A stretch of 64,000 nt of DNA from Actinomycetota bacterium (GTDB lineage Bacteria; Actinomycetota; Acidimicrobiia; Acidimicrobiales; MedAcidi-G1). The position numbers and the translations under genes were made by a program. Positions 1 through 64,000 of the stretch are shown here, in pieces; within the stretch, counting starts at the first letter, position 1; the number at the start of each line of letters is the position of its first letter. The DNA lies in the NCBI GenBank assembly GCA_014381945.1, contig JACNKQ010000043.1, positions 1 to 64,000 on the forward strand. Direction: 5' to 3'. Under the pieces are notes generated by a model. That model ran no database searches, was not told where the DNA came from, and worked only from the letters and a program-made list of their open reading frames with translations.

Positions 1-203
1 GACGCCCAATTCGCACGACACATCGTCAAACCCACAGGCGCCGGCGCCTCAGTAGTGGTCGTCTCCGGCGCAGCCGTAGTAGTCGTGACAGTCGGCGCAG
101 CCGTAGTCGTCGGCGTCGCATCACCACCGTCGCTACCACAGGCGCCCGCGATCAACGCGAACCCGAGAAACAACGCAGCGATTACACGTACACGCTTATT
201 CAT
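1..203 (-). CDS. lipoprotein N-terminus, likely ABC substrate-binding protein (partial)
   Basis: Only the first 67 or so codons are in the window; the gene runs off the left edge. The product starts MNKRVRV, has a hydrophobic h-region and a lipobox ending at Cys22 (IAGAC), then a Thr/Ala/Pro-rich linker, so it should be exported and lipid-anchored outside the membrane. A strong ribosome binding site (GGAGGA) lies about 10 nt before the ATG. Such linkers are common on actinobacterial solute-binding lipoproteins, and that role is an inference because no ligand-binding domain is visible. It is divergent from the AhpD-like gene, with 224 bp between the two starts. Confidence 0.7.
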   Translation of the reverse strand, partial: MNKRVRVIAALFLGFALIAGACGSDGGDATPTTTAAPTVTTTTAAPETTTTEAPAPVGLTMCRANWA

Positions 204-427
204 GTTGGCTTGTCCTCCATAGAGAAAGTCATAGGAACCACTGTCCGCCACCCGACCGGGCACGACGCGTCCCACGGAGGTGCGGGGCTCGCGACAACAC
301 CACCCGGAGGTGTGGCGCGCGGCACCATAGTCCCAGAATCGACAAACGGAAAACCCTGTAACACATTTGCCACATACCGGTAACGGCCCCTGTGGCCTGC
401 ATCCGCCGGTCGTGCGAAACTCACACG

Positions 428-991
428 ATGGCATGGATCCGGACCGTTCCCGATGGTGACTGGGAAGCGGAGGGCGGGCCCCTTGCAGACCTGTACGCCG
501 AGGTCGTGGATGCCACGCACGGCCGCGTCGACCACATCATGGTCGTCCACTCCCTGAATCCGCGGGGGCTCAATGCCCACCTGGGCCTCTACACGTCGGC
601 GATGGCTGGAACCGCCACGCTGCGCAAGGTCGAACGTGAGCTCATTGCTCTCGTGGTCAGCCTCGAGAACCACTGCCACTATTGAGTGACCCACCACCGG
701 CGCGGTCTGCGCCGACTCCTCCGGGACGACGATCTTGTGGCCGCCGTCGAAGCCGACTGGCGCTCGGCGCCGATCTCCGACCAGCGTCGGGCGATGCTCG
801 AGTATGCGATCCGACTGACCACCGCACCGGGCGAGGTTGCCAGGTCCGACATTGACGCCCTCCGTACCGTCGGCTTCAGCGACCGCGACATCCTCGACAT
901 CGCCGAGGTGACCGCCTACTACGCCTACGCCAACCGCATCGCCGACGGCCTCGGCGTCACCACAGAGCCCTGGATCCCCGACCAGGACTGA
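428..991 (+). CDS. AhpD-like peroxidase-related protein, predicted selenoprotein (CxxU)
   Basis: Carboxymuconolactone decarboxylase/AhpD-like family, small disulfide-type peroxidases or reductases. The reading frame is open before and after a single TGA at 683-685 and the family alignment continues without any shift: the expected motif CHYC-V-T-H-H reads CHY-TGA-V-T-H-H. With ATG 428 as start (beginning MAWIRTVP, as family members do), the pair is Cys83 and residue 86. The downstream half (DRDILDIAEVTAYYAY, then NRIADGLGV) is a typical intact C-terminus, so decay is unlikely. A hairpin with loop GGTCT sits 18 nt after the TGA. I read it as a 187-residue selenoprotein with Sec86. AhpD-like selenoproteins are known from marine metagenomes. 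The alternative is a nonsense mutation or sequencing error. Confidence 0.82.
698..714 (+). promoter_or_regulatory. candidate bacterial SECIS hairpin of the AhpD-like gene
   Basis: A perfect 6-bp stem (CGGCGC at 698-703, GCGCCG at 709-714) closes the loop GGTCT (704-708). Exactly 18 nt separate the TGA (683-685) from the loop. The E. coli fdhF SECIS has 18 nt between its UGA and the GGUCU of its loop, which SelB contacts. Here the loop encodes Gly-Leu as GGT CTG, the same codons as in fdhF, although the proteins are unrelated. Confidence 0.75.
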
Positions 992-1148
992 TCCACCAGG
1001 GCCTGCGACTCCGTCCTCGAGCGGAAGGGAGGCCTGCCTCTCCGATGGCGTGCGGTGACCAACCCCCCTCCCCCAGTAAGGACGATGGAATGTCCCGGGT
1101 GGTGAAAGGGGTTGGTGAGCACCAAAGGTGACTCGAGAAGGCAGCGTC

Positions 1149-1173
1149 GGGTACGGATGAGCGAGCCGTATCC
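1149..1173. terminator. hairpin between convergent genes, possible bidirectional terminator
   Basis: GGGTACGG (1149-1156) pairs with CCGTATCC (1166-1173), with one G-T pair and a 9-nt loop. It lies in the 226-bp gap between the convergent ends of the AhpD-like gene and the AcnX small-subunit gene. There is no T-run, so terminator function is a guess from position. I see no gene in the rest of this gap. Confidence 0.3.
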
Positions 1174-1217
1174 CGGCGAGCGAACCGTGCCCGGCGGCGC
1201 CCCCAACGGTGCACAAA

Positions 1218-1649
1218 TCAGTCAGCGTCAAGTATCCGAACCGAGCCGTCAGGATCAATGTTCACCCGGATCCCCGTACACAACTCCGCCAACTCCGCCT
1301 CATCCACCAGCACAACCGGCAACGAGACGCCGTACAGCTCGTCAGCCACGATCGCACCCAGCGCCACGATCGCGTCCGCCTCCACCATCACGATCGCCGC
1401 CGGCGCCGTTCCGCAGCGGACCGCCTCGAGGAGGACCGAACTCCCCGAACTCGAGCCGCGGCCGGTGCGCATGACGAGCACCCGGCCGGCGACCGAGCTG
1501 CCCAACTGGGGATGGTGGCGATCGATGATCTCACCGCTCGCAGAATCGAAGCCGCCCCAGAAGCTGAGCGGTTCGTCTAGGTGCAGCACCACGCCTTCGA
1601 CCGGACCCGAAGGCGGACCTGCGACCTGGACCTGCGGTGCCTCAGCCAT
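1218..1649 (-). CDS. AcnX-type dehydratase small subunit (DUF126)
   Basis: Small 'swivel' subunit of AcnX-type hydro-lyases, about 143 residues, the usual size. The family core is seen in VVLHLDEPLSFWGGFD and the later stretch GRGSSSGSSVLLEAVRCG, the conserved glycine/serine loop that contributes to the active site. The ATG at 1649 overlaps the end of the large-subunit gene by 8 nt, so the subunits are translationally coupled. In bacteria, two-subunit AcnX enzymes are cis-3-hydroxy-L-proline dehydratases; in archaea the related enzyme acts on mevalonate 5-phosphate. The neighbouring polar-amino-acid ABC transporter favours the hydroxyproline role, by inference. Confidence 0.85.
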   Translation of the reverse strand: MAEAPQVQVAGPPSGPVEGVVLHLDEPLSFWGGFDSASGEIIDRHHPQLGSSVAGRVLVMRTGRGSSSGSSVLLEAVRCGTAPAAIVMVEADAIVALGAIVADELYGVSLPVVLVDEAELAELCTGIRVNIDPDGSVRILDAD

Positions 1650-2946
1650 CGAAGTGACCTTCGGTCCAGATCGCATCGTCCAGAACCACCTTGCCTGCGA
1701 CGGCCGACTCGACGCACTCCCGTGTGCTCGCCAACACCACATCGACGCCGAGGTTGCCCGGGGCGTAGTAGGCCCACTTTGCCGAGTCGGTCATGGCCGG
1801 CCTCGAGGTTTCGCGAAGAATCGGGGTCACGTAGGTGCAGGTGTCGGTCACAATCGTCACGCCGGCGGACCGCAGGCCTTCTGCCCACCCACGGTCCTCG
1901 ACTTCGTCGAGCACTCCCCGGCCCGTCGAGATGTACACGTCGACCGCCGGGTGCACGTTGCGACCGGCGAGTGCCTCGACGAAGCGGCCGATCTCAGCGA
2001 CCGAGTAGTGCGGTGTCCCGAGGCTGACGGTCGCAAGGTCGCTACCGACCGCCGTGGTCAACAGGTCTCGGGTCCGGCGCAGGTCATCGGATCTCACGAC
2101 GACCACCTCGTCTGGTTGCCGGCCTCCCAGTGCTACCTCCAGGGTCGGCGCCTCGGGGGTTGCCCCGACGACGTGGAACATCCCGACGCTCCCGGCAGAA
2201 GCGGCGGCAGATCCCAACGCCTTCAACCAGTCCTCCCCCGGCGGGTCGGGCACACCATCGATGACCGGAACCCGGTTCCCCACCACCGAGCCGACAAGCG
2301 TTCCGAGGACATGGGGCAGCAGCGAACTTTCCAGCAACCCGGGCATCAGCCCTTCGAGGTGGAACACGACGGTGGCACGTCGGTTCTCATCGAGGTGGAA
2401 CCCCGCCGCCGGTGCCCGACCGGTGACCGCCGCACAGATGTCCACGAAGTCCCCGTAGCGGTCGGTGCGCGCACCGAGCACCGAGTTGGCGAAGGCGATG
2501 GCGTTCGACTCGGCCCAGGCGACGTTCTCGCCGAAGGCGGGGCGATCCTCCAGCTGGTAGGGGGCGCATGTCCATGTGGGCCGACAACCCATGGCGACGT
2601 AGGCGTCCATCAGACGTCGGGCCAGTTCGCCCTCCCCGGGGTCACCCCGGTAGAGGTCGGGGTGCAGGAGGTCGAGGGACGACACGTTCAGGGTCGTGGG
2701 CACCACGACGGCCGCCCCGTCGCCGGCCAGACGCTCGGCGAAATCGAGCGGGGCCCGACCGTGGTACAGACACGAATCGACGTGCGCTCCGGAGATGTCG
2801 AGCAGTTCCTCGGCACCGAGGGCTTCCGCCAGACGGACCACCACCCGCATCGCCAGCCGAACGGCCGGTCCGTCGCCCCCGTCGAGGCGCCTGACGTCGT
2901 CGTCGGTCAGATGGAGGGCCACCCGCGCAGCGTAGGTGCCCGGCAT
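1642..2946 (-). CDS. AcnX-type dehydratase large subunit (DUF521), probable cis-3-hydroxyproline dehydratase
   Basis: Aconitase-X catalytic subunit, 434 residues, binding an Fe-S cluster and removing water from a small hydroxy acid. Family signatures are HLTDDDVRRLDGGDG near the N-terminus, the GAHVDSC and VVVPTTLNVSS segments, CAPYQ with a conserved Cys, and AWAESNAIAFANSVLGAR. The start at 2946 was chosen over an upstream extension because the preceding codons lie inside the ABC ATPase gene and have no family similarity. It starts 10 nt after the ATPase stop and overlaps the small subunit, so transporter and enzyme form one operon. The substrate cis-3-hydroxy-L-proline is inferred from the two-subunit form and the transporter; the next enzyme, a pyrroline-2-carboxylate reductase, is not in the window. 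Confidence 0.88.
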   Translation of the reverse strand: MPGTYAARVALHLTDDDVRRLDGGDGPAVRLAMRVVVRLAEALGAEELLDISGAHVDSCLYHGRAPLDFAERLAGDGAAVVVPTTLNVSSLDLLHPDLYRGDPGEGELARRLMDAYVAMGCRPTWTCAPYQLEDRPAFGENVAWAESNAIAFANSVLGARTDRYGDFVDICAAVTGRAPAAGFHLDENRRATVVFHLEGLMPGLLESSLLPHVLGTLVGSVVGNRVPVIDGVPDPPGEDWLKALGSAAASAGSVGMFHVVGATPEAPTLEVALGGRQPDEVVVVRSDDLRRTRDLLTTAVGSDLATVSLGTPHYSVAEIGRFVEALAGRNVHPAVDVYISTGRGVLDEVEDRGWAEGLRSAGVTIVTDTCTYVTPILRETSRPAMTDSAKWAYYAPGNLGVDVVLASTRECVESAVAGKVVLDDAIWTEGHFDG

Positions 2947-2956
2947 CGCCGCCGGA

Positions 2957-3718
2957 TCAGTAGAGGATCTTGTCGAAGAATGCCCGGGTGCGCTGGTGCG
3001 TCGGATTCGAGAAGACCTCTTCCGGCGGGCCGACCTCGACGATCTCACCCTCGTCGATGAACACAAGGCGGTCGGCGGCGGCCTTGGCGAACCCCATCTC
3101 ATGGGTGACCACGACCATCGTCATGCCCTCGGAGGCAAGTTCGAGCATGACGTCGAGCACCTCCTTGACCATTTCCGGGTCGAGCGCCGACGTCGGCTCG
3201 TCGAACAGCATCACCTTCGGGTCCATCGCCAGCGACCGGGCGATGGCGACACGTTGCTGCTGGCCGCCCGATAGCTGCCGTGGGTAGGCGTCGGCCTTCT
3301 CGGGGATGCCGACCCTGGTGAGTTGGCGGACCGCCACCTCCTCGGCCTCGGTGCGGCTGCGTCCACGCACCTTGCGCTGGGCCAGGGTGATGTTCTCGAT
3401 GACGGTGAGGTGCGGGAACAGGTTGAACTGCTGGAACACCATTCCGACCTCGGCCCTGACATGGTCGATGTCCGTCTTCGGGTCGAGGAGTTCGAATCCA
3501 TCTACCGTGACGAATCCCTCGGTCGGCACCTCGAGGAGGTTGATGCACCGAAGCACGGTCGACTTGCCAGAGCCACTCGGCCCGACGATGACGACGACCT
3601 CGCCCTCGACGACCTCGAGGTCGACATCGACCACGGCGTGGATGGTCCTGTCGAACGTCTTGGAGAGCCCCCGCAGCGAGATCATCTGTGCAGGGCCCGT
3701 TCCACCGTGTGCAGCCAT
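2957..3718 (-). CDS. polar amino acid ABC transporter, ATP-binding protein (GlnQ/HisP type)
   Basis: Cytoplasmic ATPase of a PAAT-family importer, 253 residues. Walker A is GPSGSGKST, the Q-loop sits in [12 protein letters not shown], the signature is LSGGQQQR, Walker B is [12 protein letters not shown], and the switch His follows in [10 protein letters not shown]. The ATG at 3718 begins 1 nt after the permease stop. A GTG at 3730 would add four residues but abuts its own Shine-Dalgarno sequence, so the ATG is preferred. The gene is coupled to the permease upstream and to the AcnX genes downstream. No periplasmic-type binding protein gene is adjacent. Confidence 0.92.
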
Positions 3719-3719
3719 G

Positions 3720-4571
3720 TCAGCGCTCACCCTTCCGGTCCCTGGTCATTCGTCGTTCGAGCACCCCGAGCAGGATCGACAGGCCCAGGGTGAGGCACAG
3801 GTAGATGAACGAGACGACGAAGTAACCCTCCCGGAACTTGAAGGTGCTTGCGGAGAACTGTCGGCCGCGCTGGGTGATCTCAAGCACGCCCAGCACGGAC
3901 AGCAGCGATGTGTCCTTCAAAATGGCGATGAAGTCGTTGCCGAGCGGCGGGATGATCGCCCGCATGGCCTGGGGGAGCACCACCGAGCGCATGGTCTGGC
4001 GCCTGGTCAGGCCCAACGAACGGCCGGCCTCAGACTGGCCGGGCGGTATTGACTGGATGCCGCCTCGGAAGATCTCCGCCATGTAGGCCCCGTAGATGAG
4101 CGCAAGGGTGACCGTGGCCCGCATCTGGAACGAAGGCTCATAGGTGAAGCCGAACCAGGCGTCCAGACGTGCGTTGATGTAGTCGGAGGTCTCCGGCACG
4201 ACGATCAGCGCCACCGTGAAGATGAGCGGCAGCATCGGAATGCCCCGGATGAACTCGACATACGTTCGGGCCACGTTGCGAACGACGACATTCCTCGACA
4301 ACTGCCCCATGCCGGCGGTCAGGCCCAGCACGAGGGCGATTGCGAATGCCTTGATGGTCGCCTCGATCGTGAGGCGCAGGCCGGGGATGATGCGCTCCCA
4401 GGCCAACGCGTAGTCGTCCTGCGTGATGATCTGCACCGCCATCCAGGCCAGGACCAATGCGATGAAGAGTCCCCACCAGGGGAACGTGTCCCACCATGGC
4501 TTCTCGTCTCGAACACGCGACGCGCCACCGGGTCGGAGTCCTCGAGGTTCCTTTATCTTCTCACCGCCCAT
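3720..4571 (-). CDS. polar amino acid ABC transporter permease (HisM/GlnP type)
   Basis: Integral membrane subunit of 283 residues with a basic cytoplasmic N-terminus (about 25 residues) followed by several membrane helices. The permease EAA loop is visible as [22 protein letters not shown], and the stretch [11 protein letters not shown] is typical of the family. It is the first gene of the minus-strand set permease-ATPase-AcnX large-AcnX small and is divergent from the methyltransferase gene. Only one permease gene is present, so a homodimer is expected. The missing binding protein must be encoded elsewhere. Confidence 0.92.
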
Positions 4572-4658
4572 CGAACGGGCTCTTTCTGTCTGAGGATGCG
4601 CTGCGGGACCCTAACCCTTCCGGAAAGGGCAAGGATCCACGACGCTAGGTTGCCGACC

Positions 4659-5288
4659 GTGGCCACCGAGAAGTTCCTCCCCACCGCCTACGGCCTCGAG
4701 ACGAAGGCAGAGACGCTTGCGTACTACGAGGCTTGGGCAGCCACCTACGACACCGAGATCGGCGACGAAAACCGGTACGCCCAGCCCGAGCGCTGCACCC
4801 ACGCACTCGTCACCTCGGGCGTCGGCCCCGGAGTCCGGATTCTCGACGTGGGATGCGGGAGCGGCCTGTCCGGCGTGGCCCTCGCCCGGGGTGGCTATTC
4901 ATCGATCGACGGCTGCGACCTGTCCCCCGCCATGCTCGCCCTGGCCGGCGACACCGGCGCCTACGGACACCTCTTCGAAGCCGACCTGAACGAGGACCTC
5001 GACATCGCCGATGGCGCCTACGGTGCGGCGACGGCTGTCGGTGTCTTTTCGTTCGGGCACATCCGGGCCGATGCGTTGCGGGAGGTGTTGCGCGTCGTGC
5101 GGCCCGGTGGGATTGTCGTCGTCGGCCTGAACGACCACTTCTGGGACGAGGGTTCGATGTCGGCCGAGCTGGATGCCGTCGAAGCGGACGGAGCGGCGAC
5201 CGTGGCCTTCCGGGAGCACGGCGAACACCTCCCGGCTGCCGGCATCGAGGGATGGGTCATCACCCTGCGCAAGACCGGCGCTTCCTGA
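4659..5288 (+). CDS. class I SAM-dependent methyltransferase
   Basis: SAM-binding motif I is ILDVGCGSGLSGVALARGG, followed by the acidic loop CDLSPAMLALA and motif III with VVRPGGIVVVGLND. Length is 209 residues from the GTG at 4659; an ATG at 4596 would add 21 unconserved residues and has its GAGG directly against the start codon, so the GTG is preferred but not certain. The family resembles small-molecule methyltransferases (methyltransferase domain 11/25). The substrate cannot be told. It is a single gene, divergent from the transporter, and its stop lies 24 bp from the convergent end of the formate dehydrogenase operon. Confidence 0.8.
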   Translation: MATEKFLPTAYGLETKAETLAYYEAWAATYDTEIGDENRYAQPERCTHALVTSGVGPGVRILDVGCGSGLSGVALARGGYSSIDGCDLSPAMLALAGDTGAYGHLFEADLNEDLDIADGAYGAATAVGVFSFGHIRADALREVLRVVRPGGIVVVGLNDHFWDEGSMSAELDAVEADGAATVAFREHGEHLPAAGIEGWVITLRKTGAS

Positions 5289-5312
5289 ACCGAACCGCTC
5301 CCGGCTCGACGA

Positions 5313-6176
5313 TCAGGACTGTGCGTGCTGCCAGCCGAACCGACCCTTGATGCAGAGGTGGCCGTTGGTGACCGAATGGTCGGCCGGTGAGGTCACCTTG
5401 ACGATCCGCTCGTCCTGGACGTGGAGTTCGAGGTTGCAGCCGACACCGCAGAACGTGCAGACCGTGGTGGTGACGCTCTGGGCGTCCTCGTCCCAGGTGC
5501 CCTCCTCGCGCATGTCGTGCTCGGTTTTGAAAACGAGTGCTCCCGTCGGGCAGACGCCGATGCAGTTGCCGCAGTACACGCAGGCTGAGTCGGGCAGCGA
5601 GACGTCGAACTCGGTGGAGATGTGGGCGTCGAAGCCGCGTCCGGCCGTTGCGATGGCGAACGTGAACTGGGCATCCTCGCCGCAGGCCTCGACGCACTTG
5701 TAGCAGAGGATGCAGCGTTCGTAGTCGCGGACGTAGAGGTCGTCCTGGAGCTTCGGCGGCTGCTCGACGGTGGCGATGTCGGCCCGGTCACCCATCCGCC
5801 CCGGGTCGGCGCCGTAGTGCTCCATCCAGGCGTGCACCTCGGCGTCCGCCCGGTCGAGGTCTACCGACGATGCCAGCAGTTCGTAGACCATCCTGCGACT
5901 GGTGCGGACCTTCTCGGAGTCGGTGGACACGACCATGCCGTCCTCGACCCAGCGGGAACAGGAGGGCACGAGCACCCGCGAGTTCTCGACCTCGACGACG
6001 CACACGCGACAGACGTTGACGGGCGTGAGGTTCTCGGCCCAGCACAGCGTGGGCGTGTCGATGCCCTCCTGCCGGCAGGCGTCGAGGATCGTCGACCCCT
6101 CGGGAACCCGGACGGTCCCACCGTCGATGGTCAACTCGACGGGGCGGCGTGGAGCCGATACCGGAACGTCGTTCAT
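5313..6176 (-). CDS. formate dehydrogenase Fe-S subunit carrying the split-off N-terminal domains of the alpha subunit
   Basis: Electron-transfer protein of 287 residues. Domains in order: a [2Fe-2S] ferredoxin fold (Cys45, Cys56, Cys59, Cys73), two [4Fe-4S] sites (Cys155/158/161/165 and Cys199/202/205/209), and at the C-terminus the Mo/W-bis-MGD oxidoreductase Fe4S4 domain (Cys240, Cys243, Cys247, Cys275). In most NAD-dependent formate dehydrogenases these are the N-terminal part of the alpha subunit; here they are a separate last gene of the operon, and the catalytic gene lacks exactly this part. The ATG overlaps the stop of the NuoEF-like gene (ATGA). It should relay electrons from the active site to the diaphorase subunit. 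Confidence 0.88.
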   Translation of the reverse strand: MNDVPVSAPRRPVELTIDGGTVRVPEGSTILDACRQEGIDTPTLCWAENLTPVNVCRVCVVEVENSRVLVPSCSRWVEDGMVVSTDSEKVRTSRRMVYELLASSVDLDRADAEVHAWMEHYGADPGRMGDRADIATVEQPPKLQDDLYVRDYERCILCYKCVEACGEDAQFTFAIATAGRGFDAHISTEFDVSLPDSACVYCGNCIGVCPTGALVFKTEHDMREEGTWDEDAQSVTTTVCTFCGVGCNLELHVQDERIVKVTSPADHSVTNGHLCIKGRFGWQHAQS

Positions 6177-7963
6177 CGTGCACCCTCCAGCAGGCCGAGG
6201 TCGAGGGCGGAGCGGATGGCACCGGAAGCGGTCTGGCCGAGGCCGCAGATCGACGCGTCGCGCATCACCGCCGCCAGGTCGTCGAGGAGTTCGACCTCGT
6301 CGTCGAGGGTCGCACCGTCACGAAGCCGGGCCAGCACCTCCTCCTGGCGGACCGTGCCGACCCTGCAGGGCACGCACTGGCCGCAGGACTCGTCACGGAA
6401 GAACTCGGCGACGCGGCGGACCGTGTCGACCATGTCGTCCTCCTCGCCGAACACCATGACGACCCCGGAGCCCAGGGACACGCCGGCTGCGCGGGTGTCC
6501 TCGAGCGTCAGCGGAAGGTCGAGTTGCTCGGAACGGACGAAGAACCCGGCTGCACCGCCGAGGAGCACGGCATGGGGCTCGTCGGCGCCGACCACGCCTC
6601 CGGCCGCGTCGAGAACGCCGCGCAGGGTGATCCCGAACTCATGCTCGTAGGTGCCGGGATGTGCCACCCGGCCGCTTAGGCAGAACAGACGCGTGCCCGG
6701 AGAACGGTCGGTTCCGGTCGCCCTGTAGGCCTCGCCCCCGTCCAGCATGATCGCCGGCACGTTGAGAAGCGTCTCGACGTTGTTGATGGCGGTGGGCTCG
6801 CCGAACAGGCCGTGGGTCGTGGGGAACGGCGGCTTGTTGCGGGGTTCGCCCCTGAAGCCCTCGATCGAGTTGAACAGGGCCGTCTCCTCGCCGCAGATGT
6901 AGGCGCCGGCGCCGCTGCGCAGGTCGATGTCGAAGCGCTTTCCGGATCCGGCGACATCGGCACCGAGCAGACCGGCCGCCCTCGCCTGGTCGATGGCCAT
7001 GCGCAGGCGGTGGGTGGCCACCGGGTATTCGCCGCGGATGTAGACCCAACCCTGTTCGGCACCGACGGCGATGCCGGCGATCGTCATGGCCTCGACCAGC
7101 GAGAACGGGTCGCCCTCCATGACGACCCGGTCCTTGAACGTGCCGGGCTCGGACTCGTCGGCGTTGCAGACCACGTGACGGGGTCGGCCCTGCTGGTCGG
7201 CTACTCCGCGCCACTTGACGCCCGTCGGGAAGGCGGCGCCGCCGCGGCCTGACAGCCCGGACGTGGACACCTCCTCGATGATCCGGTCCGGACCCATGGA
7301 GATGGCGGCGTCGAGGGCCCGATAGCCGCCGTTGGCCCGGTAGTCGTCGAGGCTCCCGGGGTCGACCACGCCTACCCGGGCGAGCAGCCGCAGACCGGGC
7401 GAGCCTGCCTGGGGCAGGGTGACCGAAGCGGCGGATGTGCGGCCCGAGATCGCCACGGCGACCCCGTCGACGGAACCGGGTGCGATCGTGAGATCGTGGT
7501 CGCCGGTGCGCTGGACGAGCACCGCGGGTCCACGTTCACATTGCCCGAGGCACGGGCTGGCTTTCACGTTGTGGCCGGCGGCACGCAGTTCGTCGATCAG
7601 GCCGAGTGCACCAGGCGGCCGGCAGGCGATGTCGTCGCAGACGTGCACGACGTCGGTGGCCTCCGGTGGCTCGTGAGTGAACAGGTGGTAGAAGGTCGCA
7701 ACGCCGTAGGCCTCGGCGGGCGGCACCTCGAGTTGCCGACATGCGTAGTCGAGCCCGCCGGGGCTGATCCACCCCGAGGTCCGCTGGATGGCGTGTAGCG
7801 CCGGCAACAGCAGGTGCCGGCGCTCGGCTGTCCGTGCCCGCCCGGCGTACACGAGACGCTCGCCCTCCACCACGACCACGGCCCCGAGTTCGGCTACGAC
7901 CCCATCGACTGCGAGGCGTTCGGCGTCGGAGGGTTCGGCCTCGGAGAACCGGAGGTCAGGCAT
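6173..7963 (-). CDS. formate dehydrogenase diaphorase subunit (NuoE-NuoF fusion)
   Basis: Fusion of a NuoE-like thioredoxin-fold [2Fe-2S] domain (residues about 1-200; ligands in CDDIACR and CLGQC) with a NuoF-like FMN/NADH domain (GRGGAAFPTGVKW, then the NADH/FMN region GAGAYICGEETALFNSIEG) and a C-terminal [4Fe-4S] site in ESCGQCVPCRVGT. Length is 596 residues. It passes electrons from formate to NAD. Start ATG 7963 (MPDLRF) overlaps the end of the catalytic gene by 8 nt; a longer upstream reading lies within the catalytic gene. NAD rather than NADP as acceptor is inferred from the family. Confidence 0.9.
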   Translation of the reverse strand: MPDLRFSEAEPSDAERLAVDGVVAELGAVVVVEGERLVYAGRARTAERRHLLLPALHAIQRTSGWISPGGLDYACRQLEVPPAEAYGVATFYHLFTHEPPEATDVVHVCDDIACRPPGALGLIDELRAAGHNVKASPCLGQCERGPAVLVQRTGDHDLTIAPGSVDGVAVAISGRTSAASVTLPQAGSPGLRLLARVGVVDPGSLDDYRANGGYRALDAAISMGPDRIIEEVSTSGLSGRGGAAFPTGVKWRGVADQQGRPRHVVCNADESEPGTFKDRVVMEGDPFSLVEAMTIAGIAVGAEQGWVYIRGEYPVATHRLRMAIDQARAAGLLGADVAGSGKRFDIDLRSGAGAYICGEETALFNSIEGFRGEPRNKPPFPTTHGLFGEPTAINNVETLLNVPAIMLDGGEAYRATGTDRSPGTRLFCLSGRVAHPGTYEHEFGITLRGVLDAAGGVVGADEPHAVLLGGAAGFFVRSEQLDLPLTLEDTRAAGVSLGSGVVMVFGEEDDMVDTVRRVAEFFRDESCGQCVPCRVGTVRQEEVLARLRDGATLDDEVELLDDLAAVMRDASICGLGQTASGAIRSALDLGLLEGAR

Positions 7964-9857
7964 CGACCAGCGACTCCAGCTTGTCGACCCTGATGGCCGC
8001 CGCCTTGAACTCGGCGGTTCCGGACTTGGGGTCGTAGGCGTCGCAGGTGAGCTGGTTGACGTCGGCGAGCTCGGGGAAGTGGAAGGTCGTGAACGCCAGC
8101 CCGACCTGCAGGCTGGCATCGATCGCGATGGTCATCTCGATGGTGCCGCGGCGGGACGAGACGCTGACGCGCTCTCCGGCCACGACGCCAAGTGCAGTGG
8201 CGTCCGCCGCCGACAGGTCGAGCGCCTCGCCGGTGCGGATCGGCGAGTTGTACTTGTCGGTCTGGACCCCGGTGTTGTACGAGTCGAGGGCCCGACCGGT
8301 GGTGAGCCGCAGCGGGAACTCGTCGGTGAGCTCGTCGATCGGCGGCTTCCAGGGGATGCACGAGAACGGGGCGGGTCGCCCACCCACCGGGTCCTCCCAG
8401 AGGCGACCGTGCAGGAACGGGCTGCCGGGGTGGCCCTCCTCGGGGCAGGGCCACTGGATGCCGCCCTCTGCCCTGATGCGCTCCCAGGACATGCCTGTGT
8501 GCATGGGCGAGAGCGTTCGAAGTTCTTCCCAGAGCTCTTCGGCGGTCGGACGGCCCCAGTCGGTGGCGCCCATGCGCTCGGCCAGGTCGGCGACGATGTC
8601 GATCTCCTGTCGGGCCTGGCCGGGTGGGGGCACGGCGGCGCGGGTGCGCTGCACACGGCGTTCGCTGTTGGTGACCGTGCCGTCCGACTCCGCCCACCCG
8701 AGGGCGGCCGGGAGGACCACATCGGCCATCTCAGCGGTGCGGGTCATGAACACGTCCTGGACGACCATGACGTCGAGCTTTCCGAGCAGCCGGCGGGCGT
8801 GGTTGACATCGGCCTCGGAGTCGGCCGGATTCTCGCCGATGACCCAGAGTGCCTTGAGTTCGTCGCGACCCATGGCCTCGAACATCTCGGTGAGGTTCCA
8901 ACCGTTCCCTGCGGGGATCGCTGTGCCCCAGACCGCCTCGAACTTCGCACGTGCCTCGTCGTCGTCGACATCCTGGAAGCCGGGCAGCTTGTTGGGCAGG
9001 GCGCCCATGTCCCCGCCACCCTGCACGTTGTTCTGGCCCCGCAGTGGGCAGAGGCCCGATCCCCAGCGGCCAACGTGGCCCGTGAGCAGGGAAAGGTTGC
9101 ACAGCGACAGCACGTTGTCGACGCCGGTGTGGTGTTCGGTGATGCCGAGTGTCCAGAGGATCTGGGCCATCGGGGCCGTGGCGTAGGCGTGCGCCATCTC
9201 GCGGATTGCGCGGGCCGGTACGCCGGTGACCTCCTCGGTGCGCTCGAGCGTCCATTCGTCGACGTAGGCGGCGAACTGCTCGTAGCCGGTTGTGGCCCTG
9301 TCGACGAACTCACGGTCGACCAGGTCGGCGGCGATGATCTCACGGGCGACACCGTGGGCCAGGGCGATGTCCGACCCGACGTTCAGGCCCAGCCAGGCAT
9401 CGGCGAACTTGGCCGACGACGAGCGGCGTGGGTCGACAGCCCACATCCGGGCTCCGTTGCGAAGGCCCCGCAGGACGTGGTGGAAGTAGATGGGGTGGGC
9501 GGCCCGTGCATTAGAGCCCCAGATGAGGATGACGTCGGTCTCCTCGACCTCCCGGTACGAAGAGGTGCCTCCGCCTGCTCCGAAGACCGTCGCCAGACCG
9601 ACGACGCTGGGAGCGTGTCAAGTTCGATTGCAGCTGTCGATGTTGTTCGATCCGACGACAGTCCGGGCGAAGCGCTGGACGGCGTAGTTCACCTCGTTGG
9701 TCGTCTTCGAACAGCTGAAGATGCCGAAGGAGGTCGGGCCGTGGGCGTCGATCACGCCACGGAACCCGGCAGCGGCCCGGTCGAGGGCTTCGTCCCAGGT
9801 GGCTTCACGCAGCCGGCCGTCGTCTCGGACCATCGGTGTCGTCAAGCGTTGGCTCAT
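7956..9857 (-). CDS. fdhA: formate dehydrogenase catalytic subunit, predicted selenoprotein
   Basis: Molybdo/tungsto-bis-MGD formate dehydrogenase, 633 residues, oxidising formate to CO2 in the cytoplasm. The frame is interrupted once, by a TGA at 9620-9618, exactly where the metal ligand lies: SCNRT-TGA-HAPSV is the place of Sec or Cys in all homologues. After it the family continues (GLATVFGAGGGTSSYREVEE, then WGSNARAAHPIYF). With the ATG at 9857, preceded by GGGGGAG, this is residue 80; E. coli FdhF has Sec140, the difference of about 60 matching the missing N-terminal Fe4S4 domain, which is in the 5313-6176 gene. A hairpin follows the TGA. It lies 100 bp after caiD and opens the formate dehydrogenase genes. 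Confidence 0.88.
9589..9605 (-). promoter_or_regulatory. candidate bacterial SECIS hairpin of fdhA
   Basis: On the minus strand, GTCGTC (9605-9600) pairs with GGCGAC (9594-9589), with one T-G pair, around the loop GGTCT (9599-9595). The loop begins 18 nt after the TGA at 9620-9618, the same distance as in E. coli fdhF and in the AhpD-like gene of this window. The Gly-Leu codons in the loop are GGT CTG although GGC CTC would suit this genome. Confidence 0.75.
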
Positions 9858-9957
9858 CGTCTCCCCCATGCCTGGTCGTCTGGTGCTGCGCCACCGGTGC
9901 GGCGCCCGCTCGGAAACCTAGCGCCTCCGGTCCGGTTCCAATTTCCTGCGGGGAGGC

Positions 9958-10740
9958 CTATCGACCCTGCCAGTGAGGGTTGCGCTTCTCGGTGAACGCC
10001 CGGGGTCCCTCCTCGGCATCAGCAGAGACGAGCATCCGCTCGTAGGCGTCCAGTTGTCCGGACCGGAGGTGGGCGAACGCCTCATCGAGGGTGAGCGCCT
10101 TGGTCTCCCGGTCGACCGCCATGACCGCCTCGACGGCGAGTGGAGCCGCCTCCACGATGCGCCCTGCCAGCGCACGGGCCTCGTCCAGCAGTCGCTCTGC
10201 GGGGACCACGGCGTTGACCAGGCCCCACCGCAGCGCCTCGACGGCATCGAGCCGACGGCCGGCGAACAGAACCTCGTTGGCGACCGCCGGTGGCAGTATC
10301 CGCGGGAGTCGGATCGCCCCGGCATCCGGGATGATGCCGAGACCGGACTCGGGAAGGAAAAAGGTGGCGTGGTCTGCGGCGACCACCAGGTCGGCGGCCA
10401 TGGCGATCTCGAAGCCACCTCCAGCGGCCATGCCGTTGACGGCGCAGATAACCGGCTTGTTCCTCCCCGGCAGTTCCGGGAAGCCGCCGAAACCGCCTTC
10501 GCCGTAGTCGGCCTCGAAAGCCTCGCCTTCGGCTGCGGCGGCGAGGTCCCAGCCGGCCGAGAAGAAACGCTCTCCGGCCCCGGTGAAGATGGCGACGCGC
10601 AACTCGGCATCGTCGCGAAACCCGGCAAAGACCCGTCCCAGTTCACGGCTGGTGACGGCGTCGATGGCGTTGGCCTTCGGTCGGTCGAGCACGACTTCGA
10701 GTACCCGGTCGTTGCAGATTGTGGTGACTGAACCGCTCAT
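9958..10740 (-). CDS. caiD: carnitinyl-CoA dehydratase-like enoyl-CoA hydratase
   Basis: Crotonase family, 260 residues. It resembles E. coli CaiD along its length: DRPKANAIDA near the N-terminus, the CoA-binding block TGAGERFFSAGWDL, AAAEGEAFEADYG, and the end EKRNPHWQGR. The expected reaction is reversible hydration of crotonobetainyl-CoA to L-carnitinyl-CoA. The oxyanion-hole glycines are in MAAGGGFEIAMAAD. The ATG overlaps the stop of the acyl-CoA ligase gene (ATGA). Its neighbours (carnitine dehydrogenase, dehydrocarnitine cleavage enzyme) support the assignment independently of sequence. Confidence 0.85.
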   Translation of the reverse strand: MSGSVTTICNDRVLEVVLDRPKANAIDAVTSRELGRVFAGFRDDAELRVAIFTGAGERFFSAGWDLAAAAEGEAFEADYGEGGFGGFPELPGRNKPVICAVNGMAAGGGFEIAMAADLVVAADHATFFLPESGLGIIPDAGAIRLPRILPPAVANEVLFAGRRLDAVEALRWGLVNAVVPAERLLDEARALAGRIVEAAPLAVEAVMAVDRETKALTLDEAFAHLRSGQLDAYERMLVSADAEEGPRAFTEKRNPHWQGR

Positions 10741-12764
10741 GCCCCTCCCTCCTCAATTGTGATGAGCACATCAGCGGCAACCGTCCCCGACGGTCGGGCC
10801 AGCAGCGGGTTGACCTCGACCTCTACGAGTTCCGGATGCTCGTACACGAGTCGCTGCATGTGTTCCACGACCTCGATGATCGCATCGATGTCGGCAGGTG
10901 GTCGACCACGGTGTCCGGCGAGCAGCGGTCCGACGGCGAGACCGCCGAGTGCACGACGTACATCACCCGGATCGACTGGGAGCAGCAGCGACACCGTGTC
11001 ACGCACCACCTCGACGAGCGTGCCCCCCGTACCAAGCGTCAACAGCCATCCGACCGGAGGTTCACGGCGGATGTCGACCAGCAACTCGGCGACTGCATCG
11101 TCCACGAACTCCTCGACGAGGACCCTGGTGCCCAAGCGTCCGGCGGCCTCCGCCACGGCAGGTCCGTCGGCCAGGTCGAGGACGACACCGCCCACGTCGC
11201 TCTTGTGGACAACCCCGGTCGCCTTGACCACGACCGGGAAGCCGATTCGGCCGGCAGCGTCGGCCGCACCGGTCGCCTCGACCTCTCTGCCTGCGGGAAC
11301 CGGGATGCCCGCCGCGGCCATGAGGCGCTTCGCCTCGAACTCCGGCAGCACCCGTAGCCCTCCGGTCGAACGGCGAACCGGGTCCGGGAGGCCCGACGGC
11401 ACGTGGCGGCCCCAGCGGGCAGCTGCCTCGAGGCCGAGCAGTGCCGCATCTATGCCACGCACCGGCACCAGGCCCAGTTCCACCGCTGTCGCCTCGACCG
11501 GTGCGGGCAGGTTCTCGGCCATGGACCCGACCACCAGCCCCGGGGTGCCCGTGCCCCGTGCAGCCGCACCGAAGGCCCGAAGGGTCGGCCACCAACTCGA
11601 GTCGTCGAGTCCATCCCGGGGAAAGTCGAGCACCAGCATCGCAGCATCGAACGGTCCGTCGAGCACCGACGTGAAGCAGTCGGCCAGACGTTCCTCGTCG
11701 TCCCATATGAAGGTGTGGTAGTCGAGAGGATTGGTGACTGCGACGAACTCGGACAGAGTGTCGGCGATCCGCTGCGCCTGTCCGGCGTCGAACGCCGGGA
11801 ATGCCAGATCGAGCGGCTCGGCCCGGTCGGCGACGACGGTGGCCTCGCCGCCGGAGCAACTCAGGCTCGCGATGCGGTTTCCCGGTATCGGCCCGACCGC
11901 ATCGAGCACCTGGAGGGTGTCGAGGAGTTCGGGGATCGAACGGACCCGGTGGATTCCCAGGCGCTTGAACAGCGCCCCGTAGGCGGTGTCGCTGCCGACC
12001 ATCGATCCCGTGTGCGAGACGGCGATCGCGGCACCGGTCGACGATGTCCCCGTCTTGAGGGCGACGATCGGCAGGCCCCGGGCCGCAGCCACAGCACAGG
12101 CCGACGAGAACCGTGCGACGTCGTGCAACGCCTCGATGTGGAGCCCGATGGCGGTCACCGACCCGTCGGAGGCCAACGCCTCGACACAGTCCTCGATGCA
12201 GACCGTTGCCTGGTTGCCGAGGGTGAACATGTGCGCGATCGGCATCGGCCGGGTCTGCATCGTCAGGTTGAGGCCGATGTTGCCGCTCTGGGTGACCAGG
12301 GCGATGCCACTGGCGGTGCGGGACAGGCCCTGCTGGTCGGGCCACAGGGCGGCACCCGTCGTCGCCGAGATGGTGCCGTAGCAGTTGGGGCCCACCAGCG
12401 GCATGTCGCCGGCGGCGACGACCAGGTCTTCCTGGAGAGCGGGGCCCTCGCCGCCCACCTCGGCGAATCCCGAGGCGTAGCAGACAGCAGCACCGGCACC
12501 CATCGCTGCAAGGCGTGCGACGACATCGATGGTGGCGTGCCGGTTCACGGCGACGAGGACAGCGTCCGGTACTCCGGGGAGGTCGTCGACGCTCGGAAAT
12601 GCCGGAAGACCGCACACCCGGGCCCTGGTCGGGTGCACCGGCCAGAGGTCGCCCTCGAAGCCGAGCGCCAGGCACTGTCCGATGGCGATCTCCGCCGGTC
12701 GGCCGCCGACGAATGCCAACGACCGTGGTGCGACCAACCGTTCGAGCGGCCCGGTCGTGGCCAT
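10737..12764 (-). CDS. NDP-forming acyl-CoA ligase, possibly for gamma-butyrobetaine, crotonobetaine or carnitine
   Basis: Single-chain acyl-CoA synthetase of the ADP-forming (acetate-CoA ligase) type, 675 residues: CoA-binding domain (about 10-140), two succinyl-CoA-synthetase-like flavodoxin domains (about 150-450) with the phospho-His loop in SHTGSMVGSD, and an ATP-grasp domain at the C-terminus (IGFPVVVKATGVVHKSDVGG, then VEVNPLLARPSG). It should form an acyl-CoA from an acid with NTP hydrolysis to NDP and phosphate. Placed between the acyl-CoA dehydrogenase and caiD, it takes the position of CaiC or CaiB in known carnitine clusters, so a betaine acid is the likely substrate. That substrate is inferred. 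Confidence 0.85.
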   Translation of the reverse strand: MATTGPLERLVAPRSLAFVGGRPAEIAIGQCLALGFEGDLWPVHPTRARVCGLPAFPSVDDLPGVPDAVLVAVNRHATIDVVARLAAMGAGAAVCYASGFAEVGGEGPALQEDLVVAAGDMPLVGPNCYGTISATTGAALWPDQQGLSRTASGIALVTQSGNIGLNLTMQTRPMPIAHMFTLGNQATVCIEDCVEALASDGSVTAIGLHIEALHDVARFSSACAVAAARGLPIVALKTGTSSTGAAIAVSHTGSMVGSDTAYGALFKRLGIHRVRSIPELLDTLQVLDAVGPIPGNRIASLSCSGGEATVVADRAEPLDLAFPAFDAGQAQRIADTLSEFVAVTNPLDYHTFIWDDEERLADCFTSVLDGPFDAAMLVLDFPRDGLDDSSWWPTLRAFGAAARGTGTPGLVVGSMAENLPAPVEATAVELGLVPVRGIDAALLGLEAAARWGRHVPSGLPDPVRRSTGGLRVLPEFEAKRLMAAAGIPVPAGREVEATGAADAAGRIGFPVVVKATGVVHKSDVGGVVLDLADGPAVAEAAGRLGTRVLVEEFVDDAVAELLVDIRREPPVGWLLTLGTGGTLVEVVRDTVSLLLPVDPGDVRRALGGLAVGPLLAGHRGRPPADIDAIIEVVEHMQRLVYEHPELVEVEVNPLLARPSGTVAADVLITIEEGGA

Positions 12765-12788
12765 CAGGGAATCACCGACGACGGGCTC

Positions 12789-13949
12789 TTACGACCCGAG
12801 GGGTCGGAGCAGTTGCCGGCTGACGATGTGCCTCTGGATCTCGCTGGTGCCGTCCCAGATGCGGTCGACCCTGGCATCGCGCCAGATGCGCTCGAGCGGC
12901 AGTTCGTCCATGAGCCCCATGCCGCCGAGGACCTGGATGGCCTCGTCGGCCACGAACTGGAGCATCTCGGTCGACGAGATCTTCGCCATGGCGGCATCGC
13001 CGTCGGTCATCCGTCCCTCGTCCATCAGCCAGGCCGCCCGGTAGGTCATGAGCTCTGCCTCCACGAGCTTGGTCTGCATGTCGGCGAGCTTGAACGACAC
13101 ACCCTGGAACCGGCCGATCTTCTGGCCGAACTGCTCCCGGTCTGCGGCCCACTCGAGTGCCACCCGGAATGCCCGGTCGGCCCGGCCCAGGCAGATGGCC
13201 GCCACCTGCAGGCGGGTCGCCCCGAGCCACTCGTTGGCCACCTCGAAGCCCCGGTGCTCCTCGCCGAGGACCTTCGACGCCGGAACCCGGCAGTCGTCGA
13301 AGTTGAGGATCATGTTGTGGTAGCCGCGGTTGGAGACGCAGTTGTAGCCGGGGACGACCTCGAGCCCGGGAGTGTCGTGATCTACCAGCAACGACGTGAT
13401 CAGCTTCTTCGGGCCCCTCGACGTCTGCTCCTCGCCGGTGGCAACGAAGAGAATCGTGTAGTCGGCCAGGTCGGCGTGGCTTATGAAGTGCTTGGTGCCG
13501 TTGATGACGTAGTCGTCGCCATCCCGGGTTGCCCGACAGGTCATGCCGCGGACGTCGGATCCGGCCCCCGGCTCGCTCATGGCGAGACAGTCGACCCGCT
13601 CCCCCCGGATCGTGGGCAGGAGGTACTCGTCGACCTGATCGCCGGTGCAGGCACGGAGGATGTTGGACGGCCTGGCAACGATGTAGTGGAGGGCGTACTG
13701 CGTCCAGCCGAAGGCACGGTCGACCATCGCCATCGTGACGTTGTCGAGGCCCCCGCCACCGAGGTCGGCCGGCATGTTGGCGGCATAGATGCCGGCAGCC
13801 AGCGACCGCTCCCGAATCTGTTCGACGAGCTCCCGGGACACGTCGCCGAGCCGCTCGACCTCGTCTTCGTACGGAACGAGCTCACGCTCGACGAACGCGC
13901 GGACCGTGTCGACGACCATCTCCTGCTCGTCGGTGGGTGCAAACTCCAT
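12789..13949 (-). CDS. acyl-CoA dehydrogenase, likely acting on gamma-butyrobetainyl-CoA (CaiA-like role)
   Basis: FAD-dependent acyl-CoA dehydrogenase, 386 residues, with the normal N-terminal helical domain, a beta domain (CLAMSEPGAGSDVRGM, then NGTKHFISHADLAD) and a C-terminal helical domain (ADREQFGQKIGRFQGVSFKL, QVLGGMGLM). At the position where MCAD-type enzymes carry the catalytic Glu (YEGT), this protein has WDGT, an Asp; the base may be this Asp or lie elsewhere. Reaction expected: gamma-butyrobetainyl-CoA to crotonobetainyl-CoA, electrons going to ETF (etfAB at 20.8-22.5 kb). It sits 14 nt after the cdhAB stop. Substrate is inferred from the operon. Confidence 0.85.
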   Translation of the reverse strand: MEFAPTDEQEMVVDTVRAFVERELVPYEDEVERLGDVSRELVEQIRERSLAAGIYAANMPADLGGGGLDNVTMAMVDRAFGWTQYALHYIVARPSNILRACTGDQVDEYLLPTIRGERVDCLAMSEPGAGSDVRGMTCRATRDGDDYVINGTKHFISHADLADYTILFVATGEEQTSRGPKKLITSLLVDHDTPGLEVVPGYNCVSNRGYHNMILNFDDCRVPASKVLGEEHRGFEVANEWLGATRLQVAAICLGRADRAFRVALEWAADREQFGQKIGRFQGVSFKLADMQTKLVEAELMTYRAAWLMDEGRMTDGDAAMAKISSTEMLQFVADEAIQVLGGMGLMDELPLERIWRDARVDRIWDGTSEIQRHIVSRQLLRPLGS

Positions 13950-13963
13950 CGGGGCTCCCGTTG

Positions 13964-15445
13964 TCAGCCGAACGACATCACCCGCCCCACCTGGGGTGGG
14001 ACGGGAAGGTCGGCGTGGGCGGCGGCAAGTGCAGCCAGGGCGGCTGCGGGTCGGTCGAGGATCGGAGCGGTCCGGCCGGCACCGGTGTCGACGTGGAGCA
14101 GCATCTGCTCGGTCGTGGCCAACAGGTCCCCGGTCCCCGCATGCTCCATCGAGTGGAAGATGTGGAGCCGTCTGGCATCGACGCCGAGCACCCGGGTCGA
14201 GATGCGTAGGGCGTCGCCGAGCGAAGCCTCCTTCATGTAGTTGATGTGCGTCTCGACGGTGAAGAACGTTCTGCCTGACGACCGGTAGTCCTCGTCGACG
14301 CCGATGAAGCGGAACAGCCTGTCCGACGCCCACCCGAAGGCGGTCAGGAACGCCCATTCGGACATGTGGCCGTTGTAGTCGACCCAGTCGGGCTCGACCT
14401 CGCCCCGGTAGAGGTCGAGCGGGGCAGCCACATCGTCGCCCTCGACCCATGGGGCCGTGAGCGACGCTGCATGGATGCGGGCCTCCCGCTCGGCGATGAT
14501 CCGTCCCGCCCCGAGGTCGAGCGGGCGCAGGGAACGCATCACGTTGATGACATAGTCGTCGCGGAGGCGATCCAGGTCTTCGATCGAACGACCGTCGGCC
14601 TGTGCGAGGCAGCCGTCGGCCATCGCATCGACCAGTTCGTCGCTGAGGTCGGGAGCGACCAGCTTCGTCCACGGCAACTTCAGCGCCGGACCGAACTGGC
14701 GGAGCGTGTGCCGCATGCCCTGTTCGCCGCCGGCCAGGTGGAACGTGAGGTTCGTGCCCATGCCCGCCCAGCGCAGCCCCGGCCCGTAGGTGATGGCATC
14801 GTCCAACTCGGCCGTCGAGGCGACACCGTCGTTGACGAGGTGCAGCACCTCGCGCCAGAGCGCCTCCTGGAGACGGTCGGCGAGGTAGCCCTCGATTTCA
14901 GTGCGGACCAGGAGCGGGTACATCACGAGGTCGTCATAGTGGGCGAGCGCCGCGTCGACCGCCTCCTGCGAGGTCTGCTCTCCGGCGACGATCTCGACCA
15001 GGGGCAGCAGGTAGACGGGATTGAAGGGGTGGCCGATCAGGATCCGGCCGGGGTGCTCGCAATCCTCCTGGAGGCGGGTCGGGAGCAGGCCGGAAGAACT
15101 CGAGGCGATGACGACATCGGGGGCCGAGTTGGCGGCCAGGGCCTGGATGAGGGGCCGCTTGACCTCTTCGCTCTCGGGTGCGCTCTCCTGGACGAAGTCG
15201 ACCCCGGCGGCCAGTTCCGCGGCGCTCGCCGCGAACTCGAGGCGGGACCGGTCGGCGCCGGGGAACAGGCCGAGCCTCGTGGCCGAGGGCCATGCCCGTT
15301 CCACGGCGGCACGCAGGCGCTCCTGCGCCCCCGGAGCAGGATCCCATGCCACGACATCGTGACCACGTGCCAGCGACCGGACCGCCCAGCCGGCGCCGAT
15401 CACACCGGTTCCCACGACCCCGATGGTTCGCGTCAAGTCGGTCAT
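13964..15445 (-). CDS. L-carnitine 3-dehydrogenase fused to betainyl-CoA thioesterase
   Basis: Two-domain enzyme of 493 residues. Residues about 1-320 are a 3-hydroxyacyl-CoA-dehydrogenase-type NAD enzyme: Rossmann motif GVVGTGVIGAGWA, the SSSSGLLP segment and catalytic His in LIGHPFNPVYLLPLVE. Residues about 345-490 are a hotdog thioesterase with DYNGHMSEWAFLTAFGWASD. This fusion is known for bacterial carnitine dehydrogenases: CdhA oxidises L-carnitine to 3-dehydrocarnitine, and CdhB hydrolyses betainyl-CoA to glycine betaine and CoA. The start ATG 15445 lies 35 nt after the cdhC stop. The domain pairing with cdhC makes the carnitine assignment strong. Confidence 0.9.
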   Translation of the reverse strand: MTDLTRTIGVVGTGVIGAGWAVRSLARGHDVVAWDPAPGAQERLRAAVERAWPSATRLGLFPGADRSRLEFAASAAELAAGVDFVQESAPESEEVKRPLIQALAANSAPDVVIASSSSGLLPTRLQEDCEHPGRILIGHPFNPVYLLPLVEIVAGEQTSQEAVDAALAHYDDLVMYPLLVRTEIEGYLADRLQEALWREVLHLVNDGVASTAELDDAITYGPGLRWAGMGTNLTFHLAGGEQGMRHTLRQFGPALKLPWTKLVAPDLSDELVDAMADGCLAQADGRSIEDLDRLRDDYVINVMRSLRPLDLGAGRIIAEREARIHAASLTAPWVEGDDVAAPLDLYRGEVEPDWVDYNGHMSEWAFLTAFGWASDRLFRFIGVDEDYRSSGRTFFTVETHINYMKEASLGDALRISTRVLGVDARRLHIFHSMEHAGTGDLLATTEQMLLHVDTGAGRTAPILDRPAAALAALAAAHADLPVPPQVGRVMSFG

Positions 15446-15480
15446 GTGTGTGGTGCCCCTCCCCAACGTGGTGGTGCTGT

Positions 15481-16377
15481 TCAGCCCAGCCCGAGGGTCT
15501 TGCGGGCGTCGGCCGGCGTCTGGACCGAGGCGCCCAACAACCCGACGATCTTCACCGCCTTGTCCACCAGTTGGGCGTTGGTGGCCAGCACGCCCCGTTC
15601 GAGGTACAGGTTGTCCTCGAGGCCGACCCGCACGTGGCCGCCGAGCATCACGGACTGGGCAACCATCGGCATCTGCATCGCACCGAGGGCGAACGACGTG
15701 AACTCGGCCTCGGCGGGAAGGCGGTTCACCATGGCTATCAGGAGCCCGATGTCGAGCGGCGTGCCGTACGGGATCGAGAGACAGAGCTGGAACCAGTACG
15801 GGGCGTCGATCAGCCCTTCGCTGATCATGGTCTCGGCGAACCAGAGGTTGCCGGTGTCGAAGACCTCGAGCTCCGGGCGCACGCCGAGCTCCCGGACCCT
15901 CTCGGCCATGATGCGGAGCATGTCGGGGGTCGATACGTAGACCTCGTTGTGGTTGCCGAAGTTGAGCGACCCGCAGTCCATCGAGCAGATGTCCGGCCGG
16001 ATCGCCTCGACGTGCGCCAGGCGTTCGATGCCACCCACCATGTCTGTGCCGTCCTGCCAGGCCATCGGATCGTCGTCGGGGCCGACCACGAGGTCGCCAC
16101 CCATGCCGGCAGTCAGGTTGACGACCACCTCGTCGTCCTGTTCGCGGATGCGCTCCACCACCTCCCGGTAGTAGGCGACGGTCCGGGTGCCCTTGCCCGT
16201 CTCGGGATCGCGGACGTGGCAGTGCACGATCGCCGCTCCCGCCCTGGCGGCACCGAGCGCCGACTCGGCGATCTGCTGCGGTGTCACGGGCACGTGCTCG
16301 CTGCGTCCGGCGGTGTCGCCGGCGCCGGTCACGGCGCAACTGATGATGACGTTCCGGTTCATCCCACGCACCGTCAT
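15481..16377 (-). CDS. cdhC: dehydrocarnitine cleavage enzyme (BKACE, DUF849)
   Basis: Beta-keto acid cleavage enzyme of 298 residues. With acetyl-CoA it splits 3-dehydrocarnitine into acetoacetate and betainyl-CoA. Metal-binding and family motifs are IVHCHVRDPETGKGTR, MDCGSLNFG, and GGHVRVGLEDN near the C-terminus. Start ATG 16377 has a perfect AAGGAGGT seven nucleotides upstream; an internal ATG at 16362 lacks one. It is the first gene of the large minus-strand operon and is divergent from the serA-like gene. Assigning dehydrocarnitine rather than another beta-keto acid rests on the adjoining carnitine dehydrogenase-thioesterase. Confidence 0.9.
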   Translation of the reverse strand: MTVRGMNRNVIISCAVTGAGDTAGRSEHVPVTPQQIAESALGAARAGAAIVHCHVRDPETGKGTRTVAYYREVVERIREQDDEVVVNLTAGMGGDLVVGPDDDPMAWQDGTDMVGGIERLAHVEAIRPDICSMDCGSLNFGNHNEVYVSTPDMLRIMAERVRELGVRPELEVFDTGNLWFAETMISEGLIDAPYWFQLCLSIPYGTPLDIGLLIAMVNRLPAEAEFTSFALGAMQMPMVAQSVMLGGHVRVGLEDNLYLERGVLATNAQLVDKAVKIVGLLGASVQTPADARKTLGLG

Positions 16378-16401
16378 AACGGGCACCTCCTTGTCTCCAG
16401 A

Positions 16402-16412
16402 CCGTTCAACGG
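16402..16412. promoter_or_regulatory. 11-bp palindrome upstream of cdhC
   Basis: CCGTTCAACGG is a perfect palindrome around a central C, 25-35 bp before the cdhC start and inside the 160-bp divergent gap between cdhC and the serA-like gene. It could be an operator; a palindrome this short can also arise by chance. Confidence 0.2.
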
Positions 16413-16537
16413 CGGTGCCGCTGCATTCTCCATTGCCAGTCCGGGGCCGCCTGCGTAGGATTCGGCACCGGTCCGCGAAGGCTACCCCGGTGCCCGCATT
16501 CGAGATGCCGGCGTCGACGTGCCCAAGGAGCAACAAG

Positions 16538-17749
16538 ATGAAGATCCTCTTTGCCGATTCCCTCCCCGACGAATTCGTCGACAGGTTGCGTGCCCGAGGG
16601 GACCAATGCGAGGTCCGGGACGACCTCACCGCCGACGACCTGCCCGATGCGATCAGCGGTGTCGATGTCCTGGTCGTCCGCAGCACCGGGGTCAATGCCG
16701 ACACCATCGCCAACTCCGACTCCCTCGGCCTGATCCTCAGATCGGGGGCCGGCACCAACACAATCGACTGCGAGGCCGCAGCCAACGCCGGAATCTACGT
16801 CTGCAACGTGCCCGGCACGAACTCATTGGCCGTCGCCGAACTCACGATGGGCCTGCTGCTCGCAATCGACCGGCATATCGCCGACGCCACCGCCGACCTC
16901 CGCCACGGCACCTGGAACAAGAAGGTGTACTGCGAATCCGACGGGATCTTCGGCAGGACCCTCGGCATCATCGGAGTTGGAGCGATCGGGACGGCGGTGG
17001 CCGAACGGGCCCGCGGCTTCGGACTCAACGTCATCGCCGAGCGCAAGCCGGGCCGCTCGCCGGAAACCGAGGCCCGCATCCGGGCATCCGGCGTGAAGCT
17101 CGTCGACGGCCTGGACGAACTGATCGGTGCGTCGGACATCATCTCGATCCATGTACCTGGCGGCGACGCCACGGCCGGTCTGGTCGACGCCGACTTCCTG
17201 GAGCGGATGAAGCCGGGCGCAATCCTGCTCAACACCAGCCGCGGCGAGACGGTCGACGAAGCCGCCCTGATAGCCGCCATGGACGCCAAGGGCATCCGCG
17301 CCGGCCTCGATGTCTTCTGTAACGAGCCCGGTAGCGGCACCGCCGAGTTCACGTCGGCGCTGGCGCAGCACCCCAACGTGGTCGGCACCCACCACATCGG
17401 CGCATCCACGCAACAGGCGCAGGACGCCACAGCCTCGGGCTCGATCGACGTCATCGAGGCCTACCGGGCCGGTGACCTGCTGAACTGCGTCAACGTCTCC
17501 CCCACCCGCATCGGCACCTCGACAATCACCATCCGCCACTTCGACCGGGTCGGCGTCCTGGCCAGCGCCCTCGAGGTGCTCCGCGGTGCCGCCATCAACG
17601 TGCAGACGATGGAGAACCGCGTCTTCCAGGGTTCCAATGCCGCCATCGGCATCATCGACGTCTCGGGCGACATCACCGAGGAACTCGTCCGGGAACTCGC
17701 CGGTCTCGAGAACGTCATCCAGGTACAGGCCTCGGAACGCAAAGCATGA
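16538..17749 (+). CDS. serA: D-3-phosphoglycerate dehydrogenase-like 2-hydroxyacid dehydrogenase with ACT domain
   Basis: NAD-dependent D-2-hydroxyacid dehydrogenase, 403 residues. Substrate-binding part RSGAGTNTIDCEAA, Rossmann motif GIIGVGAIGTAVAERARGFG, catalytic Arg in NTSRGETVDEAAL, Glu in DVFCNEPG and His in GTHHIGAS. The last 80 or so residues form an ACT-like regulatory domain. The first step of serine synthesis is the expected role. ATG 16538 has AAGGAG seven nucleotides upstream. It overlaps the DUF1015 gene (ATGA), a pairing also seen in other phyla. An alternative substrate, such as another 2-hydroxyacid, cannot be excluded; serC and serB are not here. Confidence 0.82.
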   Translation: MKILFADSLPDEFVDRLRARGDQCEVRDDLTADDLPDAISGVDVLVVRSTGVNADTIANSDSLGLILRSGAGTNTIDCEAAANAGIYVCNVPGTNSLAVAELTMGLLLAIDRHIADATADLRHGTWNKKVYCESDGIFGRTLGIIGVGAIGTAVAERARGFGLNVIAERKPGRSPETEARIRASGVKLVDGLDELIGASDIISIHVPGGDATAGLVDADFLERMKPGAILLNTSRGETVDEAALIAAMDAKGIRAGLDVFCNEPGSGTAEFTSALAQHPNVVGTHHIGASTQQAQDATASGSIDVIEAYRAGDLLNCVNVSPTRIGTSTITIRHFDRVGVLASALEVLRGAAINVQTMENRVFQGSNAAIGIIDVSGDITEELVRELAGLENVIQVQASERKA

Positions 17750-19017
17750 GCGACCAGGAGGTTCTCCGGCCCTTTCCCGGGCTGGTTGTACACCCCGACT
17801 GGGCGGACCGCGTCGTCTCCGGCCCGTACGACGCCTACTCACCGGCGCAGCGGGCAGCCATGGCCGCCGAGAACCCGTACAGCTTCCTCCACGTCACCCG
17901 CTCGCAGGAGGACGTACCGCCGGAGGAACGAGACGACATCGACGCCCTGATCGACTACTGCGCCGACTCGATGGACCGGCTCTACGACCTGGGTGCCTAT
18001 CGAAGCCACGACGAGCCCGTGCTGTTCCTGTATCGCATGGGCATCGACACCCCGGAGGGCCGCCACGTCCAGACAGGGATCATGGGCCTCGTCCCGGTGA
18101 CAGATGTCGACGACCCACGCATCCTGCGCCACGAGGCGGTCCGACCCGGTCGGACCGACCTGCTGGCCCGGCACCTGCTCACGGTCGGTTCCTCTTCGAG
18201 CCCCATCTCGCTCACCTACCGCTCCGACGGGGAACTCGAGGCGGCGATCGCCCGCTGCTGCGAGACCCCGCCGGTACTCGACGCACGGCACGAGGGCGTG
18301 GAACAGACAGTCTGGGCAGTCGGCGGCGATGACTCCGCCTCCCTGATCGCGGCCTTCGGAGGACGCTCGCTCTACGTGACCGACGGCCATCATCGCCTGG
18401 CGGCGGCCGTGGACGCCCGTTCCCGGGTTCCCGAACGACCCGACGACGGCCCCCTCGAGTGGATCCAGGCAGTTCTGTTCGCCGATGAGCAGATGCTCGT
18501 CCTTCCGTTCCATCGACGGGTGGGCGATAGCGCCGGACGCAGGGCCGACGAGTTGGCCGAGGCGCTCGGCGCCTGCGGACTCCTGGTCCCGATCGAAGCC
18601 GCCGACGCCGCACGACCGCAGCACCCGGGTTCTGTCGGCGTCTATCTGGGCGGTGGCTGGTACACCCTCGATCTGCCCCTGCCTGCAGGCGATCGTGCCG
18701 TGGACGCCCTCGACGTGTCCAGGCTCCAGGACGGCATCCTTGGGCCGGTCTTCGGAGTCACCGATCCGGGCAGTGATCCGATGATCGACTACGTCCCCGA
18801 CCCCGTCGGCATGTCTGAACTGGTCAACCGCTGCGACGAGGACAACCGTGTCGGCTTCGTGCTGTACCCCACGTCGGTGACCGAACTCATGGACGTTGCC
18901 GACGATGGCGACCTCATGCCGCCCAAGTCCTCGTACTTCGAGCCCAAGCCCCGGTCCGGGGTCTTCATCCGCAGACTCGACCGCGAACTATCCACCCCGG
19001 CAGCACCCGGATCGTGA
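17746..19017 (+). CDS. DUF1015 family protein
   Basis: Uncharacterised conserved protein of 423 residues. The N-terminal opening RPFPGLVVHPDWADRVVSGP is the DUF1015 hallmark (a proline-rich 'PF..L..' start), and YVTDGHHRLAAAV is a ParB/SerK-like DGHHR motif that in related folds binds or hydrolyses nucleotide. The C-terminal MPPKSSYFEPKPRSG stretch is also family-typical. It overlaps serA upstream (ATGA) and pabBC downstream (GTGA), so the three are co-translated. A role in serine or phosphoserine metabolism, for example as a kinase, is suggested by the motif and the recurring serA neighbourhood but is inference. Confidence 0.85.
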   Translation: MSDQEVLRPFPGLVVHPDWADRVVSGPYDAYSPAQRAAMAAENPYSFLHVTRSQEDVPPEERDDIDALIDYCADSMDRLYDLGAYRSHDEPVLFLYRMGIDTPEGRHVQTGIMGLVPVTDVDDPRILRHEAVRPGRTDLLARHLLTVGSSSSPISLTYRSDGELEAAIARCCETPPVLDARHEGVEQTVWAVGGDDSASLIAAFGGRSLYVTDGHHRLAAAVDARSRVPERPDDGPLEWIQAVLFADEQMLVLPFHRRVGDSAGRRADELAEALGACGLLVPIEAADAARPQHPGSVGVYLGGGWYTLDLPLPAGDRAVDALDVSRLQDGILGPVFGVTDPGSDPMIDYVPDPVGMSELVNRCDEDNRVGFVLYPTSVTELMDVADDGDLMPPKSSYFEPKPRSGVFIRRLDRELSTPAAPGS

Positions 19018-20786
19018 ACAGGCCGGGCGTCCGTCGTGCGCTCCTCCAGTACCCACTCGGAGGCGAGCGTCAATGGGTGGCCTTCGATGCTCCCATTGAC
19101 ACGATCATCGCCGAGGAGTTGCGCGACGTTCCCGACGCCATGCTTGCCGCCGAGCAGGCGGCTGCCACGGGACGATGGGTCGTCGGGATGGTCTCGTATG
19201 ACGCCGGCCCTGCCTTCGACGAGGCGGTCCGCTCAGCTCGGGTCCGCCGGGTGCCCCTGGTCTCGTTCGGCGTCTTCGAGGCACCGCTGCCCGCCACCAG
19301 GCCCGACATCAGCGGTGGCTACCACGTCGGCCCGTGGACACCGAATCGCTCGCATCCCGCCTACCTGACCTCGATCCGGACCATCCGGGAATTGATCGCC
19401 GCCGGCGAGACCTATCAGGTGAACTACACCATCCGGTTGCGCTCGCCGTTCAGCGGCGACCCGCTCGGACTGTTCGCCGACCTGGTCCGGGCACAGCGGG
19501 CGGACCACGCCGCCTACCTCGACCTCGGCGACAGGGCCGTGTGCTCCGCTTCACCCGAGTTGTTCGTCCGGCGCAGGGGCCGCCGGTTCGTCTCGAAGCC
19601 GATGAAGGGCACCATCGGGCGCCACCCGGACCCCGAATGGGACGCCCTGGCGGCGCTGCACCTGTCCCGTTCAGAGAAGGACCTGGCCGAGAACACGATG
19701 ATCGTGGACATGGTCCGCAACGACCTGAGCCGCATCGCCGACCCGGGTTCGGTGAAGGTGCCGGCCCTCTACACGGTCGAGACCTATCCGACGGTCCACA
19801 CCATGACCTCCACCGTCGTCGCCGACTCGGATGCCGGCCTCTGCGAGGTCTTCGACGCCCTCTTCCCGGGTGCCTCGATCACGGGTGCGCCCAAGGTCCG
19901 CACGTCCGAGATCATCGAGGCGCTCGAGGGCGACGGTCGTGGCATCTACACCGGGGCAATAGGCGTCGTGGCACCCGACGGCTCCATGGAGTTCAACATC
20001 GCCATACGCACCGTATGGGTGGACCGGGAACGGGGGCAGGCCGAGTACGGGGTCGGCGGTGGCATCGTCTGGGACTCCGACCCGCACGAGGAGTGGCGTG
20101 AGGTCGAGCACAAGTGCCGCGTCCTCGGGCGTGCCAGATCCGACTTCCGCCTACTCGAGACCATGGCCTGGACACCTGATGGTGGCGTCCACCTCCGTGA
20201 GCGGCACCTCGCACGGTTGGGATCGTCGGCCGACCACTTCGACATCGACATCGACATGCCTGCCATCGACACGCTGCTCGACGGCATCGATGCGGACGGG
20301 CCCCGCCGGCTGCGGCTGCTGGTGGCGCCGGATGGCACCGCCGGACTCCAGGTCCTGGATCAGCCTGACAGCGGCGACACGCCATGGTCGGTGCCACTCG
20401 ACATCGAGCCGGTTCCGAGCGAACACGAGTTCCTGTTCCACAAGACGACAGTCCGGGAGGTCTACGACAACGCCCGGCAGCGCTTCCCGAATGCCCCGGA
20501 GGTCCTTCTCTGGAACGAGCGTGGCGAGCTCACCGAGACGACCACCGGCAACCTCGTTGTCGAACTCGACGGTGTGCTGGTGACGCCACCGGTCTCGTGC
20601 GGCCTGCTCCCCGGCACCCAACGGGCGGAGTTGCTCCACTGCGGGACGATCGTTGAACACGTCGTCCGACGCGAGGACCTGCTTCGCTCAACCGCCATCT
20701 GGCAGGTCAACTCGGTGCGTGGATGGGTACCGATCGAGGTGGACCGGGCCACCATGCCTGCCGGGGTCAGCCCCTCCGACGCCTGA
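19014..20786 (+). CDS. pabBC: aminodeoxychorismate synthase component I fused to aminodeoxychorismate lyase
   Basis: Fusion of 590 residues. PabB part (about 1-385): chorismate-binding signatures GETYQVNYTIRLRSPF, KPMKGTIGRHPDPEW, ENTMIVDMVRNDLSRIA, PGASITGAPKVRTSEIIE and GAIGVVAPDG. PabC part (about 390-590): PLP fold-type IV lyase with WNERGELTETTTGNLVVELD and TPPVSCGLLPGTQR. Together they make p-aminobenzoate from chorismate for folate; the glutaminase PabA is not in the window. GTG start overlaps the DUF1015 stop (GTGA). Its 3' end overlaps the convergent etfA gene by 20 bp. Folate supply fits the THF-dependent demethylation genes nearby. Confidence 0.92.
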   Translation: MNRPGVRRALLQYPLGGERQWVAFDAPIDTIIAEELRDVPDAMLAAEQAAATGRWVVGMVSYDAGPAFDEAVRSARVRRVPLVSFGVFEAPLPATRPDISGGYHVGPWTPNRSHPAYLTSIRTIRELIAAGETYQVNYTIRLRSPFSGDPLGLFADLVRAQRADHAAYLDLGDRAVCSASPELFVRRRGRRFVSKPMKGTIGRHPDPEWDALAALHLSRSEKDLAENTMIVDMVRNDLSRIADPGSVKVPALYTVETYPTVHTMTSTVVADSDAGLCEVFDALFPGASITGAPKVRTSEIIEALEGDGRGIYTGAIGVVAPDGSMEFNIAIRTVWVDRERGQAEYGVGGGIVWDSDPHEEWREVEHKCRVLGRARSDFRLLETMAWTPDGGVHLRERHLARLGSSADHFDIDIDMPAIDTLLDGIDADGPRRLRLLVAPDGTAGLQVLDQPDSGDTPWSVPLDIEPVPSEHEFLFHKTTVREVYDNARQRFPNAPEVLLWNERGELTETTTGNLVVELDGVLVTPPVSCGLLPGTQRAELLHCGTIVEHVVRREDLLRSTAIWQVNSVRGWVPIEVDRATMPAGVSPSDA

Positions 20787-21741
20787 TCTCGTCGGTGATC
20801 GCCGGGATCACCTGGTGCAGGTCGCCTATCACCGCCCAGTCGGCCCGGGTGACGATGTTGGCTTCACGGTCGGTGTTGATGGCCAGGATGTGCTTGGAGG
20901 CCATGGCGCCGACCCAGTGCTGGATGGCGCCCGAGATGCCGCTGGCGATGTAGACCTGTGGGGCTATCCGGGTGCCGGTCTGGCCGACCTGGTCGGAGTG
21001 GGGCCGCCAGCCGTTGTTGGTGACTGCACGCGAGCAACCGACGACGCCGCCGAGTTCGCCTGCGAGCTCCTCCAGCGGTGCGAACGCCTCAGCGGATCCC
21101 ACACCTCGGCCGCCGCCCACCACAACCGGTGCGGTCGAGAGCGTGATGCCCCGGGTGAGCACGACCCGGTCGGTCACGACCGTCCGGGCGAGTGCTGAGT
21201 CGAGGTCGGGCGAGAAGGCGACGACGGTCCCTGCGGCAGGTGTCGGCGCCGGGGCCGCCTCGACGGCGTGGTGTGCGAGGGACAGGATCCGGCACCCGGC
21301 GGTGAGGGTGGCGTCTTCCAGCAGGGAACCACCCCACTGGACCCTGGTCACCGGCCAGGCGTCCCCCGAGGGATCGACCTGGCGGCAGTTGGCGACGAAC
21401 GGCTCGTCGAGTCGGGCGGCCACGTGGGCGAGGACCTCGTTGCCGCGGTCGGTGCCACAGGCGGTGACGATCGATGCCCCGGTCGAGGCCACCAGTTGGG
21501 TGAGGGTCTCGCCCCACGCCTCGGGTCCGAAGTCGGTGAGCACGTCGTGGGCAGCGAGGTGGACGACTTCTGCGCCGTAGGCGGCCAGTGGCGCTGCAGC
21601 AGCGTCGGCGCCACTTCCGATCAGCACCGCCTCGCAGGCGACGCCGGAGCGGGCTGCCAGGTCGCGGCCGAACGTGAGCGCCTCGAGCGAGGCGTCGGCG
21701 AGGGCACCGCGGTCGTGGTCGCAGAGGACGAGCATGGTCAT
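20767..21741 (-). CDS. etfA: electron transfer flavoprotein alpha subunit
   Basis: FAD-binding ETF subunit of 324 residues. The C-terminal FAD domain shows the family blocks GGGRGVGSAEAF, CSRAVTNNGWRPHSDQVGQTG, and YIASGISGAIQHWVGAM, then AINTD. It accepts electrons from dehydrogenases and passes them to ETF:quinone oxidoreductase. The ATG overlaps the etfB stop (ATGA). Its position after the dimethylglycine-dehydrogenase-like gene suggests that flavoprotein, and probably the acyl-CoA dehydrogenases in the window, as electron donors. The last 20 bp overlap the end of pabBC on the other strand. Confidence 0.93.
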   Translation of the reverse strand: MTMLVLCDHDRGALADASLEALTFGRDLAARSGVACEAVLIGSGADAAAAPLAAYGAEVVHLAAHDVLTDFGPEAWGETLTQLVASTGASIVTACGTDRGNEVLAHVAARLDEPFVANCRQVDPSGDAWPVTRVQWGGSLLEDATLTAGCRILSLAHHAVEAAPAPTPAAGTVVAFSPDLDSALARTVVTDRVVLTRGITLSTAPVVVGGGRGVGSAEAFAPLEELAGELGGVVGCSRAVTNNGWRPHSDQVGQTGTRIAPQVYIASGISGAIQHWVGAMASKHILAINTDREANIVTRADWAVIGDLHQVIPAITDEIRRRRG

Positions 21742-22505
21742 GCCAGCACCCCCAGTTCCTCGAGCACGTCGACGACGGCGGCGGCGGCATCCGGGCCCTC
21801 GCCGAGGATGACGGTCTCGCTGACCTGTTCGACCGGACGGTGGAGACGAACCCGATCCTGGCCGCCTGCTTCGGCCGACTGCCCGACGACCACGACCTCG
21901 GCCTTTTTCGAGGCCAGCCGCCCCTTCATGGTCGGGTAGCGGGGCAGGTTGATGCCCTCCCTGACCCCCAGCACCGCCGGCGTCGGTACCTCGTAGACCT
22001 CGAAGCCGCCATCGATCTCACGGCGGGCGGAGACCGATCCGGCGCCGACGTCGATGCCCTTGATGCCGTTGACGACCGGTCGGCCGAGTGCATGGGCCAC
22101 GCGGACACCGACCTGGAAGCCACCGGCGTCAGCGGACTCGTTGCCGAAGAGCAGCAGGTCGAAGGCCCCCTCGGCAGCCTCGATCCCGGAGATGGCGGCG
22201 GCGAGGGCGGCCGCTGTCCGTTGCGGGTCCCAGTCGACGTCTTCGATCGGCACCAGGACCAGGTTGTGGGCTCCGACGCTGGCCGCATAGCGAAGCTGCT
22301 CCTCTGCATCGGCGGGGCCGAGGGTCAGCACGGTGACCTCGCCTCCGTGCGCCTCGGCGATCTGGACGGCCTCCTCGACGGCGCACTCCTCGTGGGGACT
22401 GGTGGTGAACCCCAGGTGGGCTGTGTCGATGGCCTGGCCGTCGGCGGTGACGTTGATCCTGGCACCGGGTGCGGGCACGCGCTTGACGCAGACGAGGATT
22501 CTCAT
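21738..22505 (-). CDS. etfB: electron transfer flavoprotein beta subunit
   Basis: AMP-binding ETF subunit, 255 residues, starting MRILVCVKRVPAPG as is typical. Core segments are EECAVEEAVQIAEAHGGEVT and PAVLGVREGINLPRYPTMKG, the latter being the family's recognition-loop signature. It lies 40 nt after the stop of the FAD/GcvT dehydrogenase and overlaps etfA, so the three form one transcription unit. Partner dehydrogenases are inferred from this arrangement. Confidence 0.94.
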   Translation of the reverse strand: MRILVCVKRVPAPGARINVTADGQAIDTAHLGFTTSPHEECAVEEAVQIAEAHGGEVTVLTLGPADAEEQLRYAASVGAHNLVLVPIEDVDWDPQRTAAALAAAISGIEAAEGAFDLLLFGNESADAGGFQVGVRVAHALGRPVVNGIKGIDVGAGSVSARREIDGGFEVYEVPTPAVLGVREGINLPRYPTMKGRLASKKAEVVVVGQSAEAGGQDRVRLHRPVEQVSETVILGEGPDAAAAVVDVLEELGVLA

Positions 22506-22545
22506 GTGGGGATTCCCTGCCGTGGGTTCACGGGGCCGACCGGGG

Positions 22546-25080
22546 TCAGCCCTTCATCCGTGAATCGTCCGGGTCGAACACGGCTCCGGTCGAGGCGACC
22601 TTCACCGGGTAGAGCTCGTTCTGATACATCACCTGAAGGTCGGTGCCGGGGGTGGCCAGCTCGGTGGGCAGGTGTGACATGAGCAGGAACCGGTCGACCG
22701 AGGGTCCGGGCCCGGCCGAGGTGACCCGGCTGACGCGGCCGTGCGAGTCGACGATGCGGTCGCCGTCGGGGGTCAGGATCGGCTCGTTGCCGCCCATCAT
22801 GAACCTCTGGCGACCCTGGCCGTCGGTGTGGTCCTCGACCGTGAGGGTGCAGACGGCGATCTCGGGATCGCCCTTCTCGCGGGCGGCCAGGTAGGCCTCC
22901 CTGCCGATGAAGTCGGCGGCCTTGACCCTCGGTCGGGCGAGGCCGACCTCGAGCGGGTTGTACTCGCTTTCGAGTTCGGCGCCCATGAGCCGGTAGCCCT
23001 TCTCCAGGCGGCCCGATGAGCCGTAGACGCCGCCGCCCGTGGGCCGGATGCCGAGGTCGGCGCCGGCGAGCATGAGGCTGTCCCACAGTGCAGGGCCGTT
23101 GTCCCAGTCCGTGTATACCTCCCAGCCGGTGTCGCCGACATAGGAGATCCGGAACAGCGAGATGGGCACCTTCACGCCACCGCAGTCCAGGTCGATGTCG
23201 ATGATCGAGCCGTAGGGGGAGCCTTCCTGGCCGAGGTCGTGGTCGGTCAACTGCCCCAGCACGGCCGGTGCGTTGGGGCCCCAGAGGCCGAGCGTGGTGA
23301 TGTTCCTCGTGATGTTGCGGAACGAGACCGAGCCGTCGGTGGGCAGGTGCCGCCGGACCCAGAACGAGTCACGACCGCCGTCGAAGACGCCGGTGACGAT
23401 GCGCACCCTGTCCTCGGCCATGCGCATCATCGTCAGGTCCGAGTGGAAGCCCCCGTCCATGGTCAGCCACGGCGTGTAGATGGACCGACCAACGGGTACG
23501 TCGACCCTGTTCACGGCGAGGTAGTCGGCGTATTCGACGGCGCCGGGACCTTCGAGTTCGTAGATCTGGAACGAACTGAGGTCGACGACGCCACAGTTCT
23601 CGCGCAGGTTGAGGTGCTCGCCTGTCGTGACGGGGCTCCACCAGCGGTTGTCCCATTCCACCTCGCGCTCTGCGAGGCCGTAGCGCTCGACCAGGTCGGC
23701 ATTGGATGCGAACCACTGCGGTCGCTCCCACGATCGGGCCTGGAAGAACATGGCGCCCAGGTCCTCGTGGCGGGAGAAGTAGGGGCTCACCTCGAGGTTG
23801 CGCCGTTCCTCCCACTGTTCCTGTGGGTGGACGATGCCGTAGACCTTGTTGAAGCTTTCCTCGGCGCGGGACCAGATGTGCTCGTCGCTGCATTCGGCCT
23901 CGTAGAAGCGCGCTACGTCGGCGCCGTGGACGTCGATGACCCTCGGGTAGCCGTAGGTCATCCACTCGGCGACGACCTGGGCCATGCCCGGTCCCTCCTT
24001 TACCCACACGGCTGCGGCCGACCACAGGTTGCGGACCTCCGGGGTCTCACCGAGGCAGGGCATTCCGTCGGGGGTCAGCGAGAGGAGGCCGTTGATGGCG
24101 TACTTGATCTCGGCGTCTCCGAGCATGTCCATCAACTCGATGGCGGTCTCCATCTGGTCGTCGAAGTCGTCGGGGGTGAACGGCATCTCGGTGGGCGAGA
24201 GTGCCGCCTCTTCGTTCGAGGGGATCTCGTCCGGGTGGTGGAGGATCGGCCGGTGCCCGTAGGAACCGATCTCCATCGAACCGGCCGACTGGCGCTCGTA
24301 GCAGAAGGTGTCCATGTCGCGGACGATCGGGTAGCCGATCTCGTTGTTCGTCTCGGCGAGGATGTCCATCGGACCGACGTCGGCCATCTGGTGGACGGTG
24401 GGTACGAGGGGGATCATGGCACCGGCCATGTTGGCGATGCGGTTCGACCAGACGCCACAGGCGATGACGACGTACCCGGCTTCGATGGTGCCCTTGTCGG
24501 TGACGACACCGGTGACGGTCCTGTCGCCGGGGTTGGGGCCGTCCTCGGTGAGGATGTCGAGCACCTCGGTGTTGGCGAACACCCGGCAGCCGGCGGTTTC
24601 GACGGCCTCCCTGCGCATGGTGGTGCCGGTCTCGAGCGAGTCGACCACCGAGACGGTCGGGCAGTAGAAGCCTCCCAGGATCACGTCCTCGTTTACGAAC
24701 GGGACGAGCTCTTTCACCCCGGCAGGGTCGAGCATGCGGGCTTCGATGCCCCACGCCTTCGCCGATGTCATGCGCCGTGCGAGCTCGTGCATGCGTTCTT
24801 CGGTGCGGGCCACCTCGATGCCGCCGGAGTCGACCGAGAGCTCCATGTCGCGGAACTGGTCGGCGCTCTGCTCGCCGAGCAGGGCCATCTCCTTGTTGTG
24901 GTCGACGGGGAAGATGAAGTTGGACGCATGGCCGGTGGAGCCGCCCGGGTTGGGCAGCGGGCCCTTGTCGATCAGCACCAGGTCGGTCCAACCCAGGCGG
25001 GCGAGGTGTCCGACCAGGCAGTTGCCGACGATGCCGGCACCGATCACTACAACGTTGGCGCGTTCAGGGAAGTCACTCAT
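22546..25080 (-). CDS. dimethylglycine/sarcosine dehydrogenase-like FAD oxidoreductase with GcvT domain
   Basis: 844-residue flavoprotein: N-terminal DAO-type FAD domain (VVVIGAGIVGNCLVGHLARL; the likely covalent flavin ligand is His51 in GSTGHASNF) followed by a GcvT-like folate domain from about residue 430 to the end (VVDLSSFQIYELEGPGAVEY, GGVYGSSGRLEKGYRLMGAE, then EVGLARPR). Family members demethylate dimethylglycine, sarcosine or other N-methyl compounds, passing formaldehyde to THF and electrons to ETF. The adjacent etfB-etfA and the glycine-betaine-type genes make dimethylglycine or sarcosine likely. ATG 25080 has GGAG eight or nine bases upstream; earlier in-frame codons look non-coding. 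Exact substrate is not provable here. Confidence 0.85.
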   Translation of the reverse strand: MSDFPERANVVVIGAGIVGNCLVGHLARLGWTDLVLIDKGPLPNPGGSTGHASNFIFPVDHNKEMALLGEQSADQFRDMELSVDSGGIEVARTEERMHELARRMTSAKAWGIEARMLDPAGVKELVPFVNEDVILGGFYCPTVSVVDSLETGTTMRREAVETAGCRVFANTEVLDILTEDGPNPGDRTVTGVVTDKGTIEAGYVVIACGVWSNRIANMAGAMIPLVPTVHQMADVGPMDILAETNNEIGYPIVRDMDTFCYERQSAGSMEIGSYGHRPILHHPDEIPSNEEAALSPTEMPFTPDDFDDQMETAIELMDMLGDAEIKYAINGLLSLTPDGMPCLGETPEVRNLWSAAAVWVKEGPGMAQVVAEWMTYGYPRVIDVHGADVARFYEAECSDEHIWSRAEESFNKVYGIVHPQEQWEERRNLEVSPYFSRHEDLGAMFFQARSWERPQWFASNADLVERYGLAEREVEWDNRWWSPVTTGEHLNLRENCGVVDLSSFQIYELEGPGAVEYADYLAVNRVDVPVGRSIYTPWLTMDGGFHSDLTMMRMAEDRVRIVTGVFDGGRDSFWVRRHLPTDGSVSFRNITRNITTLGLWGPNAPAVLGQLTDHDLGQEGSPYGSIIDIDLDCGGVKVPISLFRISYVGDTGWEVYTDWDNGPALWDSLMLAGADLGIRPTGGGVYGSSGRLEKGYRLMGAELESEYNPLEVGLARPRVKAADFIGREAYLAAREKGDPEIAVCTLTVEDHTDGQGRQRFMMGGNEPILTPDGDRIVDSHGRVSRVTSAGPGPSVDRFLLMSHLPTELATPGTDLQVMYQNELYPVKVASTGAVFDPDDSRMKG

Positions 25081-25089
25081 CGGGGTGCT

Positions 25090-25103
25090 CCGTTTCACAA
25101 CGG
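25090..25103. promoter_or_regulatory. 14-bp palindrome next to the dehydrogenase start
   Basis: CCGTT-TCAC-AACGG lies 10 bp before the ATG of the FAD/GcvT dehydrogenase and adjoins its ribosome binding site. Its centre TTTCAC also occurs in the palindrome at 27817-27830 between the IclR gene and the corrinoid-protein gene. It may be an IclR operator, or chance. Confidence 0.25.
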
Positions 25104-25257
25104 TGGGCGGCCACATCGGCCGGCCTGGATGGGGGTGGAGGCGACAACTCGACCATCGTCGACGGACGGATGCCCTACGGGCGCGTAGGCTATCCACCAT
25201 TCGGGAACCGCAACCGCATCGCGGGAACTCTTTTGGCCTGCTGCAACCCGCTCGGCA

Positions 25258-25285
25258 TGCCCATAAGACAGGTGTGCCCATAAGA
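25258..25285. promoter_or_regulatory. two direct 11-bp repeats upstream of the dehydrogenase-ETF operon
   Basis: TGCCCATAAGA occurs at 25258-25268 and 25275-25285, a 17-bp period. They lie about 180-205 bp before the start of the dehydrogenase-etfBA operon within a 220-bp gap that holds no gene. Paired short direct repeats in a promoter region are typical of transcription-factor sites; the factor is unknown, with the nearby IclR protein a candidate. Confidence 0.35.
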
Positions 25286-25300
25286 GGCGCATCGGCGTGG

Positions 25301-26095
25301 TCAGGTTCGAAACGTGGTGCGAAGGGACTCGAGGCCGCCGTCCACGGCAATGACCTGGCCGTTGACGTAGCGGGCGGCCGGCGATGCCAGAAACACCGCC
25401 ATCGCAGCTATGTCGCGCCCATCGACGAAGGTCCGCATCGATACCTGGTCCTCGTAGTGGCCACGGATCTGCTCCACGCCGAATCCGGTGCTGGCCGACT
25501 CGGCGGCGATCACCCGGTCCATCCGATCGCCGCCCACCGATCCGGGGCACAGGGTGTTGATTCGTATCCCGAACTCGCCCAACTCCATCGCCAGAGTTGC
25601 TCCCAATCCGACGACCGCCCACTTGGAGGCCGCATAGGGAGCCCGCAACGGAAAGCCCACCACACCGGCCGTTGACGACGTGTTGAGGATCACGCCTCCT
25701 CCTGCCTCCCGCATCAACGGCACAACTCGACGGCAACAGAGAAACATCGACCGCACGTTCACGGCCATGGTCTCGTCCCACCCCTCGACGCCGAGTTCCT
25801 CGATCGGGCCGGTCGGGCCCGCTATTCCGACGTTGTTGCAGAGCACATCGACCGATCCGAGTGACCCCACGGCATCGTCGAACAGGCGATCCACGTCCGC
25901 CGCATCGGAGACATCGCCGCCGGTGAACCCCACGCCGTCCGGGAGGTCGTCGCCCTGTCCGGGAAGGTCCGCCACGTGTACCCGGGCGCCCGCAGAGACA
26001 AAGGCCTCGACCATGGCAAGCCCGATCCCGGACGCCCCCGCCGTGACCACCACGCATTGAGGCTCGGTGCGCTGCTCTACCGATGTTTGAACCAT
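25301..26095 (-). CDS. short-chain dehydrogenase/reductase
   Basis: Classical SDR of 264 residues: cofactor motif TAGASGIGLAM, NNVGIAG, and catalytic Ser-Tyr-Lys in NTSSTAGVVGF and PYAASKWAV. It ends with GQVIAVDGGLESL, the usual C-terminal block. Substrate unknown. It lies 34 nt downstream of the EamA transporter gene and on the same strand, probably in one unit with that gene and the IclR regulator. A role in the quaternary-amine pathway is possible but not shown by sequence. Confidence 0.88.
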   Translation of the reverse strand: MVQTSVEQRTEPQCVVVTAGASGIGLAMVEAFVSAGARVHVADLPGQGDDLPDGVGFTGGDVSDAADVDRLFDDAVGSLGSVDVLCNNVGIAGPTGPIEELGVEGWDETMAVNVRSMFLCCRRVVPLMREAGGGVILNTSSTAGVVGFPLRAPYAASKWAVVGLGATLAMELGEFGIRINTLCPGSVGGDRMDRVIAAESASTGFGVEQIRGHYEDQVSMRTFVDGRDIAAMAVFLASPAARYVNGQVIAVDGGLESLRTTFRT

Positions 26096-26129
26096 GGGCG
26101 AAACCTACTTTGCCCGGGTGGAGGCCGAC

Positions 26130-26957
26130 TCAGCCCGTGACGATCAGGCCGACAGCAGTGACCGTCCCGCACAGACCAACCGCCTGCCACCAGAAGAGCC
26201 TCTCGCCCCGAAAGATGATTCCGAGAACGACGGTCACCGCTGCGTACTGGGTCCCTGTCACCGTGATCGGCGCCAGGTCGCCGTGCTGGATCCCGTAGAC
26301 GAACGACAGCGCACCGACTCCGGTGCACGACGCCCCGAGTACGGCGGTGGCCAAGATGGCCCGGTTCGGGAACACCGACTCACGCCTCACCGTGCTGACC
26401 AGGGCAATGAGGCAGAACGCAACGGTCCGCTGGGCGACGACGGGCCAGAAGCCGCTCTCCGGGCTCAACTGGTCGAGGGCCACGAAGAGCGTCCCGTAAC
26501 TGCAGCCCGCCCCGGCGCTGAAGATGAGCCCCCGGCGCAGGTCGCCGGCGAAGTGGGGCGCATACGAAATAGCCATGACCGACAGAACGCCGACGAGGAC
26601 CCCGGCAACGATCCGTGGACCGGGGACACCGCCGACGGCGAAGTCCACGGTTACCGGGATGATCACGGAGATGACGGCCGCCGGAGGTCCGACCACCCCC
26701 GCCGTGGCCGAGGCATAGCCGAGGTAGAGGCTCACGAGGCCGAGAAAGGCGAGCAAGCCCGTGACCGCGCCCAACAGCATGTCGGCGGCCAACCACTGAC
26801 TCGGGAAGACCAGCGCTCCGATTGTCGCAACGCCGGCTCCGGTCAGAAACGCCGCTGCGAGAGCCTGACGCAGACCACCCCGCTCTGCCGCCCCACGCAT
26901 GATGTGGTCGCCGAGGCCGATGCCGAGCGATGCGGCGACTCCGTATCCGGCAGACAC
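26130..26957 (-). CDS. EamA/DMT-family transporter
   Basis: Membrane protein of 275 residues consisting almost entirely of hydrophobic segments, compatible with nine or ten helices in two EamA-type repeats; the second half contains GVGALSFVYGIQHGDLAPI and FWWQAVGLCGTVTAVGL. A GTG at 26957 starts it, 41 nt after the iclR stop. DMT proteins export or import small metabolites; the substrate is not visible. Co-location with the IclR gene and methyl-group catabolism suggests an amine-related substrate, as inference only. Confidence 0.82.
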   Translation of the reverse strand: MSAGYGVAASLGIGLGDHIMRGAAERGGLRQALAAAFLTGAGVATIGALVFPSQWLAADMLLGAVTGLLAFLGLVSLYLGYASATAGVVGPPAAVISVIIPVTVDFAVGGVPGPRIVAGVLVGVLSVMAISYAPHFAGDLRRGLIFSAGAGCSYGTLFVALDQLSPESGFWPVVAQRTVAFCLIALVSTVRRESVFPNRAILATAVLGASCTGVGALSFVYGIQHGDLAPITVTGTQYAAVTVVLGIIFRGERLFWWQAVGLCGTVTAVGLIVTG

Positions 26958-26998
26958 GGTTCAGGACTCCCGGTGCCGACGAGGGCGGTCGAGACAGC

Positions 26999-27751
26999 TC
27001 AGGACAGGTGGCCGAGGGCTTCGGAGACCGAGGCCGCCGTTTGAGCCACACGCTTGCCGATGATCTCGACCAGTTCATCCTGAGGGAACCGATAGCCCGG
27101 GCCGTGGCTGTGCAATGCGCCGACCACTGCACCCGTGCTGTTGAACAGAGGTGCCGCCACCGAGTTGATCCCCTCGGAGAACTCCTCGTACGCCCAGACG
27201 AAGCCATCGACCCGGATCTGTTCGAGGCGTTCCCGCAGTCGATCGGGATCGGTCATCGAGTTGATGGTGTATCGGTCCAGGCGTCGGGCGAGGAACCGCT
27301 CGACCGCCTCCTCCGGCCAATGGGCCAGTACCACCAGGCCCGACGGCACGACGTGCATCGGCAGCTTGGCTCCGGTCCAGTCCCGGACCTGGACCGGGTT
27401 GGCACAGTCGACCTGTCCGACGTACTGGATGTCGTAGCCGGCAGGAACGGCCAGGCCCACCGCTTCGGCGACCAGGTCGACCAGGTCGACCATGTGCGGC
27501 TGTGCCACGGCGAGGAGGCTCTGGGTCGGGTCCACGCTCACCGCCATTGTGACGATCGAGGGACCGATGCGATAGATGGTGCCGTCGGGGTCGCGCTCCA
27601 CGGCATGGCACCCCTCGAGCGTGGCGAGCAGTCGGGCGACCGTGCTGGTCGGGAGGCCGACCTTGCGGGCCAGGTCGCTGATGCCGCCCGGCTGGAGCGC
27701 CAACTCTTCGAGCAGGCCGAAGGCCCGGTCGATGCTCTGGACCGTCGTCAT
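26999..27751 (-). CDS. IclR-family transcriptional regulator
   Basis: DNA-binding regulator, 250 residues. N-terminal winged helix-turn-helix (about 5-70: SIDRAFGLLEELALQPGGIS, LARKVGLPTSTVARLLATLE) and C-terminal ligand-binding IclR/GAF-like domain (YVGQVDCANPVQVRDW, EFSEGINSVAAPLFNSTGAV). ATG 27751 has GGAGC at a normal distance. It is divergent from the corrinoid-methyltransferase operon with a 209-bp gap containing palindromes, so it probably controls that operon and itself. The ligand could be a betaine or pathway intermediate; that is inference. Confidence 0.92.
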   Translation of the reverse strand: MTTVQSIDRAFGLLEELALQPGGISDLARKVGLPTSTVARLLATLEGCHAVERDPDGTIYRIGPSIVTMAVSVDPTQSLLAVAQPHMVDLVDLVAEAVGLAVPAGYDIQYVGQVDCANPVQVRDWTGAKLPMHVVPSGLVVLAHWPEEAVERFLARRLDRYTINSMTDPDRLRERLEQIRVDGFVWAYEEFSEGINSVAAPLFNSTGAVVGALHSHGPGYRFPQDELVEIIGKRVAQTAASVSEALGHLS

Positions 27752-27816
27752 CTTGTGCTCCGTTCGGTTGGAATACCGGTCTCCGGGGTGGTGGTTCGCG
27801 GTTCCCGCCGGCGATA

Positions 27817-27830
27817 GTATTTCACGATAC
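27817..27830. promoter_or_regulatory. palindrome in the iclR-corrinoid gene intergenic region
   Basis: GTAT-TTCACG-ATAC, a 14-bp inverted repeat with 4-bp arms, lies 66-79 bp before the iclR start. It shares the central TTTCAC with the palindrome ahead of the FAD/GcvT dehydrogenase (25090-25103). Possible IclR operator. Confidence 0.3.
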
Positions 27831-27834
27831 AGGC

Positions 27835-27855
27835 CCTTCCCACATCCCGGGAAGG
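27835..27855. promoter_or_regulatory. 7-bp inverted repeat in the iclR-corrinoid gene intergenic region
   Basis: CCTTCCC (27835-27841) and GGGAAGG (27849-27855) form a perfect 7-bp inverted repeat with a 7-nt loop. It could be an operator or a leader hairpin of either divergent transcript. There is no T-run. Confidence 0.3.
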
Positions 27856-27960
27856 TCTTCACCAACATTCGCTTGGGGAAGCCATCCCGGCCAGTGGGAG
27901 CCACTACGTATCTCCGGTCAACGGTGACCGGGGACCAGACCCGCAACGGAGCGCGTGACG

Positions 27961-28662
27961 ATGGCTGAGGAAACACCCGAAGAGGAGATCATCCTCGCCG
28001 ACCTGTCCGACGAGGACCTGACGGCACAGATGCACGACGACCTCTACGACGGCCTCGCCGACGAGATCGTCGAGGGAACCGAGATCCTCCTCGGACGGGG
28101 ATGGAGCGCCTCGCAGGTCCTCAACGACGCCCTTGTCGCCGGCATGCGCATAGTCGGGATCGACTTCCGGGACGGCATCCTCTTCGTCCCCGAGGTCCTG
28201 CTGGCGGCAAACGCCATGAAGGCCGGCATGGCCATCCTCCGCCCACTGCTCGCCGAGACCGGTGCGGAGCCGATCGGCAAGGTGGTCATCGGCACCGTCA
28301 AGGGAGACATCCACGACATCGGCAAGAACCTGGTCGGGATGATGCTCGAGGGCGCCGGCTTCGAGGTCTTCGACCTCGGCATCAACACGGACGTAGAGGA
28401 GTTCCTCGCCGCTCTCGACGAGCACAAGCCCGACCTGCTCGGCATGTCGGCCCTGCTCACCACGACCATGCCGTACATGAAGGTCGTCATCGACACCCTG
28501 ATCGAAAAGGGCCTCCGCGAGGAGTACATGGTCATCGTCGGCGGTGCCCCCCTGAACGAGGAGTTCAGCGAGGCCATCGGCGCCGACTCCTACTGCCGCG
28601 ACGCCGCCGTCGCAGCCGAGACCGCCGAGCGCCTCGTAGCCGAGCGCCGCGCCGCCGCCTGA
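27961..28662 (+). CDS. corrinoid (B12-binding) methyl carrier protein, MtgC/MttC type
   Basis: Cobalamin-binding protein, 233 residues. N-terminal helical cap (about 15-100, DGILFVPEVLLAANAMKAGM) and Rossmann B12 domain with the signature DIHDIG, in which His118 is the lower cobalt ligand, then GKNLVGMMLEGAGFEV and the later MSALLTTTM and GGAPL motifs. It shuttles the methyl group between the MttB-family enzyme and the methyl-THF transferase. ATG 27961 is preferred over GTG 27955 because GGAG is too close to the latter. First gene of the plus-strand methyltransferase operon. Confidence 0.93.
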   Translation: MAEETPEEEIILADLSDEDLTAQMHDDLYDGLADEIVEGTEILLGRGWSASQVLNDALVAGMRIVGIDFRDGILFVPEVLLAANAMKAGMAILRPLLAETGAEPIGKVVIGTVKGDIHDIGKNLVGMMLEGAGFEVFDLGINTDVEEFLAALDEHKPDLLGMSALLTTTMPYMKVVIDTLIEKGLREEYMVIVGGAPLNEEFSEAIGADSYCRDAAVAAETAERLVAERRAAA

Positions 28663-28667
28663 CCCCG

Positions 28668-29321
28668 ATGCCCGGCCGAATCCACACGATGCCGGCAACC
28701 GGGCGGCAGGTACTCGTCATCGCCTGTGGCGCCCTCGTGCGGGAACTCCTCGAGGTCGTACGGGCCAACGGCCTGCACGGCATCGACATCGAGTGCCTGC
28801 CCGCCTCGTACCACAACACCCCCGACCTCATTCCCGATGCCGTTGCGGCACGGGTCCGTGCGGCCGGTGACCGGTACGACGAGGTCTTCGTCGGATACGC
28901 CGACTGTGGCACGGGCGGCCGCCTGGACGCCGTCTGCCGGGAACTCGGCGTCGAACGCCTGCCCGGCGCACACTGCTACCAGTTCTTCACCGGTGCCACA
29001 GCCTTCACCGAACTCCAGGACGCCGAGATCGGGACCTTCTACCTCACGGACTACCTGGTCCGGCACTTCGACCGACTCGTGATCGGGTTCCTCGGCCTCG
29101 ACCGCCACCCGGAACTGCACAACGACTACTTCGGCAACTACACCCGGCTCGTGTACCTGTCCCAGGTCGACGACCCGGAACTCGTCACCGCCGCCGAAGC
29201 CGCCGCCGACCGCCTCGGCCTGCGCTTCGAACTCCGTCGCACGGGCTACGGCGAACTGGCGACCAGCATCGTCTCCCTGGGCGCAGCACCGGCCGCCACT
29301 CCCCTCCAACCGATCGCCTGA
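28668..29321 (+). CDS. DUF1638 family protein of the corrinoid methyltransferase operon
   Basis: Uncharacterised protein, 217 residues. DUF1638 features visible are VIACGALVRELLEV near the start, YADCGTGGRLDAVC, and PGAHCYQFFTGATAF, with several conserved Cys and His residues that could bind a metal or corrinoid. Genes of this family recur in methylamine and betaine corrinoid clusters, but their function has not been established to my knowledge. ATG 28668 is 5 nt after the corrinoid-protein stop. An ATG at 28689 is an alternative start. A scaffold, cobalt-handling or repair role is speculation. Confidence 0.82.
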   Translation: MPGRIHTMPATGRQVLVIACGALVRELLEVVRANGLHGIDIECLPASYHNTPDLIPDAVAARVRAAGDRYDEVFVGYADCGTGGRLDAVCRELGVERLPGAHCYQFFTGATAFTELQDAEIGTFYLTDYLVRHFDRLVIGFLGLDRHPELHNDYFGNYTRLVYLSQVDDPELVTAAEAAADRLGLRFELRRTGYGELATSIVSLGAAPAATPLQPIA

Positions 29322-29324
29322 TCC

Positions 29325-29630
29325 GTGGCCGCCAAGCTCGTCACCATCTACTGGCGCGACATCCCCGCCCAGGTCACCGCCCAACAGGGCCGGACCCGCG
29401 AGCGGGCGCTGCTCGAAGCCCGCTTCCAGCATGCCATCGACCGTGCAGCCATGGTCGCCGACTGCACCGACACGGACAGCTACGTCGCCGAATGGCGGCG
29501 CGAGGACGGCAACTGCAACGGCGACCTCGCTGCATCGGTAGCCGCCGAGGTGGCACGCATCGAAACCGAGTACCCGACCGAACGGCTCGAACGCCTGGTG
29601 GGCGCCGGCGGCATCGACCAGGCCGGCTGA
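29325..29630 (+). CDS. small 'virulence factor' domain protein (PF13769-like)
   Basis: Protein of 101 residues starting (GTG) AAKLVTIYWRDIPAQVTAQQG, as members of the misnamed Virulence_fact family do. It is rich in charged residues, has no membrane segment, and no catalytic motif is obvious. It starts 3 nt after the DUF1638 stop, and such genes are repeatedly found in corrinoid methyltransferase operons of aerobic bacteria; a pathogenicity role is not implied. Function unknown; a small accessory subunit is the simplest guess. Confidence 0.75.
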   Translation: MAAKLVTIYWRDIPAQVTAQQGRTRERALLEARFQHAIDRAAMVADCTDTDSYVAEWRREDGNCNGDLAASVAAEVARIETEYPTERLERLVGAGGIDQAG

Positions 29631-29675
29631 CGCCCGACGCACTCACATCCCTCTCAAGACCCAGGAGAACCCTCA

Positions 29676-30566
29676 ATGACAGACACCGTGCTCAGCTCAG
29701 CCACCAGGGAGGTGGTGATCGGCTTCGGGCGACCCTTCGTCATGATCGGCGAACGCATCAACCCGACCGGCCGCAAGGCGCTCGCAGAGGAGATGAAGGC
29801 CGGCGACTTCAGCCGAGTAGAGGCAGATGCCCTCGCCCAGGTCGAGGCCGGCGCCCAGATGCTCGACATCAACGCCGGGATACCGCTGGCCGACGAGCCG
29901 GCGATGCTCGCCCGTGCCGTACAACTCGTGCAGTCCGTGACCGACGTGCCGCTCTCGATCGACTCGTCGATCATCGAGGCCCTGGAGGCCGGCCTCGCCG
30001 CCTACGAAGGCAAGCCGCTCGTCAACTCGGTCACGGGCGAGGACGAGGTGATGGAGCGGGTGCTTCCCCTGGTCGCCAGGCACGGGGCTGCCGTCGTCGC
30101 CATCTCGAACGACGACACCGGGATCTCCGAGGACCCCGACGTCCGCTTCGCTGTCGCCAGGCGGATCGTCGAACGTGCCGCCGACCACGGCATCCCGGCA
30201 TCCGATGTCGTCGTCGACCCCCTGGTGATGCCGATCGGTGCCATGGGCACCGCCGGCCAACAGGTGTTCTCGCTCGTGCGGCGACTCCGCGAGGAACTCG
30301 GCGTCAACACCACGTGCGGCGCCTCCAACGTCAGCTTCGGCCTCCCCAACCGGCACCACATCACCGGCACGTTCCTGGCCATGGCCATCGCTTCGGGCAT
30401 GACCTCGGCGATCATGAGCCCACTCCACGAAGAGGTGAAGATCGCCATCCAGGCCGCCAACGTCCTGGCCGGCCACGACGCCGACTGCGCCGCCTGGATC
30501 CGCGCCCACCGCGACCCGTCGATCGGTGCCGACCGCGAGCGCCGCCGTCGCCGCCCCCAGGCCTGA
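29676..30566 (+). CDS. methyltetrahydrofolate:corrinoid methyltransferase (MtgA-like)
   Basis: Pterin-binding TIM-barrel enzyme of 296 residues. Family motifs are IGERINPTGRKALAEEM at the pterin site, GAQMLDINAGIP, LSIDSSIIEALEAGL and NSVTGEDEVME, and near the C-terminus CGASNVSFGLPNR. It moves the methyl group between the methylated corrinoid protein and THF. A strong AGGAGA precedes ATG 29676. In the direction inferred here it makes methyl-THF for MetF. It has no cobalamin domain of its own, as expected with a separate corrinoid protein. Confidence 0.93.
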   Translation: MTDTVLSSATREVVIGFGRPFVMIGERINPTGRKALAEEMKAGDFSRVEADALAQVEAGAQMLDINAGIPLADEPAMLARAVQLVQSVTDVPLSIDSSIIEALEAGLAAYEGKPLVNSVTGEDEVMERVLPLVARHGAAVVAISNDDTGISEDPDVRFAVARRIVERAADHGIPASDVVVDPLVMPIGAMGTAGQQVFSLVRRLREELGVNTTCGASNVSFGLPNRHHITGTFLAMAIASGMTSAIMSPLHEEVKIAIQAANVLAGHDADCAAWIRAHRDPSIGADRERRRRRPQA

Positions 30567-30599
30567 GACCCGACGCCCCGAACCCATGAGCAGCGCCCG

Positions 30600-32579
30600 A
30601 TGAGCAGCGCAGACCACCTCGTGGTGTTCACGCCCTCGGGGCTCCGCGGCGACGTTCCATCCGGCACCACGGTGCTCGACGCCGCCCGTCGGCTGGGCGT
30701 CGACATCGACTCGGTCTGCGGTGGCCGCGGGATCTGTGGCCGATGCCAGGTCGAGCCGATGTTCGGCGAGTTCGCCAAGCACGGCATCACCGTCGAAGCC
30801 TCGCACCTCTCCTCCCGAGGAGCCGTCGAGGCGGGCTACACGGGGCGGCGGCCCCTGACCGGGGGCAGGCGCCTGAGCTGTTCGGCAACGGTCTGCGGAG
30901 ACCTTCTGGTAGACGTGCCCGCAGAGAGCCAGGTCCACCAGCAGGTGATCCGCAAGGACATCGACCTGGGCGAAATCGAACTCGACCCGGTACTGGTGCT
31001 GCGACTGGTCGAGTTCGACGAGGGCGACGACCTGCTGTTGGCCCTTGACAGCCAGTGGGGTCTCACAGGGCTCCAGTTGCCGCCCGGCATCGAGGTCGAG
31101 GCCGACGGATCACGCCTTGCAACCGTCGCCGTCCGGGACGACAACCTGGTCGTCGCCGCATGGCCCGGACTCCGCGACCGGGCTCTCGGCGTGGCCATCG
31201 ACATCGGTTCAACCACCCTGGCCGGCCACCTGTTCGACCTGGCGACCGGCGCAGCCCTTGCCACGGCCGGGGCCATGAACCCGCAGATCCGGTTCGGCGA
31301 GGACCTCATGAGCCGGGTCTCATACGTGATGATGAACCCCGGTGGAGAGGTCGAGTTGACCAGGGCCGTCCGCGGGGCTCTCGACGCCCTCCTCGGCCGA
31401 CTCTGTGAACAGGGCGGGGCCGCACGCGACGAGATCCTCGAGTTGGTCTTCGTCGGCAACCCGATCATGCACCACCTCCTGCTCGGCCTCGATCCGACCC
31501 CGCTCGGCGTCGCCCCGTTCACCCTCGAGGTCTCCGAGGCGGTCGACCGGACAGCCACCGAACTGGACCTCGAAGCGCACCCGGCTGCACGGGTACACGT
31601 GCTGCCCTGCATCGCCGGTCACGTCGGCGCCGACACGGCCGCCGTGGTCCTGTCCACCGGGCCCCACGAAGCGGACGGTGTACAACTCGTGGTCGACATC
31701 GGCACGAACGCCGAGATCGTGCTCTCGGGCAACGGCCGCACCCTGGCCGCATCGAGTCCGACCGGCCCCGCCTTCGAGGGTGCCCAGATCAGCTCCGGCC
31801 AACGTGCGACGCCGGGCGCCATCGAGCGCGTCCGCATCGACCCCGCAACCGGCGAGCCCCGCATCCGTGTGCTCGGTGTCGAACCGTGGTCCGACGAGCC
31901 CGGCTTCGACGAAGCTGTGAGCGCAACCGGCGTCACCGGCATCTGCGGATCGGGGATCATCGAGGTAGTCGCCGAGTTGTACCTGGCCGGCCTCATGACC
32001 ACCGACGGCGTCATCGGCGGGCTCGACACGCGGCCCTCGCTGCGGATCGAACCCGACGGCCGCACCTTCGCCTACCTGCTCCACGACTCGGGCGACGGTA
32101 CCCGGATCCTCGTAACCCAGAACGACGTCAGGGCGATCCAACTCGCCAAGGCCGCCCTCTACGCCGGCATCCGGCTCCTCATGGACCACCTCGGCGTCGA
32201 CCGGCTCGACGGCATCGCCCTCGCCGGTGCCTTCGGAAGCCATATCGACACAGTCCGGGCGACGGTCCTGGGCCTGATCCCCGACTGCACCCCCTCGGAG
32301 GTGGTCGGCGTCGGCAACGCCGCCGGCGCCGGTGCTGCCATCGCCCTGCTCTCCGGCAGCGCCCGCAGCGAGATCCAACGGGTGGTCGGCGAGATCGAGA
32401 AGATCGAAACCGCCATGGAGCCTGCCTTCCAGGCGCACTTCGTCGATGCAATGGCCATTCCGCATCGCACCGCCGACTATCCGGGCCTCTCGACGGTCAT
32501 GACCCTGCCCGAGCGCAATTCGTCTGGTGCCGGATCCTCCGACGACCGGGGTCCCCGACGCCGACGCCGCCCGTCATGA
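30600..32579 (+). CDS. reductive activator of corrinoid protein (2Fe-2S plus ASKHA, RACE/RamA-like)
   Basis: ATP-dependent reactivator of Co(II) corrinoid proteins, 659 residues. The N-terminal 2Fe-2S ferredoxin domain has Cys40, Cys46, Cys49 and Cys94; an intermediate linker region spans about 105-190; the ASKHA ATPase (DUF4445 type) follows with GVAIDIGSTTLAGHLFDL, VVDIGTNAEIVLSG, TGICGSGIIEVVAELYLAGL and ALAGAFGSHID. Such activators restore Co(I) after adventitious oxidation, which is frequent in aerobes. It overlaps the region before mttB by ATGA at 32576. The 40-residue basic tail RGPRRRRRPS is unusual. Confidence 0.92.
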   Translation: MSSADHLVVFTPSGLRGDVPSGTTVLDAARRLGVDIDSVCGGRGICGRCQVEPMFGEFAKHGITVEASHLSSRGAVEAGYTGRRPLTGGRRLSCSATVCGDLLVDVPAESQVHQQVIRKDIDLGEIELDPVLVLRLVEFDEGDDLLLALDSQWGLTGLQLPPGIEVEADGSRLATVAVRDDNLVVAAWPGLRDRALGVAIDIGSTTLAGHLFDLATGAALATAGAMNPQIRFGEDLMSRVSYVMMNPGGEVELTRAVRGALDALLGRLCEQGGAARDEILELVFVGNPIMHHLLLGLDPTPLGVAPFTLEVSEAVDRTATELDLEAHPAARVHVLPCIAGHVGADTAAVVLSTGPHEADGVQLVVDIGTNAEIVLSGNGRTLAASSPTGPAFEGAQISSGQRATPGAIERVRIDPATGEPRIRVLGVEPWSDEPGFDEAVSATGVTGICGSGIIEVVAELYLAGLMTTDGVIGGLDTRPSLRIEPDGRTFAYLLHDSGDGTRILVTQNDVRAIQLAKAALYAGIRLLMDHLGVDRLDGIALAGAFGSHIDTVRATVLGLIPDCTPSEVVGVGNAAGAGAAIALLSGSARSEIQRVVGEIEKIETAMEPAFQAHFVDAMAIPHRTADYPGLSTVMTLPERNSSGAGSSDDRGPRRRRRPS

Positions 32580-32593
32580 GAGGAAGCAGTCAA

Positions 32594-34135
32594 GTGAACG
32601 ACGCACCCCGCCGTCGATCCGGAGGCAGGGCTGCCCGTCAGGCCGCCCGTGCGGAAACCGCCGCAGCCGATGTCCATCCCTACCTGACGCGGACCATGTC
32701 GCCGTTCGAGGTCGTCTCCGAGGAAGGTCTGACCCTGATCGAGGACAACGCCGACACGATCCTCGAAGAGCTCGGGATCGACTTCCGCGACTTCCCGACC
32801 GCTCTCGAACTCCTGAAGTCGGCGGGCGCCGAAGTCGACGGCGAACGGGTTCGGTTCCCACGGGGCATGTGCCGTGAGATCATCACCGCAAGCGCCCCGG
32901 CGATCTACACGCACCACGCCCGGAACCCGGAGCGCAGCGTCCAGGTCGGTGGGAAATCGACGGTGTTCGTGCCCGCCTACGGCTCGCCCTTCGTCCATGA
33001 CCTCGACAACGGACGGCGCTACGCCACCATCGAGGACTTCCAGAACTTCGTGAAGCTGGCGTTCCAGAGCCCCCACATGCATCTTTCCGGCGGAACCGTG
33101 TGCGAACCCGTCGACATCCCTGTCTCCAAGCGGCACCTCGACATGGTGTACGCCCACATTCGTTACAGCGACAAGCCGTTCATGGGGTCGGTCACCGCCG
33201 CCGAACGCGCCCAGGACTCCGTCGACCTGGCCAGGATCACCTTCGGTGAGGACTTCGTCGCCGAGAACACGGTGATGACCAGCCTGATCAACGCCTCGTC
33301 CCCGATGGCGTGGGACGCCACGATGCTCGGCGCCGCCGAGGTCTACGCCTCCAACATGCAGGCGACCATGATCAGCCCGTTCATCCTCGCCGGCGCCATG
33401 GCCCCGGTGACGGTTGCAGGCGTCGCCGCCCAGACACTCGCCGAGGCGTTGGCCGGCATGGCGTTCGTCCAACTGGTTCGGCCCGGGGCACCTGTGGTCT
33501 TCGGCTCTTTCGCCTCATCCATGTCGATGCAGTCCGGAGCCCCGACTTTCGGGACACCGGAACCGGCCCTTGTGCTCTACACGGTGGCGGCGTTGGCACG
33601 CCGGCTCGGAGTTCCCTTCCGGTCCGGAGGCAACCTCTGCGCCTCGAAGATCCCCGACGCACAGGCCGCCTCCGAGAGCATGGCGACCCTGATCCCGGCG
33701 ATCATGGGCGGCGTCAACTTCATGCTGCACTCCGCCGGTTGGCTCGAGGGCGGTCTGGCCATGGGTTACGAGAAGTTCGTCATCGACGCCGACCAGTGCG
33801 GGCTGATGGGCAAGTTCGTCAACGGCGTCGACCTGTCGGAGAATGGCCAGGCAATGGAGGCCGTTCGCGAGGTCGGGCCCGGCCAGCACTTCCTGGGGAC
33901 TGCCCACACCTACGCCAACTTCGAAACCGCATTCGCCCGGTCCGAGGTTGCCAACAACGACAGCTTCGAACAGTGGAAGGAGGACGGCAGCCTCGACGCC
34001 GCCCAGCGCGCCAACGGAATCTGGAAGCGGATGCTGTCGGACTACGAGGCACCCGCACTCGACGACGCCGTCGACGAGGCCCTGCTCGACTTCATCGCCC
34101 GCAGAAAGGACGTCCTGCCCGACGCATTCGTCTAG
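32594..34135 (+). CDS. MttB-family (non-pyrrolysine) methyltransferase, probable glycine betaine:corrinoid methyltransferase
   Basis: COG5598 methyltransferase of 513 residues that transfers a methyl group from a quaternary amine to the corrinoid protein. Typical segments are EEGLTLIEDNADTILEELGI, GGKSTVFVPAYGSPFVHDLD, VCEPVDIP, and near the C-terminus GYEKFVIDADQCGLM. The frame has no internal TAG, so it is not the pyrrolysine type acting on trimethylamine. GTG 32594 is chosen because GAGGAAG lies eight nucleotides upstream; ATG 32576 overlapping the activase stop is an alternative. Glycine betaine as substrate rests on the carnitine-to-betaine operon; carnitine, proline betaine or gamma-butyrobetaine are alternatives. 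Confidence 0.9.
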   Translation: MNDAPRRRSGGRAARQAARAETAAADVHPYLTRTMSPFEVVSEEGLTLIEDNADTILEELGIDFRDFPTALELLKSAGAEVDGERVRFPRGMCREIITASAPAIYTHHARNPERSVQVGGKSTVFVPAYGSPFVHDLDNGRRYATIEDFQNFVKLAFQSPHMHLSGGTVCEPVDIPVSKRHLDMVYAHIRYSDKPFMGSVTAAERAQDSVDLARITFGEDFVAENTVMTSLINASSPMAWDATMLGAAEVYASNMQATMISPFILAGAMAPVTVAGVAAQTLAEALAGMAFVQLVRPGAPVVFGSFASSMSMQSGAPTFGTPEPALVLYTVAALARRLGVPFRSGGNLCASKIPDAQAASESMATLIPAIMGGVNFMLHSAGWLEGGLAMGYEKFVIDADQCGLMGKFVNGVDLSENGQAMEAVREVGPGQHFLGTAHTYANFETAFARSEVANNDSFEQWKEDGSLDAAQRANGIWKRMLSDYEAPALDDAVDEALLDFIARRKDVLPDAFV

Positions 34136-34150
34136 CAGCCAACCAGCCGA

Positions 34151-34177
34151 CACCCGCCGTCGCACGGGTGATTATTT
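34151..34177 (+). terminator. intrinsic terminator after the mttB-family gene
   Basis: CACCCG (34151-34156) pairs with CGGGTG (34165-34170) and is followed by ATTATTT, an AT-rich tail that stands out in this GC-rich DNA. It lies 15 bp after the stop of the methyltransferase gene and separates the methyltransferase operon from fhs. Confidence 0.5.
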
Positions 34178-34185
34178 CCTGTTGG

Positions 34186-34214
34186 TAGACAGACCCGTCC
34201 CCCTTCACTACACT
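34186..34214 (+). promoter_or_regulatory. candidate sigma-70-type promoter for fhs-metF
   Basis: TAGACA (34186-34191) and TACACT (34209-34214) are spaced by 17 bp and resemble -35 and -10 boxes. They lie about 76 bp before the fhs start, directly after the terminator. Weak evidence in itself, but the position fits. Confidence 0.35.
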
Positions 34215-34290
34215 CGCCCCGGCCCGAGCCGCCCTCCCACCCGGCGGCCACCGTCGCCCTCCGTCAACCTCACCGTAAGAGAGCCCAACG

Positions 34291-35988
34291 ATGTCCTTCC
34301 CCTCCGACCTGGAAATCGCCCGTGGCGCCAAGATCCTCCCCCTCGAGGAGATCGCCGACAACGCCGGCATCCCCCGCCAGTACCTCGAGCCCTACGGCGA
34401 GGGCACGGCCAAGATCAAGCTCGATGCCATCGAAGCAATGGGCGACCGGCCCAAGGCCCGCTATGTCGTCGTCTCGGCCATCACCCCCACCCCGCTGGGC
34501 GAGGGCAAGACCACCACAACCGTCGGCCTCGGCCAGGGCTTCAGCCACATCGGCAGGAAGGCCACGATCGCCATCCGCCAACCCTCGATGGGTCCCACCT
34601 TCGGCATCAAGGGCGGTGCGGCAGGCGGCGGCTACAGCCAGGTAGTCCCGATGGAACTGTTCAACCTCCACCTGACCGGCGACATGCACGCCGTCACCGC
34701 AGCCCACAACATGTGCTCGGCGATGCTCGACGCCCACCTCTTCCACGGCAACGAGCTCGACCTGGACCTCCACAACATCACCTGGCGCCGGGTGCTCGAC
34801 ATCAACGAACGCGCTCTGCGCAACATCGTGGTCGGCCTGGGCGGGCGCCTCGACGGCATCCCCCGTGAGACAGGCTTCGACATCACCGCCGCATCCGAGG
34901 TCATGGCGGCCCTCGCCCTGTGCACCAGCCTCCAGGACCTGCGTGTCCGAATGGGCCGCATCGTCGTCGGCTACAGCAAGGCGGGCACACCCATCACGGC
35001 CGAAGAACTGCAGGTAGCAGGCGCAATGACCGTGATACTGCGCGAAGCCATCAAGCCGAACCTCATGCAGACCCTCGAGGGCACTCCGGCGCTTGTGCAC
35101 TGCGGGCCGTTCGGCAACATCGCCACCGGAAACTCGTCGATCGTCGCAGACCAGATCGGCATCCACACCGGCGACTTCCTGCTCACCGAGGCCGGCTTCG
35201 GCGCCGACATGGGTGCAGAGCGCTTCTTCAACATCAAGTGCCGCGCCTCTGGCATCGCCCCCGACGCTGCAGTCCTCGTCGCCACCGTGCGTGGCCTCAA
35301 GGCGCACTCCGGCAACCACAAGATCGTCGCCGGAAAGCCACTACCCGAAGCGCTCCTCGTCGAAAACCCCGACGAGGTCCACCAGGGCGGCGACAACCTG
35401 CGCAAGCAACTCGAGAACATGCAGATCCACGGCGTCTCACCGGTGGTTGCCATCAACGTGTTCCCGGGCGACCACGATGTCGACATCCGGGCAATCCACG
35501 AGATCGCCGACGAGTACGGCGCCCGGGCTGCCGTCACCACCCACTTCGCCGATGGTGGCTCCGGCGCCTCCGTGTTGGCGGAGGCGGTCGCCGAGGCAGC
35601 CGACGAACCGTCCGACTTCAAGGTGCTGTACCCGGACGAGATGTCGCTGCGCGACAAGATCCGCACCGTGGCAGACAAGGTCTACGGCGCCGACGGCGTC
35701 GAATTCTCGCCGGCGGCCGAAAAGCAGATCGACACCTACGAAGCCAACGGCTTCGGCCAACTGCCGGTCTGCATCGCCAAGACCCACCTGTCCCTGTCGT
35801 CGAACCCTGCCCTCAAGGGTGCGCCTACCGGCTGGACCCTGCCGGTGCGCGAGGTGCGGGCTTCGGTGGGTGCCGGTTTCGTCTATCCGATCTGCGGCGA
35901 CATGCGTACGATGCCCGGACTCGGAAAGACCCCCGGAGCCGCCGGGATCGACATCGACGAGAACGGCGAGATCGTCGGCCTCAGCTGA
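34291..35988 (+). CDS. fhs: formate-tetrahydrofolate ligase
   Basis: 10-formyl-THF synthetase, 565 residues, the usual length. P-loop TPLGEGKTTTTVGLGQG, the RQPSMGPTFGIKGGAAGGG block, GPFGNIATGNSSI and GADMGAERFFNIKCR are all present, and the C-terminal DMRTMPGLGKTPGA is the family signature. In a methylotrophic, oxidative direction it converts 10-formyl-THF to formate plus THF with ATP gain, handing formate to the formate dehydrogenase at 5.3-9.9 kb. It has its own promoter and stands 108 bp before metF. folD is not in the window. Confidence 0.96.
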   Translation: MSFPSDLEIARGAKILPLEEIADNAGIPRQYLEPYGEGTAKIKLDAIEAMGDRPKARYVVVSAITPTPLGEGKTTTTVGLGQGFSHIGRKATIAIRQPSMGPTFGIKGGAAGGGYSQVVPMELFNLHLTGDMHAVTAAHNMCSAMLDAHLFHGNELDLDLHNITWRRVLDINERALRNIVVGLGGRLDGIPRETGFDITAASEVMAALALCTSLQDLRVRMGRIVVGYSKAGTPITAEELQVAGAMTVILREAIKPNLMQTLEGTPALVHCGPFGNIATGNSSIVADQIGIHTGDFLLTEAGFGADMGAERFFNIKCRASGIAPDAAVLVATVRGLKAHSGNHKIVAGKPLPEALLVENPDEVHQGGDNLRKQLENMQIHGVSPVVAINVFPGDHDVDIRAIHEIADEYGARAAVTTHFADGGSGASVLAEAVAEAADEPSDFKVLYPDEMSLRDKIRTVADKVYGADGVEFSPAAEKQIDTYEANGFGQLPVCIAKTHLSLSSNPALKGAPTGWTLPVREVRASVGAGFVYPICGDMRTMPGLGKTPGAAGIDIDENGEIVGLS

Positions 35989-36096
35989 CCCCGAGGACCG
36001 TGTCGGAGGGATCGACCGGTCGAAGAAACCGTCCTGCACACCGGCCCGGCGACGCCCTGCCGCCCGGCCACGGCGCCACGAGGAGGTCGCGCCACG

Positions 36097-37005
36097 ATGA
36101 GTGATGCCAACGCATCGAGTCCTTCCAGAAGGGGCCCCTCCCGTTCCAGGGCGGAGAAGGCCACCCACCGTCGCCTGCTCGAGGGAATGACCTACGAGGT
36201 GATCCCGCTCAAAAACGTCCACGACCAGACGGCATTCCTCCCGGCGAACTCCACGGTCTCGGTGACCTGCTCTCCCGCCAAGACCATCGACGACACGCTC
36301 GACCTGTGTGCAACGTTTTCCGAGGATGGCCACACCACGATCCCTCACCTCGCCGCCCGCATGGTCGAGGATGAGGCGCACGTCGACCGCATCGTCCGAC
36401 GGGTCCGGAACCAGGACATCAGGAAGGTGTTCGTGATCGGCGGTGACGCCGACCCATGCGGTCCCTTCACCGACGCCGCCGGCTTCCTGCGGTCGTTCCT
36501 CGACCGTCGACCCGAGATCGACGTCGTCGGCGTCGGTTCGTACCCCGAGGGTCACGCCCTCATCCCCGAGCAGGCCCTGGTCGACGCCCAGATCGAAAAG
36601 CAGGAGATCATCGCCGAGGCCGGCCTCGACGGCTACATGGCCACCCAGATGTGCTTCGACGCCCGGAAGGTCCGCGACTGGTTGGAACGCCAACGGGCCG
36701 TCGGGGTGACGCTCCCCTGCCAACTCGGCGTGCCCGGTGCGGTCGACAGGACCAAACTGCTGACCATCTCGATCCGACTCGGGGTCGGCCACTCGGCCCG
36801 CTACCTGCGGAAGAACCGGACTTCCGTCATCCGCCTGCTCTCCCCCGGCGGGTACAACCCCAACAAGTTGATCGGCCCCCTTTCGGGCGCAGCCGACGAA
36901 CTCGACATCGTGGGCATCCACTGCTTCACCTTCAACGCCGTCGACACCACCGAGGACTGGCGCCAGAAGAGCCTCAGGAAGCTCGCCCCCAACGGCACGA
37001 ACTGA
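36097..37005 (+). CDS. metF: methylenetetrahydrofolate reductase
   Basis: FAD-dependent MTHFR-type protein of 302 residues. A basic N-terminal extension of about 25 residues precedes the barrel: LKNVHDQTAFLPAN, SVTCSPAKTIDDTLD, FVIGGDAD, GVGSYPEGHALIP and ATQMCFDARKV are the recognisable pieces. ATG 36097 has GAGGAGGT eleven nucleotides upstream. In this setting it likely oxidises methyl-THF made by the corrinoid system to methylene-THF, instead of making methyl groups for methionine; the direction is inferred. It resembles the divergent MetF of demethylation clusters more than the E. coli type, by my reading. Confidence 0.88.
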   Translation: MSDANASSPSRRGPSRSRAEKATHRRLLEGMTYEVIPLKNVHDQTAFLPANSTVSVTCSPAKTIDDTLDLCATFSEDGHTTIPHLAARMVEDEAHVDRIVRRVRNQDIRKVFVIGGDADPCGPFTDAAGFLRSFLDRRPEIDVVGVGSYPEGHALIPEQALVDAQIEKQEIIAEAGLDGYMATQMCFDARKVRDWLERQRAVGVTLPCQLGVPGAVDRTKLLTISIRLGVGHSARYLRKNRTSVIRLLSPGGYNPNKLIGPLSGAADELDIVGIHCFTFNAVDTTEDWRQKSLRKLAPNGTN

Positions 37006-37449
37006 GCGCTGCGAACCTTTTCCTTCGCTCCAACCCGTTCATTCCCACCGTCAGCAACTGGCGTCCCAATGTCTGCGTCGCCGGGCCGGGTTTCGGCTCG
37101 CAAGCAGCGCCGAACTCCCGACCCGACACCGCTCGCTCGTCAACGAATGCTCACCGCCGCTGCGAACTGGCGTCACCACCCCTATTGGGTACTCCTCGTG
37201 GACCGGCACCTGCCAGGCGTGGCAATCTCCTCCATCGGTGTCCACCACGACGACGTCACCAACGGTCGTGGCCACCCCTCCTCGCAGGGAAATGGAGGTT
37301 GCCTGTCAGCGAGGTCGGCAAGGCCGGCGATCCGGGCTTCTCCGGGCACCCGACGGCAGATCGGAGCCTGGTGTGGCAATATGGACGCCGAAGCAGGCTC
37401 AGCAGAGCGATCAGCGGAAGGCGCCTGCATCCAGGGAGGAGCCACAAAC
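37006..37449. other. 444-bp stretch without a recognised gene
   Basis: No open frame here looks coding. It contains a short hairpin right after metF (GCGAA at 37011-37015 with TTCGC at 37024-37028, loop T/C-rich), a 7-bp inverted repeat CCACGAC/GTCGTGG (37245-37251 and 37265-37271), and AACTGGCGTC twice about 100 bp apart. The 3' end carries the ribosome binding site GGGAGGAG of the small gene that follows. It may hold an untranslated leader or a small RNA. Confidence 0.5.
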
Positions 37450-37629
37450 ATGCTCAAAGAGGCAGCCAGGAAGGCCTGGGCGTTCATCAGGTTGGTGCGA
37501 AACACCAGACCCGTAGATCAGCGGATTTGCGTCAGTGGCGAATCCAGGAAGTCGGCGCAGAGGTCAAGGTTGAAGTCGCTGGGCTGGTATCCGGGGTACC
37601 GCCCGGGGCCTCCCCGAGGGAGCAATTGA
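37450..37629 (+). CDS. small basic protein, first of a tandem paralogous pair
   Basis: Predicted protein of 59 residues, start ATG 37450 with GGGAGGAG nine nucleotides upstream. The N-terminal helix LKEAARKAWAFIRLVRNTRP is almost repeated in the next gene. Over 51 bp the two copies differ at four positions, two synonymous and two conservative (Ile/Val, Arg/Lys), which argues for selection at the protein level. The C-terminal half shares SAQRS..K..GWYPGY with SAERS..K..GSYPGH of its neighbour. Very basic, with no cysteine pair, signal or membrane helix. I do not recognise the family. Confidence 0.6.
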   Translation: MLKEAARKAWAFIRLVRNTRPVDQRICVSGESRKSAQRSRLKSLGWYPGYRPGPPRGSN

Positions 37630-37632
37630 GTC

Positions 37633-37839
37633 GTGAAGGCCCTCAACAAGGCAGCCAGGAAGGCCTGGGCGTTCGTCCGGCTGGTGCGAAACACCAAACC
37701 TGCTCAGGACTCGTCGTGGAGGACATCGGCAGAACGCTCTGCGTACAAGGCCGCAGGCAGTTACCCCGGCCACTGGAAGAAACCCTCCCGGAAGGGCGAC
37801 AAGCCGTGGGCTGCATACAACCCGAAGAAGGGGTCGTGA
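37633..37839 (+). CDS. small basic protein, second of a tandem paralogous pair
   Basis: Predicted protein of 68 residues from GTG 37633, four nucleotides after the stop of its paralogue, so the two are probably co-translated. N-terminal KAARKAWAFVRLVRNTKPAQ matches the first copy; the C-terminus is longer and rich in Trp, Pro and Lys (SYPGHWKKPSRKGDKPWAAY). Very basic, so nucleic-acid or membrane-surface binding is conceivable, but no function can be given. It lies at the edge of the repeat-rich stretch. Confidence 0.6.
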   Translation: MKALNKAARKAWAFVRLVRNTKPAQDSSWRTSAERSAYKAAGSYPGHWKKPSRKGDKPWAAYNPKKGS

Positions 37840-37907
37840 GCGCCGGGTCGGACTCCCCATCCGACGACGAACCAGCGGCTCCCACCACGTAGTTCACGAC
37901 CACCGGC

Positions 37908-37985
37908 GACCACCCCCACAGAAGCGGCCCACGACACGCCCCCTCTGACCACCCCCACAGAAGCGGCCCACGACACGCCCCCTCT
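37908..37985. repeat. two perfect 39-bp tandem repeats
   Basis: The 39-bp unit starting GACCACCCCCACAGAAG runs from 37908 to 37946 and is repeated from 37947 to 37985 without change. As 39 is a multiple of three it would preserve any reading frame, but no convincing gene covers it. Confidence 0.9.
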
Positions 37986-38000
37986 GAGCAGCGCCGAAGA

Positions 38001-38690
38001 AGCAGGCGCCCGGCGATGCCCGCCCCCCGTTGCAAAATGCGAACAACCGACAGACAGTGTCGGGTCTCCGAGGCATAGAAACTCGATGCATCGAGCCAGC
38101 AGAGGGTGCGGAAGGAGGACTGCTCCTCCCAGCCAAAGCGGGTCCGATGACGGTGATTCTGTGCGAACAGGCCCTTGGTGACAAGGTTGCAGAGGCACCC
38201 CCTCGAGTCCGAGAACGGCCAGTGTCGGGTGCCTGAGGAAGCGAGCGTGCAGCCTTCCAACGGACGATGCGGGAATGTCGCCGGGGTGGGGGCCCGGCGA
38301 CGCTGCGATGAGCCCCTCGGGGCGAAGAGCCGAGAACCACGCCGCCCGGCGATGGCCCACCCCCGTGGCGAAAGTAGGTGAAGACCAGCAACGACCGCTC
38401 AACCAGAAGTTGTGAAGGATCTCCCGAACTCAACGCCCCTCGAACTCAGCCGGGCGCTTCGCTATGCCGAGGCACAGAACCTCATGCCGTCGTGTCACCG
38501 GAAGGTGCGGAACAAGAGCCCCTCCTCCCAGCCAGAGCGGGTCCGAGGAAACCTGTCTTGTGTAGACAAGCCCTTGGCGACAAGGGCACCGAGGCACCCC
38601 TCGAGTCTGGGAGCGGCCAGTGTCGGGTGCCTGAGGAAGCGAGCGTTCAGTTTGCGAGCGAGCAGGTGCCCGGCGATGGCCGCCCCCGGC
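38001..38690. repeat. two imperfect direct copies of a 330-400 bp repeat
   Basis: The core CCCGGCGATG recurs at 38009, 38345 and 38669. Within each unit, long stretches align: 38127-38252 and 38521-38650 both begin CTCCTCCCAGCCA and end with TGTCGGGTGCCTGAGGAAG. In both copies AGGCACCC can pair with a later GGGTGCCT, giving an 8-bp stem. Differences between copies are scattered. Confidence 0.75.
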
Positions 38691-38891
38691 GGTGGAGAAG
38701 CGGCTGGGACCAGTGAGAGGGGCACGGTTCCGAGTTCGAGACGCGACCGGTCTCAAAACCGTTCCGGCAGGCGACCACCGACCCCTTCCCCCAAAGAGTG
38801 GGGGCCTGAACACTCCCTTGGTGGGCAGCCACAGGGTCCTGCGCAGACCTGCAGAAGCGGCGCCCGGGTCTGGACCGGGCAGTGTCGGGTG

Positions 38892-39150
38892 CCTGAGGAA
38901 GCGAGCGTTCAGTTTGCGAGCGAGCAGGCGCCCGGCGATGCCCGCCCCCGGCGGAGATGCAATCCACCGATGGCCAGTAGCAGGTCCCTGAGGAAGCGAG
39001 CGTTCAGTTTGCGAGCGAGCAGGCGCCCGGCGATGCCCGCCCCCGGCGGAGATGCAATCCACCGATGGCCAGTAGCAGGTGCCTGAGGAAGCGAGCGTTC
39101 GGTCTGCGAGCGAGCAGGCGCCCGGCGATGGCCCACCCCCGTGGACAAAG
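38892..39150. repeat. 95-bp tandem repeat, two full copies and one partial
   Basis: The unit beginning CCTGAGGAAGCGAGCGTTC starts at 38892, 38987 and 39082, an exact 95-bp period. The first two copies are almost identical; the third ends in GATGGCCCACCCCCGTGG, like the boundary of the larger repeats. Single copies of the first 50 bp also occur at 38232 (divergent) and 38630. Confidence 0.9.
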
Positions 39151-39201
39151 GAATTGACAGACGCACTCCCGAGAAGGCCACGTGCTCCATGGTCCGTCAT
39201 G

Positions 39202-41334
39202 ATGTCTCTCGTGGCCATTTCGTTTCCGCATCTCCTCGCTTCCGGGCGGATCGGAGCGATGGAACTCCGCAACCGGGTCGTCCTGCCGGCGATGGACCAG
39301 AACAACTGCACCGAGGAGGGCCTGGTCACCGACGCGACCATCGCCCACTACGAGGCCCGGGCGAAGGGCGGCGTCGGGCTCCTGATTGTCGAGACGTCGG
39401 CCGTCTCATATCCGCACGGGGCGACCGCCCGCCACCAGCCTTCGCTCTCCCACGACGGCGTTATCCCCGGCCTGCGGCGGCTGGCCGACGCCGTCCACGC
39501 CCGCGGGGCGAAGATCGTCGTGCAGGCCTGCCACCACGGGAAAACGTCCAGCGTCGACGTCTCCGAGGGGAGGCCGGCGCTGATTCCCTCCGTCCCGCCG
39601 CCGCCGTCGGATCCGCAGGGGATGATGGCCGACACCACGATGGACGAACTGATGCGCATGGCGACGCTCACCGGCGGTCAGATGCCCACCTACGCCGAGG
39701 CGACGGTCGACCAGCTCAAGGGCATCGTCGGCGACTTCGCCGATGCCGCCGCACGCGTACAGCAGGCGGGGTTCGACGGGATCGAGGTCCACGCCGCCCA
39801 CGGCTACCTGCTCTCCACGTTCCTGTCGCCGGCCTGGAACCGGCGTGACGACGCCCACGGGGGCTCGCTCGAGGGACGGACGCGGCTCCTTGCCGAGGTC
39901 GTCACAGCAGTACGCGGCCGGTGCGGCCCGGACTTCGCGGTCATCGTGCGACTCGACGGCCACGAGTACGGCGTCGAGGGCGGAATCACCATCGGCGACG
40001 CCGCCGACCACGCCCGGGCAGCAGTCTCTGCGGGCGCAGATGCCGTCCACGTGTCAGCGACGTCCTCGGCGGGAACGGGCGTCGGGTTCACCGACGCACC
40101 CCTGCCCTGGCAGCCCAACCAGTACGAGGGCATGGCCAGGGCCGTGAAGGCGGCGGTCGACGTCCCCGTGCTCGCCGTCGGTCGGATCCGGCCCATGGAC
40201 GCAGAGCGCATCCTCGGCGACGGTGGCGCCGACTTCGTGTCGATGGGCCGACAGCTCCTTGCCGACCCCGACCTTGTCCGACGCCTCGGCGACGGCCGGC
40301 CCGACCTGGTGAGGCCCTGCATCAACTGCTTCGTCTGCGTCGCCCAGAACTTCTGGAGCGGCAGGCCCGTCTGCGCCGTCAACGCACGGCTCGGCCACTA
40401 CGACGCCCCCGACCCGTCGCCGGCGGGTTCTGCACGCCATGTCGTCGTGGTCGGGGGTGGGCCGGGTGGCATGGAGTGTGCCCGGGTCGCCGCCGAACGG
40501 GGACACCGCGTGACCCTGCTGGAGGCCGCCGACCGGGTCGGCGGCACCGCCCGCTTCTCGTCGCTGACCACCCCCCTGAACGGCAAGTTCGTCGACTTCC
40601 TCGTTGCGACGATCGACGAGGCCGGCGTCGACGTCCGCACCGGAACAAGGGCCGATGCGGACACCATCGCCGCACTGGCACCCGACGTGGTCGTGGTCGC
40701 AACCGGTGCCCGCCGTGACCGGCCCGACCTTCCCGGAATGGACCTCGCCCATGTGCTCTCGGGCGACGACCTCCGGGCGCTTCTCACCGGCGACGGCGAC
40801 CTCGGTGCGCGTCGCCCCGGGCTCCCGACGAGGCTGGCGCTTCGGGCGGGTCGGCTCCTCGGCCTCGCAAGCGACATGGATCGCGTCAGGTCCCTCTCCC
40901 GGATCTGGATGCCCATCGGTCGCCGGGTCGTGATCGTCCACGGCGACCTGGTCGGCACCGAACTGGCGCACTTCCTCGCCGAGCGGGGCCGCACGGTCCA
41001 CGTGCTCGAACCCGGCCCGCAACCGGCGCTGGCCATGGCCCACCCCAGGCGGTGGAGGACCCTCCACGAGTCCCGTCGGGCCGGCGTCGTGTTCCACGCC
41101 GGGGCCGAGACGACCGCCATCTCCCCCACCGGGGTCGAATACCTGCAGGATGGGGTCACCCACCGACTCGAGGCCGACACGGTGGTCATCGCAGGAGGGG
41201 TCCGGGCCGACCGCACGCTCGCCGACACGCTCCTGGCCGGGGGGCACGAGGTTCACGTGGTCGGCGACGCCGACGGTGAGTGGTACATCGAGGGTGCGGT
41301 GCGCAGCGGCCACCGGGTCGGCGCCGCGCTCTGA
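39202..41334 (+). CDS. Old Yellow Enzyme-type NADH:flavin oxidoreductase (2,4-dienoyl-CoA reductase/TMADH superfamily)
   Basis: About 710 residues. N-terminal FMN TIM barrel (about 1-350: ELRNRVVLPAMDQN, EVHAAHGYLLSTFLSPAWN, HGGSLEGR), a 4Fe-4S site (CINCFVC with a further Cys in RPVCAVN), then FAD- and NAD-binding domains (VVVVGGGPGGMECARVAAER; the second dinucleotide fold is around 560-600). The layout matches FadH-type enoate reductases and trimethylamine/dimethylamine dehydrogenases. In the P450/acyl-CoA setting downstream, an unsaturated acid or enone is more likely. The start is uncertain (39199, 39202 or a GTG at 39211); none has a good ribosome binding site, and the repeat tract ends just before. 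Confidence 0.87.
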   Translation: MSLVAISFPHLLASGRIGAMELRNRVVLPAMDQNNCTEEGLVTDATIAHYEARAKGGVGLLIVETSAVSYPHGATARHQPSLSHDGVIPGLRRLADAVHARGAKIVVQACHHGKTSSVDVSEGRPALIPSVPPPPSDPQGMMADTTMDELMRMATLTGGQMPTYAEATVDQLKGIVGDFADAAARVQQAGFDGIEVHAAHGYLLSTFLSPAWNRRDDAHGGSLEGRTRLLAEVVTAVRGRCGPDFAVIVRLDGHEYGVEGGITIGDAADHARAAVSAGADAVHVSATSSAGTGVGFTDAPLPWQPNQYEGMARAVKAAVDVPVLAVGRIRPMDAERILGDGGADFVSMGRQLLADPDLVRRLGDGRPDLVRPCINCFVCVAQNFWSGRPVCAVNARLGHYDAPDPSPAGSARHVVVVGGGPGGMECARVAAERGHRVTLLEAADRVGGTARFSSLTTPLNGKFVDFLVATIDEAGVDVRTGTRADADTIAALAPDVVVVATGARRDRPDLPGMDLAHVLSGDDLRALLTGDGDLGARRPGLPTRLALRAGRLLGLASDMDRVRSLSRIWMPIGRRVVIVHGDLVGTELAHFLAERGRTVHVLEPGPQPALAMAHPRRWRTLHESRRAGVVFHAGAETTAISPTGVEYLQDGVTHRLEADTVVIAGGVRADRTLADTLLAGGHEVHVVGDADGEWYIEGAVRSGHRVGAAL

Positions 41335-41379
41335 GCCCCGCCTCGCTCCGGACAGGTGACCGTCGGTAGCGTCCGCCCC

Positions 41380-42603
41380 ATGACCGATGTCCGAACCGCT
41401 CCGTCCTGGAACCCATTCGACCCGGAGTTCCTCGTCGACCCCTACCCCACCTATGCGCGGCTCCGCAACGAGGACCCTGTGCACCGGACGCCGGTCGGCA
41501 CCCTCCTCGTGTCCCGCTACGACGACGTCCACAGCGTGTTGCGCGACACCGAGACCTCGGTTCAGCGATTCGATACCAGCGCCGAGGTCCCCGAACACAT
41601 GCGCCCGTTGCACGAACAACGCAGGGAGCGGGCACCCTCGATCCTCGGGCTGGACCCGCCGGACCACACCCGGCTCCGTGGCCTCGTCCAGCGGACCTTC
41701 ACGCCCAGGGCAGTCGGCCTGATGCGCGACCAGACCTCCGCAATCGTCGACGACCTGCTCGATGCGCTCTCCGGACGGGACCAGATCGACCTCATCGGCG
41801 AGTACGCCTTCGTCATCCCGTTCTCGGTGATCCATGCAATGCTCGGGTTGCCGGAGACCGACGTGTCGATGGTCCGCTCCTGGTCCCACGCCCTCACCCA
41901 GACCCTCGAGCCCTTCCTGACCCCCGAACAGGTGGATGCGGCGCTCGAGTCCAGCGAGCTAATGGACGCCTACCTCAGGGACGCCATCGAACAGAAGCGC
42001 CGCAAGCCGGCCGACGACCTGCTCACGAAGCTCATCGAAGCCGAGGAGGAGGACGACCGCATGACGGAGGAGGAGCTCCTCTCGATGGTCTCGCTCCTGT
42101 TCGTGGCCGGCCATGAGACCACGGTGAACCTCATCGGCAACGGGGTCCATGCCCTGCTCGAGCACCCGGACCAGATGGCCCTCGTGCGCGACGACGAATC
42201 GGTGGATGCCACCGTCACCGACGAACTCCTCCGCTGGGACAGCCCGGTGCAAACCTCGGGGCGGCGCCTCCTGCACGACACGGTGATCTCCGGCGTGGAG
42301 GTCGCCGCCGACGAGATGGTCCTGACGGCACTCGGCAGCGCCAATCGGGACCCTTCCTTCTGGGGTGACACCGCCGACACCCTCGACGTGACCCGTGCCG
42401 ATGCCAACAGGCACGTGTCGTTCGGCAGCGGCATCCACCACTGCCTCGGCGCCGCCCTGGCACGCATGGAGGGCGAGATCGCCATAACCCGGTTCGTGCG
42501 TCGCTTCCCTGAGATGGCCCTGGCGAGCGAGCCCACCTTCAACGCCCGGATCATCCTGCGGGGCCGCGAGACCCTGCCGGTCCGCCTCGGAGCACCCGCC
42601 TAG
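41380..42603 (+). CDS. cytochrome P450
   Basis: Soluble bacterial P450 of 407 residues. I-helix oxygen-activation motif AGHETT, ExxR in ELLRWDSP, heme ligand Cys in FGSGIHHCLGAALARME. Opening SWNPFDPEFLVDPYPTYARL is usual for actinobacterial class I P450s, which need ferredoxin and reductase. Start ATG 41380, with a weak ribosome binding site. It lies 46 nt after the Old Yellow Enzyme gene and converges with the MFS gene: their stop codons share the palindrome CCTAGG. Substrate unknown. Confidence 0.93.
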   Translation: MTDVRTAPSWNPFDPEFLVDPYPTYARLRNEDPVHRTPVGTLLVSRYDDVHSVLRDTETSVQRFDTSAEVPEHMRPLHEQRRERAPSILGLDPPDHTRLRGLVQRTFTPRAVGLMRDQTSAIVDDLLDALSGRDQIDLIGEYAFVIPFSVIHAMLGLPETDVSMVRSWSHALTQTLEPFLTPEQVDAALESSELMDAYLRDAIEQKRRKPADDLLTKLIEAEEEDDRMTEEELLSMVSLLFVAGHETTVNLIGNGVHALLEHPDQMALVRDDESVDATVTDELLRWDSPVQTSGRRLLHDTVISGVEVAADEMVLTALGSANRDPSFWGDTADTLDVTRADANRHVSFGSGIHHCLGAALARMEGEIAITRFVRRFPEMALASEPTFNARIILRGRETLPVRLGAPA

Positions 42604-43994
42604 GAGGCGACCGACGCCCGGCCCCACGCCGAGGCGTTCCGGCCGGGGCACGCCATCGCACAGAAAATCGCCCCGGCGAACTGGGTGAGGGACATGTAGG
42701 CCCATGCACGGTCGAAGGCCACCAGGGGACCGTGCGCAAGACCTGCACCGAACACGGCCACACCGATCGCCACCCCGGCGGCGAAACCGAGAGTCGAGGT
42801 CGTCCGGAGGGTGGCGCTGGCCGTCCCGAACCTGGCCGACGGCACGTCCCGTAGGCCGAGCGAACTGAAGGTGGCAAAGGTGCACGAAACGCCCACGCCC
42901 ATCATCAACTGTGCCGGGAGGAAATCGTTCAGGTAGTTCGACTCGGGGCCCACCATCAGCCACAACCATGCCGGGCAGAGACCCGCTGCCGTACAGCCGA
43001 ACACCAGCAGGTTCCGATGCCCGACACGGTCGGCGATCGACCCGACCGGGCCGCCGAGGGCCGCCGCCAGCAGGGGCCCCGGGACGACGCCGAAGCCTGC
43101 GGCCAAGACAGACCAGCCCCACAGGTCCTGCAGCAGAAGGGTGTTGAACAACACGATCGCTATGAACGACGTAGTGAAGAACACCTGACCGGCAGCGGCC
43201 GACCAGAACGAGCGGAAACGGAACAGGGCCAGGTCCAGCAACGGGTTCGGATGCCTGGCGGACCGCACAACCACATACACGAGCAGCGCCGCACCGAGCA
43301 GCGCCGCCAGGATCGTCGGAGCCGACGCATAGCCCCATCCGCCTCCCTGCACGATGGCGATCAGGACCAGCGCAACGCCGAGCGTGCCTGCCGGAACGCC
43401 CAGCATGTCGAACCGGCCGACGGCGTCGGGATCCCGACTCTCCCGCACGAACCGGGGGGTGAGGACCATCAGCAGGGCGCCGATCGGAACGTTGACGAGG
43501 AAGATCCAGCGCCAGGACAACAGGTCCAGGATCACGGCGCCGACCGACGGGCCCAGGGCTGCGCCGAGGGCCGCAGACGCACCCCAGATGCCGAGCACCA
43601 TGGACCGGCGCTCCAACGGGAAGTCGGGAAGGACCATCGACAGGGACGTGGGCCCGATCACCGAACTCCCGATTCCCTGCAAAATGCGGGCAGCAATCAG
43701 GAGCCCGGTCGTCGGTGCAAGACCACTGCTCAGCGAGCCGACCACGAAGATGGCGATACCGATCAGGAACATCCGTCGACGACCGTGCTGGTCGGCAAGG
43801 CGCCCGGCGACCAGCAAAAAGGCACCGACCGCCACCGAGTAGCCCGAGAGGACCCACGACAGACCCGCTTCGGTGGCGCCCAGGTCCTGCCGGATGGAGG
43901 GGAACGCAACGTTGACGATGGACATGTCGATCACCGTCAGCAGCGCCGCCAGGGTCGACACAGCCAACGCCAGCCACGCCCGCCGATCCACCAC
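42600..43994 (-). CDS. MFS drug/metabolite:H+ antiporter (DHA2, EmrB/QacA type)
   Basis: Integral membrane protein of 464 residues with about 14 helices. Family motifs are VIDMSIVNVAFPSIRQDLGA in helix 1, AGRLADQHGRRRMFLIG (motif A) and LSWRWIFLVNVPIGA (helix 5-6 region). GTG 43994 is preferred since GGGGAG lies upstream at good spacing; GTG 44018 is an alternative. Exporter of hydrophobic compounds or an efflux pump for toxic pathway intermediates are both plausible. It is divergent from nothing: the P450 gene at 44072 is on the same strand upstream. Confidence 0.9.
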   Translation of the reverse strand: MVDRRAWLALAVSTLAALLTVIDMSIVNVAFPSIRQDLGATEAGLSWVLSGYSVAVGAFLLVAGRLADQHGRRRMFLIGIAIFVVGSLSSGLAPTTGLLIAARILQGIGSSVIGPTSLSMVLPDFPLERRSMVLGIWGASAALGAALGPSVGAVILDLLSWRWIFLVNVPIGALLMVLTPRFVRESRDPDAVGRFDMLGVPAGTLGVALVLIAIVQGGGWGYASAPTILAALLGAALLVYVVVRSARHPNPLLDLALFRFRSFWSAAAGQVFFTTSFIAIVLFNTLLLQDLWGWSVLAAGFGVVPGPLLAAALGGPVGSIADRVGHRNLLVFGCTAAGLCPAWLWLMVGPESNYLNDFLPAQLMMGVGVSCTFATFSSLGLRDVPSARFGTASATLRTTSTLGFAAGVAIGVAVFGAGLAHGPLVAFDRAWAYMSLTQFAGAIFCAMACPGRNASAWGRASVAS

Positions 43995-44071
43995 CGTTCC
44001 CTGCTCCCCTTCCGTCACCCCGGGGACGCTACGGGCGAGCGTCTGCCGGGGACCAACCCTGTCCGATCGGC

Positions 44072-45265
44072 TCAACGGCCGGTGCGCACCGGGACCTTCG
44101 AATAGCCGGCCACGTTCGACATCTGGACCCGTTCGCACCCGTCTTCGTCCACGATGAACTCCGGCAGGCGTGCGGCGATCTCTGCGATCGCCACCCGGCT
44201 CTCCAGTCGGGCCAGGGCGGCACCGAGGCAGGCGTGCACCCCGTGCCCGAGACCGATCGCCAGCGCATGCTCCCGCCTGACGTCGAACCGGTCCGGGTCC
44301 TCGTAGGCACGTTCGTCGTGGGTCGCCGCTCCCGTAAGGAGGAACACCGGCTTTCCGGCGGGCACCGTGACCCCGTGCCACTCGCTTGCGACCGCCGAGC
44401 ACCTCCCCTGGTACTGCGATGGGGGCCAGTAGCGGAGGGTCTCCTCGACGGCGCCGGCATGGAGCCCGGGGTCGCCTTTCACAAGCCGCCACTGGTCGGG
44501 GTTCCGGTGGAACAGGACTGCTGCGTTGCCGACCAACTTGGTGACGGTCTCGCTCCCCGCCGCACCGAGAAGGGTCCCGAAGGCGGCGATCTCGATGTCG
44601 TCGAGCGAGGCCGTTCCCCCGTCGTCGGTTTCGACCTCGGCTGCGACGAGCGCACTCAGCATGTCGTCACCGGGGCGGCGGCGCTTCTCGGCGACCAGGT
44701 CCAGGAAGTACATTGTCTGGGCGATCCCGGCCTCCCGTGCAGCGGCACCGCTGGTCGCCTCGCCCTCCTCGCGTCGCAGCATCGTGTCGGTCCAGTGGCG
44801 GATCTGCTGGCGGTCGCCCTCCGGTACCCCGAGGATCGCCGAGATCACCTCGACAGGGAAGGGGCCGGCGAACTCGCCGACGAGGTCGAACGACGGCTCG
44901 CCCACGAGCGGCTCCAGGTACCCGACCACGATTTCCCGGACCAGACCCTCCCATGAGGCCATCGTCGCCGGGGTGAAGGCCCGGCTGACGAGCTTGCGGT
45001 AGCGGGTGTGTTCCGGCGGGTCCATCATGATGAGCGACCCCCCAACGTCGGCGTCGGGGTCGCTGAGCTGTTCGTAGGTGAGCCCCCGGCTGGAGATGAA
45101 GGTGGCGTGGTCGCGATGGGCTGCCACGACGTCCTCGTAGCGGCTGAGGGCGTAGAAGTCGTACTGCTCGCTGTGGTAGCAGGGGGCCTCGTCGCGCAGT
45201 CGGGCATAGGTGTGGTACGGGTCGTCGAAGAAGTCGCGGCTGAAGGGGTCGAACTCGACGGTCAT
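44072..45265 (-). CDS. cytochrome P450
   Basis: P450 of 397 residues: I-helix AGSETVTK, ExxR in ETLRYWPPSQYQGR, heme region IGLGHGVHACLGAALARLE. The Phe normally opening the heme signature is Leu here (LGHGVHAC). The ATG overlaps the tesB-like stop (ATGA), so it is the last gene of the unit coming from the ABC transporter genes. Substrate unknown; coupling to a transporter and a thioesterase hints at a fatty or isoprenoid acid, an inference. Confidence 0.92.
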   Translation of the reverse strand: MTVEFDPFSRDFFDDPYHTYARLRDEAPCYHSEQYDFYALSRYEDVVAAHRDHATFISSRGLTYEQLSDPDADVGGSLIMMDPPEHTRYRKLVSRAFTPATMASWEGLVREIVVGYLEPLVGEPSFDLVGEFAGPFPVEVISAILGVPEGDRQQIRHWTDTMLRREEGEATSGAAAREAGIAQTMYFLDLVAEKRRRPGDDMLSALVAAEVETDDGGTASLDDIEIAAFGTLLGAAGSETVTKLVGNAAVLFHRNPDQWRLVKGDPGLHAGAVEETLRYWPPSQYQGRCSAVASEWHGVTVPAGKPVFLLTGAATHDERAYEDPDRFDVRREHALAIGLGHGVHACLGAALARLESRVAIAEIAARLPEFIVDEDGCERVQMSNVAGYSKVPVRTGR

Positions 45266-46113
45266 CGGGAGTCCTCCCGGCGCCCGTGGTCCTCGGCCGG
45301 CACAAGCGGCCGGATCATCGACTCCTGGGTGAACGAGGCGACCAGGCGGCCGAGGGCATCGAACACGTTGCCGGTGCCGAAGGCCCGGGCACCGGCGGCG
45401 ACTGGGCTGCACTGGTCGATCAGGCACCAGTCGTCGAGCCGGAATGGCCGGTGGAACACGATCTGGTGGGCGGTCACCGCCGTCGCCAGGCGCACCGTCG
45501 AGTCGGCCTGGCTGAGACCCTCGTGCGGGCGCAGCGCCGTGCCGATCACCGTCAGGTCGGTGGCATGGGCGAGCAGCGCCTGATGGATGGCATCTTCGTC
45601 CGGGAGCGCCCGATCTACCCGGGTCCAGAAGCCGAACTCGGCCGGTCCGGCGCTGCGGTCCCGAAGGTCCACCCCACCGACGACGCGGCACGGCCACGGC
45701 ACCATCGACAGGTCCGCCGGCTCTGCCTCTTCCGGTCGGCCGACGTCCGGTGGCGGGTTGCCGTGTTCCGGCCCCTCCTCTGCGACGTGCAGCGAGGCCT
45801 GGGCCACGAGGCACACCCGGTCGCCCTGCGTGCCGATGATCCGACGCGTGGCAAAAGACCGCCCGTCGTGCACGGTTTCCATTCGGTACCCGAGTGGTTC
45901 GTCGAGGCTTCCCTCGCGGGGGAACACGCACGACAGCGATCGCACCGTCTTGTTCGGCGCCGAGGCATCGGCCAGCACCAGCGCCTGTGCGAGCAGTTGG
46001 CCGCCGAAGATCCGCCGGTAGTCCATCTGGAGGTGCGGTGCCGTCCAACGGCCCTCCCCCAGGTCCTCGAACTCGAGGCATGCAAGCAGCCCGTCGAGGT
46101 CCACGAGGCCCAT
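45262..46113 (-). CDS. tesB: acyl-CoA thioesterase II (TesB-like)
   Basis: Double-hotdog thioesterase of 283 residues. First hotdog with RIFGGQLLAQALVLADAS, then SLSCVFPREGSLDEPL; second hotdog with AHATDLTVIGTALRPHEGLS and HQIVFHRPFRLDDWCLIDQ, where the catalytic Asp-Ser/Thr-Gln residues of this family sit. It hydrolyses acyl-CoA. ATG 46113 is 4 nt after the livF stop. It may release the product acid for the P450 next door or balance CoA pools; not resolvable from sequence. Confidence 0.9.
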   Translation of the reverse strand: MGLVDLDGLLACLEFEDLGEGRWTAPHLQMDYRRIFGGQLLAQALVLADASAPNKTVRSLSCVFPREGSLDEPLGYRMETVHDGRSFATRRIIGTQGDRVCLVAQASLHVAEEGPEHGNPPPDVGRPEEAEPADLSMVPWPCRVVGGVDLRDRSAGPAEFGFWTRVDRALPDEDAIHQALLAHATDLTVIGTALRPHEGLSQADSTVRLATAVTAHQIVFHRPFRLDDWCLIDQCSPVAAGARAFGTGNVFDALGRLVASFTQESMIRPLVPAEDHGRREDSR

Positions 46114-46117
46114 GGTG

Positions 46118-46834
46118 TCACCCGCCCGACTTTTCGAACAATCGGGACACGACGACGTCGGCGGCCTCGTCCGCAGGACCCTCCCAGGCCACGGTCCCCT
46201 TGTCGAGCAGCACGACGTGTTCACAGAGGGCGAGGGCATGGCCCACATGCTGCTCGACGATGAGCATCGCCGTCCCGGAGGCCCGGATCGCCTCGAGGGT
46301 CGCATAGATCTCGTCGGTGACTATCGGAGCCAGGCCGAGGGACAGCTCGTCGGCGACAAGCACCGATGGTGCCTCGACCAGCACCCGGGCCATCGAGAGC
46401 ATCCTCTGCTCGCCGCCGGAGAGGGTGCCTGCGACCTGTCGCCGCCGTTCGCCGAGGCGGGGAAAGATCGAGTAGGCGCGCTCCAGACCATCGTCGAGGC
46501 CGTCTGAGCCCAACAGCCGTTGGAACGACAACGTCAGATTCTCCTCGACGGTGAACGTGGCGAACACCGAACGCCCCTCGGGGGCATGGGCCACGCCGGC
46601 GCGTGCAAACCGGAACGTCCGCTCACCCGTCAGGTCCCGGCCGTCCACCAGCACCGAACCGGCCGACGGCTCCAGCAGGCCGCTCGCCACACGGGCGACC
46701 GTGGTCTTCCCGGCGCCGTTGGCCCCCAGCAGGGCCACCGCACCTCCCGCCGGAACGCTGATCGTCACGCCGAACAGCGCACGGAAGGGGCCGTAGCCGG
46801 CCTCGACGTTCAAGAGTTCGAGGGCGGGCGTCAC
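46118..46834 (-). CDS. livF: branched-chain-type ABC transporter ATP-binding protein (LivF)
   Basis: ATPase of 238 residues: Walker A GANGAGKTT, signature LSGGEQRM, Walker B-like VLVADELSLGLAP with the LivF-type E-L-S-L-G-L-A-P ending, switch His in VEQHVGHA. GTG start overlaps the livG stop (GTGA). Second ATPase of a HAAT-family importer together with the genes up to 51.3 kb. Such systems carry amino acids but in catabolic islands often import aromatic or hydrophobic acids. Confidence 0.93.
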   Translation of the reverse strand: MTPALELLNVEAGYGPFRALFGVTISVPAGGAVALLGANGAGKTTVARVASGLLEPSAGSVLVDGRDLTGERTFRFARAGVAHAPEGRSVFATFTVEENLTLSFQRLLGSDGLDDGLERAYSIFPRLGERRRQVAGTLSGGEQRMLSMARVLVEAPSVLVADELSLGLAPIVTDEIYATLEAIRASGTAMLIVEQHVGHALALCEHVVLLDKGTVAWEGPADEAADVVVSRLFEKSGG

Positions 46835-47616
46835 GATCTGCTCTCGCTGTCGATGTTGCCGATGTCGCCGAAGTACGCGTGGCGTACCAGTTCGTCGGAC
46901 ATGACCTCGGCCGTCGACCCCTCGGCGATGACATGGCCGAAGTCGAGTACATACGTCCGTTCGGTGAACGACGCCACCAACTCCACATCGTGTTCGACCA
47001 GCAGGATGGCGAACCCCCGTTCACCCTGGACCTGGCGCAGGGTCGTCGCCAGGGCATCGGTCTCCCCACGGTCGAGGCCCGACGACGGCTCGTCGGCGAG
47101 CAGCAGGCGCGGCTCGGTCATTAGCGCCCGCCCCACCTCGACCAACCGTCCCTGGCCGAGGCTCAACGCCTCGACCGGCTCGTCGGCCAGGTCTCCGAGG
47201 CCGAGCAACTCGAGCACCTCGTCGCATCGACGACGTTCGTCAGCGTTCGGGCCACCCCGCCCGAACAGGTCACGCAGGAGCGAGCCCTCGCCGCGGCGCA
47301 CCCGTTCGGCCAGCAGCAGGTGTTCCCGCACCGACATGTCGGAGAACAATTCGATGCGCTGGAACGTACGGCCGATGCCCCTCCGTGCCCGCCGATGAAC
47401 CGGCAGGCCTCCGATGTCCTCACCGTCGAGCAGGACCTGCCCGGCGTCCGGCCGGAGCACGCCGAGCACACAGTTGAAAAACGTGGTCTTCCCGGCTCCG
47501 TTGGGTCCGATGAGGCCCACCCGTTCGCCAGCCTCGACCTTCAGGGAGACGTCCTCCAGGGCACGGATGCCGGAGAACGCCTTCTGGATCCCGGTCGCCT
47601 CGAACAGGACACTCAT
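46831..47616 (-). CDS. livG: branched-chain-type ABC transporter ATP-binding protein (LivG)
   Basis: ATPase of 261 residues: Walker A GPNGAGKTT, LivG motif GIGRTFQRIELF, signature LSLGQGRLVEVG (a variation of LSGGQ), Walker B LLLADEPSSGLD, switch His in VEHDVELV. The ATG overlaps the fused permease stop (ATGA). The signature LSLGQ instead of LSGGQ is tolerated in this family. It pairs with LivF on the fused permease. Confidence 0.93.
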   Translation of the reverse strand: MSVLFEATGIQKAFSGIRALEDVSLKVEAGERVGLIGPNGAGKTTFFNCVLGVLRPDAGQVLLDGEDIGGLPVHRRARRGIGRTFQRIELFSDMSVREHLLLAERVRRGEGSLLRDLFGRGGPNADERRRCDEVLELLGLGDLADEPVEALSLGQGRLVEVGRALMTEPRLLLADEPSSGLDRGETDALATTLRQVQGERGFAILLVEHDVELVASFTERTYVLDFGHVIAEGSTAEVMSDELVRHAYFGDIGNIDSESRS

Positions 47617-49742
47617 GGTTGCTTCCCCACGGCCGCGACCTTCGACGGGTCCGGCGAAGGCGGATCCTGCTGCGCGGTGCTCGACGCTGCCCCTGGCTCG
47701 GCCCGCTCCCTGCGGGCCGCCAGCCTGGCGTCCATTCCGGCCGTTGCACGCCGCTTGCCGTGCTCGACCAGGCCCTCGGGATGCCGGGCGAACTGGATCG
47801 ACGCCAGCCCGAACAGGACGAACCGCCACTTCGGCGACAGCGGGAAGAACCCCGGCAGGTGGCCCCGCGTGATCCAGCCGATTCCGTCACCCCGCAGGAT
47901 CACGGAGTTGAACAGCGAAAACGCCGCTCCGGCCTGGGCGGCACCCTCCACGGTCCGGGCGCTCAGGGTCACGACCAGCACCACCCAGAACAGGGCCGCC
48001 ATCGGCGTGAAGTTGTTGCCGTAGTTGACGTTCTCCTGGTGGATCGCCAGCAGTCCCCCGCCGAGGCCGGCGATCGCAGCCGAGATGGCGAACGCAAGCA
48101 TCCGTGCCCGGGCCGGCGACACGCCGACGGACTCGGCCGCCACCTCGCTTCCCCGCAGGCCGCGCAGGATGAGCCCGGTCGTCCCCTCCCGGATGCGGAT
48201 GACGAAAACGCTGACCAGGGCGAAGACCACGACGACCAGGACGAGGAAGCGCCGGTCGTCGGCTAAGTCCCAAGGGCCGAGGACCGGCCTGGGGACGCGG
48301 TGCCCCTGCAGCAGGGCCGAGTCGCCGCCGCCCACCCAGGAGAACTTGAGCATCACGGCATCGAAGAAAAAGGCGAATGCCAGCGTTGCTATGGCCAACC
48401 AGATGCCACCGAGTCGCAGGACCGGGATGGACAGGAGTGCGCCGACCACGGCTGCGATCACGGCACCGACCAGGGCTGCGGCGAGCACCGAAACGTCCCA
48501 TCGGTCCGCCAACTGGAACACGGTCAGGGCGCCGATGGCGGCGAAGGTCCCCTGGCAGAGCGAGATCTGTCCGGCCAGCCCGGTGATGACCGTGACCGAC
48601 AGGAGGATGAGCGACATGATCGTGGCCTGGGTGACGAGGTGGACCCAGACGACATCGCCGCGGAACCAGACCGTCAGCCCGACCAGGAGCAGGAAGCAGA
48701 CACCGAACACGCGGGCAGCCCTGGTCAGCACGGCGCTGCGGGTCGCCGAGACCAGCGAGGGTGGCGGCGGGTCGACCCCGGAAAGCGGGTCTGCGGCAGC
48801 CGGCGACCGGCGGATCGCCGGCCAGAGCACGAGCACGCCGAACAGGACCACGAACGGCATAGAGGGGGTGAGGTTGTTCTGGAAGGGTTCCAGCCAGGGA
48901 TGGTCGGCCGACCATCTCGGCAGGAACGTCCGGAACAGGGCGATGAAGATGCCGAGCCCGAGGCCCCCGATGAGCGCCCGCGGGAGGCTCACGAGCCGTC
49001 CGATCGCCGCTGCGGCGACGGCCACCACCACGAGGTGGAAGAAGTCCGGCGCCATCAGGGTGTTGAACCGGGGGGCGATGAGAACGCCGGCCATGCCAGC
49101 GAAGAAGCTGGACAGCATCCATGCCACCGAGGACACACGGTCTGCGTCTATCCCGGCCAACTCGGTCATCCGGGGGCTCTCGACGACGGCGCGCATGGCG
49201 AGGCCGATCGAGCTGAACCGGAAGAGCGCACCCAGGCCAAGCATGCCGACGACCGCCACGCCGAGGGCGACCAGTTCGTCCCGGCTGAACGGGTAGACGC
49301 CGAGCGGGTCGTAGAACACCGTTGCGCCGTCGGGGACGAGGCCCTCGGGTGTCCTCCCGGCGACACCTGCGAAGCCGGTCAGGGTCTCGAACAGGCTCGG
49401 CAGCGCCACCGACAGCCCGATGGCGACAACCAGCTTCGAAACCGCCGAGGCGGTCCTGAGGTGTCGGAAGATGAGGCGTTCCATGAGCAGGCCGGTCAGG
49501 GGTGCCAACACGAACACCGCCAGGACCAGCGCCGGGACCGTCGACCATCCCCACTCGACGCGCGCCTGGAAGAACATGGCCGCCGACACGAACGCCTGCG
49601 CCCCGAAGGCCAGGTTGAACACCCCGGAGGTCTTGTAGGTCAGGACGAAGCCGAGGGCGACGAGGGCGTAGACCGCACCCGGCGGCGTCCCCTGCAGGAT
49701 GGCACGTACCACATCGGTACCGGTTCCTGCGGCGAGCACCAT
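47613..49742 (-). CDS. fused LivH-LivM permease of the branched-chain-type ABC transporter
   Basis: One chain of 709 residues containing both permease halves. The LivH part (about 1-310) starts LQGTPPGAVYALVALGFVLT with the NLAFGAQAF motif; the LivM part (about 370-690) has TVITGLAGQISLCQGTFAAI and the EAA-type loop RGLRGSEVAAESVGVSPARA. A cytoplasmic basic tail of about 40 residues follows. LivH and LivM are normally separate proteins; fusion occurs in actinobacteria. ATG 49742 lies 21 nt after the livK-type stop. It overlaps livG by ATGA. Confidence 0.9.
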   Translation of the reverse strand: MVLAAGTGTDVVRAILQGTPPGAVYALVALGFVLTYKTSGVFNLAFGAQAFVSAAMFFQARVEWGWSTVPALVLAVFVLAPLTGLLMERLIFRHLRTASAVSKLVVAIGLSVALPSLFETLTGFAGVAGRTPEGLVPDGATVFYDPLGVYPFSRDELVALGVAVVGMLGLGALFRFSSIGLAMRAVVESPRMTELAGIDADRVSSVAWMLSSFFAGMAGVLIAPRFNTLMAPDFFHLVVVAVAAAAIGRLVSLPRALIGGLGLGIFIALFRTFLPRWSADHPWLEPFQNNLTPSMPFVVLFGVLVLWPAIRRSPAAADPLSGVDPPPPSLVSATRSAVLTRAARVFGVCFLLLVGLTVWFRGDVVWVHLVTQATIMSLILLSVTVITGLAGQISLCQGTFAAIGALTVFQLADRWDVSVLAAALVGAVIAAVVGALLSIPVLRLGGIWLAIATLAFAFFFDAVMLKFSWVGGGDSALLQGHRVPRPVLGPWDLADDRRFLVLVVVVFALVSVFVIRIREGTTGLILRGLRGSEVAAESVGVSPARARMLAFAISAAIAGLGGGLLAIHQENVNYGNNFTPMAALFWVVLVVTLSARTVEGAAQAGAAFSLFNSVILRGDGIGWITRGHLPGFFPLSPKWRFVLFGLASIQFARHPEGLVEHGKRRATAGMDARLAARRERAEPGAASSTAQQDPPSPDPSKVAAVGKQP

Positions 49743-49762
49743 GGTGGTTGGGCGTCGCCCTA

Positions 49763-51307
49763 TCAGCCCCCGAAGGACATCTGCTGCGGCTCCGACCATT
49801 CCTGGTCGACGTTGTCCCAGCAGATCCACGGGGTAGCCGGATCGGCGACCGTCTCCATGGCCCCGCCGGTCATCCGCAGGGATGCGGCGCACTCGAGCCG
49901 GGGACCGTTGGACTGGTCGTCCGGGGTCGTGGGCACGTGCTGACGGGTCCAGTCGATCGGCGCGATGAGGCCGCCGGCGTCCCATGCGGTCCGGCTGTTC
50001 ATGTCTGCGATCACCGACGCACGGTCGAACTCGGGGCCGGCGCCCAGCAGTGCCTCGAAGGCCGTGTGGGCGTTGATCCAACCGATCATCGCCAACTCGG
50101 ACAGGTCCCTTCCCCCGGTCGCCATCTGTGCCTCGAAGGCCGCAGCCAACTCGTTGCCGCTGTCGGCCTCGAAGGGTTCGAACTGGGGCGCCACGTAGTC
50201 GCCCTCGAACAGGTCGCCCGCCTCGGCCACGAACGGGTGGTTGTAGGAGTTGGGGTGGTAGAGCACCGCATCCATGCCCTGACGCTTCATCTCCTGGGCC
50301 ATCGACTTCATGCCGTTGAGGTCCATGCAGGTGGAGATGAAGTCGACGCCGGCCCCCATCATGGCAGTCACCTCGGGAGCGATCCCGTTGGGAAGGCCGA
50401 AGTCCAGGTCGTCGTTGAAGTAGGCCATCTCGGCGCCGATCTCGGCCGAGTAGCGGTCGATGGAGTCGGAAACCGACTGTGCACAGACCTTCGAGTTCTC
50501 GCTGATGCCGTAACCCAGCGAGGCCACCTTCGTGGCACCGGCGAGCTTCGCCAGATATGGCACGTGGCGTTGGGTGCACTCGGCGCACATCGCAGGGATG
50601 TGCCCGAAGATGTTGAAACGGTTGGCGGACTCGGCGGCGTGGATGTTCCAGACGAAGGTGGGGATGGCCGCCTCGTCCAGGTCACCCCAGCCGGTGGCGA
50701 CGAGCGTGGCGCTGAAAGCCGCGAACGAGTCCTCTCCGGCGATCACCTCGAGGGCCCGGACCTGGTTCTGGAGCAGTTCGTCGTCGAGTTCCTCGTGGAT
50801 CACCAGGTCGCGTCCGAACAGCCCGCCCTCTGCATTCCGGTACTCGAAGTAGGAGTTGATCCCGTCCAGGTAGCAGTCGAGGACGCAGGTGCCGAGGGGG
50901 TTGTTGGACCGGAGGCCGATCACGGCGAACCGGATCTCCTCGTCGGTGACGCCCGGGACGCCGTCCAGCGACACGAACTCGTGGCGCGGATCCGGAAGCG
51001 TCGTGGTGGTGGTTTCGGGCGGTGCCGTCGTGGTGGTGGATTCGGGCGGCGCCGTCGTCGTGGTGGTTTCGGGCGGCGCCGTCGTGGTGGATTCGGGCGG
51101 CGCCGTCGTGGTGGATTCGGGCGGCGCCGTCGTGGTGGATTCGGGCGGCGCCGTCGTGGTGGATTCGGGCGGCGCCGTCGTGGTGGATTCGGGCGGCGCC
51201 GTCGTCGTGGTGAGAACCGCGCCCCCATCCCCCGAGTTGCCGCAGGCACCCGCAGCGAGCGCCAGCAACACCACCACACCATGCAGGTGCTTCCTTGCTC
51301 GGACCAT
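49763..51307 (-). CDS. branched-chain-type ABC transporter substrate-binding lipoprotein
   Basis: Exported lipoprotein of 514 residues: signal peptide with lipobox ending at Cys22 (AAGAC), a 70-residue linker made of TTTAPPES-type repeats, then a LivK-like type I binding fold (TDEEIRFAVIGLRSNN, GLFGRDLVIHEE, NEAGD-like loops and several Cys, such as CVLDCYLD and MCAECTQ). First gene of the transporter operon, divergent from the acyl-CoA dehydrogenase at 51.45 kb with 143 bp between. The extra Cys residues may form extracellular disulfides. Ligand unknown. Confidence 0.9.
   Translation of the reverse strand: MVRARKHLHGVVVLLALAAGACGNSGDGGAVLTTTTAPPESTTTAPPESTTTAPPESTTTAPPESTTTAPPESTTTAPPETTTTTAPPESTTTTAPPETTTTTLPDPRHEFVSLDGVPGVTDEEIRFAVIGLRSNNPLGTCVLDCYLDGINSYFEYRNAEGGLFGRDLVIHEELDDELLQNQVRALEVIAGEDSFAAFSATLVATGWGDLDEAAIPTFVWNIHAAESANRFNIFGHIPAMCAECTQRHVPYLAKLAGATKVASLGYGISENSKVCAQSVSDSIDRYSAEIGAEMAYFNDDLDFGLPNGIAPEVTAMMGAGVDFISTCMDLNGMKSMAQEMKRQGMDAVLYHPNSYNHPFVAEAGDLFEGDYVAPQFEPFEADSGNELAAAFEAQMATGGRDLSELAMIGWINAHTAFEALLGAGPEFDRASVIADMNSRTAWDAGGLIAPIDWTRQHVPTTPDDQSNGPRLECAASLRMTGGAMETVADPATPWICWDNVDQEWSEPQQMSFGG
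51001..51213. repeat. 24-bp tandem repeat in the binding-protein gene (PPESTTTA units)
   Basis: Eight degenerate-to-perfect units encode (T)TTTAPPES/T; five consecutive ones in the signal-peptide-proximal part are identical at the DNA level. The tract lies between the lipobox and the binding domain. Perfect repeats divisible by three can change copy number without frameshift. Confidence 0.95.
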
Positions 51308-51450
51308 GTTTCCCCCGATCGGCTACGCGAAGATACCCCGGGGGACCGGCCGGTTCCCAACCGCGCGGCTGACTCCGATCAGTCCGCGTTGCCCGCGCCC
51401 CGGGGCTCTCCCCTAGGGTCTCGCGTACCGGACCTAACAGGGAATCCCAC

Positions 51451-52647
51451 GTGCGACTGACTTTCGACGATGCGACCGAGGCCTTCCGCTCCGAGTTCGT
51501 CGCATGGCTGGACACAAACCTCCCCGATCCGACGACGACGGCGGTTCGGCCCAACTCGAGCGCCGACGTCCCGCAGTGGTCCCGGGACTTCCAAAGGCGG
51601 ATGTTCGACGACGGTTGGCTGGTTCCCGGCTACCCGCCCGAATACGGGGGACGCGACGCGGGCCTGTTCGAGCAGATGGTGTACTTCGAGGAACTGGCCG
51701 ACCGCCACATCAGCCGCAGCCTCAACCCGCAGGGCCTCGGCATCGTGGCCTCGTCGATCATCGAGTTCGGCAACGACGAGCAGCGACGCGACTACGCCGT
51801 CCCGATCCTGCGTGCGGAGATCACCGCTGCGCTCGGCATGAGCGAGCCGGGCGCCGGCAGCGACCTGGCCGGCCTCACCACGAGGGCCATGCCCGACGGC
51901 GACCACTTCGTGGTCAACGGCCAGAAGGTCTGGACCTCTGGCGCCCACGACGCCGATGTGCTTCTTGCGTTCGTCCGTACGGACCCCGATGTCCCCAAGC
52001 ACCGGGGCATCTCGGCGCTGATCATCGACACCGACACGCCGGGCCTCGAGCGCCGGCCGTTCCCCGACCTGATGGGCCCCGACCACCTCGACTTCAACGA
52101 GGTGTTCTTCGATGACGTGGTCGTCCCACGCCGGAACCTGGTCGGCGACCTGAACGACGGCTGGCGGATCTGCACCGGGGCCCTGGCCCACGAGCGGGCG
52201 ATGCTCTGGGTGCTGTGGTCCGAGGGCCTCGACACCTCGCTCGCCGACCTCGTGCGCCGTGTGGCCGACACGCCCCTGGCGCAGGACGATGCCTTCCTCG
52301 ATCGCCTCGGCTCGTTGCTGATGGACGCCGAGTCGCTGCGCCTCCTCGGCCACCGGGGCCTGGCGCGCCAGCAGCGCGGCCTCGTGGCCGCCGAGCAGTC
52401 GCTGCTCAAGCTGATGGGCTCGGAGGGCCAGCGGGATGTCGCCCTCCTCGCCCTCGACGCACTCGGAGCCGACGCCATCGACCAGCGGGAGGGCACCTCG
52501 TCCTTCCAACCCTGGGGGGCCAACCGGGGCGACGCCAGTTGGTTCGACCGCTATCTCAACTCGTTCGCCGGCACGATCTCCGGCGGGACCAGCGAGATCC
52601 AGCGCAACATCATCGCCGAGCGCGTCCTCGGCCTCCCGAGGGGCTGA
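51451..52647 (+). CDS. acyl-CoA dehydrogenase
   Basis: ACAD of 398 residues, with ALGMSEPGAGSDLAGL and NGQKVWTSGAHDADV in the FAD/substrate domain and the C-terminal ISGGTSEIQRNIIAERVLGL. This ending (GGTSEIQ with no Glu before the two Gly) belongs to the FadE-type enzymes that often form heteromers with a partner ACAD encoded next door, as in actinobacterial sterol side-chain degradation. GTG start 51451 with AGGGAA upstream. Followed by a second ACAD gene at 52691, fitting an alpha2beta2 enzyme. Substrate not visible. Confidence 0.9.
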   Translation: MRLTFDDATEAFRSEFVAWLDTNLPDPTTTAVRPNSSADVPQWSRDFQRRMFDDGWLVPGYPPEYGGRDAGLFEQMVYFEELADRHISRSLNPQGLGIVASSIIEFGNDEQRRDYAVPILRAEITAALGMSEPGAGSDLAGLTTRAMPDGDHFVVNGQKVWTSGAHDADVLLAFVRTDPDVPKHRGISALIIDTDTPGLERRPFPDLMGPDHLDFNEVFFDDVVVPRRNLVGDLNDGWRICTGALAHERAMLWVLWSEGLDTSLADLVRRVADTPLAQDDAFLDRLGSLLMDAESLRLLGHRGLARQQRGLVAAEQSLLKLMGSEGQRDVALLALDALGADAIDQREGTSSFQPWGANRGDASWFDRYLNSFAGTISGGTSEIQRNIIAERVLGLPRG

Positions 52648-52701
52648 GACGCATGGACTTCGAACGCACACGGGACCGGGGCTGAGACGCATGGACTTCG
52701 A
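52640..52701. repeat. 24-bp direct repeat at the junction of two acyl-CoA dehydrogenase genes
   Basis: GGGGCTGAGACGCATGGACT plus TCGA occurs at 52640-52663 and again at 52678-52701, 38 bp apart. Each copy contains a TGA stop and an ATG. The first ATG (52653) opens only a ten-codon frame ending at 52685; the second (52691) is the true start of the next gene. A local duplication explains it. Confidence 0.9.
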
Positions 52702-53815
52702 GTTCGACGACGACCAGCGGGAGTTGCAGCGGTCCGTCAGGGAGGTGCTCGACAACGAGTGCCCGCCGTCCTATGTGCGGCGGATCGTCGAGGACGGTCA
52801 CGATCCGGCCGACCTCTGGGCCACGCTCACCTCACTCGACTGGCCGGCCCTCGCACTCGACCCTGAGGTCGGAGGCCTGGGCATGACCTGGGTCGAACAG
52901 GCGATCGTCCTGGAGGCGTCGGGCCATGCCGCTGCGCCGGGGCCGTTCCTCGCAACCACCACACAGTTCGCACCGGCGATCCGCGAGGTCGGTTCGGCCG
53001 ACGAACGGTTGCGGTTCCTCGGTCCCGTGGCAAGCGGCGAGCGCACGGGAACGCTCGCCGTCGACGAAGGGTCGGGCACCTGGGACCCTGCCGACGTCGA
53101 GGCGACGGCGACGGCCGACGGAGGTGGCTGGGTCCTGACCGGCACCAAGGACTTCGTAGTCGACGGCGACACTGCCGACGAGGTTGCGATCGCCCTGCGC
53201 GTCGGCGACGAGTTGCGCCTGGCCGTCGTGCCCGGGACGGATCTGGATGCCGAACCACTGGACCCCGTCGACCCCACCACCAGGCATGCCCGAATCCATC
53301 TCGGCGGCGTGCGTATCGACGGCGACCGACTGCTGGGCACAGGTGACGCGACCGTGGCGATCCGCCGCTCCCTCGAGGAGGCCGCCACCGCAGTGGCGCT
53401 CACCACGGTCGGCGCCTGCCAGCACATCCTCGACCTGGACCTCGAGCACGTGAATGAACGCCACCAGTTCGGGGTGCCGATCGGTTCGTTCCAGGCCGTG
53501 AAGCACAAGTTGGCCGACATGTACCGGGATATCGAACGGGCCCGGGCGCTCGGCTACTTCGCCGCACTCTGCCTGGCCGGGGACGACCCCCGCCGGGAAC
53601 GGGCCGCCTCAATGGCAAAGGCCTCCGCCGGTGAGTGCCAGCGGCGCGTCGTGCAGGACGGGCTGCAGTTGTTCGGCGGGATCGGCTACACGTGGGAGCA
53701 CGACCTCCACCTGTTCCTGCGCCGCGCCAAGGTCGGCGACCTCCACTTCGGCACAGCGTCACACCACCGCCGTCTCGTAGCCCGCCTGACCCTGGACAGC
53801 GCCTACCCCGTGTAG
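52691..53815 (+). CDS. acyl-CoA dehydrogenase, second subunit of a probable heteromer
   Basis: Divergent ACAD of 374 residues starting MDFEFDDDQRELQRSVREVL. The middle domain lacks the usual SEPGAGSD motif (here LAVDEGSGTWDPADV) while the C-terminal FAD region is kept (ERHQFGVPIGSFQAVKHKLA, QLFGGIGYTWEHDLHLFLRR). The canonical catalytic-Glu context YEGT is absent. Such pairs of a complete and a divergent ACAD form heteromers in actinobacterial steroid and terpenoid catabolism; the pairing here is inferred from adjacency. Confidence 0.9.
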   Translation: MDFEFDDDQRELQRSVREVLDNECPPSYVRRIVEDGHDPADLWATLTSLDWPALALDPEVGGLGMTWVEQAIVLEASGHAAAPGPFLATTTQFAPAIREVGSADERLRFLGPVASGERTGTLAVDEGSGTWDPADVEATATADGGGWVLTGTKDFVVDGDTADEVAIALRVGDELRLAVVPGTDLDAEPLDPVDPTTRHARIHLGGVRIDGDRLLGTGDATVAIRRSLEEAATAVALTTVGACQHILDLDLEHVNERHQFGVPIGSFQAVKHKLADMYRDIERARALGYFAALCLAGDDPRRERAASMAKASAGECQRRVVQDGLQLFGGIGYTWEHDLHLFLRRAKVGDLHFGTASHHRRLVARLTLDSAYPV

Positions 53816-53819
53816 GCGA

Positions 53820-54998
53820 CTACGGCTGCGCGTCGAACACCACCGGCAGCGTCGCCGGGCCGCGGAAGGCGTAGCCCGAGACCTCCGGGACGGGCGCATC
53901 CTCGTCCAGTCGGACTCCCGGCAGCATGTCCAGCACCGCAGCCAGCCCAACCTCCATCTCGAGGCGGGCCAGGTGCATCCCCAGGCACAGGTGGGGCCCG
54001 CCGCCGAAGCCCATGTGTGCCCCCGACTCCCTGTCGAGGTCGAAGGCGTCGGGATCCGGCCACCGGTCGGGATCCCGCCCGGCCGAGCCGTTGAGCACCG
54101 TCACGGGTGACCCGGCCGGGATCGGGCATCCGGCCACCTCGGTGTCCACCGTGGTCCGGCGCATGATCATCGTGATGGAGGTCTCCCAGCGGATGGTCTC
54201 CTCCACGAGCCGTGGGATCAGGCTGCGGTCCTCCTCCACCCGCCGGCGGACGTGCGGCAGGGTCAACAGGGCGACCAGCGCATTGCCGAGCGCCCGGTAG
54301 GTGGTCTCCGCCCCGGCGGGCAGCAGGAGCCGCAGGAAGCCGAAGAGCCGTTCCTCGGAGAGGCGCTCACCGTCCACCTCGACGTTCACCAGTTCGGAGA
54401 GCAGGTCGCCGGTCGGTTCCGAACGCCTGGCCTCTACCAGCGGCGCCAGGTACCCGGACATCGCCGCCGAGGCCGCCATGCCCGCCTCCGGGTCCAGCGG
54501 CCCGTGGTTGATCTGCTCGGCCCAGGTCGTGAACTGCTCGTGGTCCTCGAGTGGAACGCCCACGATCCCGCAGATCACCTGCACCGGATAGTGGACGGTG
54601 AAGTCGGCCACGAGGTCCGCCCGGCCGGCCGGCTGCACCGCCCCGAGGAGTCGGCCGACGATCGGCTCGATCAACTCGGTGCGCCACCGGTCCAGGTTCG
54701 ACCGGCGGAAGGCCGGCGCCACCAGGTTGCGGTAGTGGCGGTGCTCCTCGCCGTCGAGCGCCAGGATGAGGTCGCCCATGAAGGGACCCATGAAGTCGCC
54801 GTTTATGGTCGACGAAAAGGTCCGCCAGTCCCGCAGGACGGCTGCAGCGGCCTCGTGGCCCAGGACGTGGAACGAGCCGGAGTCCTCCCATGGCTGCGGC
54901 TCGACGGGCACCACCGGGCACTCGGCGCGGGCCTCCGACCACATCGCATGGGGCTGGGCGGTCTCCCACTCGTCTATCTCCGGTAGCCGGTAGTCCAC
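53820..54998 (-). CDS. cytochrome P450
   Basis: P450 of 392 residues: I-helix AGAETT, ExxR in ETIRWETS, heme ligand region FGGGPHLCLGMHLARLE. GTG 54998 has GAGAGG just upstream; upstream in-frame codons have no P450 similarity. Convergent with the acyl-CoA dehydrogenase (4 bp between stops) and divergent from the SDR at 55129. The 130-bp gap to the SDR should hold both promoters. Substrate unknown. Confidence 0.93.
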   Translation of the reverse strand: MDYRLPEIDEWETAQPHAMWSEARAECPVVPVEPQPWEDSGSFHVLGHEAAAAVLRDWRTFSSTINGDFMGPFMGDLILALDGEEHRHYRNLVAPAFRRSNLDRWRTELIEPIVGRLLGAVQPAGRADLVADFTVHYPVQVICGIVGVPLEDHEQFTTWAEQINHGPLDPEAGMAASAAMSGYLAPLVEARRSEPTGDLLSELVNVEVDGERLSEERLFGFLRLLLPAGAETTYRALGNALVALLTLPHVRRRVEEDRSLIPRLVEETIRWETSITMIMRRTTVDTEVAGCPIPAGSPVTVLNGSAGRDPDRWPDPDAFDLDRESGAHMGFGGGPHLCLGMHLARLEMEVGLAAVLDMLPGVRLDEDAPVPEVSGYAFRGPATLPVVFDAQP

Positions 54999-55128
54999 GA
55001 TCCCTCTCTTCTCCCTGTTCTCTTCCAGCTTCTCGCCGGCCGGCCCGTCTCGCCGACCGGCCCGTCTGGCTGTCCGCCACAGGCCCCGGTCTACCATCGA
55101 TGCACACCAGGACAGAAAGGGAACCAAC

Positions 55129-55947
55129 ATGGAGGACGTGCTCCGGTACGAGGGAACCCGGGCCGTCGTGACCGGCGCCGCATCAGGAATGGGTGCCGCC
55201 ACGGCGACGATCCTGACCGAACTCGGCGCCGAGGTCCACGGTCTCGACATCCAGCCCTGCGATGGAGCCGTCCACGCCTCGCACCTCGTCGACCTGTCGG
55301 ACACCGGGCAGATCGACGCTGCAGTCGAGGCCATCGGTGGGCCGATCGACAGCCTGTTCAACTGTGCCGGCCTGCCGACCACAGCACCCGACCTTGCCGT
55401 GATGCTCGTCAACTTCGCCGGCCATCGCCACCTCACCGAGGCGGTCATCCCGCTTATGTCCGACGGTGCCGGAATCGCCTTCATCTCGTCGGTCGCCGGC
55501 ATGGGCTGGGTGGCCAACGCTGCAAGGAACCTGGAGCTCGTCTCGACCCCCGACTTCGACGCCGCCAGGGCATGGTGCGAAGAGCACCCCGAGGCCATCG
55601 GCGGCATGGGCTACCCCGCCTCGAAGGAGGCCATCAACGCCTACGTGGCGTACCGCGGCTTCCAGTTGGCACCGTCGGGGATACGGCTCAACAGCCTCAA
55701 CCCGGGCCCGACCGACACGCCGATGATGCCGTCGTTCATCGAACAGCAGGGCCAGGAGTTCTTCGACAACTTCCCGAAGCCGGTCGGCCGCAACTCCCGA
55801 CCCGACGAACAGGCGTGGGCGCTGTTGCTCCTCAACAGCCCCCGCAACAGCTATACGACCGCCACGTCACACTTCGCCGACGGCGGGTTCACCGGCGGCC
55901 TGTTCACCGGCGGCATAGACATGGCCGTCCTGATGCCGCCCGAGTAG
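55129..55947 (+). CDS. short-chain dehydrogenase/reductase
   Basis: SDR of 272 residues: cofactor motif TGAASGMGAATA, NCAGLPT in place of NNAG, Ser in ISSVAGMGW and Tyr-Lys in GYPASKEAINAYVA. There is an insertion of about 30 residues between Ser and Tyr, as in the 3-alpha-hydroxysteroid-dehydrogenase-like subgroup. Oxidises or reduces a hydroxyl group, NAD(P)-dependent; substrate unknown. Convergent with the CoA-transferase gene, 13 bp apart. Confidence 0.9.
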   Translation: MEDVLRYEGTRAVVTGAASGMGAATATILTELGAEVHGLDIQPCDGAVHASHLVDLSDTGQIDAAVEAIGGPIDSLFNCAGLPTTAPDLAVMLVNFAGHRHLTEAVIPLMSDGAGIAFISSVAGMGWVANAARNLELVSTPDFDAARAWCEEHPEAIGGMGYPASKEAINAYVAYRGFQLAPSGIRLNSLNPGPTDTPMMPSFIEQQGQEFFDNFPKPVGRNSRPDEQAWALLLLNSPRNSYTTATSHFADGGFTGGLFTGGIDMAVLMPPE

Positions 55948-55960
55948 CAGCGCCAACCCT

Positions 55961-57181
55961 CTACAGGATCGCTCCGCTCTCCTTCATCGCCGCTATCTCG
56001 TCCCAGCCCATACCCAGGTCGAGGAGCACCACCTCGGTGTGCTCACCGTGCTCAGGGCCGCGTTCCACGGTTACAGGAACCTCGTCGAATGTGGCAGGGC
56101 TGGCCACCAGTTGGACCTCGTCGCCGTTGCCGGCGGTCATCGTCGGGAGGTAGCCGTTGGCGATCACCTGGGGGTCGTCGTAGAGCTCGATAAGGGACTG
56201 GAACGGCGCCCACACGCCGGTGAAGTCGTCGAGCGCCTCCTTCCAGTGAGACAGTGGCTGCGACCCGAACGCCTCGTCCATGATGGCGATGCACTCGGTG
56301 CAGTGCTCGGCCCGCGAGGCGGCGTCGGCGAACCGGGGGTCGGTCACCAGGTCAGGGCGTTCGAGGCGTTCCGCCAGGTCGGCCCAGAACTTGTCGGGCT
56401 GCAGGAGGATGAGCGTGATGAAGCGGTCGTCCGAGGTGCGGTAGGCGTTGACCCCGGGGTTGGCGGCCGTGGTGCGGTCCCTGGGCGGGAAGCTCCCGAG
56501 TCCGAACAGCTTTGCGGCTACGACCAGCGGGGAAGCCTGCCACATGGCGGTGGCCAGCAGCGAGACGTCGACGATGCTCGGCTCGCCGGTGCGTTCGCGT
56601 TTGGCAATGGCTGCAGCGATGGCGCCGGCGGTTGCGAGCCCGCCCATCACGTCGCCGAACGCCGGGGCCGGCTGCCCCTGCGGCCAGCCGTCTGCATCGC
56701 CCGGGAACAGCCCGGCGACGCCGCCCCTGGCCCAGAAGCTGGCACCGTCGTAGCCGCCCTTGTGGGCCTCGGGGCCGTGCACCCCCTGGCCGGTGCCGCG
56801 GGCCACGATGATCGACGGGTTGCGGGCCCGCAGGTCCTCGACCTCGATCCCCAGCTTGGTCCGGACGTGTGGCAGTGCGTTGGTCAGGAAGACGTCGGCG
56901 GTCTCGACGAGCCTCATCATGGCCTCGTGCCCGTCGGGATGGCTCAGGTCAATGCCGATCGACTTCTTGCCCCGGTTGGGCTGCTCCATCATGAAGTTGA
57001 CGCCGCCCGCCATGCCCGGCATGAGGCCCGATGTGATCAACCCCCGCTGCGGGTCGCCGGTCACCGGATGCTCGACCTTGAGCACCTCGGCCCCCCAGTC
57101 CACCAGGACCGCTCCCCCGGCGGGGACAAAGGTCCAACTTGCGAATTCGACTACCCGGATGCCGTCCAGTGGTCCTGACAT
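55961..57181 (-). CDS. class III CoA transferase (CaiB/BaiF family)
   Basis: Family III CoA transferase of 406 residues. N-terminal GPLDGIRVVEFASWTFVPAG, then WGAEVLKVEHPVTGDPQRG, NRGKKSIGIDLSHPDG and ADVFLTNALPHVRTKLGI. The catalytic Asp usually follows about residue 165-175, in GYDGASFWARGG (Asp in YDG). A family-wide similarity to CaiB exists, but at 39 kb from the carnitine operon it more probably serves the P450/ACAD pathway. GGAGG precedes ATG 57181. It transfers CoA between an acyl-CoA donor and a carboxylic acid. Confidence 0.9.
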   Translation of the reverse strand: MSGPLDGIRVVEFASWTFVPAGGAVLVDWGAEVLKVEHPVTGDPQRGLITSGLMPGMAGGVNFMMEQPNRGKKSIGIDLSHPDGHEAMMRLVETADVFLTNALPHVRTKLGIEVEDLRARNPSIIVARGTGQGVHGPEAHKGGYDGASFWARGGVAGLFPGDADGWPQGQPAPAFGDVMGGLATAGAIAAAIAKRERTGEPSIVDVSLLATAMWQASPLVVAAKLFGLGSFPPRDRTTAANPGVNAYRTSDDRFITLILLQPDKFWADLAERLERPDLVTDPRFADAASRAEHCTECIAIMDEAFGSQPLSHWKEALDDFTGVWAPFQSLIELYDDPQVIANGYLPTMTAGNGDEVQLVASPATFDEVPVTVERGPEHGEHTEVVLLDLGMGWDEIAAMKESGAIL

Positions 57182-57206
57182 CTGACTGCCTCCTCGGTCG
57201 CCCCGC

Positions 57207-58670
57207 TCAGGCCACAGGCCAGGCGACGGTCTTGGTCTCGGTGTAGATCTCAAGCCCCTCGATCCCGCACTGGCGACCCAGCCCGGAACCCTTGTAGCCG
57301 CCGAACGGGGCGTCGGCGCCGTACCAGACGCCGTTGTTGATGCCCAGCGTGCCGGTGCGGATTCGCCGAGCCACGCCCTTTGCACGGTCGAGGTCCGCCG
57401 AGTGGATCATGCCGCTCAGGCCATAGTCGGAGTCGTTGGCGATCTGCACGGCATCGTCGTCGTCGTCGAACGGGATCATCACCAGCACCGGCCCGAAGAC
57501 CTCCTCCCGGGCGATCGCCATCGAGTTGTCGACATCGGCGAACAGCGTCGGCTCCACGTACCAGCCCCGGTCGAGGTGTGACGGCCGGCCGCCACCGATG
57601 ACCAGGCGGGCGCCCTCGTCGACACCCCCTGCGAGGTACCCGAGGACGCGTTCCTGCTGGCGCCTCGAAATCTGTGGCCCCTGGAGGTTGGCGGCATCCA
57701 TCGGGTCCCCATACGACCAGCCCTCGAACCCCGCACGGACGACCTCGAGCGCCTCGTCGTACCGGGAGCGAGGGACGAGCATCCGGGTCGGTATTGCGCA
57801 CCCCTGTCCGGCGTGCATGCAGCACATCACCGCCCCCGGCAACGCCGTCGCCAGGTCGGCGTCGTCGAGCACGAGGTTCACCGACTTTCCGCCCAGTTCC
57901 AGGAACACGGACTTGAGCGAGGCCGACGCCGCCTCCATTATCCGCCTCCCTGTCACCGTCGATCCGGTGAAGGCCACCATGTCGACATCAGGGGAGGTGC
58001 TGAGCACCTCGCCCACCAGATGGTCCGAGGACGTCACGACGTTGAGCACTCCCGGGGGGATGTCGGTCTTCTCAGCCACCAGGCGGGCCAGGCGGGTGGC
58101 GTTCCAGGGGGTGTCGGGGGCCGGCTTGAGGACGCACGTGTTCCCCATCGCCAGCACGGGGCCGATCTTGTTCAGGATGATCTCCATTGGGAAGTTCCAC
58201 GGAACGATCACCCCGACCACTCCCACGGGCTCCTTCCACACCTCCCGCTCAGACTCGTAGCCGACGCCGAATGCGTCCTTGGGCGGAAGCGTCCGGGACC
58301 AGGGGAACCCGTCGATCATCTCCCGGGGCCAGCGCAACGCCTCACGCAACGGGGCGTCGAGCTGCGGCCCGTAGGTGAGCAGCAGCGGGCAGCCCACCTC
58401 GGCGACCAGTTCCTGGCGGTATTCCTCCTGCTCGGACTCGATGGCGGCCTGGAGCTGGTCGAGGCACGCCTTGCGCAGATCCCGATCCGTCGCCCAGCCG
58501 GTTACGTCGAATGCCCGACGGGCGGCAGCGACCGCCCGGCCCATGTCCGACGCGGACCCGTCGGCGACCGGTCCGAGGACCTCCTCGGTGGCCGGGTTCA
58601 CGTTGTCGAACGTGGCACCCCCCTCTGCCTCGATGAGCTCGCCGTCGACGAGCATGCGCAGGTCTCCCAT
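57207..58670 (-). CDS. NAD(P)-dependent aldehyde dehydrogenase
   Basis: ALDH superfamily, 487 residues. Cofactor loop PWNFPMEIILNKIGPVLAMG, GSTVTGRRI, general base Glu in FLELGGKSVNLV, nucleophile Cys in GQGCAIPTR, and EEVFGPVLVMIPFD near the end. It oxidises an aldehyde, perhaps formed by the P450s, to an acid. It lies between the P450 and CoA transferase genes on the same strand, with short gaps of 17 and 25 bp, consistent with an alcohol-aldehyde-acid-CoA sequence. Confidence 0.94.
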   Translation of the reverse strand: MGDLRMLVDGELIEAEGGATFDNVNPATEEVLGPVADGSASDMGRAVAAARRAFDVTGWATDRDLRKACLDQLQAAIESEQEEYRQELVAEVGCPLLLTYGPQLDAPLREALRWPREMIDGFPWSRTLPPKDAFGVGYESEREVWKEPVGVVGVIVPWNFPMEIILNKIGPVLAMGNTCVLKPAPDTPWNATRLARLVAEKTDIPPGVLNVVTSSDHLVGEVLSTSPDVDMVAFTGSTVTGRRIMEAASASLKSVFLELGGKSVNLVLDDADLATALPGAVMCCMHAGQGCAIPTRMLVPRSRYDEALEVVRAGFEGWSYGDPMDAANLQGPQISRRQQERVLGYLAGGVDEGARLVIGGGRPSHLDRGWYVEPTLFADVDNSMAIAREEVFGPVLVMIPFDDDDDAVQIANDSDYGLSGMIHSADLDRAKGVARRIRTGTLGINNGVWYGADAPFGGYKGSGLGRQCGIEGLEIYTETKTVAWPVA

Positions 58671-58687
58671 AGCCAGTTCCCTCCCCA

Positions 58688-59890
58688 CTACCAGACGAGC
58701 GGCAGGTCGTCGACCTGCCGGAGATTCGGCGAATACAACAGTTCGGCTCCGTCGGCCAGCCGATAGTCGGGGATCCTGGCATGCCACTCCTCGAGGGTCA
58801 CCCGCAGCTCCATCCGGGCCAGGTGGGACCCGAGGCAGCGGTGGACGCCACCGCCGAACGCCAGGTGCTTGTTGGCAGCCCGGTCGAAGTCGACCTCGTC
58901 GACGTCCTCCCACGCCGCCTCATCGGTGTTGGCCGATCCGATCATCACCGAGACGAGCGTTCCTGCGGCGATCGGGCAGCCCGAGAGCTCGGTGTCGCTG
59001 GTCGTGATCCTCGCCACCGAGGTCACCGGTGTCTCCCAGCGCAGCATCTCCTCGACGGCGTGCGGGATGGTCGTCGGGTCGTCGACCAGGCGCTGCCTCT
59101 CTGCGGGGTGCTGGGCCAGGCGCGCCAGCATGCAGTCGAGCGAGGCCGTCACGGTGTCGAGCCCGGCGAGGAAGAACAGGTAGCAGATGTCGATGACGTC
59201 CTCGGGGGTGAGCCGTTCGCCGTCGACCTCGGCGTCGAGGAACGCCGAGATGAAGTCGTCGCGGCGCTCATCGAGGCGGGCGTCGACCACGTCCTGGAGG
59301 ACCGCGTAGATCTGCGAACCGGTGGCGGCGACCATCTCCAGACGATCCTCCCGGGACGAGGCGGGTGGTCGGATGATGCCGTCCTTGAGGGCGATGAACT
59401 CGGCGGCACGGTCGACCGGTAGGCCGAGCAGTTCGAGGAACACGGTCGAAGGCAGCGGCTCGGCAACGGCCGAATGGAAGTTGCAGCCCCCGTCGTCGGC
59501 CACGGCATCGATGAGGCCCGAGACAAGGACGCGTGTCCGCTCCTCGAGCGGGGCGATTCGGCGCGGGGCGAACAGGGGGTCGAGGAGCCTGCGGAACCTG
59601 GAGTGGTCGGGCGGATCGATCTGGAGCGGGATCAGCGGACGAATCTGGCCGATCTGAACCGCATCGGCCCCCGACGAGAACACCTCCGGGTTGCGCAGCA
59701 CGGTGACCACATCCTCATGGCGGCTTACGAGGGTCGCTGAAACCGGGCCCATGTCGACCGCCATCACCGGGGCGCTGTCGCGCAGCATCCGGTACATGCC
59801 CTGGGGTGCCGCCAGCATCTCCGGGTCGTCGAACCCGAGTGGGCTCCCGTCAGAGCCGCCGGCGTCCACGGGGTCTGCGGGATCACCCAT
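58688..59890 (-). CDS. cytochrome P450
   Basis: P450 of 400 residues: I-helix AGLDTV, ExxR in EEMLRWETPVTSVAR, heme ligand region FGGGVHRCLGSHLARME. ATG 59890 overlaps the stop of the ferredoxin gene, so the two are co-translated; this makes the ferredoxin its most likely redox partner. With the aldehyde dehydrogenase and CoA transferase downstream it fits a terminal or allylic hydroxylation. Substrate unknown. Confidence 0.94.
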   Translation of the reverse strand: MGDPADPVDAGGSDGSPLGFDDPEMLAAPQGMYRMLRDSAPVMAVDMGPVSATLVSRHEDVVTVLRNPEVFSSGADAVQIGQIRPLIPLQIDPPDHSRFRRLLDPLFAPRRIAPLEERTRVLVSGLIDAVADDGGCNFHSAVAEPLPSTVFLELLGLPVDRAAEFIALKDGIIRPPASSREDRLEMVAATGSQIYAVLQDVVDARLDERRDDFISAFLDAEVDGERLTPEDVIDICYLFFLAGLDTVTASLDCMLARLAQHPAERQRLVDDPTTIPHAVEEMLRWETPVTSVARITTSDTELSGCPIAAGTLVSVMIGSANTDEAAWEDVDEVDFDRAANKHLAFGGGVHRCLGSHLARMELRVTLEEWHARIPDYRLADGAELLYSPNLRQVDDLPLVW

Positions 59891-60092
59891 CGGTGTCCAC
59901 GCCTGTGCCGACCGTGATCGCATCCTCGGGGCAGTTGGCGGACCCACGTTGCGCCTGCTCCAGCAGATCGGCAGGCACCTCGGTCAACTCGGTTGTGCAG
60001 TAGCCGTCGTCATCGGGCTCGAACACCTCCGGAGACAGCACGTAACAGCGGCCGTGGCCGGTACAGCGGGAACGATCCACGATCACCTGCAC
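59883..60092 (-). CDS. P450-type ferredoxin (3Fe-4S)
   Basis: 69-residue ferredoxin starting (GTG) QVIVDRSRCTGHGRCYVLSP. Cluster ligands are in CTGHGRC (with a Gly/His in place of the second Cys of a 4Fe-4S set, so a 3Fe-4S cluster is likely) and CPEDAI near the end. Overlaps the P450 gene by 8 nt. It delivers electrons from a ferredoxin reductase, not encoded here, to the P450. The only ferredoxin gene in the window, so it may serve the other three P450s too. Confidence 0.92.
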   Translation of the reverse strand: MQVIVDRSRCTGHGRCYVLSPEVFEPDDDGYCTTELTEVPADLLEQAQRGSANCPEDAITVGTGVDTDG

Positions 60093-60101
60093 GGCGGACG
60101 A

Positions 60102-61292
60102 TCAGGAGGCCACGCCGAGGAGTTGGCGCAGGTTGCCGCCCATGATGCGAGCCACATCAGCCTGGGCCAGCCCGTCCGGCAGGTCGTCGATGTAGCCGAC
60201 CGGGTCGGCGAGACCCTCCGGGTGCGGGTAGTCGGAGCCGAACAGCACACGTTCCGAACCCAGCACATCGATCAACTCGGCCAGGCGGTCCTCCCAGAAG
60301 GGGTTCACGTACACACAGCGTCTGAAGGTCTCGACCGGATGCTCGGCGAACTCCTGGGGCATCTTCTTGTGGACCCCCTCGAACTCTCCCAGCAGCGGCT
60401 CGACCCACGTGCCGCCGTTTTCGATCGTGGCGATGCGGACATCGGGGAACCGGGTCAGCGCACCATGGCAGACGAGCGCTGCTATGGCGTCCATGATCGG
60501 CCGCCTGCTCATCACCATGGCCCGGAACGGGTTCGGCTTGAACGGCAGGAACTCGGTGTCGCCGCCTTCCCAGATCTGGGCCATGTCGGCGTAGCCGGAG
60601 TCGGAAGAATGCATCGACACGAGGACGCCCGACTCCTGGATGAGACCCCAGAACGGGTCGAACTCGGGCAGCCCCGGCGAACGGGGGCCTCGCAGTCCCC
60701 ACGCCGGAGCCGGCCGGACCAGCACGCTGCGCGCCCCGTGGTCGAGGCACCACCTCAGCTCCTCGACCGCCTTGTCGACGATCGGCAGGGTGACGATGGG
60801 CGTGGCGAAGATGCGGTTCTCGTGGTCGAACGACCATTCCTCGTAGAGCCACCGGTTGAATGCGTGCACCGCCGCATGGGTGAGGTCGGGATCGTCTCGC
60901 ATCCGTTCCTCGAGGAGGCTGGCCAGTGTCGGGAACATGAGCGCCGTCTCGATGCCGAGTTCGTCGAGGTGCGTCAGCCGGCTGACGGGCTCCCGTGCCC
61001 ACTCCGGACAACGGATGGGCTTGCCGAAGATCTCGCGCAGAGAACGGCCGTCGGGGTTCCCGACGCGGAAGTAGTCCTCCTGCGCCCCGGGCGGGGCCAC
61101 GACCTCGAAGGTGGGGTTGGGGATGTACTCGCTGATCAGGCCGTTGATGGCGATCTTGGTCCGGCCGTCCACCTGCACGTACCGGATCGCCCCCTTGTAC
61201 CGCTCCGGGAGGTACCTCGTGAAGGATTCCTCGGTCTCGTAAAGGTGGTTGTCGGCGTCGCCTATCGGGAAGTCGATCGGATACCGGCTCAT
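60102..61292 (-). CDS. amidohydrolase family 2 (TIM-barrel metal-dependent hydrolase)
   Basis: PF04909-type protein of 396 residues. Metal-binding-like start GDADNHLYE, then the conserved HSSDSGYADM, and near the C-terminus FGSDYPHPEG. Enzymes of this class decarboxylate or hydrolyse ring compounds. It is followed at 10 bp by the ferredoxin gene and overlaps the next amidohydrolase (ATGA), so it belongs to the P450-ALDH set. The reaction cannot be specified. Confidence 0.88.
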   Translation of the reverse strand: MSRYPIDFPIGDADNHLYETEESFTRYLPERYKGAIRYVQVDGRTKIAINGLISEYIPNPTFEVVAPPGAQEDYFRVGNPDGRSLREIFGKPIRCPEWAREPVSRLTHLDELGIETALMFPTLASLLEERMRDDPDLTHAAVHAFNRWLYEEWSFDHENRIFATPIVTLPIVDKAVEELRWCLDHGARSVLVRPAPAWGLRGPRSPGLPEFDPFWGLIQESGVLVSMHSSDSGYADMAQIWEGGDTEFLPFKPNPFRAMVMSRRPIMDAIAALVCHGALTRFPDVRIATIENGGTWVEPLLGEFEGVHKKMPQEFAEHPVETFRRCVYVNPFWEDRLAELIDVLGSERVLFGSDYPHPEGLADPVGYIDDLPDGLAQADVARIMGGNLRQLLGVAS

Positions 61293-62560
61293 GTCTGCTC
61301 CACGAAGTCTGCCAGCGAGACGTTCTTATCGCCGTGTCGGCCCTTGTCGAGGGACTGGATCGAGACGTCGTGGTCGCCGGCCGCCGCACGCAGCGCCCCG
61401 ACCGTGCATTCGGAACGGTCCCGGTCGGCGAACGGGTCGAACGAGTACCAGTCCATGGCGTTGAGGTGCGTGATCCGGTCGATGTCGTGGTCGGAGACCC
61501 CGACGAAGACCTCGGCCAGGTCCTCGGGGGACTCGGGCCAACTGGAATCGGAGTGCGGGTAGTCCATCTCCCAGCAGAGGTTGTCGATCCCGATCTCGTG
61601 CCGCAGCGCCACGCCGATCGGGTCCCTGATGAAACAGGTCAGGAAGTTTCGGCGGAAGACGTCGCTGGGGAGCAGGTCGCCGAAATCCTGGCCGGTCCAT
61701 AGGTGGTGCATGTCGTAGGTCTTGTCGGCCCGGTCCATGAAGTACGGGACCCAGCCGGCGCCGCCCTCCGAAAGGGCGATCCGCAGGTCCGGATAGCGCC
61801 GGGGAACGGTCGACCACAGCAGGTCGGAGGCGGCGGTGCTGATGTTCATGGGCTGCATCTGGATCATCACGTCCATCGGGGCCTCAGGGGCAGTGACCAC
61901 GAGTTGCCCCGACGAACCCAGGTGGATCGACAGCACCGTGCCGCAGTCGACCAGCGCCTCCCAGAGCGGATCCCAGTGGTCGGTGTGGAAGCTGGGCTCA
62001 CCGTACGGCACCGGGTTCTCGGTGAAGGTCATGGAATGGCAGCCGAGTTCGGCAACCCGGCGGACCTCGGCGGCGCACTCCTCGGCCGACCAGATCATCG
62101 GCAGGGCCATCGGGATGAACCTGTCCGGGTAGGCGCCGGCCCACTCGTGGATGTGCCAGTCGTTGTAGGCGCGGATCAGGTCGGCGGCGAACGCCTTGTC
62201 GGGATGTGCGGCGAAGAGACGCCCGGCGAACCCGGGGAACGACGGAAAGCACATGGAGCCGAGGATGCCGCCTGCATCCATGTCCCTGATCCGCTCGTGG
62301 ACGTCGTAACAACCCGGCCGCATCTCGTCGAAGGCGGTCGGTTCGATGCCGTACTCCTCCTTCGGGCGACCGGCGACGGCATTGAGGCCGACGTTCGGGA
62401 TGACGGCACCGTTGAAGGTCCACACGTCGTTGCCTTCGTCGGTGTGGAGGACCCTGGGGGCCTCATCGCTCCACTTCGACGGCAGGTGCCCTTCGAACAT
62501 GTCCGGTGGTTCGCAGAGGTGGTCGTCGACGCTCACCAGAACCATCTCGTCCATGTCCAT
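61289..62560 (-). CDS. amidohydrolase family 2 (TIM-barrel metal-dependent hydrolase)
   Basis: Paralogue of the previous gene, 423 residues. Start VSVDDHLCEPPDMFEGHLP with D-H, HLGSSGQLV, and DYPHSDSSWP near the C-terminus; the same layout as its neighbour with low overall identity. ATG 62560 is preceded by GGAGGT with six nucleotides spacing. First gene of the unit running down to the CoA transferase. A pair may work as a heteromer or act on successive intermediates; this is inference. Confidence 0.88.
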   Translation of the reverse strand: MDMDEMVLVSVDDHLCEPPDMFEGHLPSKWSDEAPRVLHTDEGNDVWTFNGAVIPNVGLNAVAGRPKEEYGIEPTAFDEMRPGCYDVHERIRDMDAGGILGSMCFPSFPGFAGRLFAAHPDKAFAADLIRAYNDWHIHEWAGAYPDRFIPMALPMIWSAEECAAEVRRVAELGCHSMTFTENPVPYGEPSFHTDHWDPLWEALVDCGTVLSIHLGSSGQLVVTAPEAPMDVMIQMQPMNISTAASDLLWSTVPRRYPDLRIALSEGGAGWVPYFMDRADKTYDMHHLWTGQDFGDLLPSDVFRRNFLTCFIRDPIGVALRHEIGIDNLCWEMDYPHSDSSWPESPEDLAEVFVGVSDHDIDRITHLNAMDWYSFDPFADRDRSECTVGALRAAAGDHDVSIQSLDKGRHGDKNVSLADFVEQT

Positions 62561-62662
62561 GATGCACCTCCACTGCTCCGGCGCCGTGGTGGGACACGGC
62601 GCACATCCCTGTCGGGACTGTAGGACGCCTCCCATCGGCCGCGCCAAGGCGGCGAAACGCTG

Positions 62663-63328
62663 TCACCCCCTGCGGAAGACCCATCCGGGGGGCTCGGACC
62701 AGCCCGGCCAGACCCGGTCCTGGAGGCGGTGGAGCGAGGGCCCCACCACGAGGGCGAACACGACGGTGCCCACGCCCACCGAGCCCCCGAGGGCGAGGCC
62801 GCCGACCAGCACGGTCACCTCGAGGAGGGTTCTGGCCGTCCGCGTCGTGAGCCCGGCGTCGACCAGAGCCGTCATGAGGCCGTCACGTGGGCCCACCCCG
62901 ATTCCTGCACCGAGATAGACCATCGAACCGAGCGCCACCAGAATCGGAGCGGTCGCAACCAACGCCACCTGCACGGCAACCGAGGACGGCGTCTCGAAGG
63001 TGTCGAGAACCAAATTGACGGCGCCCCCGATGATCACCACGTTGGTGACCGTCGCAGGCCCGATGGGCTGTCGGAACAGGACCAGCAGCACCAGCAGCAG
63101 GACGCCGATCCCGACGATGACGGTTCCCGGGGCCCAGCCGATCCGCTCGGCCAGGCCGTCGTGCAGCACATCCCAGGGACCGACCCCGAGTTCGGCCAGG
63201 AACAGCAGGCCGATGCCGATTCCGAAGCACACCTGCCCGACGACGACCAGGGCCAGGCGTGTAAGCGCGCCGGACGCGCCGGCGGGCGGGCGGTAACGGT
63301 CGCCCACCGGACGGGCGGTCCGACGCAT
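62663..63328 (-). CDS. YczE/YitT-like integral membrane protein
   Basis: Membrane protein of 221 residues with about five helices; GIGIGLLFLAELGVGPWDVL and GAGIGVGPRDGLMTAL are the repeated glycine-rich GP.D motifs of the YczE family. Function of the family is poorly known. The ATG at 63328 is at the centre of a 32-bp near-perfect palindrome; a GTG at 63307 is a possible alternative start. It follows the substrate-binding protein gene by 49 bp on the same strand. Confidence 0.82.
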   Translation of the reverse strand: MRRTARPVGDRYRPPAGASGALTRLALVVVGQVCFGIGIGLLFLAELGVGPWDVLHDGLAERIGWAPGTVIVGIGVLLLVLLVLFRQPIGPATVTNVVIIGGAVNLVLDTFETPSSVAVQVALVATAPILVALGSMVYLGAGIGVGPRDGLMTALVDAGLTTRTARTLLEVTVLVGGLALGGSVGVGTVVFALVVGPSLHRLQDRVWPGWSEPPGWVFRRG

Positions 63329-63344
63329 GTGCGCCGGACCGCCC
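63313..63344. promoter_or_regulatory. 32-bp near-perfect palindrome over a start codon
   Basis: GGGCGGTCCG at 63313-63322 mirrors CGGACCGCCC at 63335-63344, and the inner CGCA/TGCG also pairs, with one A-C mismatch at 63323/63334 and TG at the centre. On the minus strand the ATG of the YczE-like gene (63328-63326) is inside the hairpin. No T-run follows. It may be an operator, an attenuator or a structure hiding the start. Confidence 0.55.
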
Positions 63345-63377
63345 TGTGTCCGAGAGGGACGGGAGGCAGAAGAAGGG

Positions 63378-64000
63378 CTACTCGCCGCCCAGGTTGAGCG
63401 TGACGCTGACCCTCTGCCAGTTCTTGCCGGTGGAGTCCATACCGCGGCCGTTGAGCGAGGCAAGCGCCGATTCGACGTACGCCGTGGTGTACGAACCGGC
63501 GTCCGGTGCCGCTGCCAGGATCGACTCGCTGGTGGCCACGTTGCTGGTCTGTGCCCACAGGTCGGCGTCCATCATGCCGACACCGTCCGGCGACGGCCAG
63601 ATGAGGCCGTTGATCTCGTTCATCTGCCACGCCTGGTGCGAGGCACCCAGGGCCGAACCGTTGGCGAGCACGATGTCGACGCAATCTGCGCTGTTGTCAC
63701 GACAGTGCATCCAGCCCTCGAGCGAACCGGCGACGAAGCGCCTGGTCAGGTCCTGGTAGCCGGCATCGGCCAGACGGGCACCGTCTGCCCATATGGCGTC
63801 CTGGAGCATCGCCGTGCCCTCGTCGTTCCAGTTGATGACCGACAGGTCGTCGGCGGTGTACCGCTCACCTGTTGCCGGGTTGACGGCCTCGAGCACCTGG
63901 GCGTACTCGTTGTAGATCATCGCCTGCGAGGCGTCGATCTCGCCCTTGAGCAGCGCCAGCATGTCGAACGACTGCTGTACCAGTTCGAAGTCGGTCGACG
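63378..64000 (-). CDS. ABC transporter substrate-binding protein, NMT1/ThiY-like (C-terminal part)
   Basis: Partial: 207 codons of the C-terminal half, running off the right edge. The features STDFELVQQSFDMLALLKG, DASQAMIYNEYAQV and QEAI-like FVAGSLEGWMHC, then SGDG-type loops, fit the NMT1/THI5-like periplasmic binding fold used for thiamine pyrimidine precursors, riboflavin, nitrate or sulfonates. The stop is TAG at 63380-63378. Ligand cannot be told; no permease or ATPase of this transporter is in the window. Confidence 0.75.
   Translation of the reverse strand, partial: STDFELVQQSFDMLALLKGEIDASQAMIYNEYAQVLEAVNPATGERYTADDLSVINWNDEGTAMLQDAIWADGARLADAGYQDLTRRFVAGSLEGWMHCRDNSADCVDIVLANGSALGASHQAWQMNEINGLIWPSPDGVGMMDADLWAQTSNVATSESILAAAPDAGSYTTAYVESALASLNGRGMDSTGKNWQRVSVTLNLGGE

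Follow-up and report, generated by a model that had tools for sequence, protein, structure and literature searches.

An AhpD-like (TIGR01926-type) protein of Acidimicrobiales with a proposed selenocysteine at a conserved in-frame UGA

Introduction

Close to the start of the 64,000-nucleotide stretch of DNA analysed here (the window) lies a frame that opens with ATG at 428, closes with TGA at 989-991 and contains a single internal stop, the TGA of codon 86. Read with U at this codon, the surrounding residues are NHCHY-U-VTHHRRGLRR. Is this one gene whose UGA is decoded as selenocysteine (Sec), a pair of genes, or a damaged gene? The initial annotation had favoured a 187-residue AhpD-like selenoprotein in which Sec replaces the second Cys of a CxxC motif. 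It had also pointed to AhpD-like selenoproteins from marine metagenomes: an AhpD-like CXXU protein was first described from the Sargasso Sea (PMC1088965), and AhpD-like 1 and 2 appear in the GOS survey (PMC2398784). A 2026 review lists an 'AhpD-like protein, TIGR01926, CxxU' (PMC13188914), with MCB9421940.1 as the published TIGR01926 Sec example. The features discussed below are collected in Table 1.

Table 1. Features of the selenoprotein locus and further candidate Sec genes in the window and genome
Feature	Position	Strand	Description
AhpD-like (TIGR01926) selenoprotein gene	428..991	+	187 aa, Sec = residue 86; open frame with TGA read as Sec
Proposed Sec codon (U86), second Cys of CxxC	683..685	+	in-frame UGA; identical codon TGA in 44/44 subfamily loci
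Active-site motif C83-H-Y85-U86-V-T-H-H90	674..697	+	E-C-Y-U-H spacings in 40/40 loci
E71, fifth relay residue	638-640 (codon)	+	same 40/40 spacing basis
SECIS-like hairpin	698..714	+	stem 698-703 CGGCGC / 709-714 GCGCCG, 6 bp perfect; loop 704-708 GGTCT (GGUCU)
Second proposed Sec codon of the window, formate dehydrogenase alpha catalytic gene	9618..9620	-	UGA in SCNRT-U-HAPSV; part 3' of TGA 531.6 bits to TIGR01591
Formate dehydrogenase SECIS-like hairpin	9588..9606	-	7-bp stem, GGUCU loop 18 nt after UGA
AhpC-TSA-family genes with TGA (L091, L092, L093)	own genome, contigs C20, C76, C59		TPGU, SSWUGC, APSUPTC

Results

A single protein family spans the internal UGA

Direct reading confirmed that the TGA at codon 86 is the only interruption of the frame, and the ATG at 428 coincides with the point where the alignment to relatives begins. 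Family searches were carried out with the Sec entered as C. The protein belongs to TIGR01926 ('peroxidase-related enzyme'; 145.7 bits, cut-off 81.8, residues 29-181) and also matched the Pfam CMD model (44.2 bits, cut-off 23). Both matches cross the TGA position, and the homology that had been noted in the same frame on either side of the TGA is thus that of one family. The TIGR01926 motif, a CxxC with a Glu 12 residues before it and a His 4 residues after its second Cys, was found in all 40 loci compared (see below) as E71, C83, U86 (for Cys) and H90. The AhpD-like label holds at the level of fold and motif; strictly, the protein is of the TIGR01926 'peroxidase-related' type and not AhpD proper, for which it scored 16 bits against a cut-off of 191.95 (TIGR00777). 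It likewise fell far below the cut-offs of two related CMD-fold (seleno)protein families, the AhpD_rel_CFYUT selenoprotein (NF041238; 36.3 bits, cut-off 175) and GroundWater_YciW (NF053654; 19 bits, cut-off 310), and no locus genome-wide reached the NF041238 cut-off.

In sequence searches the solved relatives 2pfx, 3c1l, 2oyo and 6k40 aligned across both halves of the protein, and in all three alignments examined a Cys stands at position 86, so that U86 aligns with the second residue of their CxxC pair. An AlphaFold model built from a three-sequence input was usable over approximately residues 62-173, residues 1-61 being of low confidence, and its best PDB matches were 3c1l, 2pfx and 6k40. By structural alignment 2pfx (Silicibacter), 3c1l (Mesorhizobium mlr4105) and 6k40 (D. 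radiodurans AhpD-like) are 32-40% identical to the protein and share its helical fold and the position of the CxxC, with Cys there where Sec is proposed here. M. tuberculosis AhpD (1knc, 1gu9), a TIGR00777 protein, has the CxxC/U helix pair and the relay Glu-Cys-x-Cys-His in common with it (PMC3141380), but identity is 11-13% and the fold scores are weak.

These alignments bear on whether the locus could hold two genes, 428-685 and 686-991, coupled translationally by TGAGTG. A GTG does follow the TGA directly, and the list of open reading frames has entries of 97 and 101 aa for the region. However, the break would fall within the catalytic motif, and both the family models and the solved structures span the TGA.

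The UGA is conserved among relatives

The relatives set comprised 61 genomes. Leaving aside the genome of the window, 37 of them contained full-length matches interrupted by a single in-frame TGA, 38 loci in all. Together with the window and one GTDB locus (L023) these made up the set of 40 loci, in every one of which the TGA occupies the equivalent codon, with C-H-Y-U as its context. Sampling 296 genomes across the phylum yielded four further loci (59-66% identity), all with TGA. The codon of U86 is TGA in 44 of 44 subfamily loci, the window included, from several families of the phylum, and Cys in none. The solved relatives and distant actinobacterial homologues have Cys at this place, the pattern by which bacterial selenoproteins are recognized. 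In a tree of 60 proteins the 44 TGA loci formed one group with no Cys member (support 93/80, or 98/96 for the 43 that remain when the distant G052 is left out). Record titles of the relatives include Acidimicrobiales bacterium and Candidatus Microthrix sp. UBA2131. No relatives of the protein were found in the viral contigs searched, and the 414 matching records of a plasmid collection were all below 60% identity, the ten listed reaching at most 42.8%.

The contig begins just 427 bases 5' of the gene, a position at which an assembly error, a nonsense mutation or a decaying pseudogene might be suspected. Since the TGA is shared across independent assemblies of the relatives, it is not a sequencing error; a TGC or TGT at 683-685 had been named as an observation that would refute Sec, and other species show TGA at the equivalent codon. 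The protein is moreover conserved on either side of the TGA, and the hairpin described below is under selection. The comparative data refute this explanation, to which we assign a negligible probability.

The terminal stops of the 40 loci are mixed (TGA 22, TAA 10, TAG 8), the internal codon being always TGA, and a start codon follows it directly in no more than 17 loci, others reading GTA, GTT, ACG, ATT, GCA etc. Hence, neither two genes nor general UGA readthrough fits. The two-gene reading fails because a start codon is so often missing, and we consider it highly improbable. General suppression or reassignment of UGA, with Trp or another residue in place of Sec, draws on the fact that an open frame alone is silent on which residue goes in. 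Against it, TGA is the terminal stop of the 428-991 gene itself as well as of the 22 loci counted above, the position is that of the catalytic Cys of homologues, and the genome has the full Sec machinery, with a SECIS-like element at the locus (see below). This alternative is as improbable as that of two genes.

Sec-type relatives of about 40% identity occur in other actinobacteria (L078-L081, L083, L088-L090) and are found beside the first kind in three genomes (G116, G235, G271); in the Sec-type relative of G279 the first Cys is gone (AHYU). One genome of the set (G001) carries two near-identical gene copies (L030 and L064, on contigs C48 and C4), reflecting either duplication or assembly redundancy.

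A SECIS-like hairpin follows the UGA

The perfect 6-bp hairpin with a GGTCT loop that had been described from nucleotide 13 after the TGA was confirmed by direct reading; 12 nt separate the TGA from the stem and 18 nt separate it from the loop. An identical offset had been claimed for E. coli fdhF, and this was confirmed on its sequence in an E. coli collection: the fdhF SECIS carries GGUCU as its apical loop, likewise 18 nt beyond the UGA. The fdhF stem has a bulged U, a feature absent from the 698-714 hairpin. The window contains 1,219 TGA trinucleotides, both strands counted. Of these, only two have a GGTCT loop 18 nt away on a stem of 6 bp or more, namely TGA 683-685 and the one in the formate dehydrogenase gene; another, at 687, merely shares the 698-714 hairpin. 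When synonymous codons were redrawn from the gene's own usage with the protein fixed, loop and stem arose with P ~0.009, a value for this gene alone.

All 40 loci keep the GGTCT loop at the 18-nt offset. Among 34 distinct sequences the loop was invariant, 89.2% of stem cells were paired and four of the six pairs had changed on both sides, as in C-G to U-A beside the loop (G009) and G-C to A-U (G011, G019). None of 500 shuffles matched the observed pairing and covariation, in a test that overstates independence because the sequences are kin, and shifting the 3' side abolished pairing. Synonymous codons are frozen under the hairpin only (GGT 40/40, CTG 38/40, CGC 38/39) and are freer on either side, the 25 codons 5' of the TGA ranging from 23 to 82%. 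In the most distant locus (G052, 46% identity) the stem is wholly different (CGGAGAA/TTCTCCG) and one base out of register, with GGTC still in the loop; in one genus (g3) it is only 3-5 bp. An Rfam scan of 400-1200 found no known SECIS, its matches being at chance level. Covariation and codon freeze together provide evidence for RNA-level constraint on the 698-714 element, which would make it the SECIS hairpin expected downstream of a Sec codon.

The genome encodes the Sec machinery and further candidate selenoproteins

A search for selA, selB, selC and selD, as the initial annotation had advised, found all four in the source genome (2.49 Mb, 78 contigs, 97.5% complete), the set that a bacterial selenoprotein calls for. 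The tRNA-Sec scored 67.5 bits and was called by ARAGORN as tRNA-SeC with anticodon tca (UCA). Both selA (387.8 bits) and selB (264.7 bits) exceed their cut-offs and adjoin on contig C5; selD (362.5 bits) lies on contig C69 and has a single in-frame TGA of its own in AG-U-GCKL, the usual Sec site of SelD. In the relatives set, selA was found in every carrier of the gene except G015 (bin 85% complete) and G028 (69%).

The scan for TGA with a hairpin covered the 64-kb window, and the list of the genome's selenoproteome is accordingly partial. In three of the five AhpC-TSA loci elsewhere in the genome, the codon of the catalytic Cys is an in-frame TGA. TPG-U-T is BCP/PrxQ-like, SSW-U-GC belongs to the UGC-type peroxiredoxin-like proteins and APS-U-PTC is thioredoxin-like; they resemble the Prx TxxU, Prx-like UGC and Trx-like UxxC families of the GOS survey (PMC2398784).

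The formate dehydrogenase locus occupies 5313-9917 (-), with the Sec-encoding catalytic gene at ~9917-7956, a NuoE-NuoF fusion at 8119-6173 (-) and a HoxU-like Fe-S protein at 6176-5313 (-). The C-terminus of the latter corresponds to the N-terminal segment of the alpha subunit (TIGR01591 positions 1-49), and the alpha subunit therefore looks split over two genes.

Thus, Sec insertion at UGA 683-685 is strongly supported by the comparative data, and the reading given in the initial annotation is upheld. The codon is almost certainly read as Sec, and the best explanation of the locus overall, which we hold to be very probable, is one selenoprotein gene with a TIGR01926-type thiol oxidoreductase as its product.

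Active-site residues point to peroxide or thiol-redox chemistry

The proton relay of AhpD consists of Glu, Cys, His/Tyr, Cys and His (PMC3141380). All five residues are present here, as E71, C83, Y85, U86 and H90, and are kept in all 40 loci, from which we infer that Sec86 would be the attacking residue and that C83 would resolve. Of tested proteins, the AhpD-like enzyme of D. radiodurans is the closest. It protects against H2O2; its loss increases H2O2 sensitivity, and its CxxC matters (PMC8945050). In other bacteria lipoylated proteins act as reductants of AhpD, which in turn can supply AhpC or OsmC (PMC8945050). Peroxide or thiol-redox chemistry is likely for the product of 428-991.

A selenoprotein with other chemistry, such as a reductive dehalogenase-like or another CMD-fold reaction, is an unlikely but not a negligible alternative. 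The fold includes the debrominase Bmp8 (matches 6ohi/6ohj), and the conserved neighbours of the gene, two convergent aconitase X genes, give no peroxidase context. Against this stand the complete set of relay residues, the peroxidase-related or antioxidant entries among the nearest solved relatives, and the further Sec-encoding peroxiredoxin-like genes of the genome.

The aconitase X swivel and catalytic genes (1218-3102, -) are convergent to the selenoprotein gene and adjoin it in many family relatives, and the upstream neighbours vary between genera. There is hence no operon partner, and the neighbourhood was dropped as a functional clue.

Discussion

The decoding and catalytic steps can be outlined as follows, as a proposal drawn from the sequence comparisons. 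SelB with Sec-tRNA(UCA) would bind the hairpin at 698-714, and the complex would insert Sec at the UGA. The product would be an all-helical thiol oxidoreductase of the AhpD fold and TIGR01926 type, with Sec86 in place of the second Cys of CxxC. Deprotonated through an E71/Y85/H90 relay, Sec86 would act as the nucleophile, with a peroxide or a partner protein in its oxidised form as target; C83 would then resolve, forming a Se-S bond between Sec86 and C83 that a dithiol donor of the lipoylated-protein or thioredoxin type may reduce. Without selenium, translation would end at an 85-residue fragment.

That the protein belongs to an already described selenoprotein family is well supported. It shares the family model, the Sec position and the thiol-redox setting with the published TIGR01926 CxxU selenoprotein (PMC13188914) and, since that form is already in the review, adds a member to a known family. 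In comparison to the published entry, what is documented here is the host genome, its selA, selB, selC and selD, and a subfamily in which no Cys form was seen. The additions are therefore the host lineage, Acidimicrobiales and other Actinomycetota, a subfamily that is Sec-only as sampled, and the apparent RNA-level constraint on the hairpin. More tentatively, an obligately Sec-dependent TIGR01926 subfamily with no Cys counterpart, distributed across Acidimicrobiales and other Actinomycetota, might join the Sec peroxiredoxin-like proteins in one selenium-based peroxide defence of these small-genome actinobacteria; we regard this as possible, though doubtful.

The finding leaves the understanding of Sec decoding unchanged. 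Its consequence is for annotation, as standard gene prediction will cut this gene in two or truncate it in every genome of the clade. Read correctly, the locus gives a lineage with a sparse selenoprotein literature a conserved Sec enzyme, and would tie selenium supply to redox defence in these bacteria.
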